Source: Oscillospiraceae bacterium (GTDB lineage: Bacteria > Bacillota > Clostridia > Oscillospirales > Ruminococcaceae). Taken from it: DNA of 42,066 nucleotides. The stretch's first letter is position 1, and each line of letters opens with the position of its first letter. This document shows, in pieces, positions 1 through 42,066 of this stretch. The notes beneath the pieces are model-generated. The model made no database searches, was not told the origin of the DNA, and saw nothing but the letters and a program-made list of their open reading frames with translations. The translations under genes and the position numbers were made by a program. Location: the NCBI GenBank assembly GCA_021201135.1, contig JAJQGT010000022.1:5001-47066 (forward strand), given 5' to 3'.

Positions 1-84
1 AACCTCAAACGCGTTCATTACGTCAAGACCGGTGATTACGAAGATTGGGAATCATCTGTTCTGCTCCTGAGAGAGAAAAAGTAG
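1..84 (+). CDS. C-terminal end of an unidentified protein (partial)
   Basis: The window opens inside a plus-strand reading frame of 27 codons ending in TAG at 82-84. The visible tail is hydrophilic and rich in Lys, Asp and Glu, ending LREKK. Codon usage looks like the rest of the chromosome. The fragment is too short to assign a family. Its stop codon is the first three bases of the palindromic repeat that follows. It converges on thrS. Confidence 0.5.
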   Translation, partial: NLKRVHYVKTGDYEDWESSVLLLREKK

Positions 85-150
85 GGGCGGATAATATCCG
101 CCCGAAAAACTACTGATGCCGATGTAACGGGCGGATGATATCCGCCCCTA
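82..150. repeat. 69-bp palindromic intergenic repeat, copy 1
   Basis: Two 23-bp palindromes, TAGGGGCGGATAATATCCG(CCCG) at 82-104 and its mirror at 128-150, flank a 23-bp unrelated spacer, so the whole element is also an inverted repeat with TAGGGGCGGAT termini. A second copy lies at 27711-27778. The hairpins lie between the converging ends of the first gene and thrS. On the minus strand the 82-104 hairpin is followed by a T-rich run, so it could terminate thrS transcription. It looks like a small non-coding REP/MITE-like element. Confidence 0.75.
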
Positions 151-170
151 CACCTGACTTTAATTATACA

Positions 171-1934
171 TTACTTCTTCGCCTTAATCTCTTCCGCAAC
201 CATGCTGGCAAACTCATCCATTCCCATGGTAGTAGTGTCGGTGTGGTCTCTGCGGCGGACGGAGACGGTGTTCTCCTCCTGCTCACGGTCGCCGATGACG
301 AGCATATAGGGCACTCTCGAGACCTGCGCCTCTCTTACCTTATAACCCGTCTTCTCGGCACGCTTGTCGGCGGTGCATCTGATGCCCTTCGCCTTGAGAG
401 CTTCGATAATCTTGTCGGTGTACTCGTTGTTGCGGTCGGTAATCGGGAGGACTCTTACCTGCTCGGGAGCAAGCCATGTCGGGAACTTGCCGGCGTAGTG
501 CTCGATAAGAACGCCCATGAATCTCTCGATAGAGCCGAATACGACGCGGTGAATCATTATCGGGCGGTGCTTCTGACCGTCTGCGCCGATATACTCCGCC
601 TCGAACTTCATCGGGAGCTGGAAGTCGAGCTGAATTGTGCCGCACTGCCATGTTCTGCCGAGGGAATCCTCAATGTGGAAGTCAATTTTCGGTCCGTAGA
701 ATGCGCCGTCGCCCTCATTTATGGTATAAGGAAGGTTCATCTCTTCGAGAGCCTGCTTCAAGGCATCGGTTGCGTGCTCCCAATCCTTGAGCTCGCCCAT
801 GTGGTCCTCGGGCATTGTCGAAAGCTCGACTGCATACTTGAAGCCGAAGAGACTGTAAACCTCGTCGATAAGCCTTACAACACCCTTGATTTCGTCGGTA
901 ATCTGCTCCTCGGTCATGAAGATGTGGGCATCATCCTGGGTGAAGCATCTTACTCTCATCAAGCCGTGGAGCTCGCCGCTCTTTTCGTGGCGGTGAACAA
1001 GTCCCAACTCTCCGATTCTCAGTGGCAAATCCCTGTAGGATCTCGGCTCCGACTTATAAACGAGCATTCCGCCCGGGCAGTTCATCGGCTTGATTGCGAA
1101 ATCGGTGTCGTCGATGACGGTGGTGTACATATTCTCTTTATAGTGATCCCAGTGACCGGAAGTCTCCCAGAGGTGACGGTTGAGAATCATCGGGGTCTGA
1201 ACCTCGACGTAGCCCTCGCGGGTGTGGAGCTCACGCCAGTAGTTGATGAGCTCGTTCTTGATAATCATGCCGTTCGGAAGCATGAACGGGAATCCGGGTC
1301 CCTCTTCGCTGAGCATAAAGAGCTTCATTTCCTTGCCAATCTTGCGGTGGTCGCGCTTCTTCGCCTCTTCGAGCCTCTGGAGGTACTCTTCCAAATCCGC
1401 CTTTGAGGTGAACGCGGTGCCATAGATACGGGTGAGCATCTTGTTCTTCTCGCTTCCGCGCCAGTATGCACCGGCAACGGAGGTTAATTTAAAAGCCTTG
1501 ACCTGAGAGGTATAGGTGACGTGAGGACCGGCGCAGAGGTCGACATATTCGCCCTGCTTGAAGAAGCTGAGCTCCTCGTCCTCAGGCAAATCGTTGATGA
1601 GCTCGACCTTGTAGGGCTCGTTAAGGCTCTCCATGAGCTTGATTGCTTCGTCACGGGGAAGAGTGTATCTCTCGAGCTTGAGGTTCTCCTTCGTAATCTT
1701 CTTCATCTCGACCTCGAGGGCGTCGAGCTCCTCCTGCGAGAAGCCGCCTTCCTTGTCGAAGTCATAGTAGAAGCCGTCCTTGATGGAAGGACCGATTGCG
1801 AGCTTGGTGTCGGGATAGAGTCTCTTGACAGCCTGCGCCAGGATATGCGCCGCAGTGTGCCGAAGCGCGCCTCTTCCGACCTCATCGTCAAACGTATGCT
1901 CCTCAATGTGCCCGTCGTGGAAAATTACTTTCAT
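171..1934 (-). CDS. thrS: Threonine--tRNA ligase
   Basis: Class II aminoacyl-tRNA synthetase that charges tRNA-Thr in the cytoplasm. The protein has 587 residues from the ATG at 1934, chosen because AGGAGG sits about 8 bases upstream; an in-frame start at 1970 has no such site. In order are an editing (N2) domain with HTAAHILAQ near residue 25 and the CAGPHV segment, the class II catalytic core with MNCPGGM, HRHEKSGELHG and IMIHRVVFGS supplying the zinc and active-site residues, and the C-terminal anticodon-binding domain. It begins at the editing domain, so the N-terminal TGS domain of longer ThrRS proteins is absent. It is a single gene with its own promoter and a T-box leader. Identification is very secure. 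Confidence 0.97.
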   Translation of the reverse strand: MKVIFHDGHIEEHTFDDEVGRGALRHTAAHILAQAVKRLYPDTKLAIGPSIKDGFYYDFDKEGGFSQEELDALEVEMKKITKENLKLERYTLPRDEAIKLMESLNEPYKVELINDLPEDEELSFFKQGEYVDLCAGPHVTYTSQVKAFKLTSVAGAYWRGSEKNKMLTRIYGTAFTSKADLEEYLQRLEEAKKRDHRKIGKEMKLFMLSEEGPGFPFMLPNGMIIKNELINYWRELHTREGYVEVQTPMILNRHLWETSGHWDHYKENMYTTVIDDTDFAIKPMNCPGGMLVYKSEPRSYRDLPLRIGELGLVHRHEKSGELHGLMRVRCFTQDDAHIFMTEEQITDEIKGVVRLIDEVYSLFGFKYAVELSTMPEDHMGELKDWEHATDALKQALEEMNLPYTINEGDGAFYGPKIDFHIEDSLGRTWQCGTIQLDFQLPMKFEAEYIGADGQKHRPIMIHRVVFGSIERFMGVLIEHYAGKFPTWLAPEQVRVLPITDRNNEYTDKIIEALKAKGIRCTADKRAEKTGYKVREAQVSRVPYMLVIGDREQEENTVSVRRRDHTDTTTMGMDEFASMVAEEIKAKK

Positions 1935-1974
1935 TTTATATATTCCTCCTGCAAAAAATTTACTAATCAAAAAA

Positions 1975-2204
1975 CGCCCCGTCTTGACATGTTTATGTCA
2001 AAACAAGGGCGCAGTGCGCGGTTCCACCTTGATTTATTACTCATGACTTTGCTTGCAAAGTCTTATCCCCTATCGCAGGATATGCGGTGCGCTCCTCACG
2101 CACTGCTCCGGGGCGGTGTCCATCATCCCAAGCCGTGCCCTGCTTCCACCACCGCAAGGCTCTCTTTGCCGACCAAAGACAGGCTTCCCCATCAACGCTT
2201 TACT
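1975..2204 (-). promoter_or_regulatory. T-box riboswitch leader of thrS
   Basis: The minus-strand leader carries the T-box core TGGAACCGCGC (complement of 2016-2026), which binds the acceptor end of uncharged tRNA. It is followed at 1975-2011 by a GC-rich hairpin (GCGCCCTTG paired to the segment ending GGGGCG) and a T run, a typical intrinsic terminator. Upstream leader sequence contains structured stem I-like segments. A candidate specifier triplet ACC (Thr) is the complement of 2115-2117, in the context GGACACCGC; this triplet is my inference from position, not a computed fold. The expected effect is read-through into thrS when threonyl-tRNA is scarce. Confidence 0.92.
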
Positions 2205-2210
2205 TTCTAT

Positions 2211-2239
2211 AGTGTAACACTGAGAGATTGATTTGTCAA
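2211..2239 (-). promoter_or_regulatory. Sigma-A promoter of thrS
   Basis: On the minus strand TTGACA (2239-2234) and TACACT (2216-2211) are separated by 17 bases. The predicted start of transcription is near 2204, giving a leader of about 270 bases that contains the whole T-box. Confidence 0.8.
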
Positions 2240-2285
2240 GAGGTATTTTTACGGTTGAAAGCGGAATTTTAGTTTTTGAAGTTTA

Positions 2286-2314
2286 TTGACAGGAGTCGTT
2301 TTGTGTGGTATAAT
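2286..2314 (+). promoter_or_regulatory. Consensus promoter of the small-peptide gene, cassette 1
   Basis: TTGACA at 2286-2291 and TATAAT at 2309-2314 with exactly 17 bases between: both hexamers are full consensus. Transcription would start near 2321, about 45 bases before the peptide start codon. Confidence 0.85.
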
Positions 2315-2337
2315 GTCGATGGTGAGAGGTGGTCACT

Positions 2338-2356
2338 CTTTCCCTGCGAAGGGAGG
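2338..2356 (+). promoter_or_regulatory. Shine-Dalgarno-masking hairpin of cassette 1
   Basis: In the mRNA, TCCCT (2341-2345) pairs with AGGGA (2350-2354) around the loop GCGA, a GNRA tetraloop. Flanking U-G pairs can extend the stem into GGGAGG, the ribosome binding site of the small peptide. The same stem with loop GTGA is present in cassette 2, so the fold is conserved while the loop varies within the GNRA rule. Confidence 0.65.
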
Positions 2357-2365
2357 TGGACGCTG

Positions 2366-2467
2366 ATGGAGATTATTTCGATTTTATCGTTAATCTTGGA
2401 CGTAATAGCTATTGTTATTGCTGCCTTCACTATCGGTTACACCGTTGGTAGTAACCAGAAGAAATAA
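2366..2467 (+). CDS. Small hydrophobic membrane peptide, candidate type I toxin (cassette 1)
   Basis: A 33-codon frame starts with ATG at 2366, nine bases after GGGAGG. The peptide begins MEIISI, continues as one hydrophobic helix to about residue 27 with a single Asp, and ends in the polar tail GSNQKK. A homologue of 30 residues is encoded at 16114-16206, sharing MEIISI at the start and AF-IG--VG then K at the end. A longer in-frame start at 2276 lies upstream of the -35 box and is rejected. The layout (strong promoter, masked ribosome binding site, converging small RNA) is that of type I toxin-antitoxin loci such as fst/par or txpA/ratA. I do not recognise the peptide itself, and toxicity is inference. 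Confidence 0.7.
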   Translation: MEIISILSLILDVIAIVIAAFTIGYTVGSNQKK

Positions 2468-2569
2468 CCGCACCTGATTTTGTCAATCAAGTGCGATTAC
2501 AAATTTCATTGTCAATGACTTTGGAAAGAGTGGTCGCTACCTGAATTGCCGTTCAGGTAACCTCTCACC
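2468..2569 (-). ncRNA. Converging small RNA, candidate antitoxin (cassette 1)
   Basis: Reading the minus strand from the promoter at 2576-2604, a transcript of about 100 bases would begin near 2569. It opens with GGTGAGAGGT, folds TACCTGAA against TTCAGGTA, closes with ACCACTCTTTCC, and ends at the hairpin of 2469-2495 followed by a T-rich stretch. No start codon with a ribosome binding site is present. It converges on the peptide gene and overlaps its 3' end. Its 5' end resembles the 5' end of the peptide mRNA rather than being its complement, so pairing would run through the shared 3' hairpin and partial GGUGAGAG/CUCUUUCC contacts. A homologous RNA exists in cassette 2. Confidence 0.65.
2469..2495. 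terminator. Shared hairpin between the converging transcripts, cassette 1
   Basis: CGCACCTGATT (2469-2479) pairs with AATCAAGTGCG (2485-2495) around a five-base loop. On the minus strand it is followed by GGTTATTTCTT, which is U-rich enough to stop the small RNA. On the plus strand the tail is weaker. Cassette 2 has an equivalent hairpin at about 16083-16108. Confidence 0.6.
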
Positions 2570-2575
2570 ACTTTT

Positions 2576-2604
2576 ATTATAACCCATCGCTGTTGATTTG
2601 TCAA
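2576..2604 (-). promoter_or_regulatory. Consensus promoter of the converging RNA, cassette 1
   Basis: On the minus strand TTGACA (2604-2599) and TATAAT (2581-2576) are separated by 17 bases. It lies just past the end of the GH115 gene and points at the peptide gene. Confidence 0.85.
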
Positions 2605-2612
2605 CAGCTTTT

Positions 2613-5600
2613 TTATTTCAATGTCGCAGTCGCCTTCGGTCCGAGGAGCGACTTTTCGATTTTCTTGTCCTTCTCCCCGACAACAATCTTCTGCAAGACC
2701 AGATTCTGCTCCATGCCGTAGATGCGGAGGGTGTGCTCGCCGGATTCGAGAGTGCAGACATACTCCGCCGTTCTGCCGGCACGCTGGATGGTGTCGTCCC
2801 ACTCGGAGCTCGAGCCGGCTATATAGCCCTCGCCGAGAGTGTCAACAACAGCAATCTCCCCGCCGTCAATCCGGACGCCCATGTTGAGATGATTGCCGTG
2901 GTCAAAGGACAGATTGCAGTTCTGCCCGACATAGAAGGTGAATCTGTACTCGCCGTTCGATTCGACTGCGAAATTATAGTCGAGCCATGCGCCCTCGCCG
3001 GCTTCGAAGTTCTCGGAAAGCGAAGGAAGCATCTTCATCGAGGACTTGCCCTTGCCGTAGCCGACGAGTTCGGCAAACCTGACTTCGCCGTTCTTCGACG
3101 CTCCCGAGTCCGCAAACTCGTTCGAGTTCATGACGGTGAAGCCGCAACTCGGCATATGGAGCTTCGGGAGCTTATATCCGCTCGTGTCGACGACTTTCGC
3201 ATTTACCGCAATCTCGAGATTGTTATACTTCGACCGAAGAGAGATGTTGCCGGTCTTCGATTCTCCGAGCTTCGACCAGTCAATCGAGACGGTGAACGCC
3301 GTGAATTCGTCGTATTCGCCCTTTGTCTCGCCGCCGATTACGATAAAGTCGTCCAACGGGATGATTTCGTAGTGAACGGGCTCAACACCGGCATTTGTGA
3401 GGGTGACTGTATAGGTCTGCTTCTCGGTAGACTCGAAATCGGGGAGCGAGAAATGACCGTAGCGGCAACCTCTTCTGATTTCGGGGAGACCGGCAATCAT
3501 CACCGACTCCTTGGTGGGCTTGACGGTGTGAGGGATAATCTTGACAGCGGATTCGGTGTTCCAGCTCGAATAGTTCATGTGCGAGCGTGCCGTGACGTTG
3601 CCGAGGATGTCGTCGTGGAAGCTCTTCATATAGTCGGGCGCACCAAGCATGATTCCGTGCCACTTACTGGTGCCGCTGAACTCCTCGCCCAAGTCGCAAT
3701 ACTTCTCGGAAAGCTCCTCGTCGTACTTAAGATACTTTTCGATAAGAGTTGCCAGAGTGTTCGCAACGGTCGAGCCGCGACCGGCATAGAGCTTGTTGAA
3801 GCCGAAGAGAATCTGGATTCTTACGACATTTGCGCTCGCAGCGGCGGGATAATATACCATCTGGTAAAACGGGATGTAGCAATCCGAATTTTTGGGAATC
3901 TTCGCCAAAAGTGCGTCAGCCCTTGCGATTATGTCCTCCGCAAAGCCGAGCTTTTCCTGCGCCTCGCCGTAGTAAAGCGGGCTGTAGCTGAATTCGCCGT
4001 CGGCGTGCAGTGTTTCCGGCTTGCAGATTCCGTTCAGCCATGTATAGTCATAGAGAAGCGAAGCGATTCCCGCTATCTCTCTTTCACCGATATTTTCGTC
4101 CGCCGCAAACTGCTCCCTCGCCCAAGTTTTGAGATACTCGTCGCAGTTGTTGGGATTACTCGAGCCGTAGGTCTCGAAATCGTATGCAAGATTCATGAAG
4201 TACGAAAGCGGAAGCTCCATCGGTCTGATGTCGCCGACGTTCACAATCCACGCGTCGTCGATTCCGTATTCATATGCGGCGGTGAGGTTTTCCCAAGTGC
4301 GCTGAAGAGGCATTGTGTTAATCCACATCGAGGTCTTCGGCGCTCCGACATAGTCGAAGTGATAGTAAAGTCCCCAGTTGAACCTGTCGCCTTCGCCGAG
4401 CTCGGGGAGAGTACGGAGATATCCGTTATTGTCTTCGCAGAGCATGACGATTCTATTGGTGTCAGCTCCAAGAAGTCCGGTAACGTCCGGGTCGTCTCTT
4501 AGACCCTTGCCGACAGCTTCGGCGGGGTTATCGCGTGAGCCGCCATACCAGCAGTTTTCGACCTCTTTGTAAACAGCTAATAACCTCGGCGAGTTCTCAA
4601 CGCCGTGATTCGTGAGAATTCTGTCCTGAGTGCGGAGAACCGCCTTTAAAAGCTCGATATTTTCCTCCGTGGTGAGGGTGTGATTCTTGTCGTCGATGAG
4701 GACAGAGTCGTTCTCGCCGCGCATTCCTACGGTGAACATGGTGTTGAGTCCGCCGTTACGATAGATTGCGTCACTCCAGAACTTCTCAATGTTGTCCGGG
4801 TTCAGCATATAGTTCCAGACCTTCTGTCCACGATCAGAGGAAATCTTCGGGTCTTTATAGGTGATATTGTTGTTCCAATAGCTCTGGAGCTTGCCCCACT
4901 CCTCGCCGCTTCTTGCCATCGGCTCGTGGTGGGATGCGCCGACCGTCACGCCGTATCTGTCCGCAAGGACGGCGTTCGCAAGCGTCATCGGGTACTCCCC
5001 GGGCTTGAGATAACCCGGCTTTTCGGTGGCGGTGTCGGTCTTCGGCTCGTTTATGGGTGCGTCTTCGTGACCCTCTTGGTCGCAATACATCAAGCCGCCG
5101 AGCTTATGGTGATACTTTTTCTCGAGCTCCGCGAACCGGGAACCGGGCGCAACGCCCTCCATGCCGTCGATTGAGAAGTTGTTCGACCACATTGCCGGCC
5201 ACATATAGTTGCCCCTAAGGCGAAGTATCAGCTTGAAGACCTCGTCATAGAACATGTAGTTCAAGCCCCCGAAGTGGCTGTCGGCAAAACCGTTGAAGCA
5301 GGGGTTCTCGTCGTTCATGAAGAAGCCCCTGAAATTGACGGAGGGTCTCTTCGAGACGGTCTCGAGCTCGGAAACCGAAACAGTGAGCTCACTGCGCTTC
5401 CTCGGCTTGACATCAGCCCACCAAATCCACGGGCTGACGCCGAAGATGTCTTCCGTGATGTGGAAGATGCCATAGATGGCTCCCCTCTTGTCCGAGCCGG
5501 CGATTATTACTTTCGTGCGCTCGCCGTCTTTTTTGACTTTGATCTCATATCTCTCCCAGTCGGGCGACTTGAAATTGCCGCATGACGGGGAAATCGCCCA

Positions 5601-5840
5601 GTCGATTCCCTGAGCCTTGATCAATTCATCCGAAACAAGCCCCGTCATCAGGTATACCCCCGACTCGGGCTCGTTGGAAACTATTTCGGGGCGTGAGCCG
5701 CAAAGAGCTTCGATATCGTCGGCATAAGCCTCGGCGATAAGAGAAAGCCCGTCGAAAGCGGAACCGGATTTATCCACATAAATCGGCGCCGCACCTATGG
5801 CGTTCCCGAGAACTATACTATTTATATTGTCAGAAAGCAT
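2613..5840 (-). CDS. GH115 family glycoside hydrolase, probable xylan alpha-1,2-glucuronidase
   Basis: A protein of 1075 residues with the GH115 signature segments FFMNDENPCFNGF (around residue 175), FGGLNYMFYDEVF, and RGNYMWPAMWSNNF, followed by the long catalytic barrel and a C-terminal beta-rich domain. GH115 enzymes remove glucuronic or 4-O-methylglucuronic acid from xylan side chains. No signal peptide is visible, which suggests action on imported oligosaccharides. The start is the ATG at 5840, seven bases after GGAGG; the TTG six bases further upstream is too close to that site. It has its own promoter at 5901-5929. Together with the neighbouring cellobiose phosphorylase it points to use of plant cell-wall sugars. 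No frameshift or truncation is seen. Confidence 0.9.
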   Translation of the reverse strand: MLSDNINSIVLGNAIGAAPIYVDKSGSAFDGLSLIAEAYADDIEALCGSRPEIVSNEPESGVYLMTGLVSDELIKAQGIDWAISPSCGNFKSPDWERYEIKVKKDGERTKVIIAGSDKRGAIYGIFHITEDIFGVSPWIWWADVKPRKRSELTVSVSELETVSKRPSVNFRGFFMNDENPCFNGFADSHFGGLNYMFYDEVFKLILRLRGNYMWPAMWSNNFSIDGMEGVAPGSRFAELEKKYHHKLGGLMYCDQEGHEDAPINEPKTDTATEKPGYLKPGEYPMTLANAVLADRYGVTVGASHHEPMARSGEEWGKLQSYWNNNITYKDPKISSDRGQKVWNYMLNPDNIEKFWSDAIYRNGGLNTMFTVGMRGENDSVLIDDKNHTLTTEENIELLKAVLRTQDRILTNHGVENSPRLLAVYKEVENCWYGGSRDNPAEAVGKGLRDDPDVTGLLGADTNRIVMLCEDNNGYLRTLPELGEGDRFNWGLYYHFDYVGAPKTSMWINTMPLQRTWENLTAAYEYGIDDAWIVNVGDIRPMELPLSYFMNLAYDFETYGSSNPNNCDEYLKTWAREQFAADENIGEREIAGIASLLYDYTWLNGICKPETLHADGEFSYSPLYYGEAQEKLGFAEDIIARADALLAKIPKNSDCYIPFYQMVYYPAAASANVVRIQILFGFNKLYAGRGSTVANTLATLIEKYLKYDEELSEKYCDLGEEFSGTSKWHGIMLGAPDYMKSFHDDILGNVTARSHMNYSSWNTESAVKIIPHTVKPTKESVMIAGLPEIRRGCRYGHFSLPDFESTEKQTYTVTLTNAGVEPVHYEIIPLDDFIVIGGETKGEYDEFTAFTVSIDWSKLGESKTGNISLRSKYNNLEIAVNAKVVDTSGYKLPKLHMPSCGFTVMNSNEFADSGASKNGEVRFAELVGYGKGKSSMKMLPSLSENFEAGEGAWLDYNFAVESNGEYRFTFYVGQNCNLSFDHGNHLNMGVRIDGGEIAVVDTLGEGYIAGSSSEWDDTIQRAGRTAEYVCTLESGEHTLRIYGMEQNLVLQKIVVGEKDKKIEKSLLGPKATATLK

Positions 5841-5900
5841 ATTCAAACCTCCATAGCTTCAGCTATTGGCATAGTAAGCGATATTAATCGAAATCATTAT

Positions 5901-5929
5901 ACTATAGTGCGCCACGGGTTTCAAGTCAA
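5901..5929 (-). promoter_or_regulatory. Promoter of the GH115 gene
   Basis: Minus strand: TTGACT (5929-5924), 17 bases, TATAGT (5906-5901). The start codon is about 60 bases downstream. Confidence 0.65.
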
Positions 5930-5965
5930 ATCTGTAAAAAAATAAGATAAAAAATACAAAAAGAA

Positions 5966-5985
5966 AAACCACCTTTCGGCGGTTT
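5966..5985 (-). terminator. Intrinsic terminator of the small NrdD-like gene
   Basis: On the minus strand AAACCGCC-GAAA-GGTGGTTT forms an eight-pair stem with a GNRA loop, followed directly by TTCTTTTTGTATTTTTT. It lies about 70 bases after the stop codon of the gene at 6056-6319. Confidence 0.8.
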
Positions 5986-6055
5986 CTCTCTTTCTGCAGG
6001 TTGTGAAGCAACCTGTCAGCACAAAATTTATCTGAGGGCAAAGAAATTAGCTATT

Positions 6056-6319
6056 TTATGCAACACTGTGCTTCACTCTGTCTTCGACCTCTGCGCGCTT
6101 CGCGTTGTTGAAGCGGTCGAGGGTTCCGACGAGGTAGCCGGTGATTCTTCTGATTCTCTCAAAGTTTGCGAGTGCAAAGTGATACTCGATGTCGACATAA
6201 TCACCATCGGGGCGAAGAGTCATTTCGTCTATTACCTTGCCTTTGTGGATGCTTTCAGCGCGTGAAACGTACTGCGTAACCTCTTCCTCGGTCATCTCGC
6301 CGATTACATTTACCTTCAT
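6056..6319 (-). CDS. Small protein resembling the C-terminal tail of anaerobic ribonucleotide reductase
   Basis: An 87-residue protein with an excellent ribosome binding site (GGGAGG, eight bases before ATG). The C-terminal half carries RRITGYLVGTLDRFNNAKR followed by AEVEDRVKH, which matches the extreme C-terminus of class III anaerobic ribonucleoside-triphosphate reductase (NrdD). The Cys residues of the NrdD zinc site and the glycyl-radical motif are absent, so it cannot be a reductase by itself. The N-terminal half, with TEEEVTQYVSRAESIHKGKV, may be an accessory or regulatory domain. It has its own promoter, a repeated palindrome in the leader and its own terminator, so it is an independent unit. 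The family link is from memory; the role is unknown. Confidence 0.75.
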   Translation of the reverse strand: MKVNVIGEMTEEEVTQYVSRAESIHKGKVIDEMTLRPDGDYVDIEYHFALANFERIRRITGYLVGTLDRFNNAKRAEVEDRVKHSVA

Positions 6320-6343
6320 TTGACTTCCTCCCTTGTGGTACTA

Positions 6344-6371
6344 TTTCTAAGAAATAATTATTTCTAAGAAA
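6344..6371 (-). promoter_or_regulatory. Paired palindromes in the leader of the NrdD-like gene, candidate operator
   Basis: The 11-base near-palindrome TTTCTAAGAAA occurs twice, at 6344-6354 and 6361-6371, separated by TAATTA, so the centres are 17 bases apart. The pair lies between the promoter and the ribosome binding site. Two spaced dyads suit a dimeric repressor, but they could also form an RNA stem. It does not look like an NrdR box. Confidence 0.5.
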
Positions 6372-6402
6372 CATTAGCCCATAAATCTTGGGTTCGTATT
6401 CT

Positions 6403-6431
6403 ATGATAACACAATATCTTGAGGTTGTCAA
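6403..6431 (-). promoter_or_regulatory. Promoter of the NrdD-like gene
   Basis: Minus strand: TTGACA (6431-6426), 17 bases, TATCAT (6408-6403). The candidate operator lies 30-60 bases downstream. Confidence 0.7.
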
Positions 6432-6454
6432 GGGGGATTTGAAAGAATTTTCGG

Positions 6455-6595
6455 AAACCCCTCAGTCAGCCGCTTCGCGTCTGCCAGCTCCCCTTTCAGG
6501 GGAGCCTGTATGTGCCTCGTACAAACTTTCAAAGGGGCAAAAAAAGCCTCCCCTGAAAGGGGAGGGGGACCATGCGAAGCATGGTGGAGGGGTTT
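6455..6595 (+). repeat. CCCCTCAGTC...GGAGGGG repeat, copy 1
   Basis: An element of about 140 bases opens AAACCCCTCAGTCAGCC, contains AGCTCCCCTTTCAGGGGAGCC and later CCTCCCCTGAAAGGGGAGG, and closes GGTGGAGGGGTTT. The inner palindromes and the outer CCCCTC/GAGGGG ends can fold into one large structure. It lies between the GH94 gene and the NrdD-like gene; the GH94 stop codon TAA is formed at its edge. Unlike the other copies, it does not point toward an adjacent start codon. Confidence 0.85.
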
Positions 6596-9029
6596 ATCCC
6601 ATAACCACGCTAACAGTATGCTCCGTTCCCGCATCGAATACGGGCAGGACGTTGCCGGAAAGTCGAACGCCGTCGCATACGATGGACTTTACGCCCTTTG
6701 AGATGTTGTCGGGGTTCTTGACGTCGATGTTGTAGACGCAACCACGATATTCACGACGAACGGTGAAGCCGTCCCATGAGGTCGGGATGCTCGGGTCAAT
6801 CTTCAAGCCGTCCCAGTCGGGAGCGATGCCGAGGATATACTGCGAAATCGCGACGAAGTTCCATGCGGCGGTGCCGGTGAGCCACGAGTTCTTTGCCTCG
6901 CCGACGACGGGGGCGTCTCTTCCCGAAACCATCTGAGCGTAGACATAGGGCTCAGTCTTGTGGATTTCGGAGATGTCCTCGTTATATGCGGGAGAAATCT
7001 TGGAATAATATTCGAAAGCTCTGTCGCCGTGACCGACATATGCCTCGGCACAGATTATCCAACCGTTGTTGTGGCAGAAGACGGAGCCGTTCTCCTTGTA
7101 GCCCTCGGGGAAGGAGCCGATTTCGCCGTACTCGACGTAGTATCTTGAATACGGAGGATAGAGGAGCACCAAGCCTTGGTCGCAGCAAAGGTACTTGTTG
7201 ACGCTCTCGAGAGCTCGGAGATCCTTGCCGGAATCCGCACCGATGCCTGCCATGACAGCGAAGCCCTGCGGCTCGATGAATATCTTGCCCTCGTCGCACT
7301 CCTTGGAACCGATTTTCCTTCCGAAGTCGTCGTATGCTCTTACGAACCACTCGCCGTCCCAGCCGTAGGCAAGGACTGCGTCCGCCATCTTCTTCATAGC
7401 GGTTTCAGCCTCGACTGCGTCGTCCTCAAGACCGCGTCTACGGCAGATTTCGACATAGCCGGGAATGGTGAAGTTGAAGAGCGCCGCAACGAATACCGAC
7501 TCTGCGACTTTTCCATCTTTAGAAGTCGTAGTCTGGAAGCTCTCGCCCGATTCGGTCGAGAAGCAGTTTAAGTTGAGGCAGTCGTTCCAGTCGGCTCTCT
7601 GGATAAGCGGCAAGCCGTGAGGACCGAGGTTTTCGGCAACACGCTTGAAGCTCATCTTGAGGTGGTGGAACATGGGCTTAGCCTGCTCGGGGTCGTTGTC
7701 ATAGGGGACGGACTCGTCAAGGATTGTCCAGTCACCTGTTTCCTTGATGTATTGAACGGTGGAGAGAATCATCCAGAGCGGGTCGTCCGAGAAGTTGCCG
7801 CCGACCTCGCCGTTGCCCTTCTTGGTGAGCGGCTGATACTGATGGTAGCAGGTGCCGTCGGACATCTGGGTCGAAGCAAGGTCTATGATTCTTTCTCTTG
7901 CTCTGTCGGGAATCTGGTGCATGAAGCCGAGGAGGTCCTGATTCGAATCTCTGAAGCCCATGCCTCTGCCGATTCCGCTCTCGAAGTAGGAAGCGGAGCG
8001 GGACATATTAAATGTAACCATGCACTGGTACTGGTTCCAGATGTTGACCATTCTGTCGACCTTGGTCTCGGGAGTGGTGACGGTGAACTTCGAAAGAAGC
8101 TTGTCCCAGTAAGCCTTGAGCTCCTCGAGTGCCTTGTCCGCCTTCTCAGCGGTGTCGAACTTAGCGAGCATCTCGTGAGCGACGGTCTTATTAAGGCTTC
8201 CGTCGGGCATGAATTTCTGGTCAACAGGGTTCTCGCAATAGCCGAGAACGAATACGAGGTCTTTCTCTTCACCTGCTTCGAGGCTAACGCTTACGCAGTG
8301 AGAAGCGACCGGTGCCCAACCGTGAGCAACGGAGTTGCGGGGCTTGTTCTCGAAGACTGCATCCGGCTTGTCGAAGCCGTTGTAAAGCCCGAGGAACTTT
8401 TCTCTGTCGGTGTCAAAGCCGGAGATGGGAGCGTTTACCGAGAAGAAAGCATAGTGATTTCTTCTCTCGCGGTATTCGGTCTTGTGATAGATGGTGCTGC
8501 CCTCGAGCTCAACTTCGCCGACGCTGAAGTTGCGCTGGAAGTTGTTGGCGTCGTCGTTTGCATCCCAGAGGCACCACTCAACGAAAGAGTAAAGATTGAA
8601 GTCTTTCTTCGCATCGGAGGTATTCTTAAGCGTGATTTTGTGAACCTCGCCGTTGAAGCCGACGGGGACAAAGAAGGTCTCCGAAACCGAGATTCCGTTC
8701 TTTGCGCCATTTATAATAGTATACCCCATTCCGTGACGGCAGGAATAGCTGTCGAGGTCAACCTTGACGGGAGACCATGACGGGCTCCATACGTCTCCGC
8801 CATCGTTGATGTAGTAGTATCTGCCGCCCATATCGGCAGGGGCGTTGTTATAGCGGTAACGGGTGATTCTGCGGAGTCTTGCGTCGCGATAGAAGCAATA
8901 GCCGCCGGCGGTGTTGGAAATCAACGAGAAGAAGTTCTCGGTGCCGAGGTAGTTGATCCAAGGCCACGGAGTCTTCGGCTCGGTGATAACATACTCCTTG
9001 TTTTGGTCGTCAAAATAACCGAATTTCAT
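6594..9029 (-). CDS. GH94 cellobiose phosphorylase
   Basis: A complete 811-residue GH94 enzyme, which splits cellobiose with inorganic phosphate into alpha-glucose 1-phosphate and glucose in the cytoplasm. The N-terminus (KFGYFDD, then [20 protein letters not shown] and [12 protein letters not shown]) is the typical cellobiose phosphorylase opening. The catalytic acid is expected to be Asp483 in ADWNDCLNL. The (alpha/alpha)6 barrel is followed by the C-terminal beta domain. No signal peptide is present. The start ATG at 9029 is preceded by AAGGAGA. Transcription probably starts near 9184, so copy 2 of the repeat forms most of the 5' leader. Other GH94 specificities such as cellodextrin phosphorylase are less likely given the length and N-terminus. 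Confidence 0.92.
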
Positions 9030-9052
9030 ATACGTTCTCTCCTTCTGTGTTT

Positions 9053-9184
9053 ACCCCTCCACCGGCTTCGCCGGTCCCCCTCCCCTTTCAGGGGAGGCTA
9101 TTCTCCTTCTCTCAAAGCCTCTGATGGAGGCAGTTAAAGGCTCCCCTGAAAGGGGAGCTGTCGCCGAAGGCGACTGAGGGGTTT
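9053..9184 (-). repeat. CCCCTCAGTC...GGAGGGG repeat, copy 2
   Basis: Read on the minus strand it opens AACCCCTCAGTCGCCTTCGGCGACAGC (split here as CCCCTCAGTC and GCCTTCGGCGAC), contains both CTCCCCT/AGGGGAG palindromes, and closes CCGGTGGAGGGG just before the GH94 ribosome binding site. It lies between the predicted promoter and the start codon, so it would be transcribed as leader. Confidence 0.85.
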
Positions 9185-9190
9185 TCTTCA

Positions 9191-9219
9191 ATTATACTCT
9201 TTTTGGTTGCGATTGTCCA
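9191..9219 (-). promoter_or_regulatory. Promoter of the GH94 gene
   Basis: Minus strand: TGGACA (9219-9214), 17 bases, TATAAT (9196-9191). This places the start of transcription at the edge of repeat copy 2. Confidence 0.65.
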
Positions 9220-9318
9220 TATCTCTTGGGGCATTTTTATCAAAAAATGAATAAAAAATCGTCCCGTGTGCAAGACTAATCCTGCACCGAAATTTCGGGA
9301 AGCTCTTAATGTTAAGGA

Positions 9319-9537
9319 GTGAGTGATATAAAGATACTGGACAGAATCGCCTTGTTTCTTCTTATCGTGGGAGGCATCAACTGGGGACTGGTCGGGATTT
9401 TCAAGTTAGACCTTGTCGCCTACCTCTTCGGCGGCTCGGCGGCAGTTATATCGAGAATAATCTATATAATAGTAGCCGCCTGCGCCATCTGGTGCGTGTC
9501 TCTCTATTTCAGGAATACGAGGTTAATCGAAGAATAA
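9319..9537 (+). CDS. DUF378 family small membrane protein
   Basis: A 72-residue protein with two hydrophobic helices and the DUF378 signature GGINWGLVG followed by a short loop and a second helix (ISRIIYIIVAAC). Function is unknown for the family; it is membrane-located. The best frame starts with GTG at 9319, but the Shine-Dalgarno sequence TTAAGGAG ends at 9319 itself, so the true initiation site may be slightly further downstream. It stands alone, is followed by a strong terminator, and is read away from GH94. Confidence 0.8.
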   Translation: MSDIKILDRIALFLLIVGGINWGLVGIFKLDLVAYLFGGSAAVISRIIYIIVAACAIWCVSLYFRNTRLIEE

Positions 9538-9588
9538 AACACTTGGAGCTTCGCTTCAAGTAAAGAGATTGCTCCGCAATCTCCACAA

Positions 9589-9623
9589 AGCCGTTCACTT
9601 GTTGGTGGACGGCTATGTTTTTT
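9589..9623 (+). terminator. Intrinsic terminator after the DUF378 gene
   Basis: AGCCGTTCAC (9589-9598) pairs with GTGGACGGCT (9605-9614), followed by ATGTTTTTT. Two further short hairpins precede it between 9543 and 9583. Confidence 0.8.
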
Positions 9624-9650
9624 AAAGTGGCAATTTTGTCGGAAAGTCGT

Positions 9651-9679
9651 TTGAAAAAGTGGCAGATATCGTGTATAAT
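9651..9679 (+). promoter_or_regulatory. Promoter of the AAA/DUF4143 gene
   Basis: TTGAAA at 9651-9656, 17 bases, TATAAT at 9674-9679. The start codon follows 31 bases later. Confidence 0.7.
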
Positions 9680-9710
9680 AGAATCAGAGTAACGAAGGGA
9701 GACCATTATC

Positions 9711-11028
9711 ATGCTCAGAAGAAAGATTGAAGATGCCCTTTTGAAATGGAAGAACACACCGAAGCATAAGCCTCTTATCATCAAGGGCTGTCGTCAGTGC
9801 GGAAAAACGAGCTCCGTTCTCGATTTCGCCAATAAGAATTACAAAAACACCGTTTATCTCAATTTCTATGAGAATCCCGATTACGCAAAGATTTTTTCGG
9901 GCTCCCTTGAGACCGACAATATTGTTATGCTGACCTCTGCTCTTCTTGGCAACTCGGCTAAGTTTGTTCCGGGCGAAACCGTACTTATTTTACGAGATTC
10001 AGGAGTGTCCCGAAGCGAGAACTGCCCTTAAATTCTTCCGGACTGACGGCAGGTATGATGTAATCGGAACCGGTTCTCTGTTGGGCGTTCACGGATACGG
10101 CAAAGAGCCAAAATCAGTGCCGGTAGGCTCCGAAACGGTTATAACCATGTGTCCCCTCGATTTTGAGGAATTTCTGTGGGCAAACGGAATAAACGAAGAG
10201 ATGATTGCTCTTCTCGGTAAATCTCTTGAAACAATAACCCCCGTGCCGGAAGCTCTTCACGAAAGGATGCGTCAGCTTCTTCTGCAATATACGGTAGTCG
10301 GCGGAATGCCGGACGCCGTGCAGACCTTCGTCAATACCAAACAGATGGATGAAGTTTTGGCTATTCAGCGAGACATAGTTCATTCGTATGAAGATGACAT
10401 GGTGAAATACGCCAGCAATCCTGACAAGTCGAAAATCAAAGAGTGCTTCCAGTCGATTCCAAAGCAACTGAGTAAGGAAAACAAAAAATTTCAATACTCT
10501 GTCGTGAGTAAAGGTGCCAAAGCATCGAAATATTCGGGGAACCTGCAATGGATTGAGGATGCCGGAATAATCACACGTTGCTATAATCTCTCGATAACCG
10601 AGCTTCCGCTCGACGGTAACGCCATTGAAGATTGCTTCAAGGTCTATATGAGCGACTGTGGACTGTTTGTAAGCATGCTCGAGGACGGTACTCAGTATGA
10701 CATTCTTCAGGGAAATCTATACGGCTACAAGGGCGCAATTTTCGAAAATCTGATTGCCGATATTTTCGGGAAAATGGAAAGAAAGCTCTACTACTTCCGC
10801 AAGGACAGCGGTCTTGAGGTCGATTTCGTTATTCGTTACAAAGGCGAATGTGTACCAGTCGAGGTCAAGTCCACCGACGGAAACGTAAAAAGCACAAAGA
10901 CCATTCTTAACCATCCGGAAAAATACCATGTAAACCATGCAATCAAGCTCGGTGACTATAATGTCGGAACTGCTGACAGCATTCTCACACTTCCGCTCTA
11001 CATGGCTTTTCTTCTGAAATCGCCGTAA
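9711..11028 (+). pseudogene. AAA-family ATPase with DUF4143 domain, frameshifted
   Basis: The first part (9711 to about 9989) encodes the N-terminus of an AAA_14/DUF4143 ATPase, with Walker A in KGCRQCGKTSSV. The rest of the protein continues in the +1 frame to 11028 with EIQECPEARTALKFF, the sensor-like VIGTGSLLGV, and a C-terminal nuclease-fold-like segment (DSGLEVDFVI, then VPVEVKS). The frames meet exactly where Walker B should read F-D-E: between ATT (9987-9989) and GAG (9994) only TTAC remains instead of six bases, so two bases appear lost. The full protein would be about 440 residues. Members of this family are common in gut Firmicutes and often of unknown function. Either the gene is inactive or the shift is a sequencing error. 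Confidence 0.85.
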
Positions 11029-11066
11029 AAGGCGCCAACAAGTATCGAGCCTACCATCTCAAAAGC

Positions 11067-11098
11067 AAAAGCCGCCTTCCTGTGCGGCTTTAGCTTTT
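11067..11098 (+). terminator. Terminator after the AAA/DUF4143 gene
   Basis: AAAAGCCGC (11067-11075) pairs with GCGGCTTT (11084-11091), followed by AGCTTTT. The stem has six GC-rich pairs; the T run is short. Confidence 0.65.
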
Positions 11099-11189
11099 CA
11101 ACCTCTTCCGAATTGCACAAAATTCCCGATGTCGCCTCTTGTCGATATGGAGATTTTTCTTAATTTTCTGTTAAGGCAAAATTTTTAGC

Positions 11190-11218
11190 TTGACTTTAGC
11201 GGTGGCTTGGTGTATACT
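11190..11218 (+). promoter_or_regulatory. Promoter of the tyrosine-phosphoregulation operon
   Basis: TTGACT at 11190-11195, 17 bases, TATACT at 11213-11218. The leader of about 75 bases contains a hairpin AAAAGCG-gttg-CGCTTTT near 11245-11262 that is not followed by a T run. Confidence 0.7.
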
Positions 11219-11297
11219 ACACCTATATTGGTATTTTGGGATTAAAAGCGGTTGCGCTTTTCCCGTGGAAGAGTTTTAAAGCATTAGGGGGAGTCAA

Positions 11298-12101
11298 ATG
11301 GCTTCGCAGACACAAAATGACAGCAATAAGGATTATGTCGAAATAGACCTTATGCGCCTGATGAAGGCGGTATGGCAGAAGGCGTGGGCAGTTGTTCTGG
11401 CAACGCTTTTTGGTGGCATCATCGCATTCGCATTTGTTACACTGGCGGTAACTCCGCTTTACGAATCAAAGGTACTTATGTACGTCAACAACAGCTCGCT
11501 CGACCTGAGCACCACAAGCTTCAGTATATCGTCCTCCGATATCTCGGCTTCGCAGAGCCTTGTTGATACCTATGCGGTCATCCTCAGCACAAGAACCGTT
11601 CTGAATCAGGTTATCGAAGAAGCGGATCTTGACTATGACTACGACGAGCTCGTCGAGATGATCGAAACCTCAGCCGTTGACAGCACCGAAGTATTTCAGG
11701 TTGTTGTAACCAGCCCCGACCCCAGGGAAGCGACTCTCATCGCCAACACTATTGCAGAAGTCTTCCCTGACGTCATCGACGACATCGTCGAGGGCTCCTC
11801 CGCAAAGATTGTTGACTATGCGGTTGTCCCGACCGAAAAGGCTTCTCCGAGCGTCACAACCTACACCCTTGTAGGTGCGCTCATCGGATTCATCATCTGT
11901 GTCGGCGTCATCGTGATTCTCGAGCTCATGGACAACCTTATTCACAACGAGGATTACCTCCTCACAAACTACAAGAACATCCCTGTACTCGCCTCCATTC
12001 CGGATATGGACATCACCACCTCTTCGAAGAGCGGTTATGGCTACGGTTACGGCGGCGGAAGTCACTCACATAATTCCAAGTCGGGAGGTAGCACGAAATG
12101 A
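11298..12101 (+). CDS. Wzz/CpsC-type polysaccharide co-polymerase and kinase activator
   Basis: A 267-residue membrane protein with the Wzz layout: N-terminal segment EIDLMRLMKAVWQKAW, transmembrane helix at about 29-50, an extracytoplasmic domain, and a second helix at about 190-212 ending in the cytoplasm. In Firmicutes such proteins (CpsC/CapA/YwqC type) control exopolysaccharide chain length and activate the partner tyrosine kinase. The start ATG follows AGGGGGAG. The C-terminal tail is unusual: it contains SGYGYGYGGG and a His/Ser/Lys-rich end, echoing the tyrosine cluster of the kinase next door. It is first in the operon and its last codons overlap the kinase start by four bases. Confidence 0.88.
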   Translation: MASQTQNDSNKDYVEIDLMRLMKAVWQKAWAVVLATLFGGIIAFAFVTLAVTPLYESKVLMYVNNSSLDLSTTSFSISSSDISASQSLVDTYAVILSTRTVLNQVIEEADLDYDYDELVEMIETSAVDSTEVFQVVVTSPDPREATLIANTIAEVFPDVIDDIVEGSSAKIVDYAVVPTEKASPSVTTYTLVGALIGFIICVGVIVILELMDNLIHNEDYLLTNYKNIPVLASIPDMDITTSSKSGYGYGYGGGSHSHNSKSGGSTK

Positions 12102-12925
12102 ATGTAAAGCGTCCCGAAAACGTAACGCCTGCAACATCGCAGACGGCTCTGACCCCGGGACAGCAGAGAATCGGCACAAACCTGAGCTTTGCGGTATCGG
12201 AAGCCTATAAGCTCCTCAGAGCGAATATCATGTTCAGTCTTCCGAACGACGGCGACAAATGCCGTGTCATCGGAATGACCAGCTCGATGCCTTCCGAAGG
12301 CAAATCGACAACGAGCCTTAACCTTGCATGCTCCATCGCTGAGACCGGCAAGAGAGTCCTCGTTATCGAGGGAGACATGAGACTTCCCACAATGTCAAGA
12401 AGAATAGGCGTCCCGAAGGCTCCCGGACTTTCGAACCTCCTGGCGGGTCTCTGCTCGGGAAATGAAATTATCCACCACTCCGGTCTGGTCGACGGACTCG
12501 ACGTCATGACCGGCGGAGATATTCCCCCGAACCCGAGTGAGCTTCTGGGCTCCGAGAGAATGGCAAAGGTAGTTGAGGCTCTTTCGAAGGGCTATGACTA
12601 TATAATCTTCGATATGCCGCCGATTTCGTCCGTTTCGGATGCCTTGGTTATCTCGAACCTCGTTGACGGAATGTGCGTCGTCGTAAGAAGAGACTATTGC
12701 GACCAACAGACCCTTGCGGACACCGTAAGACAGCTTGAGTTCCAGCATGTAAAGATTCTCGGCTTCGTCTTCACCTATTCCGAGGTTCTCAAGAAGAAAT
12801 ACAAGAAGTACAAGAAGGGCTATGGCTACGGCTACGAATACGGCTACGGCTCAAGTGCTCAGCACAAGAGCGAAAGCTCCGCAAAAGGCGCCGGCAAATC
12901 CGCCTCAGGCGGGACCGGAAAATGA
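12098..12925 (+). CDS. CpsD-type bacterial tyrosine kinase (BY-kinase)
   Basis: A 275-residue cytoplasmic P-loop kinase that autophosphorylates on C-terminal tyrosines when engaged by its membrane partner. Walker A is SSMPSEGKST (residues 62-71), Walker A' is VLVIEGDMRLP (87-97), and Walker B is YIIFDMP (168-174). The tail holds seven tyrosines between residues 235 and 250 (KKYKKYKKGYGYGYEYGYG), the expected autophosphorylation cluster. The ATGA overlap with the upstream gene and an ATGA overlap with the downstream phosphatase show translational coupling. It lacks its own transmembrane domain, as usual for Firmicutes. Confidence 0.93.
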   Translation: MNVKRPENVTPATSQTALTPGQQRIGTNLSFAVSEAYKLLRANIMFSLPNDGDKCRVIGMTSSMPSEGKSTTSLNLACSIAETGKRVLVIEGDMRLPTMSRRIGVPKAPGLSNLLAGLCSGNEIIHHSGLVDGLDVMTGGDIPPNPSELLGSERMAKVVEALSKGYDYIIFDMPPISSVSDALVISNLVDGMCVVVRRDYCDQQTLADTVRQLEFQHVKILGFVFTYSEVLKKKYKKYKKGYGYGYEYGYGSSAQHKSESSAKGAGKSASGGTGK

Positions 12926-13641
12926 TTGACTCTCAGAAAATTGTCGATTTTCATTCTCACATTCTCCCCGGAATTGACGACGGGAGCAGAAGCGTCGACG
13001 AAAGCTGTGAAATGCTCCACGAGTCGTTCAGACAGGGCGTCAGAACGATAGTTGCGACCTCCCACTTCTATGCAGAGGAAAACTCGCCGAGGAGGTTTGT
13101 CGAAAGAAGAGCCGAAGCCTATGAAAAGCTGAAGCCGCACCTTGACGACAAGATGCCCGAGATTCTTCTCGGCGCAGAGGTCAAGTATTTCGAAGGGATT
13201 TCCCGGTCAGAGGATGTCGGACTTCTGAAAACCGAGGGCACAGACCTTCTTCTGGTCGAAATGCCGTTCATGAAATGGAATGACCGGGTTGTGAACGACG
13301 TCATTGAGCTTTCCTACTCGGGAGCAAGGATTATCCTCGCCCACGTCGAAAGATATTTCCAGTTCGGAGCGGAAAAGTATCTGCCGGAGCTCTACAGAAG
13401 CGGCATGTACATTCAGGTGAACGCCGGAAGCTTTGTCGGAAGCAGATTCAGAACAAAAAAGGTCATGAACATGCTCCGCGACGGCAAAATCCACGTTCTT
13501 GGGTCCGATTGCCACAACATGAGCAGTCGCCCGCCGAACATTTTGAGTGCTCGCAGAGAAATTTCTAAAAAAATCGGCAATAAAATGCTTGACAAATTAG
13601 ACGAGATGAGTTATTATATATTACAAGAGTCGTCCTCATAG
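12922..13641 (+). CDS. CpsB/YwqE-type PHP-fold protein-tyrosine phosphatase
   Basis: A 239-residue manganese-dependent phosphatase of the PHP superfamily that removes phosphate from the tyrosine cluster of the BY-kinase. The metal motif DFHSHILPGIDDGS (residues 9-22) gives His11 and His13. Further conserved segments are TSHFYAEE, AEVKYF, ILAHVERY and the terminal GSDCHNMSSRPP. It is the last member of the modulator-kinase-phosphatase triad and starts by ATGA overlap with the kinase. A gap of 133 bases without a clear terminator separates it from the surface protein. Confidence 0.92.
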   Translation: MIDSQKIVDFHSHILPGIDDGSRSVDESCEMLHESFRQGVRTIVATSHFYAEENSPRRFVERRAEAYEKLKPHLDDKMPEILLGAEVKYFEGISRSEDVGLLKTEGTDLLLVEMPFMKWNDRVVNDVIELSYSGARIILAHVERYFQFGAEKYLPELYRSGMYIQVNAGSFVGSRFRTKKVMNMLRDGKIHVLGSDCHNMSSRPPNILSARREISKKIGNKMLDKLDEMSYYILQESSS

Positions 13642-13774
13642 GGCGAATCGTCCCTTGTCGATGAAATAATCGACTCGTCAACATATTCCACAAAGTTCGT
13701 ATATCTCGTTCCGATATGAAAGAAGTCGGTTCGTGTATATATAAAAATTTAGTTTTTTTTGGAGGGCTAAAGAC

Positions 13775-14482
13775 ATGAACAAATTTATGAAAATTGCACT
13801 TGCAGTTGCTCTCGCAGCCGTAATGTGCGTATCTGCCGTTGCAGATACTGCTGTCCCCAGCATCCAGCAGAAGGCTGCTCCCGAAGTTTCTACAGCAACA
13901 GCTACCGACGCTGACGGTAACGAAGTTACCATCGACGCTGCAGAGATTACTGTAACCGCTTTCAGCGACGCTGATTCTCTTGATGCAGACACTCAGGAAG
14001 CTCTTACTTCCGCTTACGAGCAGATTCTCGAATCCGAGTCTCTCGAAGAATTGGTAGCAACCATCCCTGAGGGACACACTGCTGCTTACCTCTTCGACAT
14101 CTCCGTTACCGGTGATGCTGCAGCAGTTCTCGCAGCCGGCGGTGCTGTAACCGTTACCATGGAAGTCAACCTCGGCGGTGCTTCTGAAGTTGCTGTTTTG
14201 CACAACTACTCCGGCAACGAGTGGAGAGAAGAACCTTCTGAAGTCGTTGGTACCAACAAGCTTCAGGTTACATTCTCCTCTACTTCTCCTTTCGTTATCA
14301 CCGTTAGCAGCGATAGCACCATCTTGGTTTCCGATCCTGCTGAAGGCGTCGTAGGAGATACCGGTGTTGATGTTTCCGGTGCTACTGCTTCTTCCGCTAT
14401 GCCTTATGTTGTAGGCGGCGTTGCTTGCATCGTTGTTGCAGGTGTACTCCTCATCGTTGCTAACAAGAAGAAGGTCAAGTAA
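13775..14482 (+). CDS. Secreted surface protein with C-terminal membrane anchor
   Basis: A 235-residue protein with a signal peptide (lysine, then about 18 hydrophobic residues, cleavage near SAVADT), an acidic Ala/Thr/Val-rich extracellular region, and a C-terminal helix (YVVGGVACIVVAGVLLIV) ending in NKKKVK. No LPXTG-like sortase motif precedes the helix, so a plain membrane anchor is likely. The domain at about 50-175, ending SPFVITVSS, resembles beta-sandwich segments of Clostridial surface proteins, but I cannot name the family. Codon choice (GCT, GTT, TCT, GAA) differs clearly from neighbours that prefer GCC/GTC, which suggests high expression. A strong GGAGGG site lies about 10 bases before the ATG. 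It sits inside the phosphoregulation module. Confidence 0.8.
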   Translation: MNKFMKIALAVALAAVMCVSAVADTAVPSIQQKAAPEVSTATATDADGNEVTIDAAEITVTAFSDADSLDADTQEALTSAYEQILESESLEELVATIPEGHTAAYLFDISVTGDAAAVLAAGGAVTVTMEVNLGGASEVAVLHNYSGNEWREEPSEVVGTNKLQVTFSSTSPFVITVSSDSTILVSDPAEGVVGDTGVDVSGATASSAMPYVVGGVACIVVAGVLLIVANKKKVK

Positions 14483-14498
14483 TTAAGAGGGAATAATA

Positions 14499-15485
14499 AT
14501 GAAGTTCAGGGTGAGAAAAAACCTTGTCAAGGTGATTCTCTATCTTCTGTGCGTATTCTTTCTGATAGTAGGTATAGTGCTGCTGCTGAACGCTTGGGAG
14601 CAGCAGCACTATTCTAATGTCACCGACACGGAGGAAGAGAGCTCGAGCACAAGGGTTGAGTATAACGGAACAACCTATAAGCTCAACCGGCACATTGATA
14701 CTGTGCTTCTGGTCGGAGTTGACAAGTATCTCGCCTCTACCAACAGCGACACTTATGTCAATACCGAACAGGCGGACTTTCTGATGCTCGTCGTCATCGA
14801 CACAGAAAACAAATCCTACAAGGTTTTGCACATCAACCGCGACACCATGACCGACGTTCAAGTTTTGGGCGTAACGGGTGCTGTCGTATTTTCTTCTTAT
14901 GAGCAAATTGCGCTCGCACACACCTATGGCTCAGGTCAGGAGGACAGTGCCGAAAACACGGTTGACGCAGTCTCGAATCTCCTTCACGGAGTCGACATCG
15001 ATCACTACATCACCGTCACGATGGACGCCGTTTCAATCATCAACGACGCTGTGGGCGGGGTTACCGTCACGGCTCTTGACACGATCAACGACGACATTGT
15101 CGAGGGCGAAACTGTCACCCTTCTCGGCGAGAACGCTCTTCTGTACGTCAGAACAAGATACGGTCTCGATGACAGCACCAATCTCCACAGAATGGAGCGT
15201 CAGGAGCAGTATCTGAGAGCTCTCATGAATCAATTCAAGGCGGCGTGCGACGAGGATTCCGACTTTGCGCTCGATACGGCTATGGAAATCACTTCGTATA
15301 TGGTCTCCGACTGCTCGGTAAATGACCTTTCGGACTTCTACAGCGCGATGAGTGACTATGAGTTCGCCGATTACCTCACCATCGAGGGCGAGGCGGTCCT
15401 GGGCGACACCTATATGGAGTACTACGTCGACGAGGACGCTCTTTATGAGCTCTGCCTCGAGCTGTTCTACACTCCGGTTGAATAA
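14499..15485 (+). CDS. LytR-CpsA-Psr (LCP) family glycopolymer transferase
   Basis: A 328-residue membrane-anchored enzyme that transfers lipid-linked glycopolymers such as teichoic acid or capsule to peptidoglycan. A single N-terminal transmembrane helix (about 11-31) is followed by the extracellular LCP domain. Conserved features include TVLLVGVDKY, ADFLMLVVID, LHINRDTM with the catalytic Arg-Asp, and the C-terminal active-site stretch YVRTRYGLDDSTNLHRMERQ. It starts 16 bases after the surface protein and is probably cotranscribed. It is the likely attachment enzyme for whatever polymer the upstream phosphoregulatory genes control. Confidence 0.92.
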   Translation: MKFRVRKNLVKVILYLLCVFFLIVGIVLLLNAWEQQHYSNVTDTEEESSSTRVEYNGTTYKLNRHIDTVLLVGVDKYLASTNSDTYVNTEQADFLMLVVIDTENKSYKVLHINRDTMTDVQVLGVTGAVVFSSYEQIALAHTYGSGQEDSAENTVDAVSNLLHGVDIDHYITVTMDAVSIINDAVGGVTVTALDTINDDIVEGETVTLLGENALLYVRTRYGLDDSTNLHRMERQEQYLRALMNQFKAACDEDSDFALDTAMEITSYMVSDCSVNDLSDFYSAMSDYEFADYLTIEGEAVLGDTYMEYYVDEDALYELCLELFYTPVE

Positions 15486-15497
15486 GAGGATAAGACA

Positions 15498-15980
15498 TTG
15501 AAGATACCTTCCAGAATCAGAAGTAAGCTTCCATTGATAATTTCGGCGGCGATTGTTATAATCACATTTGCCGCCCTGTTTATATTTTCGGGACAGAACG
15601 GCGAAGAGTCCTCGAAGCTGAGCGGTGTAATCGTCGACTTCGTGATGAAAATATTTAAGCTTGAGACCGACGCCGAGACCGTCAGCACGGTGACCTTCAT
15701 CGTCCGTAAGCTTGCACACTTCACGATATTCGCAATACTCGGCGCAAGTTTATACAGCTTCACCCGTTCCCTGCTCCTCAAGCGTCCCTACATCTCGACG
15801 CTGATTATCGGTCTCGCCGCGGCTACACTGAACGAGCTACAACAGCTCACATCCGTCGGCAGAACCGCCAGCCCCCGGGACGTTGCGATAGACTTCTCGG
15901 GAGTAGTGGTCGGCAGTGCGATAGCCCTCGGGATTGCGAGATTAATTTCCCACCGGCGGGAAATAAAAAAAGACTGTTGA
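15498..15980 (+). CDS. VanZ family membrane protein
   Basis: A 160-residue protein with four predicted membrane helices. The VanZ signatures RKLAHFTIFAILG (about 70-82) and NELQQL followed by GRTASPRDVAIDFSG (about 112-137) are present. VanZ-like proteins are linked to teicoplanin resistance and to cell-surface operons; the exact biochemical role is not settled. The start is TTG at 15498, set by GAGGA about eight bases upstream; no in-frame ATG fits. Its TGA stop overlaps the -35 box of the next transcript (small RNA of cassette 2). Confidence 0.88.
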   Translation: MKIPSRIRSKLPLIISAAIVIITFAALFIFSGQNGEESSKLSGVIVDFVMKIFKLETDAETVSTVTFIVRKLAHFTIFAILGASLYSFTRSLLLKRPYISTLIIGLAAATLNELQQLTSVGRTASPRDVAIDFSGVVVGSAIALGIARLISHRREIKKDC

Positions 15981-16005
15981 CAAAACAGCCGTAATCGGGT
16001 ATAAT
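15977..16005 (+). promoter_or_regulatory. Consensus promoter of the converging RNA, cassette 2
   Basis: TTGACA at 15977-15982, 17 bases, TATAAT at 16000-16005. The -35 box overlaps the stop codon of the VanZ gene. Confidence 0.85.
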
Positions 16006-16011
16006 ATAGAT

Positions 16012-16113
16012 GGTGAGAGGTTACCTGAACCGTCATTCAGGTAGCGACTACTCTCCCGCAGTAATAACTTTGAGAAACATAATCGCACTTGACGCTAATC
16101 AGGTGCGGTTATT
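16012..16113 (+). ncRNA. Converging small RNA, candidate antitoxin (cassette 2)
   Basis: The predicted transcript starts near 16012 with GGTGAGAGGTTACCTGAA, folds TACCTGAA against TTCAGGTA (loop CCGTCA), then GCGACTACTCTCCC, and ends at the hairpin CGCACTTGACGCTAATCAGGTGCG near 16084-16107 (arms CGCACTTGA and TCAGGTGCG) followed by GTTATTCTATTT. The homologous RNA of cassette 1 has the same order of elements. No coding frame with a ribosome binding site is present. It overlaps only the 3' end of the peptide gene. Confidence 0.65.
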
Positions 16114-16206
16114 CTATTTATTTCGGCTTTCGCCTACGGCAATTCCAATAGCAAAGGCAGTCAGGAGAAGCTCCAAGACCTCCAAGATTATAGAAATAAT
16201 CTCCAT
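16114..16206 (-). CDS. Small hydrophobic membrane peptide, candidate type I toxin (cassette 2)
   Basis: A 30-codon frame on the minus strand from ATG at 16206 to TAG at 16114, with GGGAGG nine to ten bases upstream. The peptide starts MEIISI, contains a hydrophobic helix with two Glu on one side (ILEVLELLL), and ends AVGESRNK. It aligns along its whole length with the 33-residue peptide at 2366-2467 after a three-residue gap. A different overlapping frame of 63 codons (16118-16309) spans the promoter and shows no family features. As in cassette 1, a consensus promoter, a masked ribosome binding site and a converging RNA surround it. Confidence 0.7.
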   Translation of the reverse strand: MEIISIILEVLELLLTAFAIGIAVGESRNK

Positions 16207-16214
16207 CGGTACCA

Positions 16215-16233
16215 CCTCCCTTCACAGGGAAGA
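16215..16233 (-). promoter_or_regulatory. Shine-Dalgarno-masking hairpin of cassette 2
   Basis: On the minus strand TCCCT-GTGA-AGGGA (complement of 16217-16230) forms a five-pair stem with a GNRA tetraloop that includes the first bases of GGGAGG, the ribosome binding site of the peptide. Cassette 1 has the same stem with loop GCGA. Confidence 0.65.
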
Positions 16234-16255
16234 GCAACCACCTCTCACCGCTGAA

Positions 16256-16284
16256 ATTATAACATATATTTTGTTGCTTGTCAA
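16256..16284 (-). promoter_or_regulatory. Consensus promoter of the small-peptide gene, cassette 2
   Basis: Minus strand: TTGACA (16284-16279), 17 bases, TATAAT (16261-16256). Both hexamers are full consensus. The mRNA leader again begins GGTGAGAGGTGGT. Confidence 0.85.
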
Positions 16285-16311
16285 CATTGTTTAATATCAA
16301 AAGTTCCAAAA

Positions 16312-16343
16312 TAAACCCCTCAGTCAGCTTTCCGACTGAGGGA
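16312..16343 (-). terminator. Terminator of alr, derived from half of the CCCCTCAGTC repeat
   Basis: CCCTCAGTC (16318-16326) pairs with GACTGAGGG (16334-16342). On the minus strand the stem is followed by GTTTATTTTGG, giving a terminator seven bases after the alr stop. The sequence TAAACCCCTCAGTCAGC is the left end of the repeat family seen at 6455, 9053, 29381 and 30820, so this appears to be a reduced copy serving as terminator. Confidence 0.7.
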
Positions 16344-16349
16344 TTATTG

Positions 16350-17495
16350 TTACTTCACAAATATCCTCGGCACACGTTGCGAGATGCCGCAGACTATTTC
16401 GTAGCCGATGGTACCACAGAGCTCGCCGATTTCGTCGGCGGTGATTGATTCGTCGCCATCTTTGCCGATGAGGGTTACAGTGTCGCCGACTTCGGCTTCC
16501 GGGATGTCCGTCACGTCAATCATCAGCTGATCCATGCAGACACGCCCGAGAATTTTCGCACGCTTGCCATGAAGAAGGAGCCCGCCCTTGTTCGAGAGAA
16601 GCCTCGGACAGCCGTCGGCATAGCCGATTGTAACGGTTGCTACTCTGGTTTCATGCTCCGTCTTATATGTACGCCCATAGCCTATCGTCACTCCCTCGGG
16701 GAGCGTTTTTATTTGCGAGACGATGGACTTGAGCTCCATAACCGGCTCGAGCTCGACCGGCATCTCCCTCGAGAAGTCCGGCTTCAAGCCGTAGAGCATG
16801 ATTCCAAATCTTACGAGGTCGCTTCTCTTGTCGTAGTGATACATAGCCCCCGCCGAGTTCAGGAAATGGAGCTTGTCGATAAGGACGAGCCTTTTCTTCA
16901 GCTCGTTCCGAACGGCGCAAACCAGTTCAATCTGCTTGTCGGTGAACTCTATATCATCAGTCTTTAAGCTGTCGGCGACGGGAAGGTGGGTGAAGAGCCC
17001 TTCGACCTCGAGCCCCTGCATTCTTACAATCTTCTCGGCGTCGTCGGCGATTCCCCGGACGTCGTCGCCGTAGTTAAGCCCGATTCGGTTCATTCCGGTG
17101 TCGACGGCGATATGGCACCTGACACGCTCGCCCTTCGGAGCGTTGAACGAGAGCTTTTCGGCATATTCAAGGTCGGTTATCGTCTGGATGATGTCGTATT
17201 CGATGAGCTCCCCTGCGTCCTCGGGAGGAGTGTAGCCCAAAATCAGGATTTCTCCGGCAACGCCGAGATTCCTCAGCTCTTCCGCCTCGACAATATTCGA
17301 CACGGCGAACCAGTTGATTCCGGCGTCCTCGAGCCGGGGGATTATCCCCTCACAGCCGTGCCCGTAGCAATTAGCCTTGACGGCGCACATTATTTCAGCG
17401 TCGGGGTCGATGAGGCTCCGACATTTTTCGACATTTCGCTCGAGCCTGTCAAGGTGGATTTCCGCCCACGCACGCCTTAAAACTTCATTTTTCAT
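16350..17495 (-). CDS. alr: Alanine racemase
   Basis: A 381-residue PLP enzyme that makes D-alanine for peptidoglycan. The PLP lysine lies in AVKANCYGHG (about residue 38-47). The catalytic tyrosine is in IGYGRTYKTE, and LGRVCMDQLMIDVT and TLIGKDG are typical of the C-terminal beta domain. AGINWFAVSN is the usual barrel segment. The start ATG is preceded by AAGGAGG at a spacing of about ten. It is transcribed alone, divergently from the SLOG gene, with a hairpin terminator right after its stop. A broader amino-acid racemase activity is possible, but the length and motifs fit Alr. Confidence 0.95.
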   Translation of the reverse strand: MKNEVLRRAWAEIHLDRLERNVEKCRSLIDPDAEIMCAVKANCYGHGCEGIIPRLEDAGINWFAVSNIVEAEELRNLGVAGEILILGYTPPEDAGELIEYDIIQTITDLEYAEKLSFNAPKGERVRCHIAVDTGMNRIGLNYGDDVRGIADDAEKIVRMQGLEVEGLFTHLPVADSLKTDDIEFTDKQIELVCAVRNELKKRLVLIDKLHFLNSAGAMYHYDKRSDLVRFGIMLYGLKPDFSREMPVELEPVMELKSIVSQIKTLPEGVTIGYGRTYKTEHETRVATVTIGYADGCPRLLSNKGGLLLHGKRAKILGRVCMDQLMIDVTDIPEAEVGDTVTLIGKDGDESITADEIGELCGTIGYEIVCGISQRVPRIFVK

Positions 17496-17556
17496 TATGT
17501 ATGCTTCCTCCTTGGGAATGCTGATTAGACTTTTTAAAAGAATTTCCCCTTTTTAC

Positions 17557-17585
17557 TTGCAAAAAGGTCGGTATTATGGTATGAT
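17557..17585 (+). promoter_or_regulatory. Promoter of the SLOG-family gene
   Basis: TTGCAA at 17557-17562, 17 bases, TATGAT at 17580-17585, 44 bases before the chosen ATG. It lies in the intergenic region shared with the divergent alr. Confidence 0.6.
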
Positions 17586-17628
17586 TTTTATAGCTACGCA
17601 AATATTATGCGTCTTATTTGGGGGAAAT

Positions 17629-18207
17629 ATGGAGCCGATAGTTTTTAACTACAATCCCGAGATTATAACCGACCGTCCGCACACCGCCTGCTTCACCGGG
17701 CATCGCCCCGAAAAGATTCCATTTTATGAAGACGAAATCAGGATGCGGATGCTCAAGTCCATGCTCATCGAGCGGATTTACCGAGCCGTCGACGAGGGCT
17801 ATCGCACCTTCATCACCGGAATGGCAAGAGGCGTCGACATCTGGGGCGGAAGAGTCATCTACACCATGAAGCACCAGAGACCTGAGCTCGATTTAAAGCT
17901 CATCGGGATATCTCCCTACAAAAACGAGACGGAAAAGCTCCGCGGCACAGACATCTATGACTACGGAATCGTCCGGCAGGGGTGCGACGAGATGTATTAC
18001 CTCTCGGAAGACTATTTCCAAGCCTGCTATCACCTTCGGAATCGGCTGATGGTCGACCATTCCAACCGCGTTATCGGCGTAATCTACGACTACAAAAGCG
18101 GCACGGGGAATACTATAAAAGAGGCGAAGCGCCAGGGCTTGGAGCTCGACATAATCGACCTCAATCACTGCGGATTTTTCGACGACGGTCAGACAAGTCT
18201 TCTGTAA
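17629..18207 (+). CDS. SLOG-family protein (DUF1273/YpsA-like)
   Basis: A 192-residue protein with the Rossmann-like SLOG fold. The opening TACFTGHRPEKIP is the YpsA/DUF1273 signature, followed by GYRTFITGMARGVDIWGG (nucleotide-binding loop) and, near the end, SGTGNTIKEAKRQG. SLOG proteins bind nucleotides or nucleotide derivatives; YpsA of Bacillus affects cell division and oxidative stress, but the biochemical role is open. The start ATG at 17629 is preceded by GGGGG. Longer in-frame extensions reach into the alr gene on the other strand and lie upstream of the promoter, so they are rejected. Confidence 0.87.
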   Translation: MEPIVFNYNPEIITDRPHTACFTGHRPEKIPFYEDEIRMRMLKSMLIERIYRAVDEGYRTFITGMARGVDIWGGRVIYTMKHQRPELDLKLIGISPYKNETEKLRGTDIYDYGIVRQGCDEMYYLSEDYFQACYHLRNRLMVDHSNRVIGVIYDYKSGTGNTIKEAKRQGLELDIIDLNHCGFFDDGQTSLL

Positions 18208-18293
18208 TATTATAAGACATACGAACTCAAATTGCAATAGCGGATTAAGTCACTTTATACTGATAATTTGGTGATGATTTCACACGAAAGACG

Positions 18294-19244
18294 GTGGTCA
18301 ATATTAAAAAGCGTTCTTCACAGGCATCGGTCGTAATCATCTATCTTGCGACAATGCTCATATGCTTACTGCTGTTCGGCTTTGCCGCCGTAACACTGCT
18401 CGATATATTCGTAACCCAGCCTGCTCTCGAAGCGGAAGCCGCCGAAAGCGGGACTTCGACCGAGGAGGATGAAAAAACGGTCGACTATTCCGACGCCACC
18501 GAAACGATTCTCTTCGTCGGCGCAGACGGTCAGGACCTGAACGCAATAGTCCTCCTTCGAGTCAATCCTCAGGAAGGAATCATCGCGATTGTCCCCGTCT
18601 CGAAGTACACCATCGCGACGGTCGACTCGGCGAGCGGGACGATTGAAAGCCTCTTCGACACGGGCGGAATGAGCTATCTCAAGACTGCTGTCGAGAACGC
18701 CTTCGGGCTCACCTGCGACAAGTACATCAAGATCACGAACGACGGTTGGGCGGAGCTTGTCGAATATACGGGCGGCATGACGAGCTATGTCTTCCCCGAG
18801 GACCTCTACTATAAGGACACGGAGACGGGCGACCTGACGAGCTTCTATGCCGGAAATTCGACCCGCACCCTCTGGGGCGACGACATAAGAAGAATCGTCA
18901 CCTATCCCCTGTATTCAAATGGCGAGCAGACGACCGTTCAAGTCATCGGCGAGATTGCCGTGGCGCTCATAAACGACGCCTTCGAGTCAAACGCCGCAAG
19001 CATGAAGACAAATATCCAGAACATCTTCAACACTATCTACAATAATTCCGACACCGACATCACCTCGAAGACATTTGCCAGCGTCCGGGACGCCTATGAG
19101 TATATGCTCGAGACGGCTTCGTCCCCCGCAACATACAGAATGCCAAGAGGCGAATGGAATTCGAGCGGCTATTTCGAGCTTGATCCCGAAGCGGCGGCGG
19201 AAATTCAGGAATATTTCGGACTAATATCAATTTTGGAAGAATAG
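18294..19244 (+). CDS. Divergent LCP-like membrane-anchored protein
   Basis: A 316-residue protein with one N-terminal transmembrane helix (about 14-36) and an extracellular domain. TILFVGADGQDLNAIVLLRV and IIAIVPVSKYTIATV occupy the positions of the LCP beta strands, and the later order of segments (AVENAFGL, YTGGM, LWGDDIRRIV) also follows the LCP fold. However, the catalytic RD after the third strand is replaced by SK, and the C-terminal R-R-(D)-R-R-Q pattern is largely missing. It may therefore be a non-catalytic or differently acting LCP homologue. The start is GTG at 18294 with a poor ribosome binding site. It precedes zapA, with a repeat between. Confidence 0.7.
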   Translation: MVNIKKRSSQASVVIIYLATMLICLLLFGFAAVTLLDIFVTQPALEAEAAESGTSTEEDEKTVDYSDATETILFVGADGQDLNAIVLLRVNPQEGIIAIVPVSKYTIATVDSASGTIESLFDTGGMSYLKTAVENAFGLTCDKYIKITNDGWAELVEYTGGMTSYVFPEDLYYKDTETGDLTSFYAGNSTRTLWGDDIRRIVTYPLYSNGEQTTVQVIGEIAVALINDAFESNAASMKTNIQNIFNTIYNNSDTDITSKTFASVRDAYEYMLETASSPATYRMPRGEWNSSGYFELDPEAAAEIQEYFGLISILEE

Positions 19245-19248
19245 ATTT

Positions 19249-19302
19249 AGCCTCCCCTGTCAAGGGGAGGGGGACCGTCGGCGAAGCCGATGGTGGAGGG
19301 GT
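19249..19302 (+). repeat. CCCCTCAGTC...GGAGGGG repeat, half copy 3
   Basis: Only the right half is present: AGCCTCCCCTGTCAAGGGG, then AGGGGGACCGTCGGCGAAG and CCGATGGTGGAGGGGTT. It ends nine bases before the AGGAGG of zapA and points toward it. The inner hairpin CGTCGGCGAAGCCGATG differs in sequence from other copies but keeps its pairing. Confidence 0.8.
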
Positions 19303-19321
19303 TATCCCCAAGGAGGTCAGC

Positions 19322-19690
19322 ATGGAAATCAGCATGGAAAACAGAGTCAAGGTCAGAATAATCGGAAGGGAGTACACCCTTGTGACAGAGAACTCGCCGG
19401 AGTATACCGAAGCTCTGGCGGAAAAGCTTGATGCACAGATGAACTCCATGCTCGCCGTCGGGAACAACTTAAGCGGCATCGACGTCGCAATCCTCTCGGT
19501 TTTGGACGCTATGGACGAGGCACAGAAGGCTTCTGACAACGAGGACAGCATGCGCTATCAGCTCGGCGAGTATGTCGCAACGGCGAACCGCTCGAAGCAG
19601 AGCTACGATGCGGCGAAGCGCGAAATCGCACAGCTCAAGAAGCGCATCGAAGAGCTCGAGAAGAAGCTGAACGAGAGCAGTCTTTTCTGA
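19322..19690 (+). CDS. zapA: Cell division protein ZapA
   Basis: A 122-residue ZapA homologue that promotes bundling of FtsZ filaments at the division ring. The N-terminal globular part has VKVRIIGREYTLVTENSPEY, the typical ZapA opening. The C-terminal half from about residue 88 is a charged coiled coil (QLKKRIEELEKKL). The first ATG at 19322 is chosen because AGGAGG lies five bases upstream; a second ATG four codons later is too far. Its TGA overlaps the ATG of the U32 gene, a zapA/U32 pairing common in Firmicutes. Confidence 0.9.
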   Translation: MEISMENRVKVRIIGREYTLVTENSPEYTEALAEKLDAQMNSMLAVGNNLSGIDVAILSVLDAMDEAQKASDNEDSMRYQLGEYVATANRSKQSYDAAKREIAQLKKRIEELEKKLNESSLF

Positions 19691-21756
19691 TGAGTAACAT
19701 TGAAAACAAGCCGGAGCTTCTGGCTCCCTGCGGGAGTATGGAGTCGCTTGCGGCGGCTCTTAAGTCGGGGTGCGACGCCGTCTATATCGGCGGTCTTAAC
19801 TTTTCGGCGCGTCAGAACGCCGGGAACTTCTCGCACGAAGATATTCTTGAGGCTGTCGGAGAATGCCACCGCCACGGCGTCAAGATTTATCAGGCGATAA
19901 ACATTGCCGTTTTCGACAGCGAGCTTGAATCACTCGCCGAAGAGATTAACTTCGCCTGCGACGCCGGAATCGACGGGCTGATTGTACAGGACAGGGCGGT
20001 CGAGCGAATCGTCCGAGAATCCTGCCCCGACATGCCGCTTCACGCCTCGACGCAGATGACTCTTCACTTTGCCGACGGCGTCCTCTGGGCTAAGGAGCAC
20101 GACTACAAGCGGGTCGTCCTCTCGAGGGAGCTCGACCGTGAAACCATCCGAAAGCTGTCTGAGCTTGGGGTCGAGACAGAGATTTTCGTCCACGGCGCAC
20201 TCTGCATGTCCGTTTCGGGGCAGTGCTACTTGAGTGCGATGATAGGCTCTCGCTCGGCGAACAGAGGGCTTTGTGCGGGAGCTTGCAGGCTCCCTTTTTC
20301 GTCGACCGGAAAACCGAGGGACAAATACGCCCTTTCGCTTAAAGATTTGACTCTGATAGAAGACGCAGAAGAACTGCAGAATATAGGCGTGTCGTCCCTC
20401 AAGATTGAGGGCAGAATGAAGCGCCCCGAGTATGTCTCCGCCGCAACGGGCGAGTTCCGTGCGGCACTTAACGGTGAAGAGTACGACTATGAGCTCCTGC
20501 GCTCGGCATTCTCGCGAAGCGGATTTACAGATGGCTACTATTCCGGCAAGCGTGACGCCGCCATGTTCGGCGCCCGCTCTTATGAAGACGTCACCGACAT
20601 GACCGCTTCTTTAACACAAATACACGAAAAATATAAATCCGAAGCCCCACGGTTCGGGCTTTCTATGAAGCTAACCGTCAAGCGTGGCGAAAATGCCACT
20701 CTGACCGCAACCGACGGCGTTGACCTCGCCACCTTCACGGGAGCCATCCCGCAGGAGGCAATAAACCGACCGCTGACGACTGATGCCGCAGTTTCACAGC
20801 TTGGCAAGCTCGGCGGAACGCTCTATCGTGCGGGTGAAATCACCGCCGAAATCGACGACGGGCTGATGCTTCCGCTGTCGGAGCTCAACTCCCTTCGGCG
20901 GCAGGCGATCGAGCATTTCGACAAGATTCGACAAGAGAAACTGACCGTCAGGAAGCCGTTTGCGTCCGCAAGCTACCTCCCCGAAGTCCCCGTAAAGCCG
21001 AAAAAGCCGATAACCTACTGGGTCTCGGTCGAGAAGCTTTCACAGCTTGAGCAGATAGACTGCGAGAGGGTTATAATTCCTCTCTCGCTTGCGAAATCTT
21101 ATATAGAATCGGGGTTCGACCCGAAAAAGGCGATAATCTCGCCGCCTCGGTTCACCCTTCACGCTGAAAAAGTTGAAGCCGATTTGCGGGAAGCAAAAGC
21201 CCTCGGGTTCGACGAGGCAATGGCGACCAACTCGGGATATGTTTATATGCTCCCGAGGCTTGGATTCGAAGCAATCGGTAGCTTTGGGCTGAACATCACG
21301 AACTCACTCTCGGTGGACGAATACGCCCTTGACGGGCTCTCAGCCCTGACGCTCTCGTTTGAACTCAAGGCGGCACAGCTTTCGGGCATCAGAACCGCCG
21401 TCCCGAAGGGCGCAATCCTCTATGGCAGACTTCCGCTCATGATAACAGCGAACTGCCCCATCAAGGCGGAGACGGGTTGCAAAGCCTGCTCCCACAGCCT
21501 TACCGACCGCACGGGAACGGTGTTCCCCGTCAAGTGCCGTATGTCTGGTGGCGAGGACTATAACGAGCTCCTCAATTCGAAGACGCTCTATCTCCCCGAC
21601 AAGCTCGGCTATTTCGACATTGATTTCGGGATTCTTATGTTCACGGACGAATCGCCGGAAGAAGTGAAGGCAGTTCTCGACGACTATAAAGCCGGTATTT
21701 CCCGCCGGGACGGAAAAGATTATACCAACGGACTCTATTTCAGAGGGGTGCTGTAA
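19690..21756 (+). CDS. U32 family peptidase-like protein (RlhA/YdcP-type, DUF3656 C-terminal region)
   Basis: A 688-residue protein with the U32 core in the first 280 residues: PELLAPCGSMESLAAAL, GCDAVYIGGLNFSARQNAGN, and the cysteine-rich QCYLSAMIGSRSANRGLCAG with the downstream CRLPF. The remaining 400 residues match the long DUF3656-containing form. Proteins of this shape act in RNA modification; E. coli RlhA hydroxylates 23S rRNA C2501, and peptidase activity is doubtful. The start overlaps the zapA stop (TGATG), and dut begins one base after its TAA stop, so the three genes are coupled. Confidence 0.88.
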   Translation: MSNIENKPELLAPCGSMESLAAALKSGCDAVYIGGLNFSARQNAGNFSHEDILEAVGECHRHGVKIYQAINIAVFDSELESLAEEINFACDAGIDGLIVQDRAVERIVRESCPDMPLHASTQMTLHFADGVLWAKEHDYKRVVLSRELDRETIRKLSELGVETEIFVHGALCMSVSGQCYLSAMIGSRSANRGLCAGACRLPFSSTGKPRDKYALSLKDLTLIEDAEELQNIGVSSLKIEGRMKRPEYVSAATGEFRAALNGEEYDYELLRSAFSRSGFTDGYYSGKRDAAMFGARSYEDVTDMTASLTQIHEKYKSEAPRFGLSMKLTVKRGENATLTATDGVDLATFTGAIPQEAINRPLTTDAAVSQLGKLGGTLYRAGEITAEIDDGLMLPLSELNSLRRQAIEHFDKIRQEKLTVRKPFASASYLPEVPVKPKKPITYWVSVEKLSQLEQIDCERVIIPLSLAKSYIESGFDPKKAIISPPRFTLHAEKVEADLREAKALGFDEAMATNSGYVYMLPRLGFEAIGSFGLNITNSLSVDEYALDGLSALTLSFELKAAQLSGIRTAVPKGAILYGRLPLMITANCPIKAETGCKACSHSLTDRTGTVFPVKCRMSGGEDYNELLNSKTLYLPDKLGYFDIDFGILMFTDESPEEVKAVLDDYKAGISRRDGKDYTNGLYFRGVL

Positions 21757-21757
21757 C

Positions 21758-22210
21758 ATGTCAACACTTAACCTACAAATAAAAAAGCTTCGCCCGAATG
21801 CGATTCTGCCGGAGGCGGCGACCCAGCTAAGTGCCGGCTTGGATTTGCACGCCTGCATCGACGAGCCGCTGACCATCCCCGTCGGCGAGATTGTGACTGT
21901 TCCCTGCGGGATTGCCGTATGCCCCGACTTATCTATGGGCAACGTTGTAATGCTTGTTATTATTCGTTCAAGCTTGGGGCGAAAGCACGGGCTGACGCTT
22001 GCGAATTCGGTCGGGGTGATTGACTCGGACTATCGAGGCGAAATCCTCGTGCCGATTATCAATCACGGGAGTGAGCCCTATACATTCGAGCCGGGAGAGC
22101 GCTTTGCCCAGCTTGTCCCGCTCTTTGTCCCCACATGCACCGTCACTGAGGCGGAAGAATTGCCGGAATCGGACAGAACCGGCGGCTTCGGCTCGACGGG
22201 AAGAATTTAA
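21758..22210 (+). CDS. dut: dUTP diphosphatase
   Basis: A 150-residue trimeric dUTPase that converts dUTP to dUMP and pyrophosphate. All five motifs are visible: SAGLDLHA (1), IRSSLGRKHG (2), GVIDSDYRGEI (3), GERFAQLV (4) and RTGGFGSTG (5). The ribosome binding site GAGGGG lies in the end of the U32 gene. The stop overlaps the ribosome binding site of the next gene. Confidence 0.96.
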   Translation: MSTLNLQIKKLRPNAILPEAATQLSAGLDLHACIDEPLTIPVGEIVTVPCGIAVCPDLSMGNVVMLVIIRSSLGRKHGLTLANSVGVIDSDYRGEILVPIINHGSEPYTFEPGERFAQLVPLFVPTCTVTEAEELPESDRTGGFGSTGRI

Positions 22211-22220
22211 GGAGGTTACT

Positions 22221-23183
22221 ATGTTCAGATTTGCCATCATGGGCGCCGGGCATATCGCAAACAAGTTTTGTGATTGCGTGAGAAGAATAGACGACGCAGA
22301 AGTCGTAGCAGTCGCCAGTAAGTCGGGCAGGGCGAAGGACTTCGCCGAAAGAAATAATATCCCCGAGTATTTCGACAGCTACTCCGAAATGCTCGATGCT
22401 GTCAAGCCCGACTGCGTCTATGTTGCGGCGACGTCGAACGCGCATTACGAGCTAAGTAAGCTCTGCGTCGAGGCGGGAGTGCCCGTCCTCTGCGAAAAGG
22501 CGATGTTTTTGAACAGCACTGATGCCAAAGAGGTCTTCTCCCTCGCCGAAGAGAAGGGCGTTTTTGCTATGGAGGCGATGTGGTCAAGGTTTCTGCCGGC
22601 GGTCGTCAAAGCCCGGGAATGGATTCGCTCGGGGCGAATCGGCGAGCCGATTTATGCCACCTCCGCAATCGGCTTCAAAGCCGAGGAGAACCCGAATAAC
22701 CGCTACTACTGCAAGGCTCTCGGCGGCGGTGCGGCGTTTGACCTGACCGTTTACGACTATGAAATCCTTACGTTTCTTATCGACCGCCCTGCCGAAGTGA
22801 TTTCGGCGCATGCCGTCAAGACCTCGGGCGGCGTCGACCTGACCGACCATATACTTCTGAACTTCCCGAAAGACGGCTCCCGGGACTGCCTCGCCGTCTG
22901 CGAGAGCACGCTTCTTGCGAAGCTTGACGAGAAGATTGTCATCTACGGCTCGGAGGGCAAATTAGAGCTCCCGAGACCTCACTTTGCGACCGATTGCTAC
23001 TTATATGACGCCAATTTCGAGCTGATAGATAGCTTTAAAGATACCGAGACCGAGAACGGCTTTGTCTATGAGGCGATGGAAGCGATGAATTGTATTAAAT
23101 CCGGAAAGATTCAGAGCGAAACCGTGCCGCATAAGCTGACTATTTCGTGTGCAGAGATATTTGACAAATTACTGATTTCCTGA
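22221..23183 (+). CDS. Gfo/Idh/MocA family NAD(P)-dependent oxidoreductase
   Basis: A 320-residue oxidoreductase. The N-terminal Rossmann fold starts FRFAIMGAGHIANKF, with VYVAATSNAHYELSK and the substrate-site lysine motif VLCEKAMFLN near residue 95. FAMEAMWSRFLP and GGGAAFDLTVYD correspond to the C-terminal alpha/beta domain of the dehydrogenase group related to trans-1,2-dihydrobenzene-1,2-diol dehydrogenase. Substrate is probably a sugar or polyol and cannot be read from sequence. The start ATG at 22221 follows AAGGAGG by five bases; an in-frame extension to 22020 lies inside dut and is rejected. Its last 44 bases overlap the end of the convergent AGCS gene. Confidence 0.9.
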   Translation: MFRFAIMGAGHIANKFCDCVRRIDDAEVVAVASKSGRAKDFAERNNIPEYFDSYSEMLDAVKPDCVYVAATSNAHYELSKLCVEAGVPVLCEKAMFLNSTDAKEVFSLAEEKGVFAMEAMWSRFLPAVVKAREWIRSGRIGEPIYATSAIGFKAEENPNNRYYCKALGGGAAFDLTVYDYEILTFLIDRPAEVISAHAVKTSGGVDLTDHILLNFPKDGSRDCLAVCESTLLAKLDEKIVIYGSEGKLELPRPHFATDCYLYDANFELIDSFKDTETENGFVYEAMEAMNCIKSGKIQSETVPHKLTISCAEIFDKLLIS

Positions 23184-24423
23184 GCGCCCAAAGCGCTCCC
23201 ACGCACGGGAACACCATAAGTCCGTTGAAGATATCGCTTATCTTCCATGCCGCAGAGAGACTGACGACAGCGCCTGTGAAAACGGCGGCGATGAGGGCGA
23301 TTTTATAGGGCAGAACCGACCTTTCCGAAAGATATTCGGCGGCGGAAAGACCGATTTTCGACCAGCCGATGATGGTTGCCGTGGCGAAGCCGGCGGTGCA
23401 GAGGGAAATCGCCGTGCCGGAAATGCTCCCGAAGACGCTTTCGCATGCGGCGGAGACGAGAAGTGAGCCGTCGAGCCCCGTTTCCACAGCTCCCGAGCAC
23501 AGAATCGCAAGCGCCGTCAGGGTGCAAATTACGAAAGTGTCGATTATGACCTCGAACATGTTCATGAGCCCCTGCTCTTTGGGGCTTAAACCGCTTCCCG
23601 CATGGATTGCGGCGGTCGTCCCAAGACCCGCTTCGTTCGAGAAGATTCCCCTCTTGAAGCCGACGCTCACCGCCTGCTTCACCGAAATCCCCACAGCCGC
23701 ACCTATGGCGGGCTTCAAGCCGAACGCCGAGCTGAATATCTCGGAGAAAACTTCGGGCAATTTTCCGAAATTCGCGACAATAACCGCCGTTACGATGAAT
23801 ATGTATATAATCGTGAGAACGGGCATCATAACGGATGAGGCTTTTCCGGTGAAATCCCGCCCCGAGAAGAGGCATGCGGCGGTGAGTATTGCAAGTATTA
23901 TCCCGACGGCGACGGGGCTTATCCCCGATTCGGAGCTGACGGCTTCGGCGGCTGAATTAGACTGCACCATCCCGCCCATTCCGAAGGATGCAAGGACGGT
24001 GAAGAAGGCGTAAAGTCTCGCCAGGAACTTCTCGCCCATTCCGTCGCGGATAGCATACATTATTCCGCCTTTTTTGCCGTCACGATATTCTATACTTAAG
24101 ACACCTTCGGCAAAAGAGACCGCCATCCCGAGGAACGCCGACACCCACAGCCAGAAGATTGCGCCCGCTCCGCCCAAGGTGATTGCGGTGGCGACCCCTG
24201 CGACGCTCCCCGTCCCGACGGTTGCGGCAAGCGCCGTTGACAGAACCCGAAATCTGTTCTCACCGTCGCCGGAAAAACTTTTGCGGACAACCGCAAGCAT
24301 TTGTCCCAGACATCTGACTTGCGGGACGCGTAAACGAATAGTATAATAAATTCCAACGGAAATTATAAGTGCAACCGTCGGCAGGCTCCATACGAGCTCT
24401 GAAAGCTTATCAAGAAAGGGCAT
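23140..24423 (-). CDS. AGCS family sodium:amino acid (alanine/glycine) symporter
   Basis: A 427-residue membrane carrier with about ten to eleven helices. Family signatures are GTGSVAGVATAITLGGAGAI (N-terminal pore region; 20 residues), EGVLSIEYRD, GMVQSNSAAEA, and GFKRGIFSNEAGLGTTAAIHA with P-x-x-Q-G following. It imports alanine or glycine with sodium. The ATG at 24423 is preferred since GGGAGG precedes it; an alternative ATG four codons earlier has no site of its own. The start codon is only ten bases from the start codon of the divergent PH-domain gene, and the 3' end overlaps the Gfo/Idh gene. Confidence 0.92.
   Translation of the reverse strand: MPFLDKLSELVWSLPTVALIISVGIYYTIRLRVPQVRCLGQMLAVVRKSFSGDGENRFRVLSTALAATVGTGSVAGVATAITLGGAGAIFWLWVSAFLGMAVSFAEGVLSIEYRDGKKGGIMYAIRDGMGEKFLARLYAFFTVLASFGMGGMVQSNSAAEAVSSESGISPVAVGIILAILTAACLFSGRDFTGKASSVMMPVLTIIYIFIVTAVIVANFGKLPEVFSEIFSSAFGLKPAIGAAVGISVKQAVSVGFKRGIFSNEAGLGTTAAIHAGSGLSPKEQGLMNMFEVIIDTFVICTLTALAILCSGAVETGLDGSLLVSAACESVFGSISGTAISLCTAGFATATIIGWSKIGLSAAEYLSERSVLPYKIALIAAVFTGAVVSLSAAWKISDIFNGLMVFPCVGALWALRKSVICQISLHTK
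24319..24347 (+). promoter_or_regulatory. Candidate promoter of the PH-domain genes inside the symporter gene
   Basis: TTGCGG at 24319-24324, 17 bases, TATAAT at 24342-24347, on the plus strand within the N-terminal coding part of the AGCS gene. It would give a leader of about 80 bases for the PH-domain gene and an antisense overlap with the symporter mRNA. The -35 match is moderate. Confidence 0.5.
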
Positions 24424-24433
24424 AATTCCTCCC

Positions 24434-24865
24434 ATGCGAAAATATCAACCCAAAAGAGCGGCACTGATTGTCATTGATGTCGCAATAGTAGTGCTTGCGG
24501 CAATACTCACCGGCTTTACCGTCGGGTATTTGTCCAACTACAAAATAATTATGACTCTGCTTCTTTGTTTATTCTGGCTTGCGGCGATTCTCTTTGCGGC
24601 AATACTCCTGCCCGCCTATTTTTCGCGCACCGTTATATACATCTCCCCTTCGGACATCTCGATGAAAACCGGCATAATATATGTCAAGCGCCACCACATG
24701 AAGGCGGACGCCGTGCAATATGTCTCGACTGTCACAACCTTCATGTCGAAATATACGGGACTTAATTTCGTGATTCTTCGGGCAATGGGCGGCACGATGG
24801 TGTTGCCGTTTTTAGGGCTCGACGACGTCAGGGAGATTGAGGAATTAATGAGGGATTCTCAATGA
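24434..24865 (+). CDS. PH domain membrane protein (YdbS-like)
   Basis: A 143-residue protein with two membrane helices (about 10-30 and 38-60) and a C-terminal bacterial PH domain (bPH2/DUF304): ISPSDISMKTGIIYVKRHHMKADAVQYVS and later GLNFVILRAMGGTMVLPFL (each under 20 when split at HH). Partners of this type (YdbS/YdbT in Bacillus) occur as pairs and have been linked to antimicrobial resistance. The four-base ATGA overlap with the next gene supports a two-gene operon. The AAAGGG site is 13 bases before the ATG, a little far. Confidence 0.85.
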   Translation: MRKYQPKRAALIVIDVAIVVLAAILTGFTVGYLSNYKIIMTLLLCLFWLAAILFAAILLPAYFSRTVIYISPSDISMKTGIIYVKRHHMKADAVQYVSTVTTFMSKYTGLNFVILRAMGGTMVLPFLGLDDVREIEELMRDSQ

Positions 24866-26349
24866 CCGAACGAACTGTAAAACAGCATCCTTTAAGGCTG
24901 TTTTCCTACACCACACACTATTTCTGGCTTCTTATAATCCCCTTGATAAGAAGCCTCTATTCCATTTCCCTCGATGTCAATTCCCTTCGCGTCTGGCTCA
25001 TGGGCACCTGGATGGATCTCTTGGTCATCGCGGCAATCCTGATTTTTGCATGGAGACGGTGGGAGCATGTCTATGTTAAGTTCGACGACCAGAAAATCTC
25101 CGTCACCAAGGGCAAAATCTACTCGACCTGCGACGTCATCTATTACGACACGATAAGCTCATTAAGCATCAATCAGACCGTTTTTCTGAAGCTTTTCGGC
25201 GCCTGCACCGTCACCATCGGCACAAACGCCGGCGCCTTCAGTCGGGCGCAGGACGACATCTCACTTACGCTCCGAAAATCCGACGCCGACCGGCTCTATG
25301 CCCGGGTGAAAAAATCAAGGGCGAAGAGCCTCCGCTACTCCGTCACGCCGAACAGGATACGGCTCATACTCTATTCGTTCGTCTCGTCGTCGACCCTCTC
25401 GGGTACGGTTGTAATTCTGGCGTTTCTCTATGAAACCTCGCGAATGTTCGACCGAGAAGTCGAGGCTCAGCTCATCATGGATACACTCAGCGACGTTGTG
25501 AACCGAATCTCGGTCTATGTCTCGCCGGTCGTGGCGGGTGTTTCCGTCGTCATAGCTATCGGTTGGCTGGTCTCGTTCATGACGAACATCTTCTGCTTCT
25601 GGAACTACTCACTGACCCGTTGCTCGGACAGCCTCTATATCAAGAGCGGTCTCATCGAGCGAAACCGGCATATTCTTTCTCTCGACAAGATAAACAGCGT
25701 GGACCTCCGGCAGAATCTCATCTCAAAGATACTTCGAATCTCGTCACTCCACTGCGACTGCGCCGGCTACGGCGAGACAGGCAGAGCCGAGACCTCGGTC
25801 GTCATGCCGATAGCGACGGAGCGGGAGATTAACTCCACCGTCGCCGAAATCTTCCCGAACATCCCCTCCGAATCGGTCTATCACAAGCCGAAGCTCGACC
25901 TCAAGCCGACATTCCAGAGCTACTGGATGTTCTACTATGCGCCGGTTATACTTGCGATACTGCCGCTGACGGCGTTCTTTGTCCTCTTCGCGATATTCCC
26001 CTCGTGGCGCTCGGTAATCCGCGTCGGAGTTATCGTTGCGGAGGTGCCCGCAATCTGGCTCACCATCGTCAAGACACTCGCAATCTTCAAGACGGGAGTA
26101 GCCGTAAACGGGGATTATATCACAATGCGCTACTCGAAATTCTACACCTTCCACACAGCAGTCGTTCCGAAGGACAGAATCGTGAAGGTGGTAATCAGGC
26201 AGACCTACCTCCAGAACCTCACCGGCAACTGCTCCGCCGTCATCTACACCTCCTCAAGAGGCACCTCGAAGCACGTCATCACCGGGCTCCGCCTCAACCG
26301 CACCCTCGGCTTCTTCGAGAAGAATGGGGTGGATTTGTATTTTGAATAA
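24862..26349 (+). CDS. Multi-PH-domain membrane protein (YdbT-like)
   Basis: A 495-residue protein with three PH (DUF304) units, each preceded by a pair of membrane helices: unit 1 at about 70-145 (VYVKFDDQKISVTKGKI), unit 2 at about 250-325 (CSDSLYIKSGLIERNRH, LDKINSVDLRQNL) and unit 3 at about 410-490 (AVNGDYITMRYSKFYTFHT). This is the architecture of YdbT, the usual partner of YdbS. It is membrane-bound with PH domains probably on one face. A terminator follows directly. Function is inferred only from the family. Confidence 0.87.
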   Translation: MTERTVKQHPLRLFSYTTHYFWLLIIPLIRSLYSISLDVNSLRVWLMGTWMDLLVIAAILIFAWRRWEHVYVKFDDQKISVTKGKIYSTCDVIYYDTISSLSINQTVFLKLFGACTVTIGTNAGAFSRAQDDISLTLRKSDADRLYARVKKSRAKSLRYSVTPNRIRLILYSFVSSSTLSGTVVILAFLYETSRMFDREVEAQLIMDTLSDVVNRISVYVSPVVAGVSVVIAIGWLVSFMTNIFCFWNYSLTRCSDSLYIKSGLIERNRHILSLDKINSVDLRQNLISKILRISSLHCDCAGYGETGRAETSVVMPIATEREINSTVAEIFPNIPSESVYHKPKLDLKPTFQSYWMFYYAPVILAILPLTAFFVLFAIFPSWRSVIRVGVIVAEVPAIWLTIVKTLAIFKTGVAVNGDYITMRYSKFYTFHTAVVPKDRIVKVVIRQTYLQNLTGNCSAVIYTSSRGTSKHVITGLRLNRTLGFFEKNGVDLYFE

Positions 26350-26355
26350 CCGATT

Positions 26356-26383
26356 TCCCCGCCACCTGCGGGGATTTTCTTTT
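26356..26383 (+). terminator. Terminator of the PH-domain operon
   Basis: TCCCCGC (26356-26362) pairs with GCGGGGA (26368-26374) around CACCT, followed by TTTTCTTTT. It lies seven bases after the stop codon. Confidence 0.85.
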
Positions 26384-26569
26384 ACCTCCGCTACAAGCCT
26401 GAACGAATTTGGTCATTTTCACGAAAAAAACGCCTCTATTCACAATTTAGTAACACACTGAGGCTGAAAATATGCTACAATCTTTGTAATAGTCGATAAT
26501 TGTGCTTGTTTATATTGAGCAGTGCAGTTTTTGCTCAGTTCAAAATCTAATGAATCAGGAGAGAAAACC

Positions 26570-27655
26570 ATGTCCAACAGACTTTTCCAAGGTATAATTC
26601 AGCGGATGCAGGAGGTTATAAAGTGCGAAATCGGAGTTATCGATTGTGACTCCCATATCGTCGCTTGCAGTGATTCCTCTAAGGTAGGTTACACAAACGA
26701 CCTGATCTCCTCGGAGCTGAGCGAATCCTACGATTACTTCATGCGCGACGGTTATACCTATATGCCCATCGGTGGCAAGGGCTCCACCGAGTTCTATGTT
26801 TTCGTCGAAGGCACTGACGAACAGGCGTATAAATATGCGGGGCTTCTCTGCATCAGCCTTGAGAACGTCCAGCAGCTCTATGACGAAAAGTACGACAGGG
26901 GCAACTTCGTCAAGAACGTCGTCCTCGACAACATCCTTCCCGGCGATATCCCGCTGAAGGCTCGGGAGCTCCACTTTAACTCGAACGTCCCGAGAGCAGT
27001 CTTTCTCATCAGAATCATCTCGTCGAACGACATTTCCGCCTTCGACGTCATCCAGAACCTCTTCCCGGACAAGACGAAGGACTTCACCTTCACCATCAAC
27101 GACAAGGATATCGTCCTCGTCAAGGAAGTACGGTCATTGAACGATCCGAGCGACCTCGAGAAGCTTGCCTATTCGATTGCGGACACGCTCCTGAGCGAGT
27201 TCTACACGAGGGTCAACATCGGTCTCGGTACTATTGTGGACGATGTCAAGAACCTCGCCGTTTCCTTCAAGGAAGCGCAGATGGCTCTCGAAGTCGGAAA
27301 GGTATTCGACACCGAGAAGAGCATCGTAAGCTACGAGAACCTCGGCATCGCAAGACTCATCTATCACCTGCCGACAACCCTCTGTGAGACCTTCCTCAAG
27401 GAAGTCTTCAAGAAGGGCTCAATCGAGTCCCTCGATCAGGAAACGCTCTTCACAATCCAGAAGTTCTTCGAGAACAACCTGAACGTTTCCGAGACTTCCC
27501 GTAAACTTTTCGTCCACAGAAACACTCTCGTATATCGTCTTGAGAAAATCAAGAAGCTCACTGGCTTGGATTTAAGAGAGTTCGACCACGCAATCGTATT
27601 CAAGATTGCACTCATGGTCAAGAAGTATTTAACCGCCAACCCCGTTAAATTCTGA
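26570..27655 (+). CDS. PucR/CdaR-type transcriptional regulator
   Basis: A 361-residue regulator. The N-terminal part (about 1-110) with EIGVIDCDSHIVACSD resembles the diacid/sugar-sensing domain of CdaR. The middle has a GGDEF-like CdaR fold (VNIGLGTIVDDVKNLAVSF, then EAQMALEVG). The C-terminus carries the PucR helix-turn-helix: FFENNLNVSETSRKLFVHRN followed by TLVYRLEKIKKLTGLDLR. The ATG at 26570 is chosen because AGGAGAG lies about eight bases upstream; an in-frame ATG 16 codons earlier has no site. It stands alone, with no obvious target operon beside it. The ligand is unknown. Confidence 0.88.
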   Translation: MSNRLFQGIIQRMQEVIKCEIGVIDCDSHIVACSDSSKVGYTNDLISSELSESYDYFMRDGYTYMPIGGKGSTEFYVFVEGTDEQAYKYAGLLCISLENVQQLYDEKYDRGNFVKNVVLDNILPGDIPLKARELHFNSNVPRAVFLIRIISSNDISAFDVIQNLFPDKTKDFTFTINDKDIVLVKEVRSLNDPSDLEKLAYSIADTLLSEFYTRVNIGLGTIVDDVKNLAVSFKEAQMALEVGKVFDTEKSIVSYENLGIARLIYHLPTTLCETFLKEVFKKGSIESLDQETLFTIQKFFENNLNVSETSRKLFVHRNTLVYRLEKIKKLTGLDLREFDHAIVFKIALMVKKYLTANPVKF

Positions 27656-27663
27656 TTACAAAA

Positions 27664-27687
27664 AAAGCCGCAATTATTTGCGGCTTA
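27664..27687. terminator. Hairpin after the PucR-type regulator
   Basis: AGCCGCAA (27666-27673) pairs with TTGCGGCT (27679-27686). On the minus strand it is followed by a seven-T run and would be a strong terminator; on the plus strand the tail TAACTGTC is poor. It may still end the regulator mRNA, with lower efficiency. Confidence 0.5.
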
Positions 27688-27710
27688 ACTGTCGCCAGAG
27701 GCGATTTATG

Positions 27711-27778
27711 TAGGGGCGGATATCATCCGCCCGTTCCCCATCGCCTACAGCTTTTCGGGCGGATAATATCCGCCCCTA
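27711..27778. repeat. 68-bp palindromic intergenic repeat, copy 2
   Basis: Two 23-bp palindromes (TAGGGGCGGATATCATCCG and CCCG at 27711-27733, and the mirror form at 27756-27778) flank a 22-base spacer with no similarity to that of copy 1 at 82-150. The arms match copy 1 in reverse orientation. It lies 25 bases before the ftsE start codon. Confidence 0.75.
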
Positions 27779-27803
27779 CTACGCACTAACTACGGAGAAT
27801 AAA

Positions 27804-28487
27804 ATGGTAGAATTCAAAAATGTTTCGTACACATATCCAAACGGACAACATGCGTTATCCAAGGTGAATCTGGATATTTCGGACGGGGAATTTGCTTTTG
27901 TCGTCGGTGCTTCCGGTGCGGGCAAGTCCACCCTCATAAAACTGATTTTAAGAGAGCTCACCGCCACTCAGGGCGATATTCATGTCAACGGCTTCGACCT
28001 TAATAAGCTGAAGCCGAGAAAAGTCCCCGAGCTGAGGCGCACCATCGGCGTCGTATTTCAGGACTTCCGGCTTATCCCGAACCTGACCGTCTACGACAAC
28101 GTCGCGTTTGCGCTTCGTGCAATCGACGCGCCGACAAAATACATCCGCTCAAGAGTGCCCTATGTAATAAGCCTCGTCGGGCTCGCACAGAAGGCTAAAT
28201 CCTATCCGAACGACCTGTCGGGCGGCGAACAGCAGAGAGTCGCTCTTGCAAGAGCCCTCGTCAACGACCCACAGCTCATCATCGCCGATGAGCCGACGGG
28301 AAATGTCGACCCGGCAAGAAGCTTCGAGATTGTCGACCTCCTCAAGGGCATCAACGCCTGCGGGACGACGGTCCTGATGGTCACGCACCAGCACGATCTG
28401 GTCCGCTACTTCGGCGGAAGAATCATAAATATCAACACCGGCGAGATTGTCTTTGATGAAGTCATAGGAGGAGCAGATGAGGCCTAA
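27804..28487 (+). CDS. ftsE: Cell division ATP-binding protein FtsE
   Basis: A 227-residue ABC ATPase that works with FtsX at the septum to control peptidoglycan hydrolases. Walker A is GASGAGKS (about 35-42), the Q-loop is VVFQDFRL (typical for FtsE), the signature is LSGGEQQRV, Walker B is LIIADEPTGN, and the H-loop is MVTHQHD. The ribosome binding site CGGAGA lies six bases before the ATG. The gene overlaps ftsX by 11 bases. Confidence 0.95.
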   Translation: MVEFKNVSYTYPNGQHALSKVNLDISDGEFAFVVGASGAGKSTLIKLILRELTATQGDIHVNGFDLNKLKPRKVPELRRTIGVVFQDFRLIPNLTVYDNVAFALRAIDAPTKYIRSRVPYVISLVGLAQKAKSYPNDLSGGEQQRVALARALVNDPQLIIADEPTGNVDPARSFEIVDLLKGINACGTTVLMVTHQHDLVRYFGGRIININTGEIVFDEVIGGADEA

Positions 28488-29382
28488 TAGCGTTAAATAC
28501 CTTGTGGGGCAGGGCTTCAGAGGTATATGGTACAACAGAATCAACTCGTTTGCCTCGCTCTGCATCATCACCATCTCGCTTCTGATGGTCGGAGTTTGTG
28601 TACTCCTGGGTGCCAACATCAATGAAATGATTGGCGCAATCGAGGACAAGAACGAGGTCGTCGTCATTATCGAGGACGGAGCGCCCGACAACAACATAAC
28701 CCTTCTCGGCGAACAGCTCGCCGAAAACGACAACATTTTTGAAGTCACCTTCTATTCAAAGGACGAAGCCTGGGAAGAAATGCAGGAGAGCATGACCGAC
28801 GAGGAAAAGAGCCTCTTCGAGCTCATCGAGGACAATCCCCTTCCCGACTCCTATAAGTGCAGAGTTTCCGACATAACCCTTCTTGACGAAACGGTTGCGG
28901 AAATCGAACAGCTCCAATCGGTCGAAAGCGTTTCGGCGTCAACCGAATTTGCGAGCATCTTAATAAGCATCAGAAACATCTTCGGAGTTCTCTTCACGGC
29001 ATTGACTGCGGCTCTGATTGTGGTCTGCTTCGTAATCATTTCGAACACAACGAGAACGAGCGTCTATGCCCGGCGACGTGAAATCAACATCATGCGCTAT
29101 GTCGGCGCGTCGAAGAGCTTCATCCGTATTCCCTTCTTTGTTGAAGGCGTCGTCCTCGGCATGCTGTCAAGCGTAATCGCCTACTTACTCACATGGCTCG
29201 CCTATGTCAACGTGTACGACACGCTTTCTCAGGACTTCGAAATCTGGACGATATTCGGCGTGAACGGACTCATTGCATGGAGCGACATCGCCGTAGTAAC
29301 CGCCATCGCCTATCTCGTTGCGGGAATCGTAATCTCCGCAATAGGCACGGTATTCTCAACCCGCAAACACTTAAACGTGTAA
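28477..29382 (+). CDS. ftsX: Cell division protein FtsX
   Basis: A 301-residue integral membrane protein with four helices (about 22-45, 170-195, 220-245, 270-295) and an extracellular loop of about 120 residues after the first helix. GFRGIWYNRINSFASLCII and the ECD segments with VVIIEDGAPDNNI and DPLP-like NPLPDSY are typical. It transmits FtsE ATP hydrolysis to extracellular coiled-coil hydrolase partners; the M23 protein just downstream is the natural candidate. Its TAA stop is the first three bases of repeat copy 4. Confidence 0.94.
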   Translation: MRPNSVKYLVGQGFRGIWYNRINSFASLCIITISLLMVGVCVLLGANINEMIGAIEDKNEVVVIIEDGAPDNNITLLGEQLAENDNIFEVTFYSKDEAWEEMQESMTDEEKSLFELIEDNPLPDSYKCRVSDITLLDETVAEIEQLQSVESVSASTEFASILISIRNIFGVLFTALTAALIVVCFVIISNTTRTSVYARRREINIMRYVGASKSFIRIPFFVEGVVLGMLSSVIAYLLTWLAYVNVYDTLSQDFEIWTIFGVNGLIAWSDIAVVTAIAYLVAGIVISAIGTVFSTRKHLNV

Positions 29383-29495
29383 ACCCCTCAGTCAGCCTTC
29401 GGCTGACAGCTCCCCTTTCAGGGGAGCCTATTAGCGCCTCTCCAAAAGCCTCCCCTGAAAGGGGAGGGGGACCGGCGAAGCCGGTGGAGGGGTTT
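29381..29495 (+). repeat. CCCCTCAGTC...GGAGGGG repeat, copy 4
   Basis: Full copy of about 115 bases: AACCCCTCAGTCAGCCTTC and GGCTGACAGCTCCCC at the left, AGCCTCCCCTGAAAGGGG in the middle, and ACCGGCGAAGCCGGTGGAGG GGTTT at the right. It starts within the ftsX stop codon and ends a few bases before AAAGGA, the ribosome binding site of the M23 gene. Confidence 0.9.
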
Positions 29496-29511
29496 CCGAA
29501 AGGACTTCCTA

Positions 29512-30816
29512 ATGAAACATCGCACATTTTTTAAACGCTTCAATATAGTCTTGACCGCCTTGGTTGTCGGGCTGACGGGAATCTTTCTGTCAACCGGCAC
29601 GGCGTCCATCCATGCGGACTCTTCGCAGGAAGAGCTTGAGGACCGACTCAATGAAATCGCCGACGAGATGGACAAGCTCGACGCAAAGATTGACTCCATG
29701 CAGGACGACATCGACAAGGAAGAGGAATATCAGGACTCTATCGACGAACAGATTGAGACCACCGAGGAATACATAAGAACTCTGGCGGAGCTCATCTCGG
29801 AATACAACTCCCAGATTGAAGACCTCGAAGCCGAAATCGCGGAGCGCGAGGAGGACATCGCCGCAACGGAGGAGAAAATCGCCGCTGAGGAGGAGGAAAT
29901 CGACTATAACGTCGACCTCTACTCGAAGAGAATAAGAGCCCTCTATGTCTCGCAGAACGACTCGATTGCGGGAATTCTTCTCGGGTCGAGCGACTTCTTC
30001 GACATGCTCATGCGAATCGAGCTTATAACGAGGGTTGCTGAATACAACAACGACCTCATCCAGACGCTTCTTGACCTCAAGGAGAGCTACGAAAACGACA
30101 AGGCAGAGCTCGAAGGAAAGGTTGCTGACCTCGAAGCCGCCATCGCCGAAGTCGACGCGAAAAAACAGGAGGTCGAGGACAGAAAGGCTGAATGGGAAGA
30201 AGAGCTTGACGGCTTGGAAGCCCTCTATGCCGAGAGCAAGGCGCAGATTAAGGCTCTCGAAGCTCAGCAGGCTTCCTATGAAGCAAACAAGGACCAGCTC
30301 GAAAAAGAGCAGGCTGAAATAGAAGAGGAAATCGAGCGAATCATCCGTGAAAATGCAAGAAGCGAATATATCGGCGACCTTGAACTCGGAACCTTCCTCT
30401 GGCCCTGCCCGGGATACTACACCATCACCTCCGGCTACGGCTCACGCTGGGGCACCACGCACTATGGCATCGATATCTCCGGCTCAGGCATCATGGGCGC
30501 AGACATAACCGCCGCAAACTCCGGCTATGTCCTGACCGTCTATAACGGCTGTACGCATAACTACGGCAAGAGCTCGTCCTGCGGCTGCGGAGGCGGCTTC
30601 GGCAACTACTGCATCATCGACCACGGCGGCGGATATGTAACGCTTTATGCTCACGCCACGAAGATTACCGTCAGCGAAGGGCAATACGTCTCGACCGGCG
30701 ACGTCATCGGCACCGTCGGCTCCACCGGCTACTCAACAGGTGCGCATCTGCACTTTGAAATCCGTGTAGACGGAGAGAGACTCGACCCGGAGAGCTTTAA
30801 TCTTATCAAATACTAA
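29512..30816 (+). CDS. Murein hydrolase activator / M23 metallopeptidase with coiled coils (EnvC-like)
   Basis: A 434-residue secreted protein. A signal peptide (about 1-36) is followed by long coiled coils (about 40-110 and 185-285, rich in Glu, Lys and Ala) and a C-terminal LytM/M23 domain (about 300-430). The domain has HYGIDISG (His and Asp zinc ligands) and the terminal HLHFEIRVDG, so catalytic residues appear intact. A cysteine-rich insert (GCTHNYGKSSSCGCGGG) sits inside the domain. The layout and position after ftsEX match hydrolases activated by FtsX. The start ATG is preceded by AAAGGA, directly after repeat copy 4. Confidence 0.92.
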   Translation: MKHRTFFKRFNIVLTALVVGLTGIFLSTGTASIHADSSQEELEDRLNEIADEMDKLDAKIDSMQDDIDKEEEYQDSIDEQIETTEEYIRTLAELISEYNSQIEDLEAEIAEREEDIAATEEKIAAEEEEIDYNVDLYSKRIRALYVSQNDSIAGILLGSSDFFDMLMRIELITRVAEYNNDLIQTLLDLKESYENDKAELEGKVADLEAAIAEVDAKKQEVEDRKAEWEEELDGLEALYAESKAQIKALEAQQASYEANKDQLEKEQAEIEEEIERIIRENARSEYIGDLELGTFLWPCPGYYTITSGYGSRWGTTHYGIDISGSGIMGADITAANSGYVLTVYNGCTHNYGKSSSCGCGGGFGNYCIIDHGGGYVTLYAHATKITVSEGQYVSTGDVIGTVGSTGYSTGAHLHFEIRVDGERLDPESFNLIKY

Positions 30817-30819
30817 TGT

Positions 30820-30951
30820 AAACCCCTCAGTCAGCCTTCGGCTGACAGCTCCCCTTTCAGGGGAGCCTTTGATTGGTTCTATAAAACTTTTGTAATAAGC
30901 ACAAATAGCCTCCCCTGAAAGGGGAGGTGGCACGAAGTGCCGGAGGGGTTT
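30820..30951 (+). repeat. CCCCTCAGTC...GGAGGGG repeat, copy 5
   Basis: Left end AACCCCTCAGTCAGCCTTC as in copy 4, a longer and unrelated centre, then AGCCTCCCCTGAAAGGGG and a divergent right hairpin GGCACGAAGTGCC before GGAGGGGTTT. The sequence TTTCCGAAAGGA follows, as in copy 4, supplying the ribosome binding region of the next gene. Confidence 0.9.
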
Positions 30952-30974
30952 CCGAAAGGAGAGAACGCGACCTT

Positions 30975-32180
30975 ATGAACAAAAAAATATCCCTCGGGCT
31001 CGCCATCTCTCTTATGGCGATTGCGGCGGCTCTGACGTTTATCATCTCGACGAGCTACTCTGTCAGCCTTTATAACAGCCTGATTTCCGACGTCCAACAG
31101 CGTGCGGAGATGTATACAAAGCTCGAGCAGATTGATACCTACGTCCGCTCCTACTATAACGGTACCATCGACGAGGACGAGCTTATCGAATCGCTTGCGG
31201 AAGCCTATATCGGCGTTCTGGGCGACGCTACAGCGGAGTACTACGACGAAAACGAATACGAGCTCTATCAGGAGCACCTGAGCGGCACGCACGTCGGAAT
31301 AGGCATCTATTTCGAGGATGTCGGCGGTTGCCCGAGCGTCACGGACATTATCCCGAATGGTCCCGCAGAATCGGCGGGAATCAATGTCGGCGACAGCATT
31401 ATCGAGATTAACGGCTACTCGGTTCTCGAGATGGGCTATGACTGGGCTTACTCGATGCTGACTGCCGAGGCGGGCACCCAACTTTCGCTCACCGTCCGCT
31501 CCTCGGGCGAAGACACAAGCTACACCCTCACCACCGTCCAGATGACCGTTGCGACCGTCAGCTCGGACAGCTTCGACGGCTACGGCTATATCAAAGTAAA
31601 CGAATTCTCGGAAATCACCTACCGCCAGTTCATTGCGGCGTACCTGAGCCTCATGTCTGACAGCTCAACGACCGGCATCATAATCGACCTTCGGAACAAC
31701 TCGGGCGTCATCTTCGATCCGGTTTTCAACCTTCTTAATGTCCTTCTGCCGGCGGATTCCGTCCCCTATATCTCGACCTCTCTTGATGGCACCCAGTCCT
31801 CGGGCGACCTCTGCGACGGCACAAATACGCCGTCAATCCCCGTCGTTGTCCTCGTCAACTCGAGAACCTCGGGACCGGCGGAGCTCTTCGCGGCGGCTTT
31901 AAGAGACGATTTGGGCGCGACGATTATCGGAAGCACGACCGCCGGTTCTGCTCAGCTCACCTCGGTCTACAGCCTCTACGACAGCACGGCAATAAGCATC
32001 CCGACGGCGACCCTTTCGGGACCGCTCACGGAGTTCTCCGGCACCGGCGTCAAGCCCGACTATGAGGTCACCCTCGCGGCAGACCTGAACTCCGACCTGA
32101 AACTATTAGACGAAACCACCGACGGCTGTATCAAGAAAGCGATTGAGGTCCTTTCGCAGAGCAGTACGACGGCAGAATAA
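30975..32180 (+). CDS. S41 (C-terminal processing) protease family protein lacking the catalytic lysine
   Basis: A 401-residue protein with an N-terminal membrane anchor (about 7-27), an S41 helical N-domain, a PDZ domain (about 105-190; IPNGPAESAGINVGDSIIEI) and an S41 core. The nucleophile region reads VNSRTSGPAELFAAALRD with Ser299 as the likely nucleophile. The lysine normally found about 25 residues later in T-F-G-K-G is absent: here the segment is GSTTAGSAQ, with serine at the expected place (codon near 31947). It may be inactive or use another base. The gene order ftsE-ftsX-M23-S41 is common in Firmicutes. The ATG at 30975 is preceded by AAAGGAGA. Confidence 0.87.
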   Translation: MNKKISLGLAISLMAIAAALTFIISTSYSVSLYNSLISDVQQRAEMYTKLEQIDTYVRSYYNGTIDEDELIESLAEAYIGVLGDATAEYYDENEYELYQEHLSGTHVGIGIYFEDVGGCPSVTDIIPNGPAESAGINVGDSIIEINGYSVLEMGYDWAYSMLTAEAGTQLSLTVRSSGEDTSYTLTTVQMTVATVSSDSFDGYGYIKVNEFSEITYRQFIAAYLSLMSDSSTTGIIIDLRNNSGVIFDPVFNLLNVLLPADSVPYISTSLDGTQSSGDLCDGTNTPSIPVVVLVNSRTSGPAELFAAALRDDLGATIIGSTTAGSAQLTSVYSLYDSTAISIPTATLSGPLTEFSGTGVKPDYEVTLAADLNSDLKLLDETTDGCIKKAIEVLSQSSTTAE

Positions 32181-32210
32181 ACCCCAGTTTGCAAAACTGT
32201 CTCCCCATTT

Positions 32211-32242
32211 AGCTAAATACCGACAAGTAACTATTTAGCTAT
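32211..32242. repeat. Short inverted repeat between the S41 gene and the recombinase
   Basis: TAGCTAAATA (32211-32220) is exactly complementary to TATTTAGCTA (32233-32242), with 12 bases between. It lies in A+T-rich sequence at the left border of the accessory region, close to the recombinase gene end. It may be a weak hairpin or the remains of an attachment site. Confidence 0.45.
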
Positions 32243-32259
32243 TTGGCGGCTCAGAAAGC

Positions 32260-32289
32260 GGTGTGACCATATGGTCACGCCGTTTTTCT
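32260..32289 (+). terminator. Terminator after the S41 gene
   Basis: CGGTGTGACCATATGGTCAC then GCCG forms a near-perfect hairpin (32260-32283) with the self-complementary centre GTGACCATATGGTCAC, followed by TTTTTCTG. It stops plus-strand transcription and overlaps the stop codon of the converging recombinase gene. Confidence 0.8.
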
Positions 32290-33858
32290 GTTTGTTGATT
32301 GGCGTTTGTAGACGATTGGCTCTGCGATGGATGGGATTTCTACTTCATCAACGAAGTTGAAGATTATCCTGAGCTTCTGCTGTCTTTTGCCGGTGGATTT
32401 GTCGGGAGCGTAGACTATAATCTTCTTTATGTACTCGTTCACAATCGTCGGAGTAAGCTCTGTAACATCAACATACTTCTTGGTGAGGGCAATGAACGAG
32501 TCCATGTTGTCGTCCGCCTTTTCTCTTGATTCAACCCAGTCCTCTGTGACGGATATTTCAAGCTCAAGTTGCTTCTGTTCAGCCTCGTAGTCCGCAAACA
32601 TCTTCTTGTATCGGTCTGCACTCAAGTTCCCAAGAGCATGGTCTTCGTAGAGCTTTGACATGATTACGTCCAAATCTGAAAGGCGTTTCTTTGCTTGCTC
32701 AAGACGCTTCTTATCGGCTTTGATGCTTTTATCCTGAGCTTCCCGGTTGCACTGCAACCATTCTTCCTGAAAACCATCAACATCTTTTCGGATGTATTCG
32801 TTGACTGATCGAATGCGTTCGAGTATTAATTCCCGAAGCACGTCTTCACGAATGTAGTGGGCTGAGCAATCTCCACGATTACTTTTGTAGTTGGAACAAA
32901 CATAGTGGTCTTGCCTTCCTTCAAAGCTCTTGCTTGTGGCGAAGTGAAGCTTGCTTCCGCAATCGGCACAGAAGAGAAGTCCTGAGAATAGTCCCTGACG
33001 TTCTGCTTTTGTGTTTCGCCTTTTGTTCTTGCGAAGCTCCTGCACTCTGTCCCATTGAGCTTGAGGGATAATCGCCTCCTGAGTGTTCGGAAAGATAACC
33101 ATATCCTCAACAGCGTTCGGAAATCGCTTCTTGAGCTTGTACGACTTTGAGTAAGTCTTGAAGTTGCAGGTACAACCCGTGTACTCCATACTCTCCAGAA
33201 CCCTTATGACGGAATGGTCGCTCCAACGATATGGGTCTTCCGGCACTTTCAGGTGCTTGTTCTGGTCGGGATTCTTTGCATAGTAAGCCGAGATGGTCAG
33301 AACCTTTTCCTGTTCCAGAATGCGTGCAATCTGTGTGGGACCTTTGCCGGCTATGGACAGGTCAAAGATGTGTCTAACAACTGCGGCGGCTTCCTCGTCC
33401 ACAATCCAATGGTCTTTATCTTCCGGGTCGAGACGATAGCCGAAAACAGGGTTTCCAATGTGCTTGCCGCTCGTTCCTTTCTGCCTGAAAACTGCCCGAA
33501 TCTTTTTACTGGTGTCCCTGGGATACCATTCGTTGAACAAATTTCTGATTGCGGAGAAGCCATCGGCGTCACCTTTCTCACTGTCTACCCCGTCGTTAAT
33601 TGCAATAAATCGCACATCGAGACTTGGGAAGATGATGTCTGTATAACGTCTGACTGTCAGATAGTCTCTGCCGAAGCGAGAGAGGTCTTTTACAATCCAA
33701 CATCCTACAAGCCCTTGCTTTACAAGCTCGAAGCCTTCCTGCACACCGGGACGATTAAAGTTCGTTCCGGTGTAACCGTCATCCACAAGGATTTTAGTGT
33801 TAGTGTAGCCATGCTCGTCTGCATACCTTTGGAACATGATTTTTTGAGTCTCAATTTG
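32275..33858 (-). pseudogene. Large serine recombinase, N-terminally truncated
   Basis: The open frame from ATG 33837 gives 520 residues of a resolvase/invertase-type large serine recombinase: VDDGYTGTNFNRPG, IVKDLSRFGRDYL, RFIAINDGVDS, a recombinase domain (GYRLDPEDKD, YTGCTCNFKT), a zinc ribbon (LFCADCGSKLHF, YVCSNY) and a C-terminal coiled coil. Homology continues upstream of that ATG as Q-I-E-T-Q-K-I, then meets an in-frame TGA at 33861-33859. The first 30 or so residues, with the catalytic serine, are missing, and no ribosome binding site precedes the ATG. It is thus probably inactive. It converges on the S41 gene and marks the left side of the accessory region. Confidence 0.88.
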
Positions 33859-33895
33859 TCAAGGGGCAATTTTGCAAAAAGTTATAAATTCTTAA

Positions 33896-33955
33896 ATGAA
33901 GCCAATGAGCCTGTACCCACACCGTGAGTATAGGCTCTGTTTGTTCTGCCTTCAT
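33896..33955. repeat. Long imperfect hairpin upstream of the truncated recombinase
   Basis: GAGCCTGTAC (33907-33916) pairs with GTATAGGCTC (33928-33937), and an outer stem ATGAAGCCA (33896-33904) pairs with TGCCTTCAT (33947-33955), giving a 60-base structure. No T run follows on either strand. It lies where the missing recombinase 5' end would be expected, so it may be part of the event that truncated the gene, or a structured RNA. Confidence 0.5.
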
Positions 33956-34009
33956 GTGCATCACAATTTACCGTTTGCGTCAAAATAACGACCATTCGCG
34001 CCAAACCTC

Positions 34010-34038
34010 TTGACAAAATTTTTCGAGTAGTATAACAT
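34010..34038 (+). promoter_or_regulatory. Promoter of the accessory lipoprotein genes
   Basis: TTGACA at 34010-34015 followed after 17 bases by TAACAT (34033-34038); TATAAC at 34031-34036 with a 15-base spacer is the alternative. The first gene starts about 70 bases downstream. Confidence 0.6.
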
Positions 34039-34109
34039 GAAATGAACCCTTTTCGCCGATTTTGGTGTCTATATAGTGTGGAGGATAAACCGACAGGAGA
34101 AGTAAAAAT

Positions 34110-35228
34110 ATGAATATTCTCAAAAGAATTCTTATCATTGCATTGTCAATCTGCATCTTTTCATCGTGTACAGGCAAGAGTGCAGATGTTACCGATAACG
34201 GTGGCGTAGTAATCTTTGAAGCTTCTGAATTTTTATATGCCTGCGAGGGAGATTATGTAACTTATGAGGAAGTCCAAGAAAAATACCCTGACAAGACTGT
34301 CTTGGTCTGGCAGCTGCACTTTGGAGCGGCAAATATCTGCACGGAGGAGATAAACGAGTATCTTGACAGTCTAGGGAAGGACTATGCGGTGTGCTTTTTG
34401 CCGGAGTCAATATATGGCGACGAATATATCGACATAGTAAAAGATAAGATTGCAGATGGCGAGCAGATTGATCTTTTATTTACTGGCTATAAAGTCAATG
34501 AGTCTGATTCATGGGGACTGTCGCCATATACGAGCTTTATAGATGATGGGCTTCTTATCGCCCTTGATGGCTACCTTGCGGACACCGAAATCGGTCAGGA
34601 GCTTTATGATCTTATGCCCGATGGATACTGGGAATCCGTTTCGATAAACGGGAGCGTTTATGGATTTTGCGCGGATTTGAATTATTTGAGCAGTGACACC
34701 TATATCGAATACAATAAAGAACTTGTAACTGAGTACGGCTTTGACACGGAGGTATCCATTTTTGAGCAGGAAGAAACAGTTGCCCAAATAGTCGAGACGG
34801 AGGACTGCGTGGGGCTCATAATCGGAAATCCCTCGCCCTACTATATTTTGCATTCAGATACGCCAAGCCTGGGCGGAGCGGCTTATTACGACTCAGAAAG
34901 GGACAGCATCAGGAGCGTCTTAGAATGTGAAGAATATACAGATTATCTGAAAGACTGTTTTGAGTTCCTGCATTCTGGCTTAGCCGTAAGTGATTCATCC
35001 AACACAGCAAAATCATCGGTATTCGCAAGAATCATAAATGCACATGGAGATTTTATCTCAGATCAGGGTGTCTGGAACGGACAGACGTTTGACGTGATAA
35101 GAGTAAAAATCAACGACGCATTCTCCGACTTTCTTTCAGACTTGGAGAAGAGACTTGATGATGCAGGATTACAAACGCTTCTGGATGAAGCAAACAGGCA
35201 GTACAGTGAGTGGGAGGAGGAAAAATGA
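34110..35228 (+). CDS. Solute-binding-like lipoprotein, internally shortened paralogue
   Basis: A 372-residue lipoprotein with signal peptide and lipobox FSSC (Cys20). YPDKTVLVWQ, LYDLMPDGYWESVSINGSVYG and the Y-I-E-Y-N-K-E-L-V segment are typical of family 1 extracellular solute-binding proteins. It is a tandem paralogue of the next gene. Compared with that gene it lacks about 130 residues: FDVIRVKIND here is joined directly to FSDFLSDLEKRLDDAGLQ. The C-terminal tail (QTLLDEANRQYSEWEEEK) is intact here. The ribosome binding site AGGAGA lies eight bases before the ATG. The stop overlaps the next start (ATGA). No sugar-import permease is nearby, so the ligand and partner are unknown. Confidence 0.85.
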   Translation: MNILKRILIIALSICIFSSCTGKSADVTDNGGVVIFEASEFLYACEGDYVTYEEVQEKYPDKTVLVWQLHFGAANICTEEINEYLDSLGKDYAVCFLPESIYGDEYIDIVKDKIADGEQIDLLFTGYKVNESDSWGLSPYTSFIDDGLLIALDGYLADTEIGQELYDLMPDGYWESVSINGSVYGFCADLNYLSSDTYIEYNKELVTEYGFDTEVSIFEQEETVAQIVETEDCVGLIIGNPSPYYILHSDTPSLGGAAYYDSERDSIRSVLECEEYTDYLKDCFEFLHSGLAVSDSSNTAKSSVFARIINAHGDFISDQGVWNGQTFDVIRVKINDAFSDFLSDLEKRLDDAGLQTLLDEANRQYSEWEEEK

Positions 35229-36730
35229 AAGGAATACTTATAAGCATCATTTCATTTGCAATTATATTTGCTATTCTTACTTCCTGCGGAACGCATGACG
35301 ACGCCGGGAGCGAAGCTACTGATGAAGACTCTTCTTCAAAAACATTCACGACATTCTGGATGGCTGGCGGCAGTGATTATGTCTCCTATGATGAAGTGCA
35401 GGAAATGTATCCGGACAAAACTGTACTGGTCTGGCAGGTGCTTTTCGGTACCGGGATTGTTCCTGTTGAAGAAATCAACGAATATCTTGTAAGCTTGGAA
35501 AAGGACTACGTCGTATGCTTTTTGCCGCAGTCACTTCAGACTTCGGAAAGCGATGAACGGTACATTGACACTATCATCAGTAAGATTGAAAATGATGAAC
35601 CTGTCGATATAATTTATGCGGGAGGTATGCTCTCAGACGACTCATGGGGAATCTCTCCTTATACAAGCTTTGTTGAAGCCGGATTATTTGAAAATCTTGA
35701 CGTGTACCTGTCTCGAACAGAAGCAGGTCAGAAGCTTTATGATCTTATGCCGGAGAACTATTGGAAGTCATTGACGTTTGACGGCTCGGTGTATGGAATT
35801 GACAATAATCTGAGCTGCTTATCTGTGTATACCTACATCGAGTATAATAAAGAGCTTATCGAAAAATATGGCTTTGACACGGAAAAGTCTGTATTTGAAC
35901 AAAAGGACTTAGTGGAAGAAATAGTTAGCGCGGAGAATTGCATCGGGCTTTTGACCGGCTTGGCAGCTCCTTGGGCTGATTTCCTGTCTGATCCTTATGA
36001 TTTTGCTTCCGTCGGTTACTATGACGAAGCTACAGACAGCATTATAAGCGTTCTTGAAAATCAGGAGTACGTCTCGTTTCTGCAAAACTGCTTCTCGTTC
36101 TATCAGGATGGTCTTGCTTATACCTCGATTGCACAGGGTGATACCAGTTACAAGTCTGGTGTATTTGCAAACATAATTGAAACTCATGGAGAACCGATGG
36201 ATAGCCTCGCATCGTTCGGTATGTCAACATATGAAGTTATCAGATGCAAGCTTGATGATATAGGCTACAGGAAATCTCAGACTGCTACTGGCGTGTGCGC
36301 CTACTCAAAGCATAAAGACATGGCTTTTGACCTTCTTGCCACATCTCAGACAGATGAATACCTGAACAATCTTCTGTCATTTGGGACGGAGGATGATTAC
36401 ACTATGGAGAATGGGATTGTTACAGTCTATGAATCCGTAAGTACAATGCGATTTGCAAATTGGCTTATTTGCTATCCGGCTTACGAGGAAATGACTTATG
36501 GTGAGCATTTTGTTCTTGAAGCTGACGCTATTTCTGAATTGATGTCCACCATTCCCGCAAACTCATCTCTCGAATTTGCTTTTGACGATTCAGCAGTCAA
36601 AAGCGAAGTCAAGGAACTCCGCTCGATAATGCTTGTTGATATAAATGATATGATAGTTTCGGATTCCTATGAAACATTCTCCGACTTTCTTTCAGACTTA
36701 GAGAAGAGACTCGATGATGCAGGATTATAA
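35225..36730 (+). CDS. Solute-binding-like lipoprotein, C-terminus cut by a nonsense change
   Basis: A 501-residue lipoprotein with lipobox LTSC (Cys21) and the same fold as the previous gene: YPDKTVLVWQ, ISPYTSFVEAGLFENLDVYL, YWKSLTFDGSVYG, YIEYNKELIEKYGFD. The full-length middle region absent from the first paralogue is present. Its TAA stop at 36728-36730 replaces the CAA (Gln) codon found in the first paralogue. After this stop the frame continues with a tail homologous to that of the paralogue, ending at a TGA that overlaps the next gene's ATG. So the ancestral protein was about 17 residues longer and translationally coupled. The start ATG follows GGGAGGAGG. Confidence 0.85.
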   Translation: MKGILISIISFAIIFAILTSCGTHDDAGSEATDEDSSSKTFTTFWMAGGSDYVSYDEVQEMYPDKTVLVWQVLFGTGIVPVEEINEYLVSLEKDYVVCFLPQSLQTSESDERYIDTIISKIENDEPVDIIYAGGMLSDDSWGISPYTSFVEAGLFENLDVYLSRTEAGQKLYDLMPENYWKSLTFDGSVYGIDNNLSCLSVYTYIEYNKELIEKYGFDTEKSVFEQKDLVEEIVSAENCIGLLTGLAAPWADFLSDPYDFASVGYYDEATDSIISVLENQEYVSFLQNCFSFYQDGLAYTSIAQGDTSYKSGVFANIIETHGEPMDSLASFGMSTYEVIRCKLDDIGYRKSQTATGVCAYSKHKDMAFDLLATSQTDEYLNNLLSFGTEDDYTMENGIVTVYESVSTMRFANWLICYPAYEEMTYGEHFVLEADAISELMSTIPANSSLEFAFDDSAVKSEVKELRSIMLVDINDMIVSDSYETFSDFLSDLEKRLDDAGL

Positions 36731-36780
36731 ACGCTTCTGGATGAAGCAAACAGACAGTATGCTGAATGGAGGGATTCTGA

Positions 36781-37860
36781 ATGAAAAAGATTGTTAAGAT
36801 AATAGCGTTGGCTTTATCTCTTATGATGCTCGTGTCCTGCGTAGCAAACAGCTCAGGCAATACTGACAGCGAGCCATATCAGATAAGTCGGTCGAGGAAT
36901 TTTTACAGCATAGGCGAGTTTTATCTGAATGGCAATATTCTTTACTTCGGTGACTTTAAATCGCTTGTATCGGTTCCCATCTGCTCAAAGCCGAACTGTA
37001 CTCATTCAGGCGAGGAATGTGCGGCATACGGTTTTGCCGATTGTGCCATGATTGTTTATGATGGGGATTCTCACCTTTACTACTTTACAAACGAAATCAA
37101 GCAGGAAAGCGGTGAGATGTTTTATTTATGCGAAATATGGAAATGCTCGACTGACGGAACGGAAAGAGTCAAGGTGGCAAGTCTGCCCGACGGGCTGACA
37201 ACAATCGACTCCACACACATGGTTCTTGACGGCGACACGCTGTATTTCTGCACGAAAAACATCGGGTTCAGTGCTCTCGGAATCCAGACCGACAGCACAT
37301 CCGCACAGCTATATTCATTCTGTCTCTCAAACAGTGAGCTTGAAGAAATAATGGAAATATGCTCTGGCTACAAAGCCTCCGCCGACCCAAGAGGAATTTT
37401 TAACGGTCAGCTCTACGTCACCTATCAGGCGTATGACCAAGAATATACTTCGGAAGAGATAGCTGAATTAAGCACATCATTCCGCCACGAAGCAACCATT
37501 AATCTTGAAACCAAAGAGATTTCAATCATAGAAGAAACGCCTATCAAGGTGACAAGCCGGTATCTTGTGACAACCGAGGAAGACGGGCTTATGATTACCG
37601 AAGACAACGGAGCTGTTCACCACGCCGAGGGCTTCATTCCCTACGAGCTTTACGGGTACGAGATATACGGAAGCATACTTGCAAGTACATGGCTTGGACT
37701 TGCCTATGACATCGAAACCGATGAGTATCTTTCTTTCTCCTCGGCAAGCGACGGCTATCGACTTCTTACATATTCGGGCGGCGACTATGTACTTTCCGCC
37801 GCTGACGATAGCGGGGTTAAGAGCTACAAAAAGGCAGCCTTTTCGGAACTGTTCACATAA
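36781..37860 (+). CDS. Lipoprotein of unknown function with CSKPNCTH motif
   Basis: A 359-residue lipoprotein with lipobox LVSC (Cys20). Near residue 73 lies CSKPNCTHSGEECAAY, a cysteine motif I associate with a group of Clostridial lipoproteins of propeller-like structure. Repeated beta-rich segments with aromatic residues (GDSHLYYFTNE, GDTLYFCTK, GQLYVTYQAY) are consistent with a beta propeller. GGAGGG lies seven bases before the ATG. It follows the two solute-binding-like lipoproteins in the same operon. No enzymatic motif is visible. Confidence 0.8.
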   Translation: MKKIVKIIALALSLMMLVSCVANSSGNTDSEPYQISRSRNFYSIGEFYLNGNILYFGDFKSLVSVPICSKPNCTHSGEECAAYGFADCAMIVYDGDSHLYYFTNEIKQESGEMFYLCEIWKCSTDGTERVKVASLPDGLTTIDSTHMVLDGDTLYFCTKNIGFSALGIQTDSTSAQLYSFCLSNSELEEIMEICSGYKASADPRGIFNGQLYVTYQAYDQEYTSEEIAELSTSFRHEATINLETKEISIIEETPIKVTSRYLVTTEEDGLMITEDNGAVHHAEGFIPYELYGYEIYGSILASTWLGLAYDIETDEYLSFSSASDGYRLLTYSGGDYVLSAADDSGVKSYKKAAFSELFT

Positions 37861-37915
37861 ACTGGTGTAAAATTATAAACTGACATTCAGAAAGGAAAAG
37901 TGATTTGGTCATAAG

Positions 37916-38749
37916 ATGAAGAAGACATTAACAAAAGCGATTATTTGCGTGCTGTCAATAGTTCTCTGCGTAGGTTTTGCAAGCAGAATTCTTATTGAGA
38001 ACGGACTTATTTTCTGGAATAAATATTCTACAGGCACAAATGAACAATCTACAGCTGAGACTAATGTAACAGAAAGTAATATCACCGCAGAGTCAGAAGA
38101 CCCTGCGGTGGAACAAGAAATTGTTCTTCCTGATGACGTTCATTTACTTGAGGATGCACTAACCGAAGCTATCACTCTTGGAGGTTATCAAACCTACAAC
38201 GTTGATGGAGAAGATGTTATATACGGTTCCGGGTATGTAGAATATTCGCTGAAGAGTATTGAGTATCTTGATTCTTTACCGGGCGGAATGTATTTGTCCG
38301 ATGGCATTCTTTATAGTGAGTATGGTACTTCTGTCGGCGGAACTTTCTATAAACACCCTCAGACTGCTCAGTCCCTTTCCAACTTTATTTCTGATGGAAC
38401 AGGCAATGTTATCGATGGCTACACTCTTGTAGTTGTGGATATAGATGCAACAAGGACTGCTGAGGAGATGGGATCAGAAAGTCTGACTAATGACGTGCCT
38501 ATCAGTTATCTTTCGATTATTGCAGACATCCCATACTATAATACCGAAAAGTATGATGAAGGAAATGTGATACTCTGGAGTTCCAACTCTGATACCGTAA
38601 TTCCCGAAATCGGAGAAACTGTAAGTTTTGAATGCTTGTTTGTCGTTGATACTGGCTTACTCAATGAGGAGCACTCGCTGTACTTGCTTATACAATTATC
38701 ATATTCTTCGTATTATCATGACGGAGGACAGTACATAAAGCTGACATAA
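37916..38749 (+). CDS. Membrane-anchored extracytoplasmic protein of unknown function
   Basis: A 277-residue protein with an N-terminal hydrophobic helix (about 8-30) and no lipobox Cys, then a Thr/Glu/Asn-rich linker (about 38-70) and a beta-rich extracellular domain. I do not recognise a family. GETVSFECLFVVD near residue 235 and a C-terminal strand-rich stretch suggest an immunoglobulin-like or DUF4352-like fold. AAAGGAAAAG is 17 bases before the ATG, so the initiation signal is weak. It directly precedes the ABC exporter genes and may be its accessory exoprotein. Confidence 0.7.
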   Translation: MKKTLTKAIICVLSIVLCVGFASRILIENGLIFWNKYSTGTNEQSTAETNVTESNITAESEDPAVEQEIVLPDDVHLLEDALTEAITLGGYQTYNVDGEDVIYGSGYVEYSLKSIEYLDSLPGGMYLSDGILYSEYGTSVGGTFYKHPQTAQSLSNFISDGTGNVIDGYTLVVVDIDATRTAEEMGSESLTNDVPISYLSIIADIPYYNTEKYDEGNVILWSSNSDTVIPEIGETVSFECLFVVDTGLLNEEHSLYLLIQLSYSSYYHDGGQYIKLT

Positions 38750-38763
38750 GGGTGGATAAAAGA

Positions 38764-39585
38764 ATGAAAAGCATACTCAAATTTGAATTAACACGCGGAG
38801 TAAAGAGCAGATTCTTTGCGCTGTCTTTGATTTTTGGCTGTGCGATGACCGTTGCGGGCTTCGCGATAGAAGTTCTTCCTTATCTTGATATGTACTGGTT
38901 TTTAGTTGAAAAGGGTAGCTTTTCTGTTCCTACACTTTTTAGGCACTGGATTGGAACAGATTTCGGCGAAACAATGCGAAAGATTTTTTATGGTGTTATT
39001 CCTCTTTTAGTAGCTTTGCCGTTTGCCGATTCCTTTTGTACGGACTGCAATGGTTACATCAAGAATATCACGCTCAGGGTTGATAAATCAAAATATTTGG
39101 CTTCCAAATATTTTGCCGTATTTACTACTGGAGGTTTGGCAGTTTTTATTCCGCTTCTTGTAAATCTTGCGGTTGTGGCTTTATTTTTACCGGCTATAGC
39201 CCCAATTCAAACTGATGGCGTGTACTCAATAGGAAAAAGTACCACTTTCGGCGGTTTATTTTACTCAATGCCATTTCTTTATGTTGGACTGTATCTTGTA
39301 ATCGACTTTGTTTATGGCGGACTGATAGCCTGTTTGGGACTGGTTAGTAGTTTGTTCATCAAAAGTCGTCTGTCGGTTATTGTTATGCCGTTCATTCTTG
39401 TTGAGGCTTTTGAAATGCTGTGTTCAGCAATATACAAGCCGGAACTTGCAATTTCCAACATAATTGATCCGAGCAAATCTATTGGCTATACTCCGACATG
39501 GGCTCTATTTGTGTATACTATCGTACTTTTTCTGATAACATTCTTCCCATACTTCTTCTGGGCAAGAAAAGCGGATACGCTATAG
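38764..39585 (+). CDS. ABC-2-type transporter permease, first subunit
   Basis: A 273-residue membrane protein with six predicted helices, starting SILKFELTRGVKSRFFALSLIFG, as in ABC-2 permeases. The ATG at 38764 is chosen since GGGTGG lies about eight bases upstream; a GTG four codons earlier would overlap that site. It is followed by a second permease and the ATPase. The set of two permeases and one small ATPase resembles LanFEG/Bcr-type export or self-protection systems. Substrate unknown. Confidence 0.8.
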   Translation: MKSILKFELTRGVKSRFFALSLIFGCAMTVAGFAIEVLPYLDMYWFLVEKGSFSVPTLFRHWIGTDFGETMRKIFYGVIPLLVALPFADSFCTDCNGYIKNITLRVDKSKYLASKYFAVFTTGGLAVFIPLLVNLAVVALFLPAIAPIQTDGVYSIGKSTTFGGLFYSMPFLYVGLYLVIDFVYGGLIACLGLVSSLFIKSRLSVIVMPFILVEAFEMLCSAIYKPELAISNIIDPSKSIGYTPTWALFVYTIVLFLITFFPYFFWARKADTL

Positions 39586-39597
39586 GTGACACATACT

Positions 39598-40353
39598 ATG
39601 AAGAAATTTCAAAGATATTTTGGAAGCTTAAAGTATTCGCTTAAGCTATTTTTGCCCAAAAAGCTTCCTTTGTTTTTGACTATAGCATTGGCAACAGTTC
39701 CGGCTGTACTTGTTGAGAAAAACCTGGACATAATCGAATCACACAACACATTCGTGCAAAATGTCTTTTGGATATTTCAAGGGAGCCTATCTATTCAGCC
39801 AAGCGTGCATATAGGTTGGATTTTTATCCACATACTATTCTTGTTCAGCGTCTGTGGACTCCCGGCAAGAAAGAGTTTTCATGATGACAGCAGTTCTTTC
39901 ATGCTGACCGGAAACAGAGTTCTGTGGTGGCTCGTACGATGCTTGACTGTTTGGGTGATTGTCACTGTTGATTATTTTGTTTTGCTTGCTTCAACGTTTG
40001 GCTACACAATATCGCAAGGCAAGACCGAATGGACGGCGTTGACGAGATATGATCTGGTGATATTGATAATTCCTTATTTCGCTATGCTTACCTATGCATT
40101 CGTTCAGACTGCACTTTCAACTGTCATAAATCCGGCGGTGAGCTTTCTTGTGATGATGATTATGATGTTTGCTTCAAATGAAATTCAGAGTTATCTCCTC
40201 ATCATGAATTATTCAATACTCTTAAGAAACGACGCTTTTATTTCAACCGGGTTGAAAATGGGAGTGATAATTCCGATCATGGTTGGGCTGATAACGCTGA
40301 GTATAATCATCGGAGCATTGGTGATAAGAAAAAAGGATATTATAGGAAAGTAG
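39598..40353 (+). CDS. ABC-2-type transporter permease, second subunit
   Basis: A 251-residue membrane protein with six predicted helices (starts at about 22, 65, 110, 150, 180, 220). After a basic amphipathic start (KKFQRYFGSLKYSLKLFLP) it has no similarity I can name beyond the ABC-2 permease pattern. The ATG at 39598 is preceded by AGGTGA at eight bases; the GTG at 39586 directly abuts the previous stop. It is presumably the second half of the heterodimeric channel with the upstream permease. Confidence 0.75.
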   Translation: MKKFQRYFGSLKYSLKLFLPKKLPLFLTIALATVPAVLVEKNLDIIESHNTFVQNVFWIFQGSLSIQPSVHIGWIFIHILFLFSVCGLPARKSFHDDSSSFMLTGNRVLWWLVRCLTVWVIVTVDYFVLLASTFGYTISQGKTEWTALTRYDLVILIIPYFAMLTYAFVQTALSTVINPAVSFLVMMIMMFASNEIQSYLLIMNYSILLRNDAFISTGLKMGVIIPIMVGLITLSIIIGALVIRKKDIIGK

Positions 40354-40361
40354 GTACAAGT

Positions 40362-40997
40362 ATGGTTGAGATTAAAAATTACACAAAGATAATAAAAGGC
40401 AATACTGTTTTGAAAAATATAAATCTCACTTTAGAAGATGGTAAGGTTTATGGCTTTTCAGGAATCAATGCTTCGGGAAAAACGATGCTTATGCGTGCAA
40501 TCTGTGGACTTATTACTCCTACTGAGGGTGAGGTTATAATTGACGATCAAGTTTTAGGCAAAGATATATCTTTCCCACCGAGCGTTGGTGGACTTATTGA
40601 AAGCCCTTTATTTATCGACAGTATGACTGGGTACAAAAATCTTGAACTATTATCAACGATTAAGAACATCTCTGGTAAAGAGGATATTGAAAATGCGCTG
40701 ATTGAGGTCGGGCTTGACCCAAGAGATAAGCGCAAATATCGAAAGTTTTCCCTTGGAATGAAGCAGAAGCTCGGTATAGCTGCCGCAATCATGGAACACC
40801 CAAAACTTCTTATTCTTGATGAACCTCTCAATGCACTTGATGTCGAGGCAGTCCAACGGGTACACAATATCGTAAAGCGGTTTAAAGAGGGAAATGCTCT
40901 TGTCATTCTCGCTTGCCACGCAAAAGAGGAGCTTGAGGCTATGTGCGATGAGATTATCTATATCGAGAATGGAGCAATCGTAGATGGAAAAGCATAA
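40362..40997 (+). CDS. ABC transporter ATP-binding protein (BcrA/LanF-like)
   Basis: A short 211-residue ABC ATPase. Walker A is GINASGKT (about 33-40), the signature is FSLGMKQKLG (where many ABC proteins have LSGGQ), Walker B is LLILDEPLNALD, and the H-loop is LACHAKEE. LSLGM-type signatures mark the drug, bacitracin and lantibiotic export subfamily. It lacks a C-terminal extension. The start lies eight bases after the second permease. The end overlaps the next gene by 14 bases. Confidence 0.9.
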   Translation: MVEIKNYTKIIKGNTVLKNINLTLEDGKVYGFSGINASGKTMLMRAICGLITPTEGEVIIDDQVLGKDISFPPSVGGLIESPLFIDSMTGYKNLELLSTIKNISGKEDIENALIEVGLDPRDKRKYRKFSLGMKQKLGIAAAIMEHPKLLILDEPLNALDVEAVQRVHNIVKRFKEGNALVILACHAKEELEAMCDEIIYIENGAIVDGKA

Positions 40998-41553
40998 GAA
41001 AGCGATAAAAATTGTTGTCATAGTGGTCGTGTGTGGTCTTGTAGCTCTATATGTCGCGCGGGTAGCTTACATAAATCTCGTAAAATATCCTCATCCAGAG
41101 CAACTAACCTATTCTGTTGGTGAACAGCTTGAACTTTCGGATATTAAATTTGAAATCACTGAGGTTATTCTTCAAAAAGAGTCTGATGAAGACTATTATC
41201 TTATTGGTGAGCTGATTCTTACAAATTTAGGAGATGAAGATGTCAGTTATCTGGTTCCATCGATTAGTGTAAACTCATCGGGACTATGGTCAAACGGCTT
41301 AAGCTCCTCTAAATATGCCGAACTCAACGAAGAACAAAGCCCATATGTGATAATTCCCGCAAGCGGGACGGTGACTGTCTATATTCCATTTAACATTGCT
41401 AAGGATAACTTTCGTTATACTTCAAATCAGTTTTTGGACGACCTTTGGTATGACGTCGAAACATGGGACTATAGCTTTATTTTTTCAGTATATCCGACTG
41501 TAAACATTGTAACTGTCACGGCATCTGAATACGAAGTGATTCTCGCTTACTAA
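40984..41553 (+). CDS. Membrane-anchored exoprotein (DUF5028-like), exporter-linked
   Basis: A 189-residue protein with one N-terminal helix (about 8-27, ending LYVARVAYIN) and an extracellular beta domain beginning at YSVGEQLELSDIKFEITEV. The helix-plus-YSVGE layout reminds me of DUF5028 proteins found beside ABC exporters; this is a tentative match. It overlaps the ATPase gene by 14 bases, so the two are co-translated. It may protect against, or present, the exporter substrate. It is the last gene of the operon, followed by a terminator. Confidence 0.75.
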   Translation: MEKHKKAIKIVVIVVVCGLVALYVARVAYINLVKYPHPEQLTYSVGEQLELSDIKFEITEVILQKESDEDYYLIGELILTNLGDEDVSYLVPSISVNSSGLWSNGLSSSKYAELNEEQSPYVIIPASGTVTVYIPFNIAKDNFRYTSNQFLDDLWYDVETWDYSFIFSVYPTVNIVTVTASEYEVILAY

Positions 41554-41610
41554 AATACGTTTCCACGTCGAAAAGAGGGAAATTGTCGCTTATGGCAGAC
41601 TAACTTAATC

Positions 41611-41650
41611 AAAAAGCGTTCACAGCCATAACCGTGAACGCTTTATTTTT
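41611..41650. terminator. Bidirectional terminator at the right end of the accessory region
   Basis: AAGCGTTCAC (41614-41623) pairs exactly with GTGAACGCTT (41634-41643). On the plus strand TATTTTTAT follows, and on the minus strand TTTTTGATT follows, so it can stop both converging transcription units. Confidence 0.85.
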
Positions 41651-41656
41651 ATGAAA

Positions 41657-42066
41657 TCAATCTATAACGACTCCGTCCTCAATCTTTATGACCACGTCCG
41701 CCTTTGCGGCGATTTCCGGGTCGTGGGTGACCATGATGAGTGTCTGCCCGAACTGCTGGGCGCAATCCCGAAGAAGCTGAATCGTGGTCTCGCCGTTCTT
41801 CTTGTCAAGGTTTCCCGTCGGCTCGTCCGCAAAGATGAGCTGAGGCTTCGCAAGGACGGAGCGCGCAATCGCAACCCTCTGCTGTTCGCCGCCCGAAAGC
41901 TCGGTCGGGTATTTCTTGAGCTTGTCGGCGATTCCAAGAAGCTCCGTCACGTTCTGCAAGAACTCCGGGTCGGGCTTCTTGTTGTCGAGCTTCATCGGCA
42001 TGCAGATGTTCGTAAGCACCGTGTATTCGTCCAAGAGATTGAACTGCTGAAAAACGAATCCCATAT
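41657..42066 (-). CDS. LolD/MacB-type ABC transporter ATP-binding protein (partial, C-terminal part)
   Basis: The C-terminal 136 or so residues of an ABC ATPase that continues beyond the window edge. FVFQQFNLLDEYTVLTN is the Q-loop, LSGGEQQRVAIARS the signature, LIFADEPTGNLD Walker B and MVTHDPEI the H-loop, all typical of the MacB/LolD/YtrE group that powers FtsX-fold permeases. Codon usage is G+C-rich like the chromosome to the left of the accessory region. Walker A lies outside the window. Confidence 0.9.
   Translation of the reverse strand, partial: MGFVFQQFNLLDEYTVLTNICMPMKLDNKKPDPEFLQNVTELLGIADKLKKYPTELSGGEQQRVAIARSVLAKPQLIFADEPTGNLDKKNGETTIQLLRDCAQQFGQTLIMVTHDPEIAAKADVVIKIEDGVVID

Follow-up and report, generated by a model that had tools for sequence, protein, structure and literature searches.

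The cassette at positions 2286–2604 of the window (the whole 42,066-nt stretch of DNA analysed, part of the 2.33-Mb, 32-contig genome G000) is very probably a type I toxin-antitoxin module, chromosomal and of the BsrG/TxpA/Hol_Tox kind. Beyond what the original prediction had claimed, sequence comparison shows that it is one of many such cassettes per genome, with cores that appear to have been exchanged between sites. The type I reading of that prediction gains support from the anatomy of the locus, from purifying selection on its peptide and from more than 110 relatives, with the actions of toxin and antitoxin staying putative. Among the Gram-positive type I modules described so far, many are solitary loci borne by prophages. 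In this case a chromosomal repertoire of 8–21 copies occurs in one clade with little sign of phage carriage; what is new and of interest is this expansion, in which orthologous sites hold different cores. Such natural core swaps offer paired material for finding which RNA parts decide cognate recognition, and for asking why a chromosome accumulates type I modules.

Layout of the cassette and its peptide

The two converging promoters of the original prediction each match consensus at 12 of 12 positions. A strict pattern (consensus hexamers on both strands, converging, with 250–280 nt between the −10 boxes) occurs at 14 places in the 2.33-Mb genome, against none for a reversed control pattern, which also gave 0 in each of 60 related genomes; the promoter pair is thus confirmed as real and far above chance. 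The 33-codon gene behind its Shine-Dalgarno sequence, and an antisense transcript of about 100 bases predicted to end in a hairpin just past the peptide stop, were likewise recovered at the expected places (Table 1). Neighbouring genes are thrS and a glycosyl hydrolase family 115 gene, both on the minus strand, and an alanine racemase gene adjoins a second cassette of the family in the window. No match to Rfam 15 families at the gathering score was found in the window, the best match on cassette 1 being rli28 (20.5 bits against a gathering score of 45).

Table 1. Features of the two cassettes, in window coordinates
Feature	Position	Strand	Basis
Toxin promoter TTGACA-N17-TATAAT, TG before −10	2286..2314	+	12/12 consensus positions
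Segment A, 5' tip GGTGAGAGGT of toxin mRNA	2321..2330	+	sequence, tip coupling; start predicted 7 nt past −10
Segment B of toxin leader, GGTCACTCTTTCC, complementary to tail of same mRNA	2331..2343	+	sequence, MFE fold
Hairpin TCCCT-GCGA-AGGGA, closing part of Shine-Dalgarno	2341..2354	+	sequence, folding
Shine-Dalgarno GGGAGGTGG	2351–2359	+	read from sequence
P0001, 33-codon peptide gene, putative membrane toxin, MEIISILSLILDVIAIVIAAFTIGYTVGSNQKK	2366..2467 (ATG 2366, stop 2465–2467)	+	ORF; group pN/pS 0.23
Terminator-like hairpin of antisense RNA, just past peptide stop	2464..2500 (read 2500–2464)	−	hairpin scan
Antisense (putative antitoxin) RNA, ~105–115 nt, complementary to toxin mRNA 3' UTR	2464..2569	−	both ends predicted
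Segment B' in toxin mRNA tail, partner of B	2523..2535	+	sequence, folding
Hairpin TACCTGAA...TTCAGGTA separating B' and A', in both RNAs	2538..2559		sequence, folding
Antisense RNA 5' tip GGTGAGAGGT (read 2569–2560); + strand is A', complement of toxin tip	2560..2569	−	sequence, tip coupling
Antitoxin promoter TTGACA-N17-TATAAT	2576..2604 (read 2604–2576)	−	12/12 consensus positions
Terminator-like hairpin of toxin mRNA, then T6; encloses antitoxin −35	2589..2608	+	hairpin scan
Second cassette of the family	15977..16284	−	promoter-pair pattern
Peptide P0002 of second cassette, MEIISIILEVLELLLTAFAIGIAVGESRNK	16206–16117	−	ORF

Two features of the flanks deserve mention. A T-box-like leader lies upstream of thrS (2002–2204, minus strand; 59.4 bits, under the Rfam gathering score of 93), and TTGATTTGTCAA forms a direct repeat flanking the cassette (2228–2239 and 2593–2604), one copy in the −35 region of the thrS promoter and the other in the antitoxin −35. 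The empty thrS site of genome G009 carries one copy of this repeat, a possible trace of insertion or loss.

In 113 distinct cassettes from 12 genomes a short frame stands behind a Shine-Dalgarno sequence, the frames having been chosen partly by these features. Among 114 best frames (one unrelated gene included), 111 score above 1.5 for hydrophobicity over 17 residues and 113 match the Shine-Dalgarno consensus at 5/7 positions or better, both properties having partly guided the choice of frame. In these and the following counts, related cassettes are not independent of one another. The peptide sequences are diverse, and in five groups of them pN/pS lies between 0.19 and 0.38 (11–115 interdependent pairs each), by which measure the peptides are under purifying selection and the frame is a real gene product.

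As originally noted, the peptide matches no named toxin: P0001 is without a hit in Pfam or NCBIfam at E values up to 10, a PADLOC search yielded no family at E values up to 1, and none of the family peptides tested reaches a Pfam or NCBIfam curated cut-off. Weak matches of P0001, queried alone, to Rz-like spanin families in PHROGs (E = 0.022 and 0.03, the best obtained there) would suit a phage lysis peptide. Such scores are weak evidence for a short hydrophobic segment, however, the strict pattern occurs in only one viral contig, and both window copies sit beside the thrS, GH115 and alanine racemase genes, so that we give this origin next to no credence.

Five cassette frames are interrupted. 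In the VSILEV/VSVLEV cassette (GTG start; L054, L073, L095, L086, L036/L096) a palindromic insert of ~23 nt follows codon 14 and breaks the frame in five genomes of the genus (five species), leaving promoters and antitoxin in place; the toxin of this form may have been silenced and the cassette retained for the sake of the antitoxin, or the explanation may be a stranger one. Its persistence in five genomes despite the interruption, together with the conservation of peptides whose role as toxins is putative, could also point to a small regulatory or membrane-modulating peptide controlled by an antisense attenuator. The dedicated antisense RNA with its consensus promoter, and an architecture common to loci that an excerpt of PMC7430163 describes as toxic in B. 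subtilis, argue for a toxin instead and make a purely regulatory role unlikely.

Equal 5' tips and the predicted folding of the toxin mRNA

The two RNAs of cassette 1 begin with the same ten bases, GGTGAGAGGT, as the original prediction had remarked in setting the locus apart from the complementary repeats of fst/par. In a set of 100 non-redundant cassettes, the 24 bases past the two −10 boxes share a longest common word of 9.58 nt on average, compared with 5.90 ± 0.20 nt for shuffled partners (maximum 6.56 of 2000), all registers having been searched in real and shuffled partners alike; on this evidence shared tips are the rule and not a coincidence. The tips change together between cassettes (GGTGAGAGG, GATGAGAGG, AGCAAGAGAG, AGCAAGAGGG, GACATGAGGA, AGTAGAAGAG), and tips common to both RNAs also occur in cassettes of goat and roe-deer MAGs, mostly with one T/C difference.

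Converging promoters, a short membrane peptide, an antisense RNA and a hairpin just past the stop codon would also be expected of an Fst/par-type module, whose RNAs meet through complementary direct repeats and a bidirectional terminator that they share. In Fst/par the direct repeats make both RNAs complementary at their 5' parts; in cassette 1 such repeats are absent and the tips are identical, the toxin mRNA carries its own terminator-like hairpin past the antitoxin start, and P0001 lacks a Pfam match up to E = 10. An Fst/par module is therefore very improbable, and of the two architectures originally proposed as models, that of txpA/RatA proves closer in kind, the identical tips speaking against the other.

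Since the RNAs converge, the antisense RNA starts opposite the toxin mRNA tail and the 5' tips are equal, the tail of the toxin mRNA is complementary to its own 5' end. Segment B, likewise short, is common to both RNAs too, and on the antitoxin side a hairpin parts it from A. Over 48 distinct tip pairs the toxin 5' tip forms 92.3% standard pairs with its own tail, against 72.0 ± 1.5% in shuffles, a contrast inflated by a register that was fixed by similarity and not re-optimised in the shuffles. When the mRNA is folded from its inferred start to its terminator, the probability of tip-on-tail fold-back exceeds 0.5 in 107 of 109 cassettes (mean 0.906), compared with 90 of 218 for swapped tails (mean 0.399). 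Duplicates by leader sequence were dropped from the tip-sharing and folding sets, and index 55, the unrelated gene in G043, was left out of the tip-sharing, folding, duplex-energy, terminator and Shine-Dalgarno counts; the G040 and RGIG cassettes were left out of the core-exchange, pN/pS and tip-pair counts.

Which strand selection acts on is less clear-cut. Fold probabilities favour the toxin strand in 74 of the 109 cassettes, and interior tip differences lean the same way, 10 being compatible with the toxin strand (wobble), 2 with the mirror strand and 11 with neither (p = 0.039 for 10 versus 2). The toxin mRNA is nevertheless not proven to be the selected strand, because the mirror strand also folds back (99 of 109 cassettes, mean 0.805) and duplex energies carry no strand preference (53 versus 56 of the 109). 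Fold-back z values for two of the four goat-gut cassettes, L144 and L185, are −0.7 and −0.3.

A tail-gated Shine-Dalgarno of the hok/aapA kind was also considered, and folding does not support it: closure is predicted to be equal with and without the tail, the thermodynamic model leaving the Shine-Dalgarno unpaired at 0.24 in the full-length mRNA and 0.21 without its tail (55 of the 109 cassettes, every second one).

The anatomy suggests the following mode of action. A plus-strand mRNA (~2321–2610) would encode the 33-residue peptide, a predicted one-helix membrane protein with a charged tail and a putative growth-stopping toxin, with the Shine-Dalgarno held in a local hairpin and the 5' leader (A, B) predicted to fold back onto the mRNA's own tail (B', hairpin, A'). 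The antisense RNA would start opposite A' and be fully complementary to the mRNA 3' UTR, and its binding would form a long duplex removed by RNase III, by analogy with txpA/RatA and bsrG/SR4, for which such removal is stated in excerpts of PMC3531473 and PMC7430163. In our own interpretation the fold-back probably keeps the free toxin mRNA closed at both ends and long-lived, and toxin would be made only once the antitoxin runs out. In the genus the module has multiplied to 8–21 copies in 11 of 31 genomes, its cores apparently exchanged between sites.

Relation to known type I systems

The antisense overlap of the 3' part of the toxin mRNA that marks the BsrG/TxpA type is present in silico, as promoter and terminator-like sites, and it is BsrG/TxpA/Hol_Tox, not Fst/par, that appears to be the closest known kind, because the fold-back is also predicted in bsrG and in three Hol_Tox loci. 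In bsrG/SR4 of phage SPbeta, a short membrane peptide is encoded by an mRNA of ~290–300 nt. Its leader, GTACATAAAGTTTGCTC, and a tail with a hairpin are predicted to pair, the parts following one another as in the family (duplex z −5.4), and the opposite strand gives an antisense RNA that pairs with the mRNA at the 3' ends (PMC7430163, in excerpt). This leader-tail helix may be the helix P1 named in a figure legend of PMC6562991. The differences are that SR4 (180 nt) starts past the toxin terminator, so that its 5' end is not a shared tip, that bsrG is prophage-borne, and that its peptides align weakly with those of the family.

The Hol_Tox loci (PF16935) are few: peptides above the cut-off were found in 5 of 79 genomes, an even sample of the class, giving 8 loci, and one or two matches occur in each of 7 of the 79 genomes, as against 8–21 here. 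Seven of the loci were examined (L238 was left out), with L235, cut by a contig end, outside the fold-back z set. L232, L233 and L234 share the compact plan with an antisense promoter at the tail, as well as common words of 8–13 nt (found by scan in L233 and L234, by eye in L232), and their fold-back z values run from −6.2 to −7.8 versus mononucleotide shuffles. These and the other duplex z values are generous, since the shuffles are mononucleotide and the stretches include promoters. No fold-back was seen in L236, L237 and L239 (duplex z near −1), despite complementary GAGGTGTTACC/GGTAACACCTC visible by eye in L236. Equal 5' tips on converging RNAs can be searched for independently of peptide homology, and this signature already connects the family with Hol_Tox loci in other genomes of the class.

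The peptides themselves are another matter. Those of Hol_Tox bear an MSxYEALSLMIAFG-like signature, and the PF16935 gathering score of 23.3 is reached by none of 19 family peptides in one test and none of 10 in another, the best score being 13.2 bits (E 0.085); hhalign of the family profile against Hol_Tox peptides gives a weak match, with 36% probability over 9 columns. As peptide membership does not hold, the module is best regarded as working like BsrG/Hol_Tox, and probably of the same broad kind, without being a Hol_Tox protein. A Hol_Tox peptide compared with phage records gave no match.

Further systems were compared through published descriptions. For txpA/RatA, of the B. subtilis skin element, excerpts of PMC3531473 give an antisense overlap of ~120 nt at the 3' ends and a terminator ~270 nt from the start, both akin to the present layout, and PMC7430163 (in part) gives a 59-residue toxin and a 222-nt RNA, which differ from it. 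In aapA/IsoA and hok/Sok the mRNA is also closed by long-distance 5'-3' pairing, and aapA is also multicopy (both from part of PMC6733600); there, unlike here, the tail hides the Shine-Dalgarno until trimmed. The type I modules of C. difficile, as partly described in PMC6563280, resemble the family in being clostridial, convergent, present in 13 copies per genome and mostly equipped with cognate-only antitoxins, and differ in that their toxins have 34–53 residues and several are located in prophages or next to CRISPR arrays; the portion of that description used here mentions neither tip sharing nor core exchange. Among the matches listed in a search of open-access titles and abstract openings, none describes the family, tip sharing or in-place exchange of type I cores.

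A chromosomal repertoire and the probable exchange of its cores

Within a collection of 60 relatives, its own genome included, the strict pattern is found in 13 genomes: 11 of the 31 belonging to the genus, G040 from another family, and G043, where it falls on an unrelated gene. A profile of 19 peptides matches 12 of the 31 genus genomes: the window's genome gives 21 matches, ten others give 8–20 each and G024 gives 2. A stricter pattern that requires purine tips was met in 2 of 245 genomes sampled evenly across the order (G040 and the genome of the window), and the purine-tip kind of pattern in 60 DNA stretches of a species collection of 84,980 genomes, a set from which the window's own genome may be absent. 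Of these stretches 54 lie in ten MAGs of the genus (Oscillospiraceae bacterium / Ruminococcus sp.), one in G040 (termite-gut Oscillospiraceae) and five in two goat-gut MAGs and one roe-deer MAG. An antitoxin-only pattern gave 0 matches in viral contigs, as a poor probe that recovers 7 of 112 of the family's own cassettes. A terminator-like hairpin of the toxin mRNA lies over the antitoxin −35 in 91 of 113 cassettes, any terminator-like hairpin occurring in 9.6% of 500 random 70-nt windows; an antitoxin terminator was found in 58 of 113 (140-nt background 22%).

Distant cassettes with other peptides (MEEYITWDDLIKIAMLVIAVITCFRNKKR; MSVMEVLTLILVITNIITLVVNICNKKR) were seen in goat-gut MAGs (L144, L161, L185, L168), a roe-deer MAG (L191) and a viral contig (L231), with tips common to both RNAs, the goat toxin-side tip coming after a GGCGAAAGCC hairpin. 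The termite-gut MAG G040 holds five cassettes (L123, L134–L137) of the same layout, with unrelated peptides, e.g. MKNKILKWIIIIIIVLILMILFSIDVN, and partly shared tips.

Genomes compared at single chromosomal sites often differ in the core that occupies them. The thrS site is occupied by the MEIISILSL core in the window's species and in G030, by a MTFTEV core in G006 and G014, and by yet another in G001 and G027; in G020 and G029, cassettes of the MEIIS type stand next to thrS between flanks of lower similarity, and in G009, G002 and G025 the site is without a cassette. Between G000 and G014 the flanks at thrS agree at 245 of 250 positions on the left and 231 of 249 on the right, and 16 of the 17 bases in the antitoxin spacer are kept along with the −35 box on the left, with cores only as alike as random cassettes. 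At the site of the second cassette G014 likewise has another core (MEVADILQ), with both promoter spacers identical (17/17 on each side). More generally, 56 cross-genome pairs at 23 sites have both flanks orthologous; core identity is below 70% in 26 of them (random cassettes having a median of 54%), with flanks averaging 89–90%, both flanks at least 90% in 12 of the 26, and more than one core type at 10 of the 23 shared sites. Conversely, cores more than 85% identical form 99 pairs at sites not joined by the two-flank test, 69 of which have both flanks at background (30 with cores at least 90% identical; 8 of these 69 pairs lie inside a single genome). Although the genomes are MAGs, the 30–40-base repeats are shorter than usual reads, which makes misassembly an improbable cause of the cross-genome pattern.

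The promoters themselves bear on how such differences arose. At least one promoter spacer is kept (at least 80% alike) in 16 of the 26 swapped pairs and both in 3, against 6.6% and 0.4% of 6159 different-site pairs; by side, the toxin spacer is kept in 7 and the antitoxin spacer in 12 of the 26, with backgrounds of 1.3% and 5.7% of the 6159. In six aligned swapped pairs divergence begins inside the promoters or tips. These comparisons suggest that whole cores (both tips, peptide gene and antitoxin) have been exchanged between sites, with crossovers falling in the promoters or tips in the cases inspected. A more specific proposal, that chromosomes of the genus maintain docking sites where whole cores with matching tips replace one another through recombination within the converging promoters or the tips, is tentative and somewhat doubtful, being weakened by the retention of a spacer in only 16 of the 26 pairs and of both in 3, on account of which some core differences may be independent insertions, not exchange within promoters. 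If it were true, each species would hold its own shuffled set of up to ~20 silenced toxins, matching tips would be a pairing code that must move together, and phages or plasmids able to neutralise single cores would perhaps be the driving force.

Inverted ends, a high copy number and the existence of both filled and empty sites could also come from a mobile element of the MITE kind, or from independent insertions recurring at favoured sites, with the peptide incidental; so could the presence of one core at unrelated sites and the 10 of 26 swapped pairs in which neither spacer is kept. Such an origin is quite unlikely, however, as the peptides are under purifying selection, spacers seldom alike between different sites are often kept at swapped ones, change starts inside promoters or tips in the six aligned pairs, and the sole direct repeat seen at an insertion is the 12-base one at thrS.

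The window holds other repeats. Short palindromes such as CTCCCCTGAAAGGGGAG recur at 6485–6571, 9073–9162, 19248–19275, 29405–29493 and 30844–30933, often as two close by and facing, some with GTCAGCC-TTC-GGCTGAC companions, and look like dispersed hairpin repeats. Paired palindromes GGGCGGATAATATCCGCCC occur in inverted orientation at 81–151 and 27710–27780. A 112-nt direct repeat (35119–35230 and 36675–36786) is 87% identical at a spacing of 1556 nt, and a further 66-nt repeat lies at 34344 and 35468.
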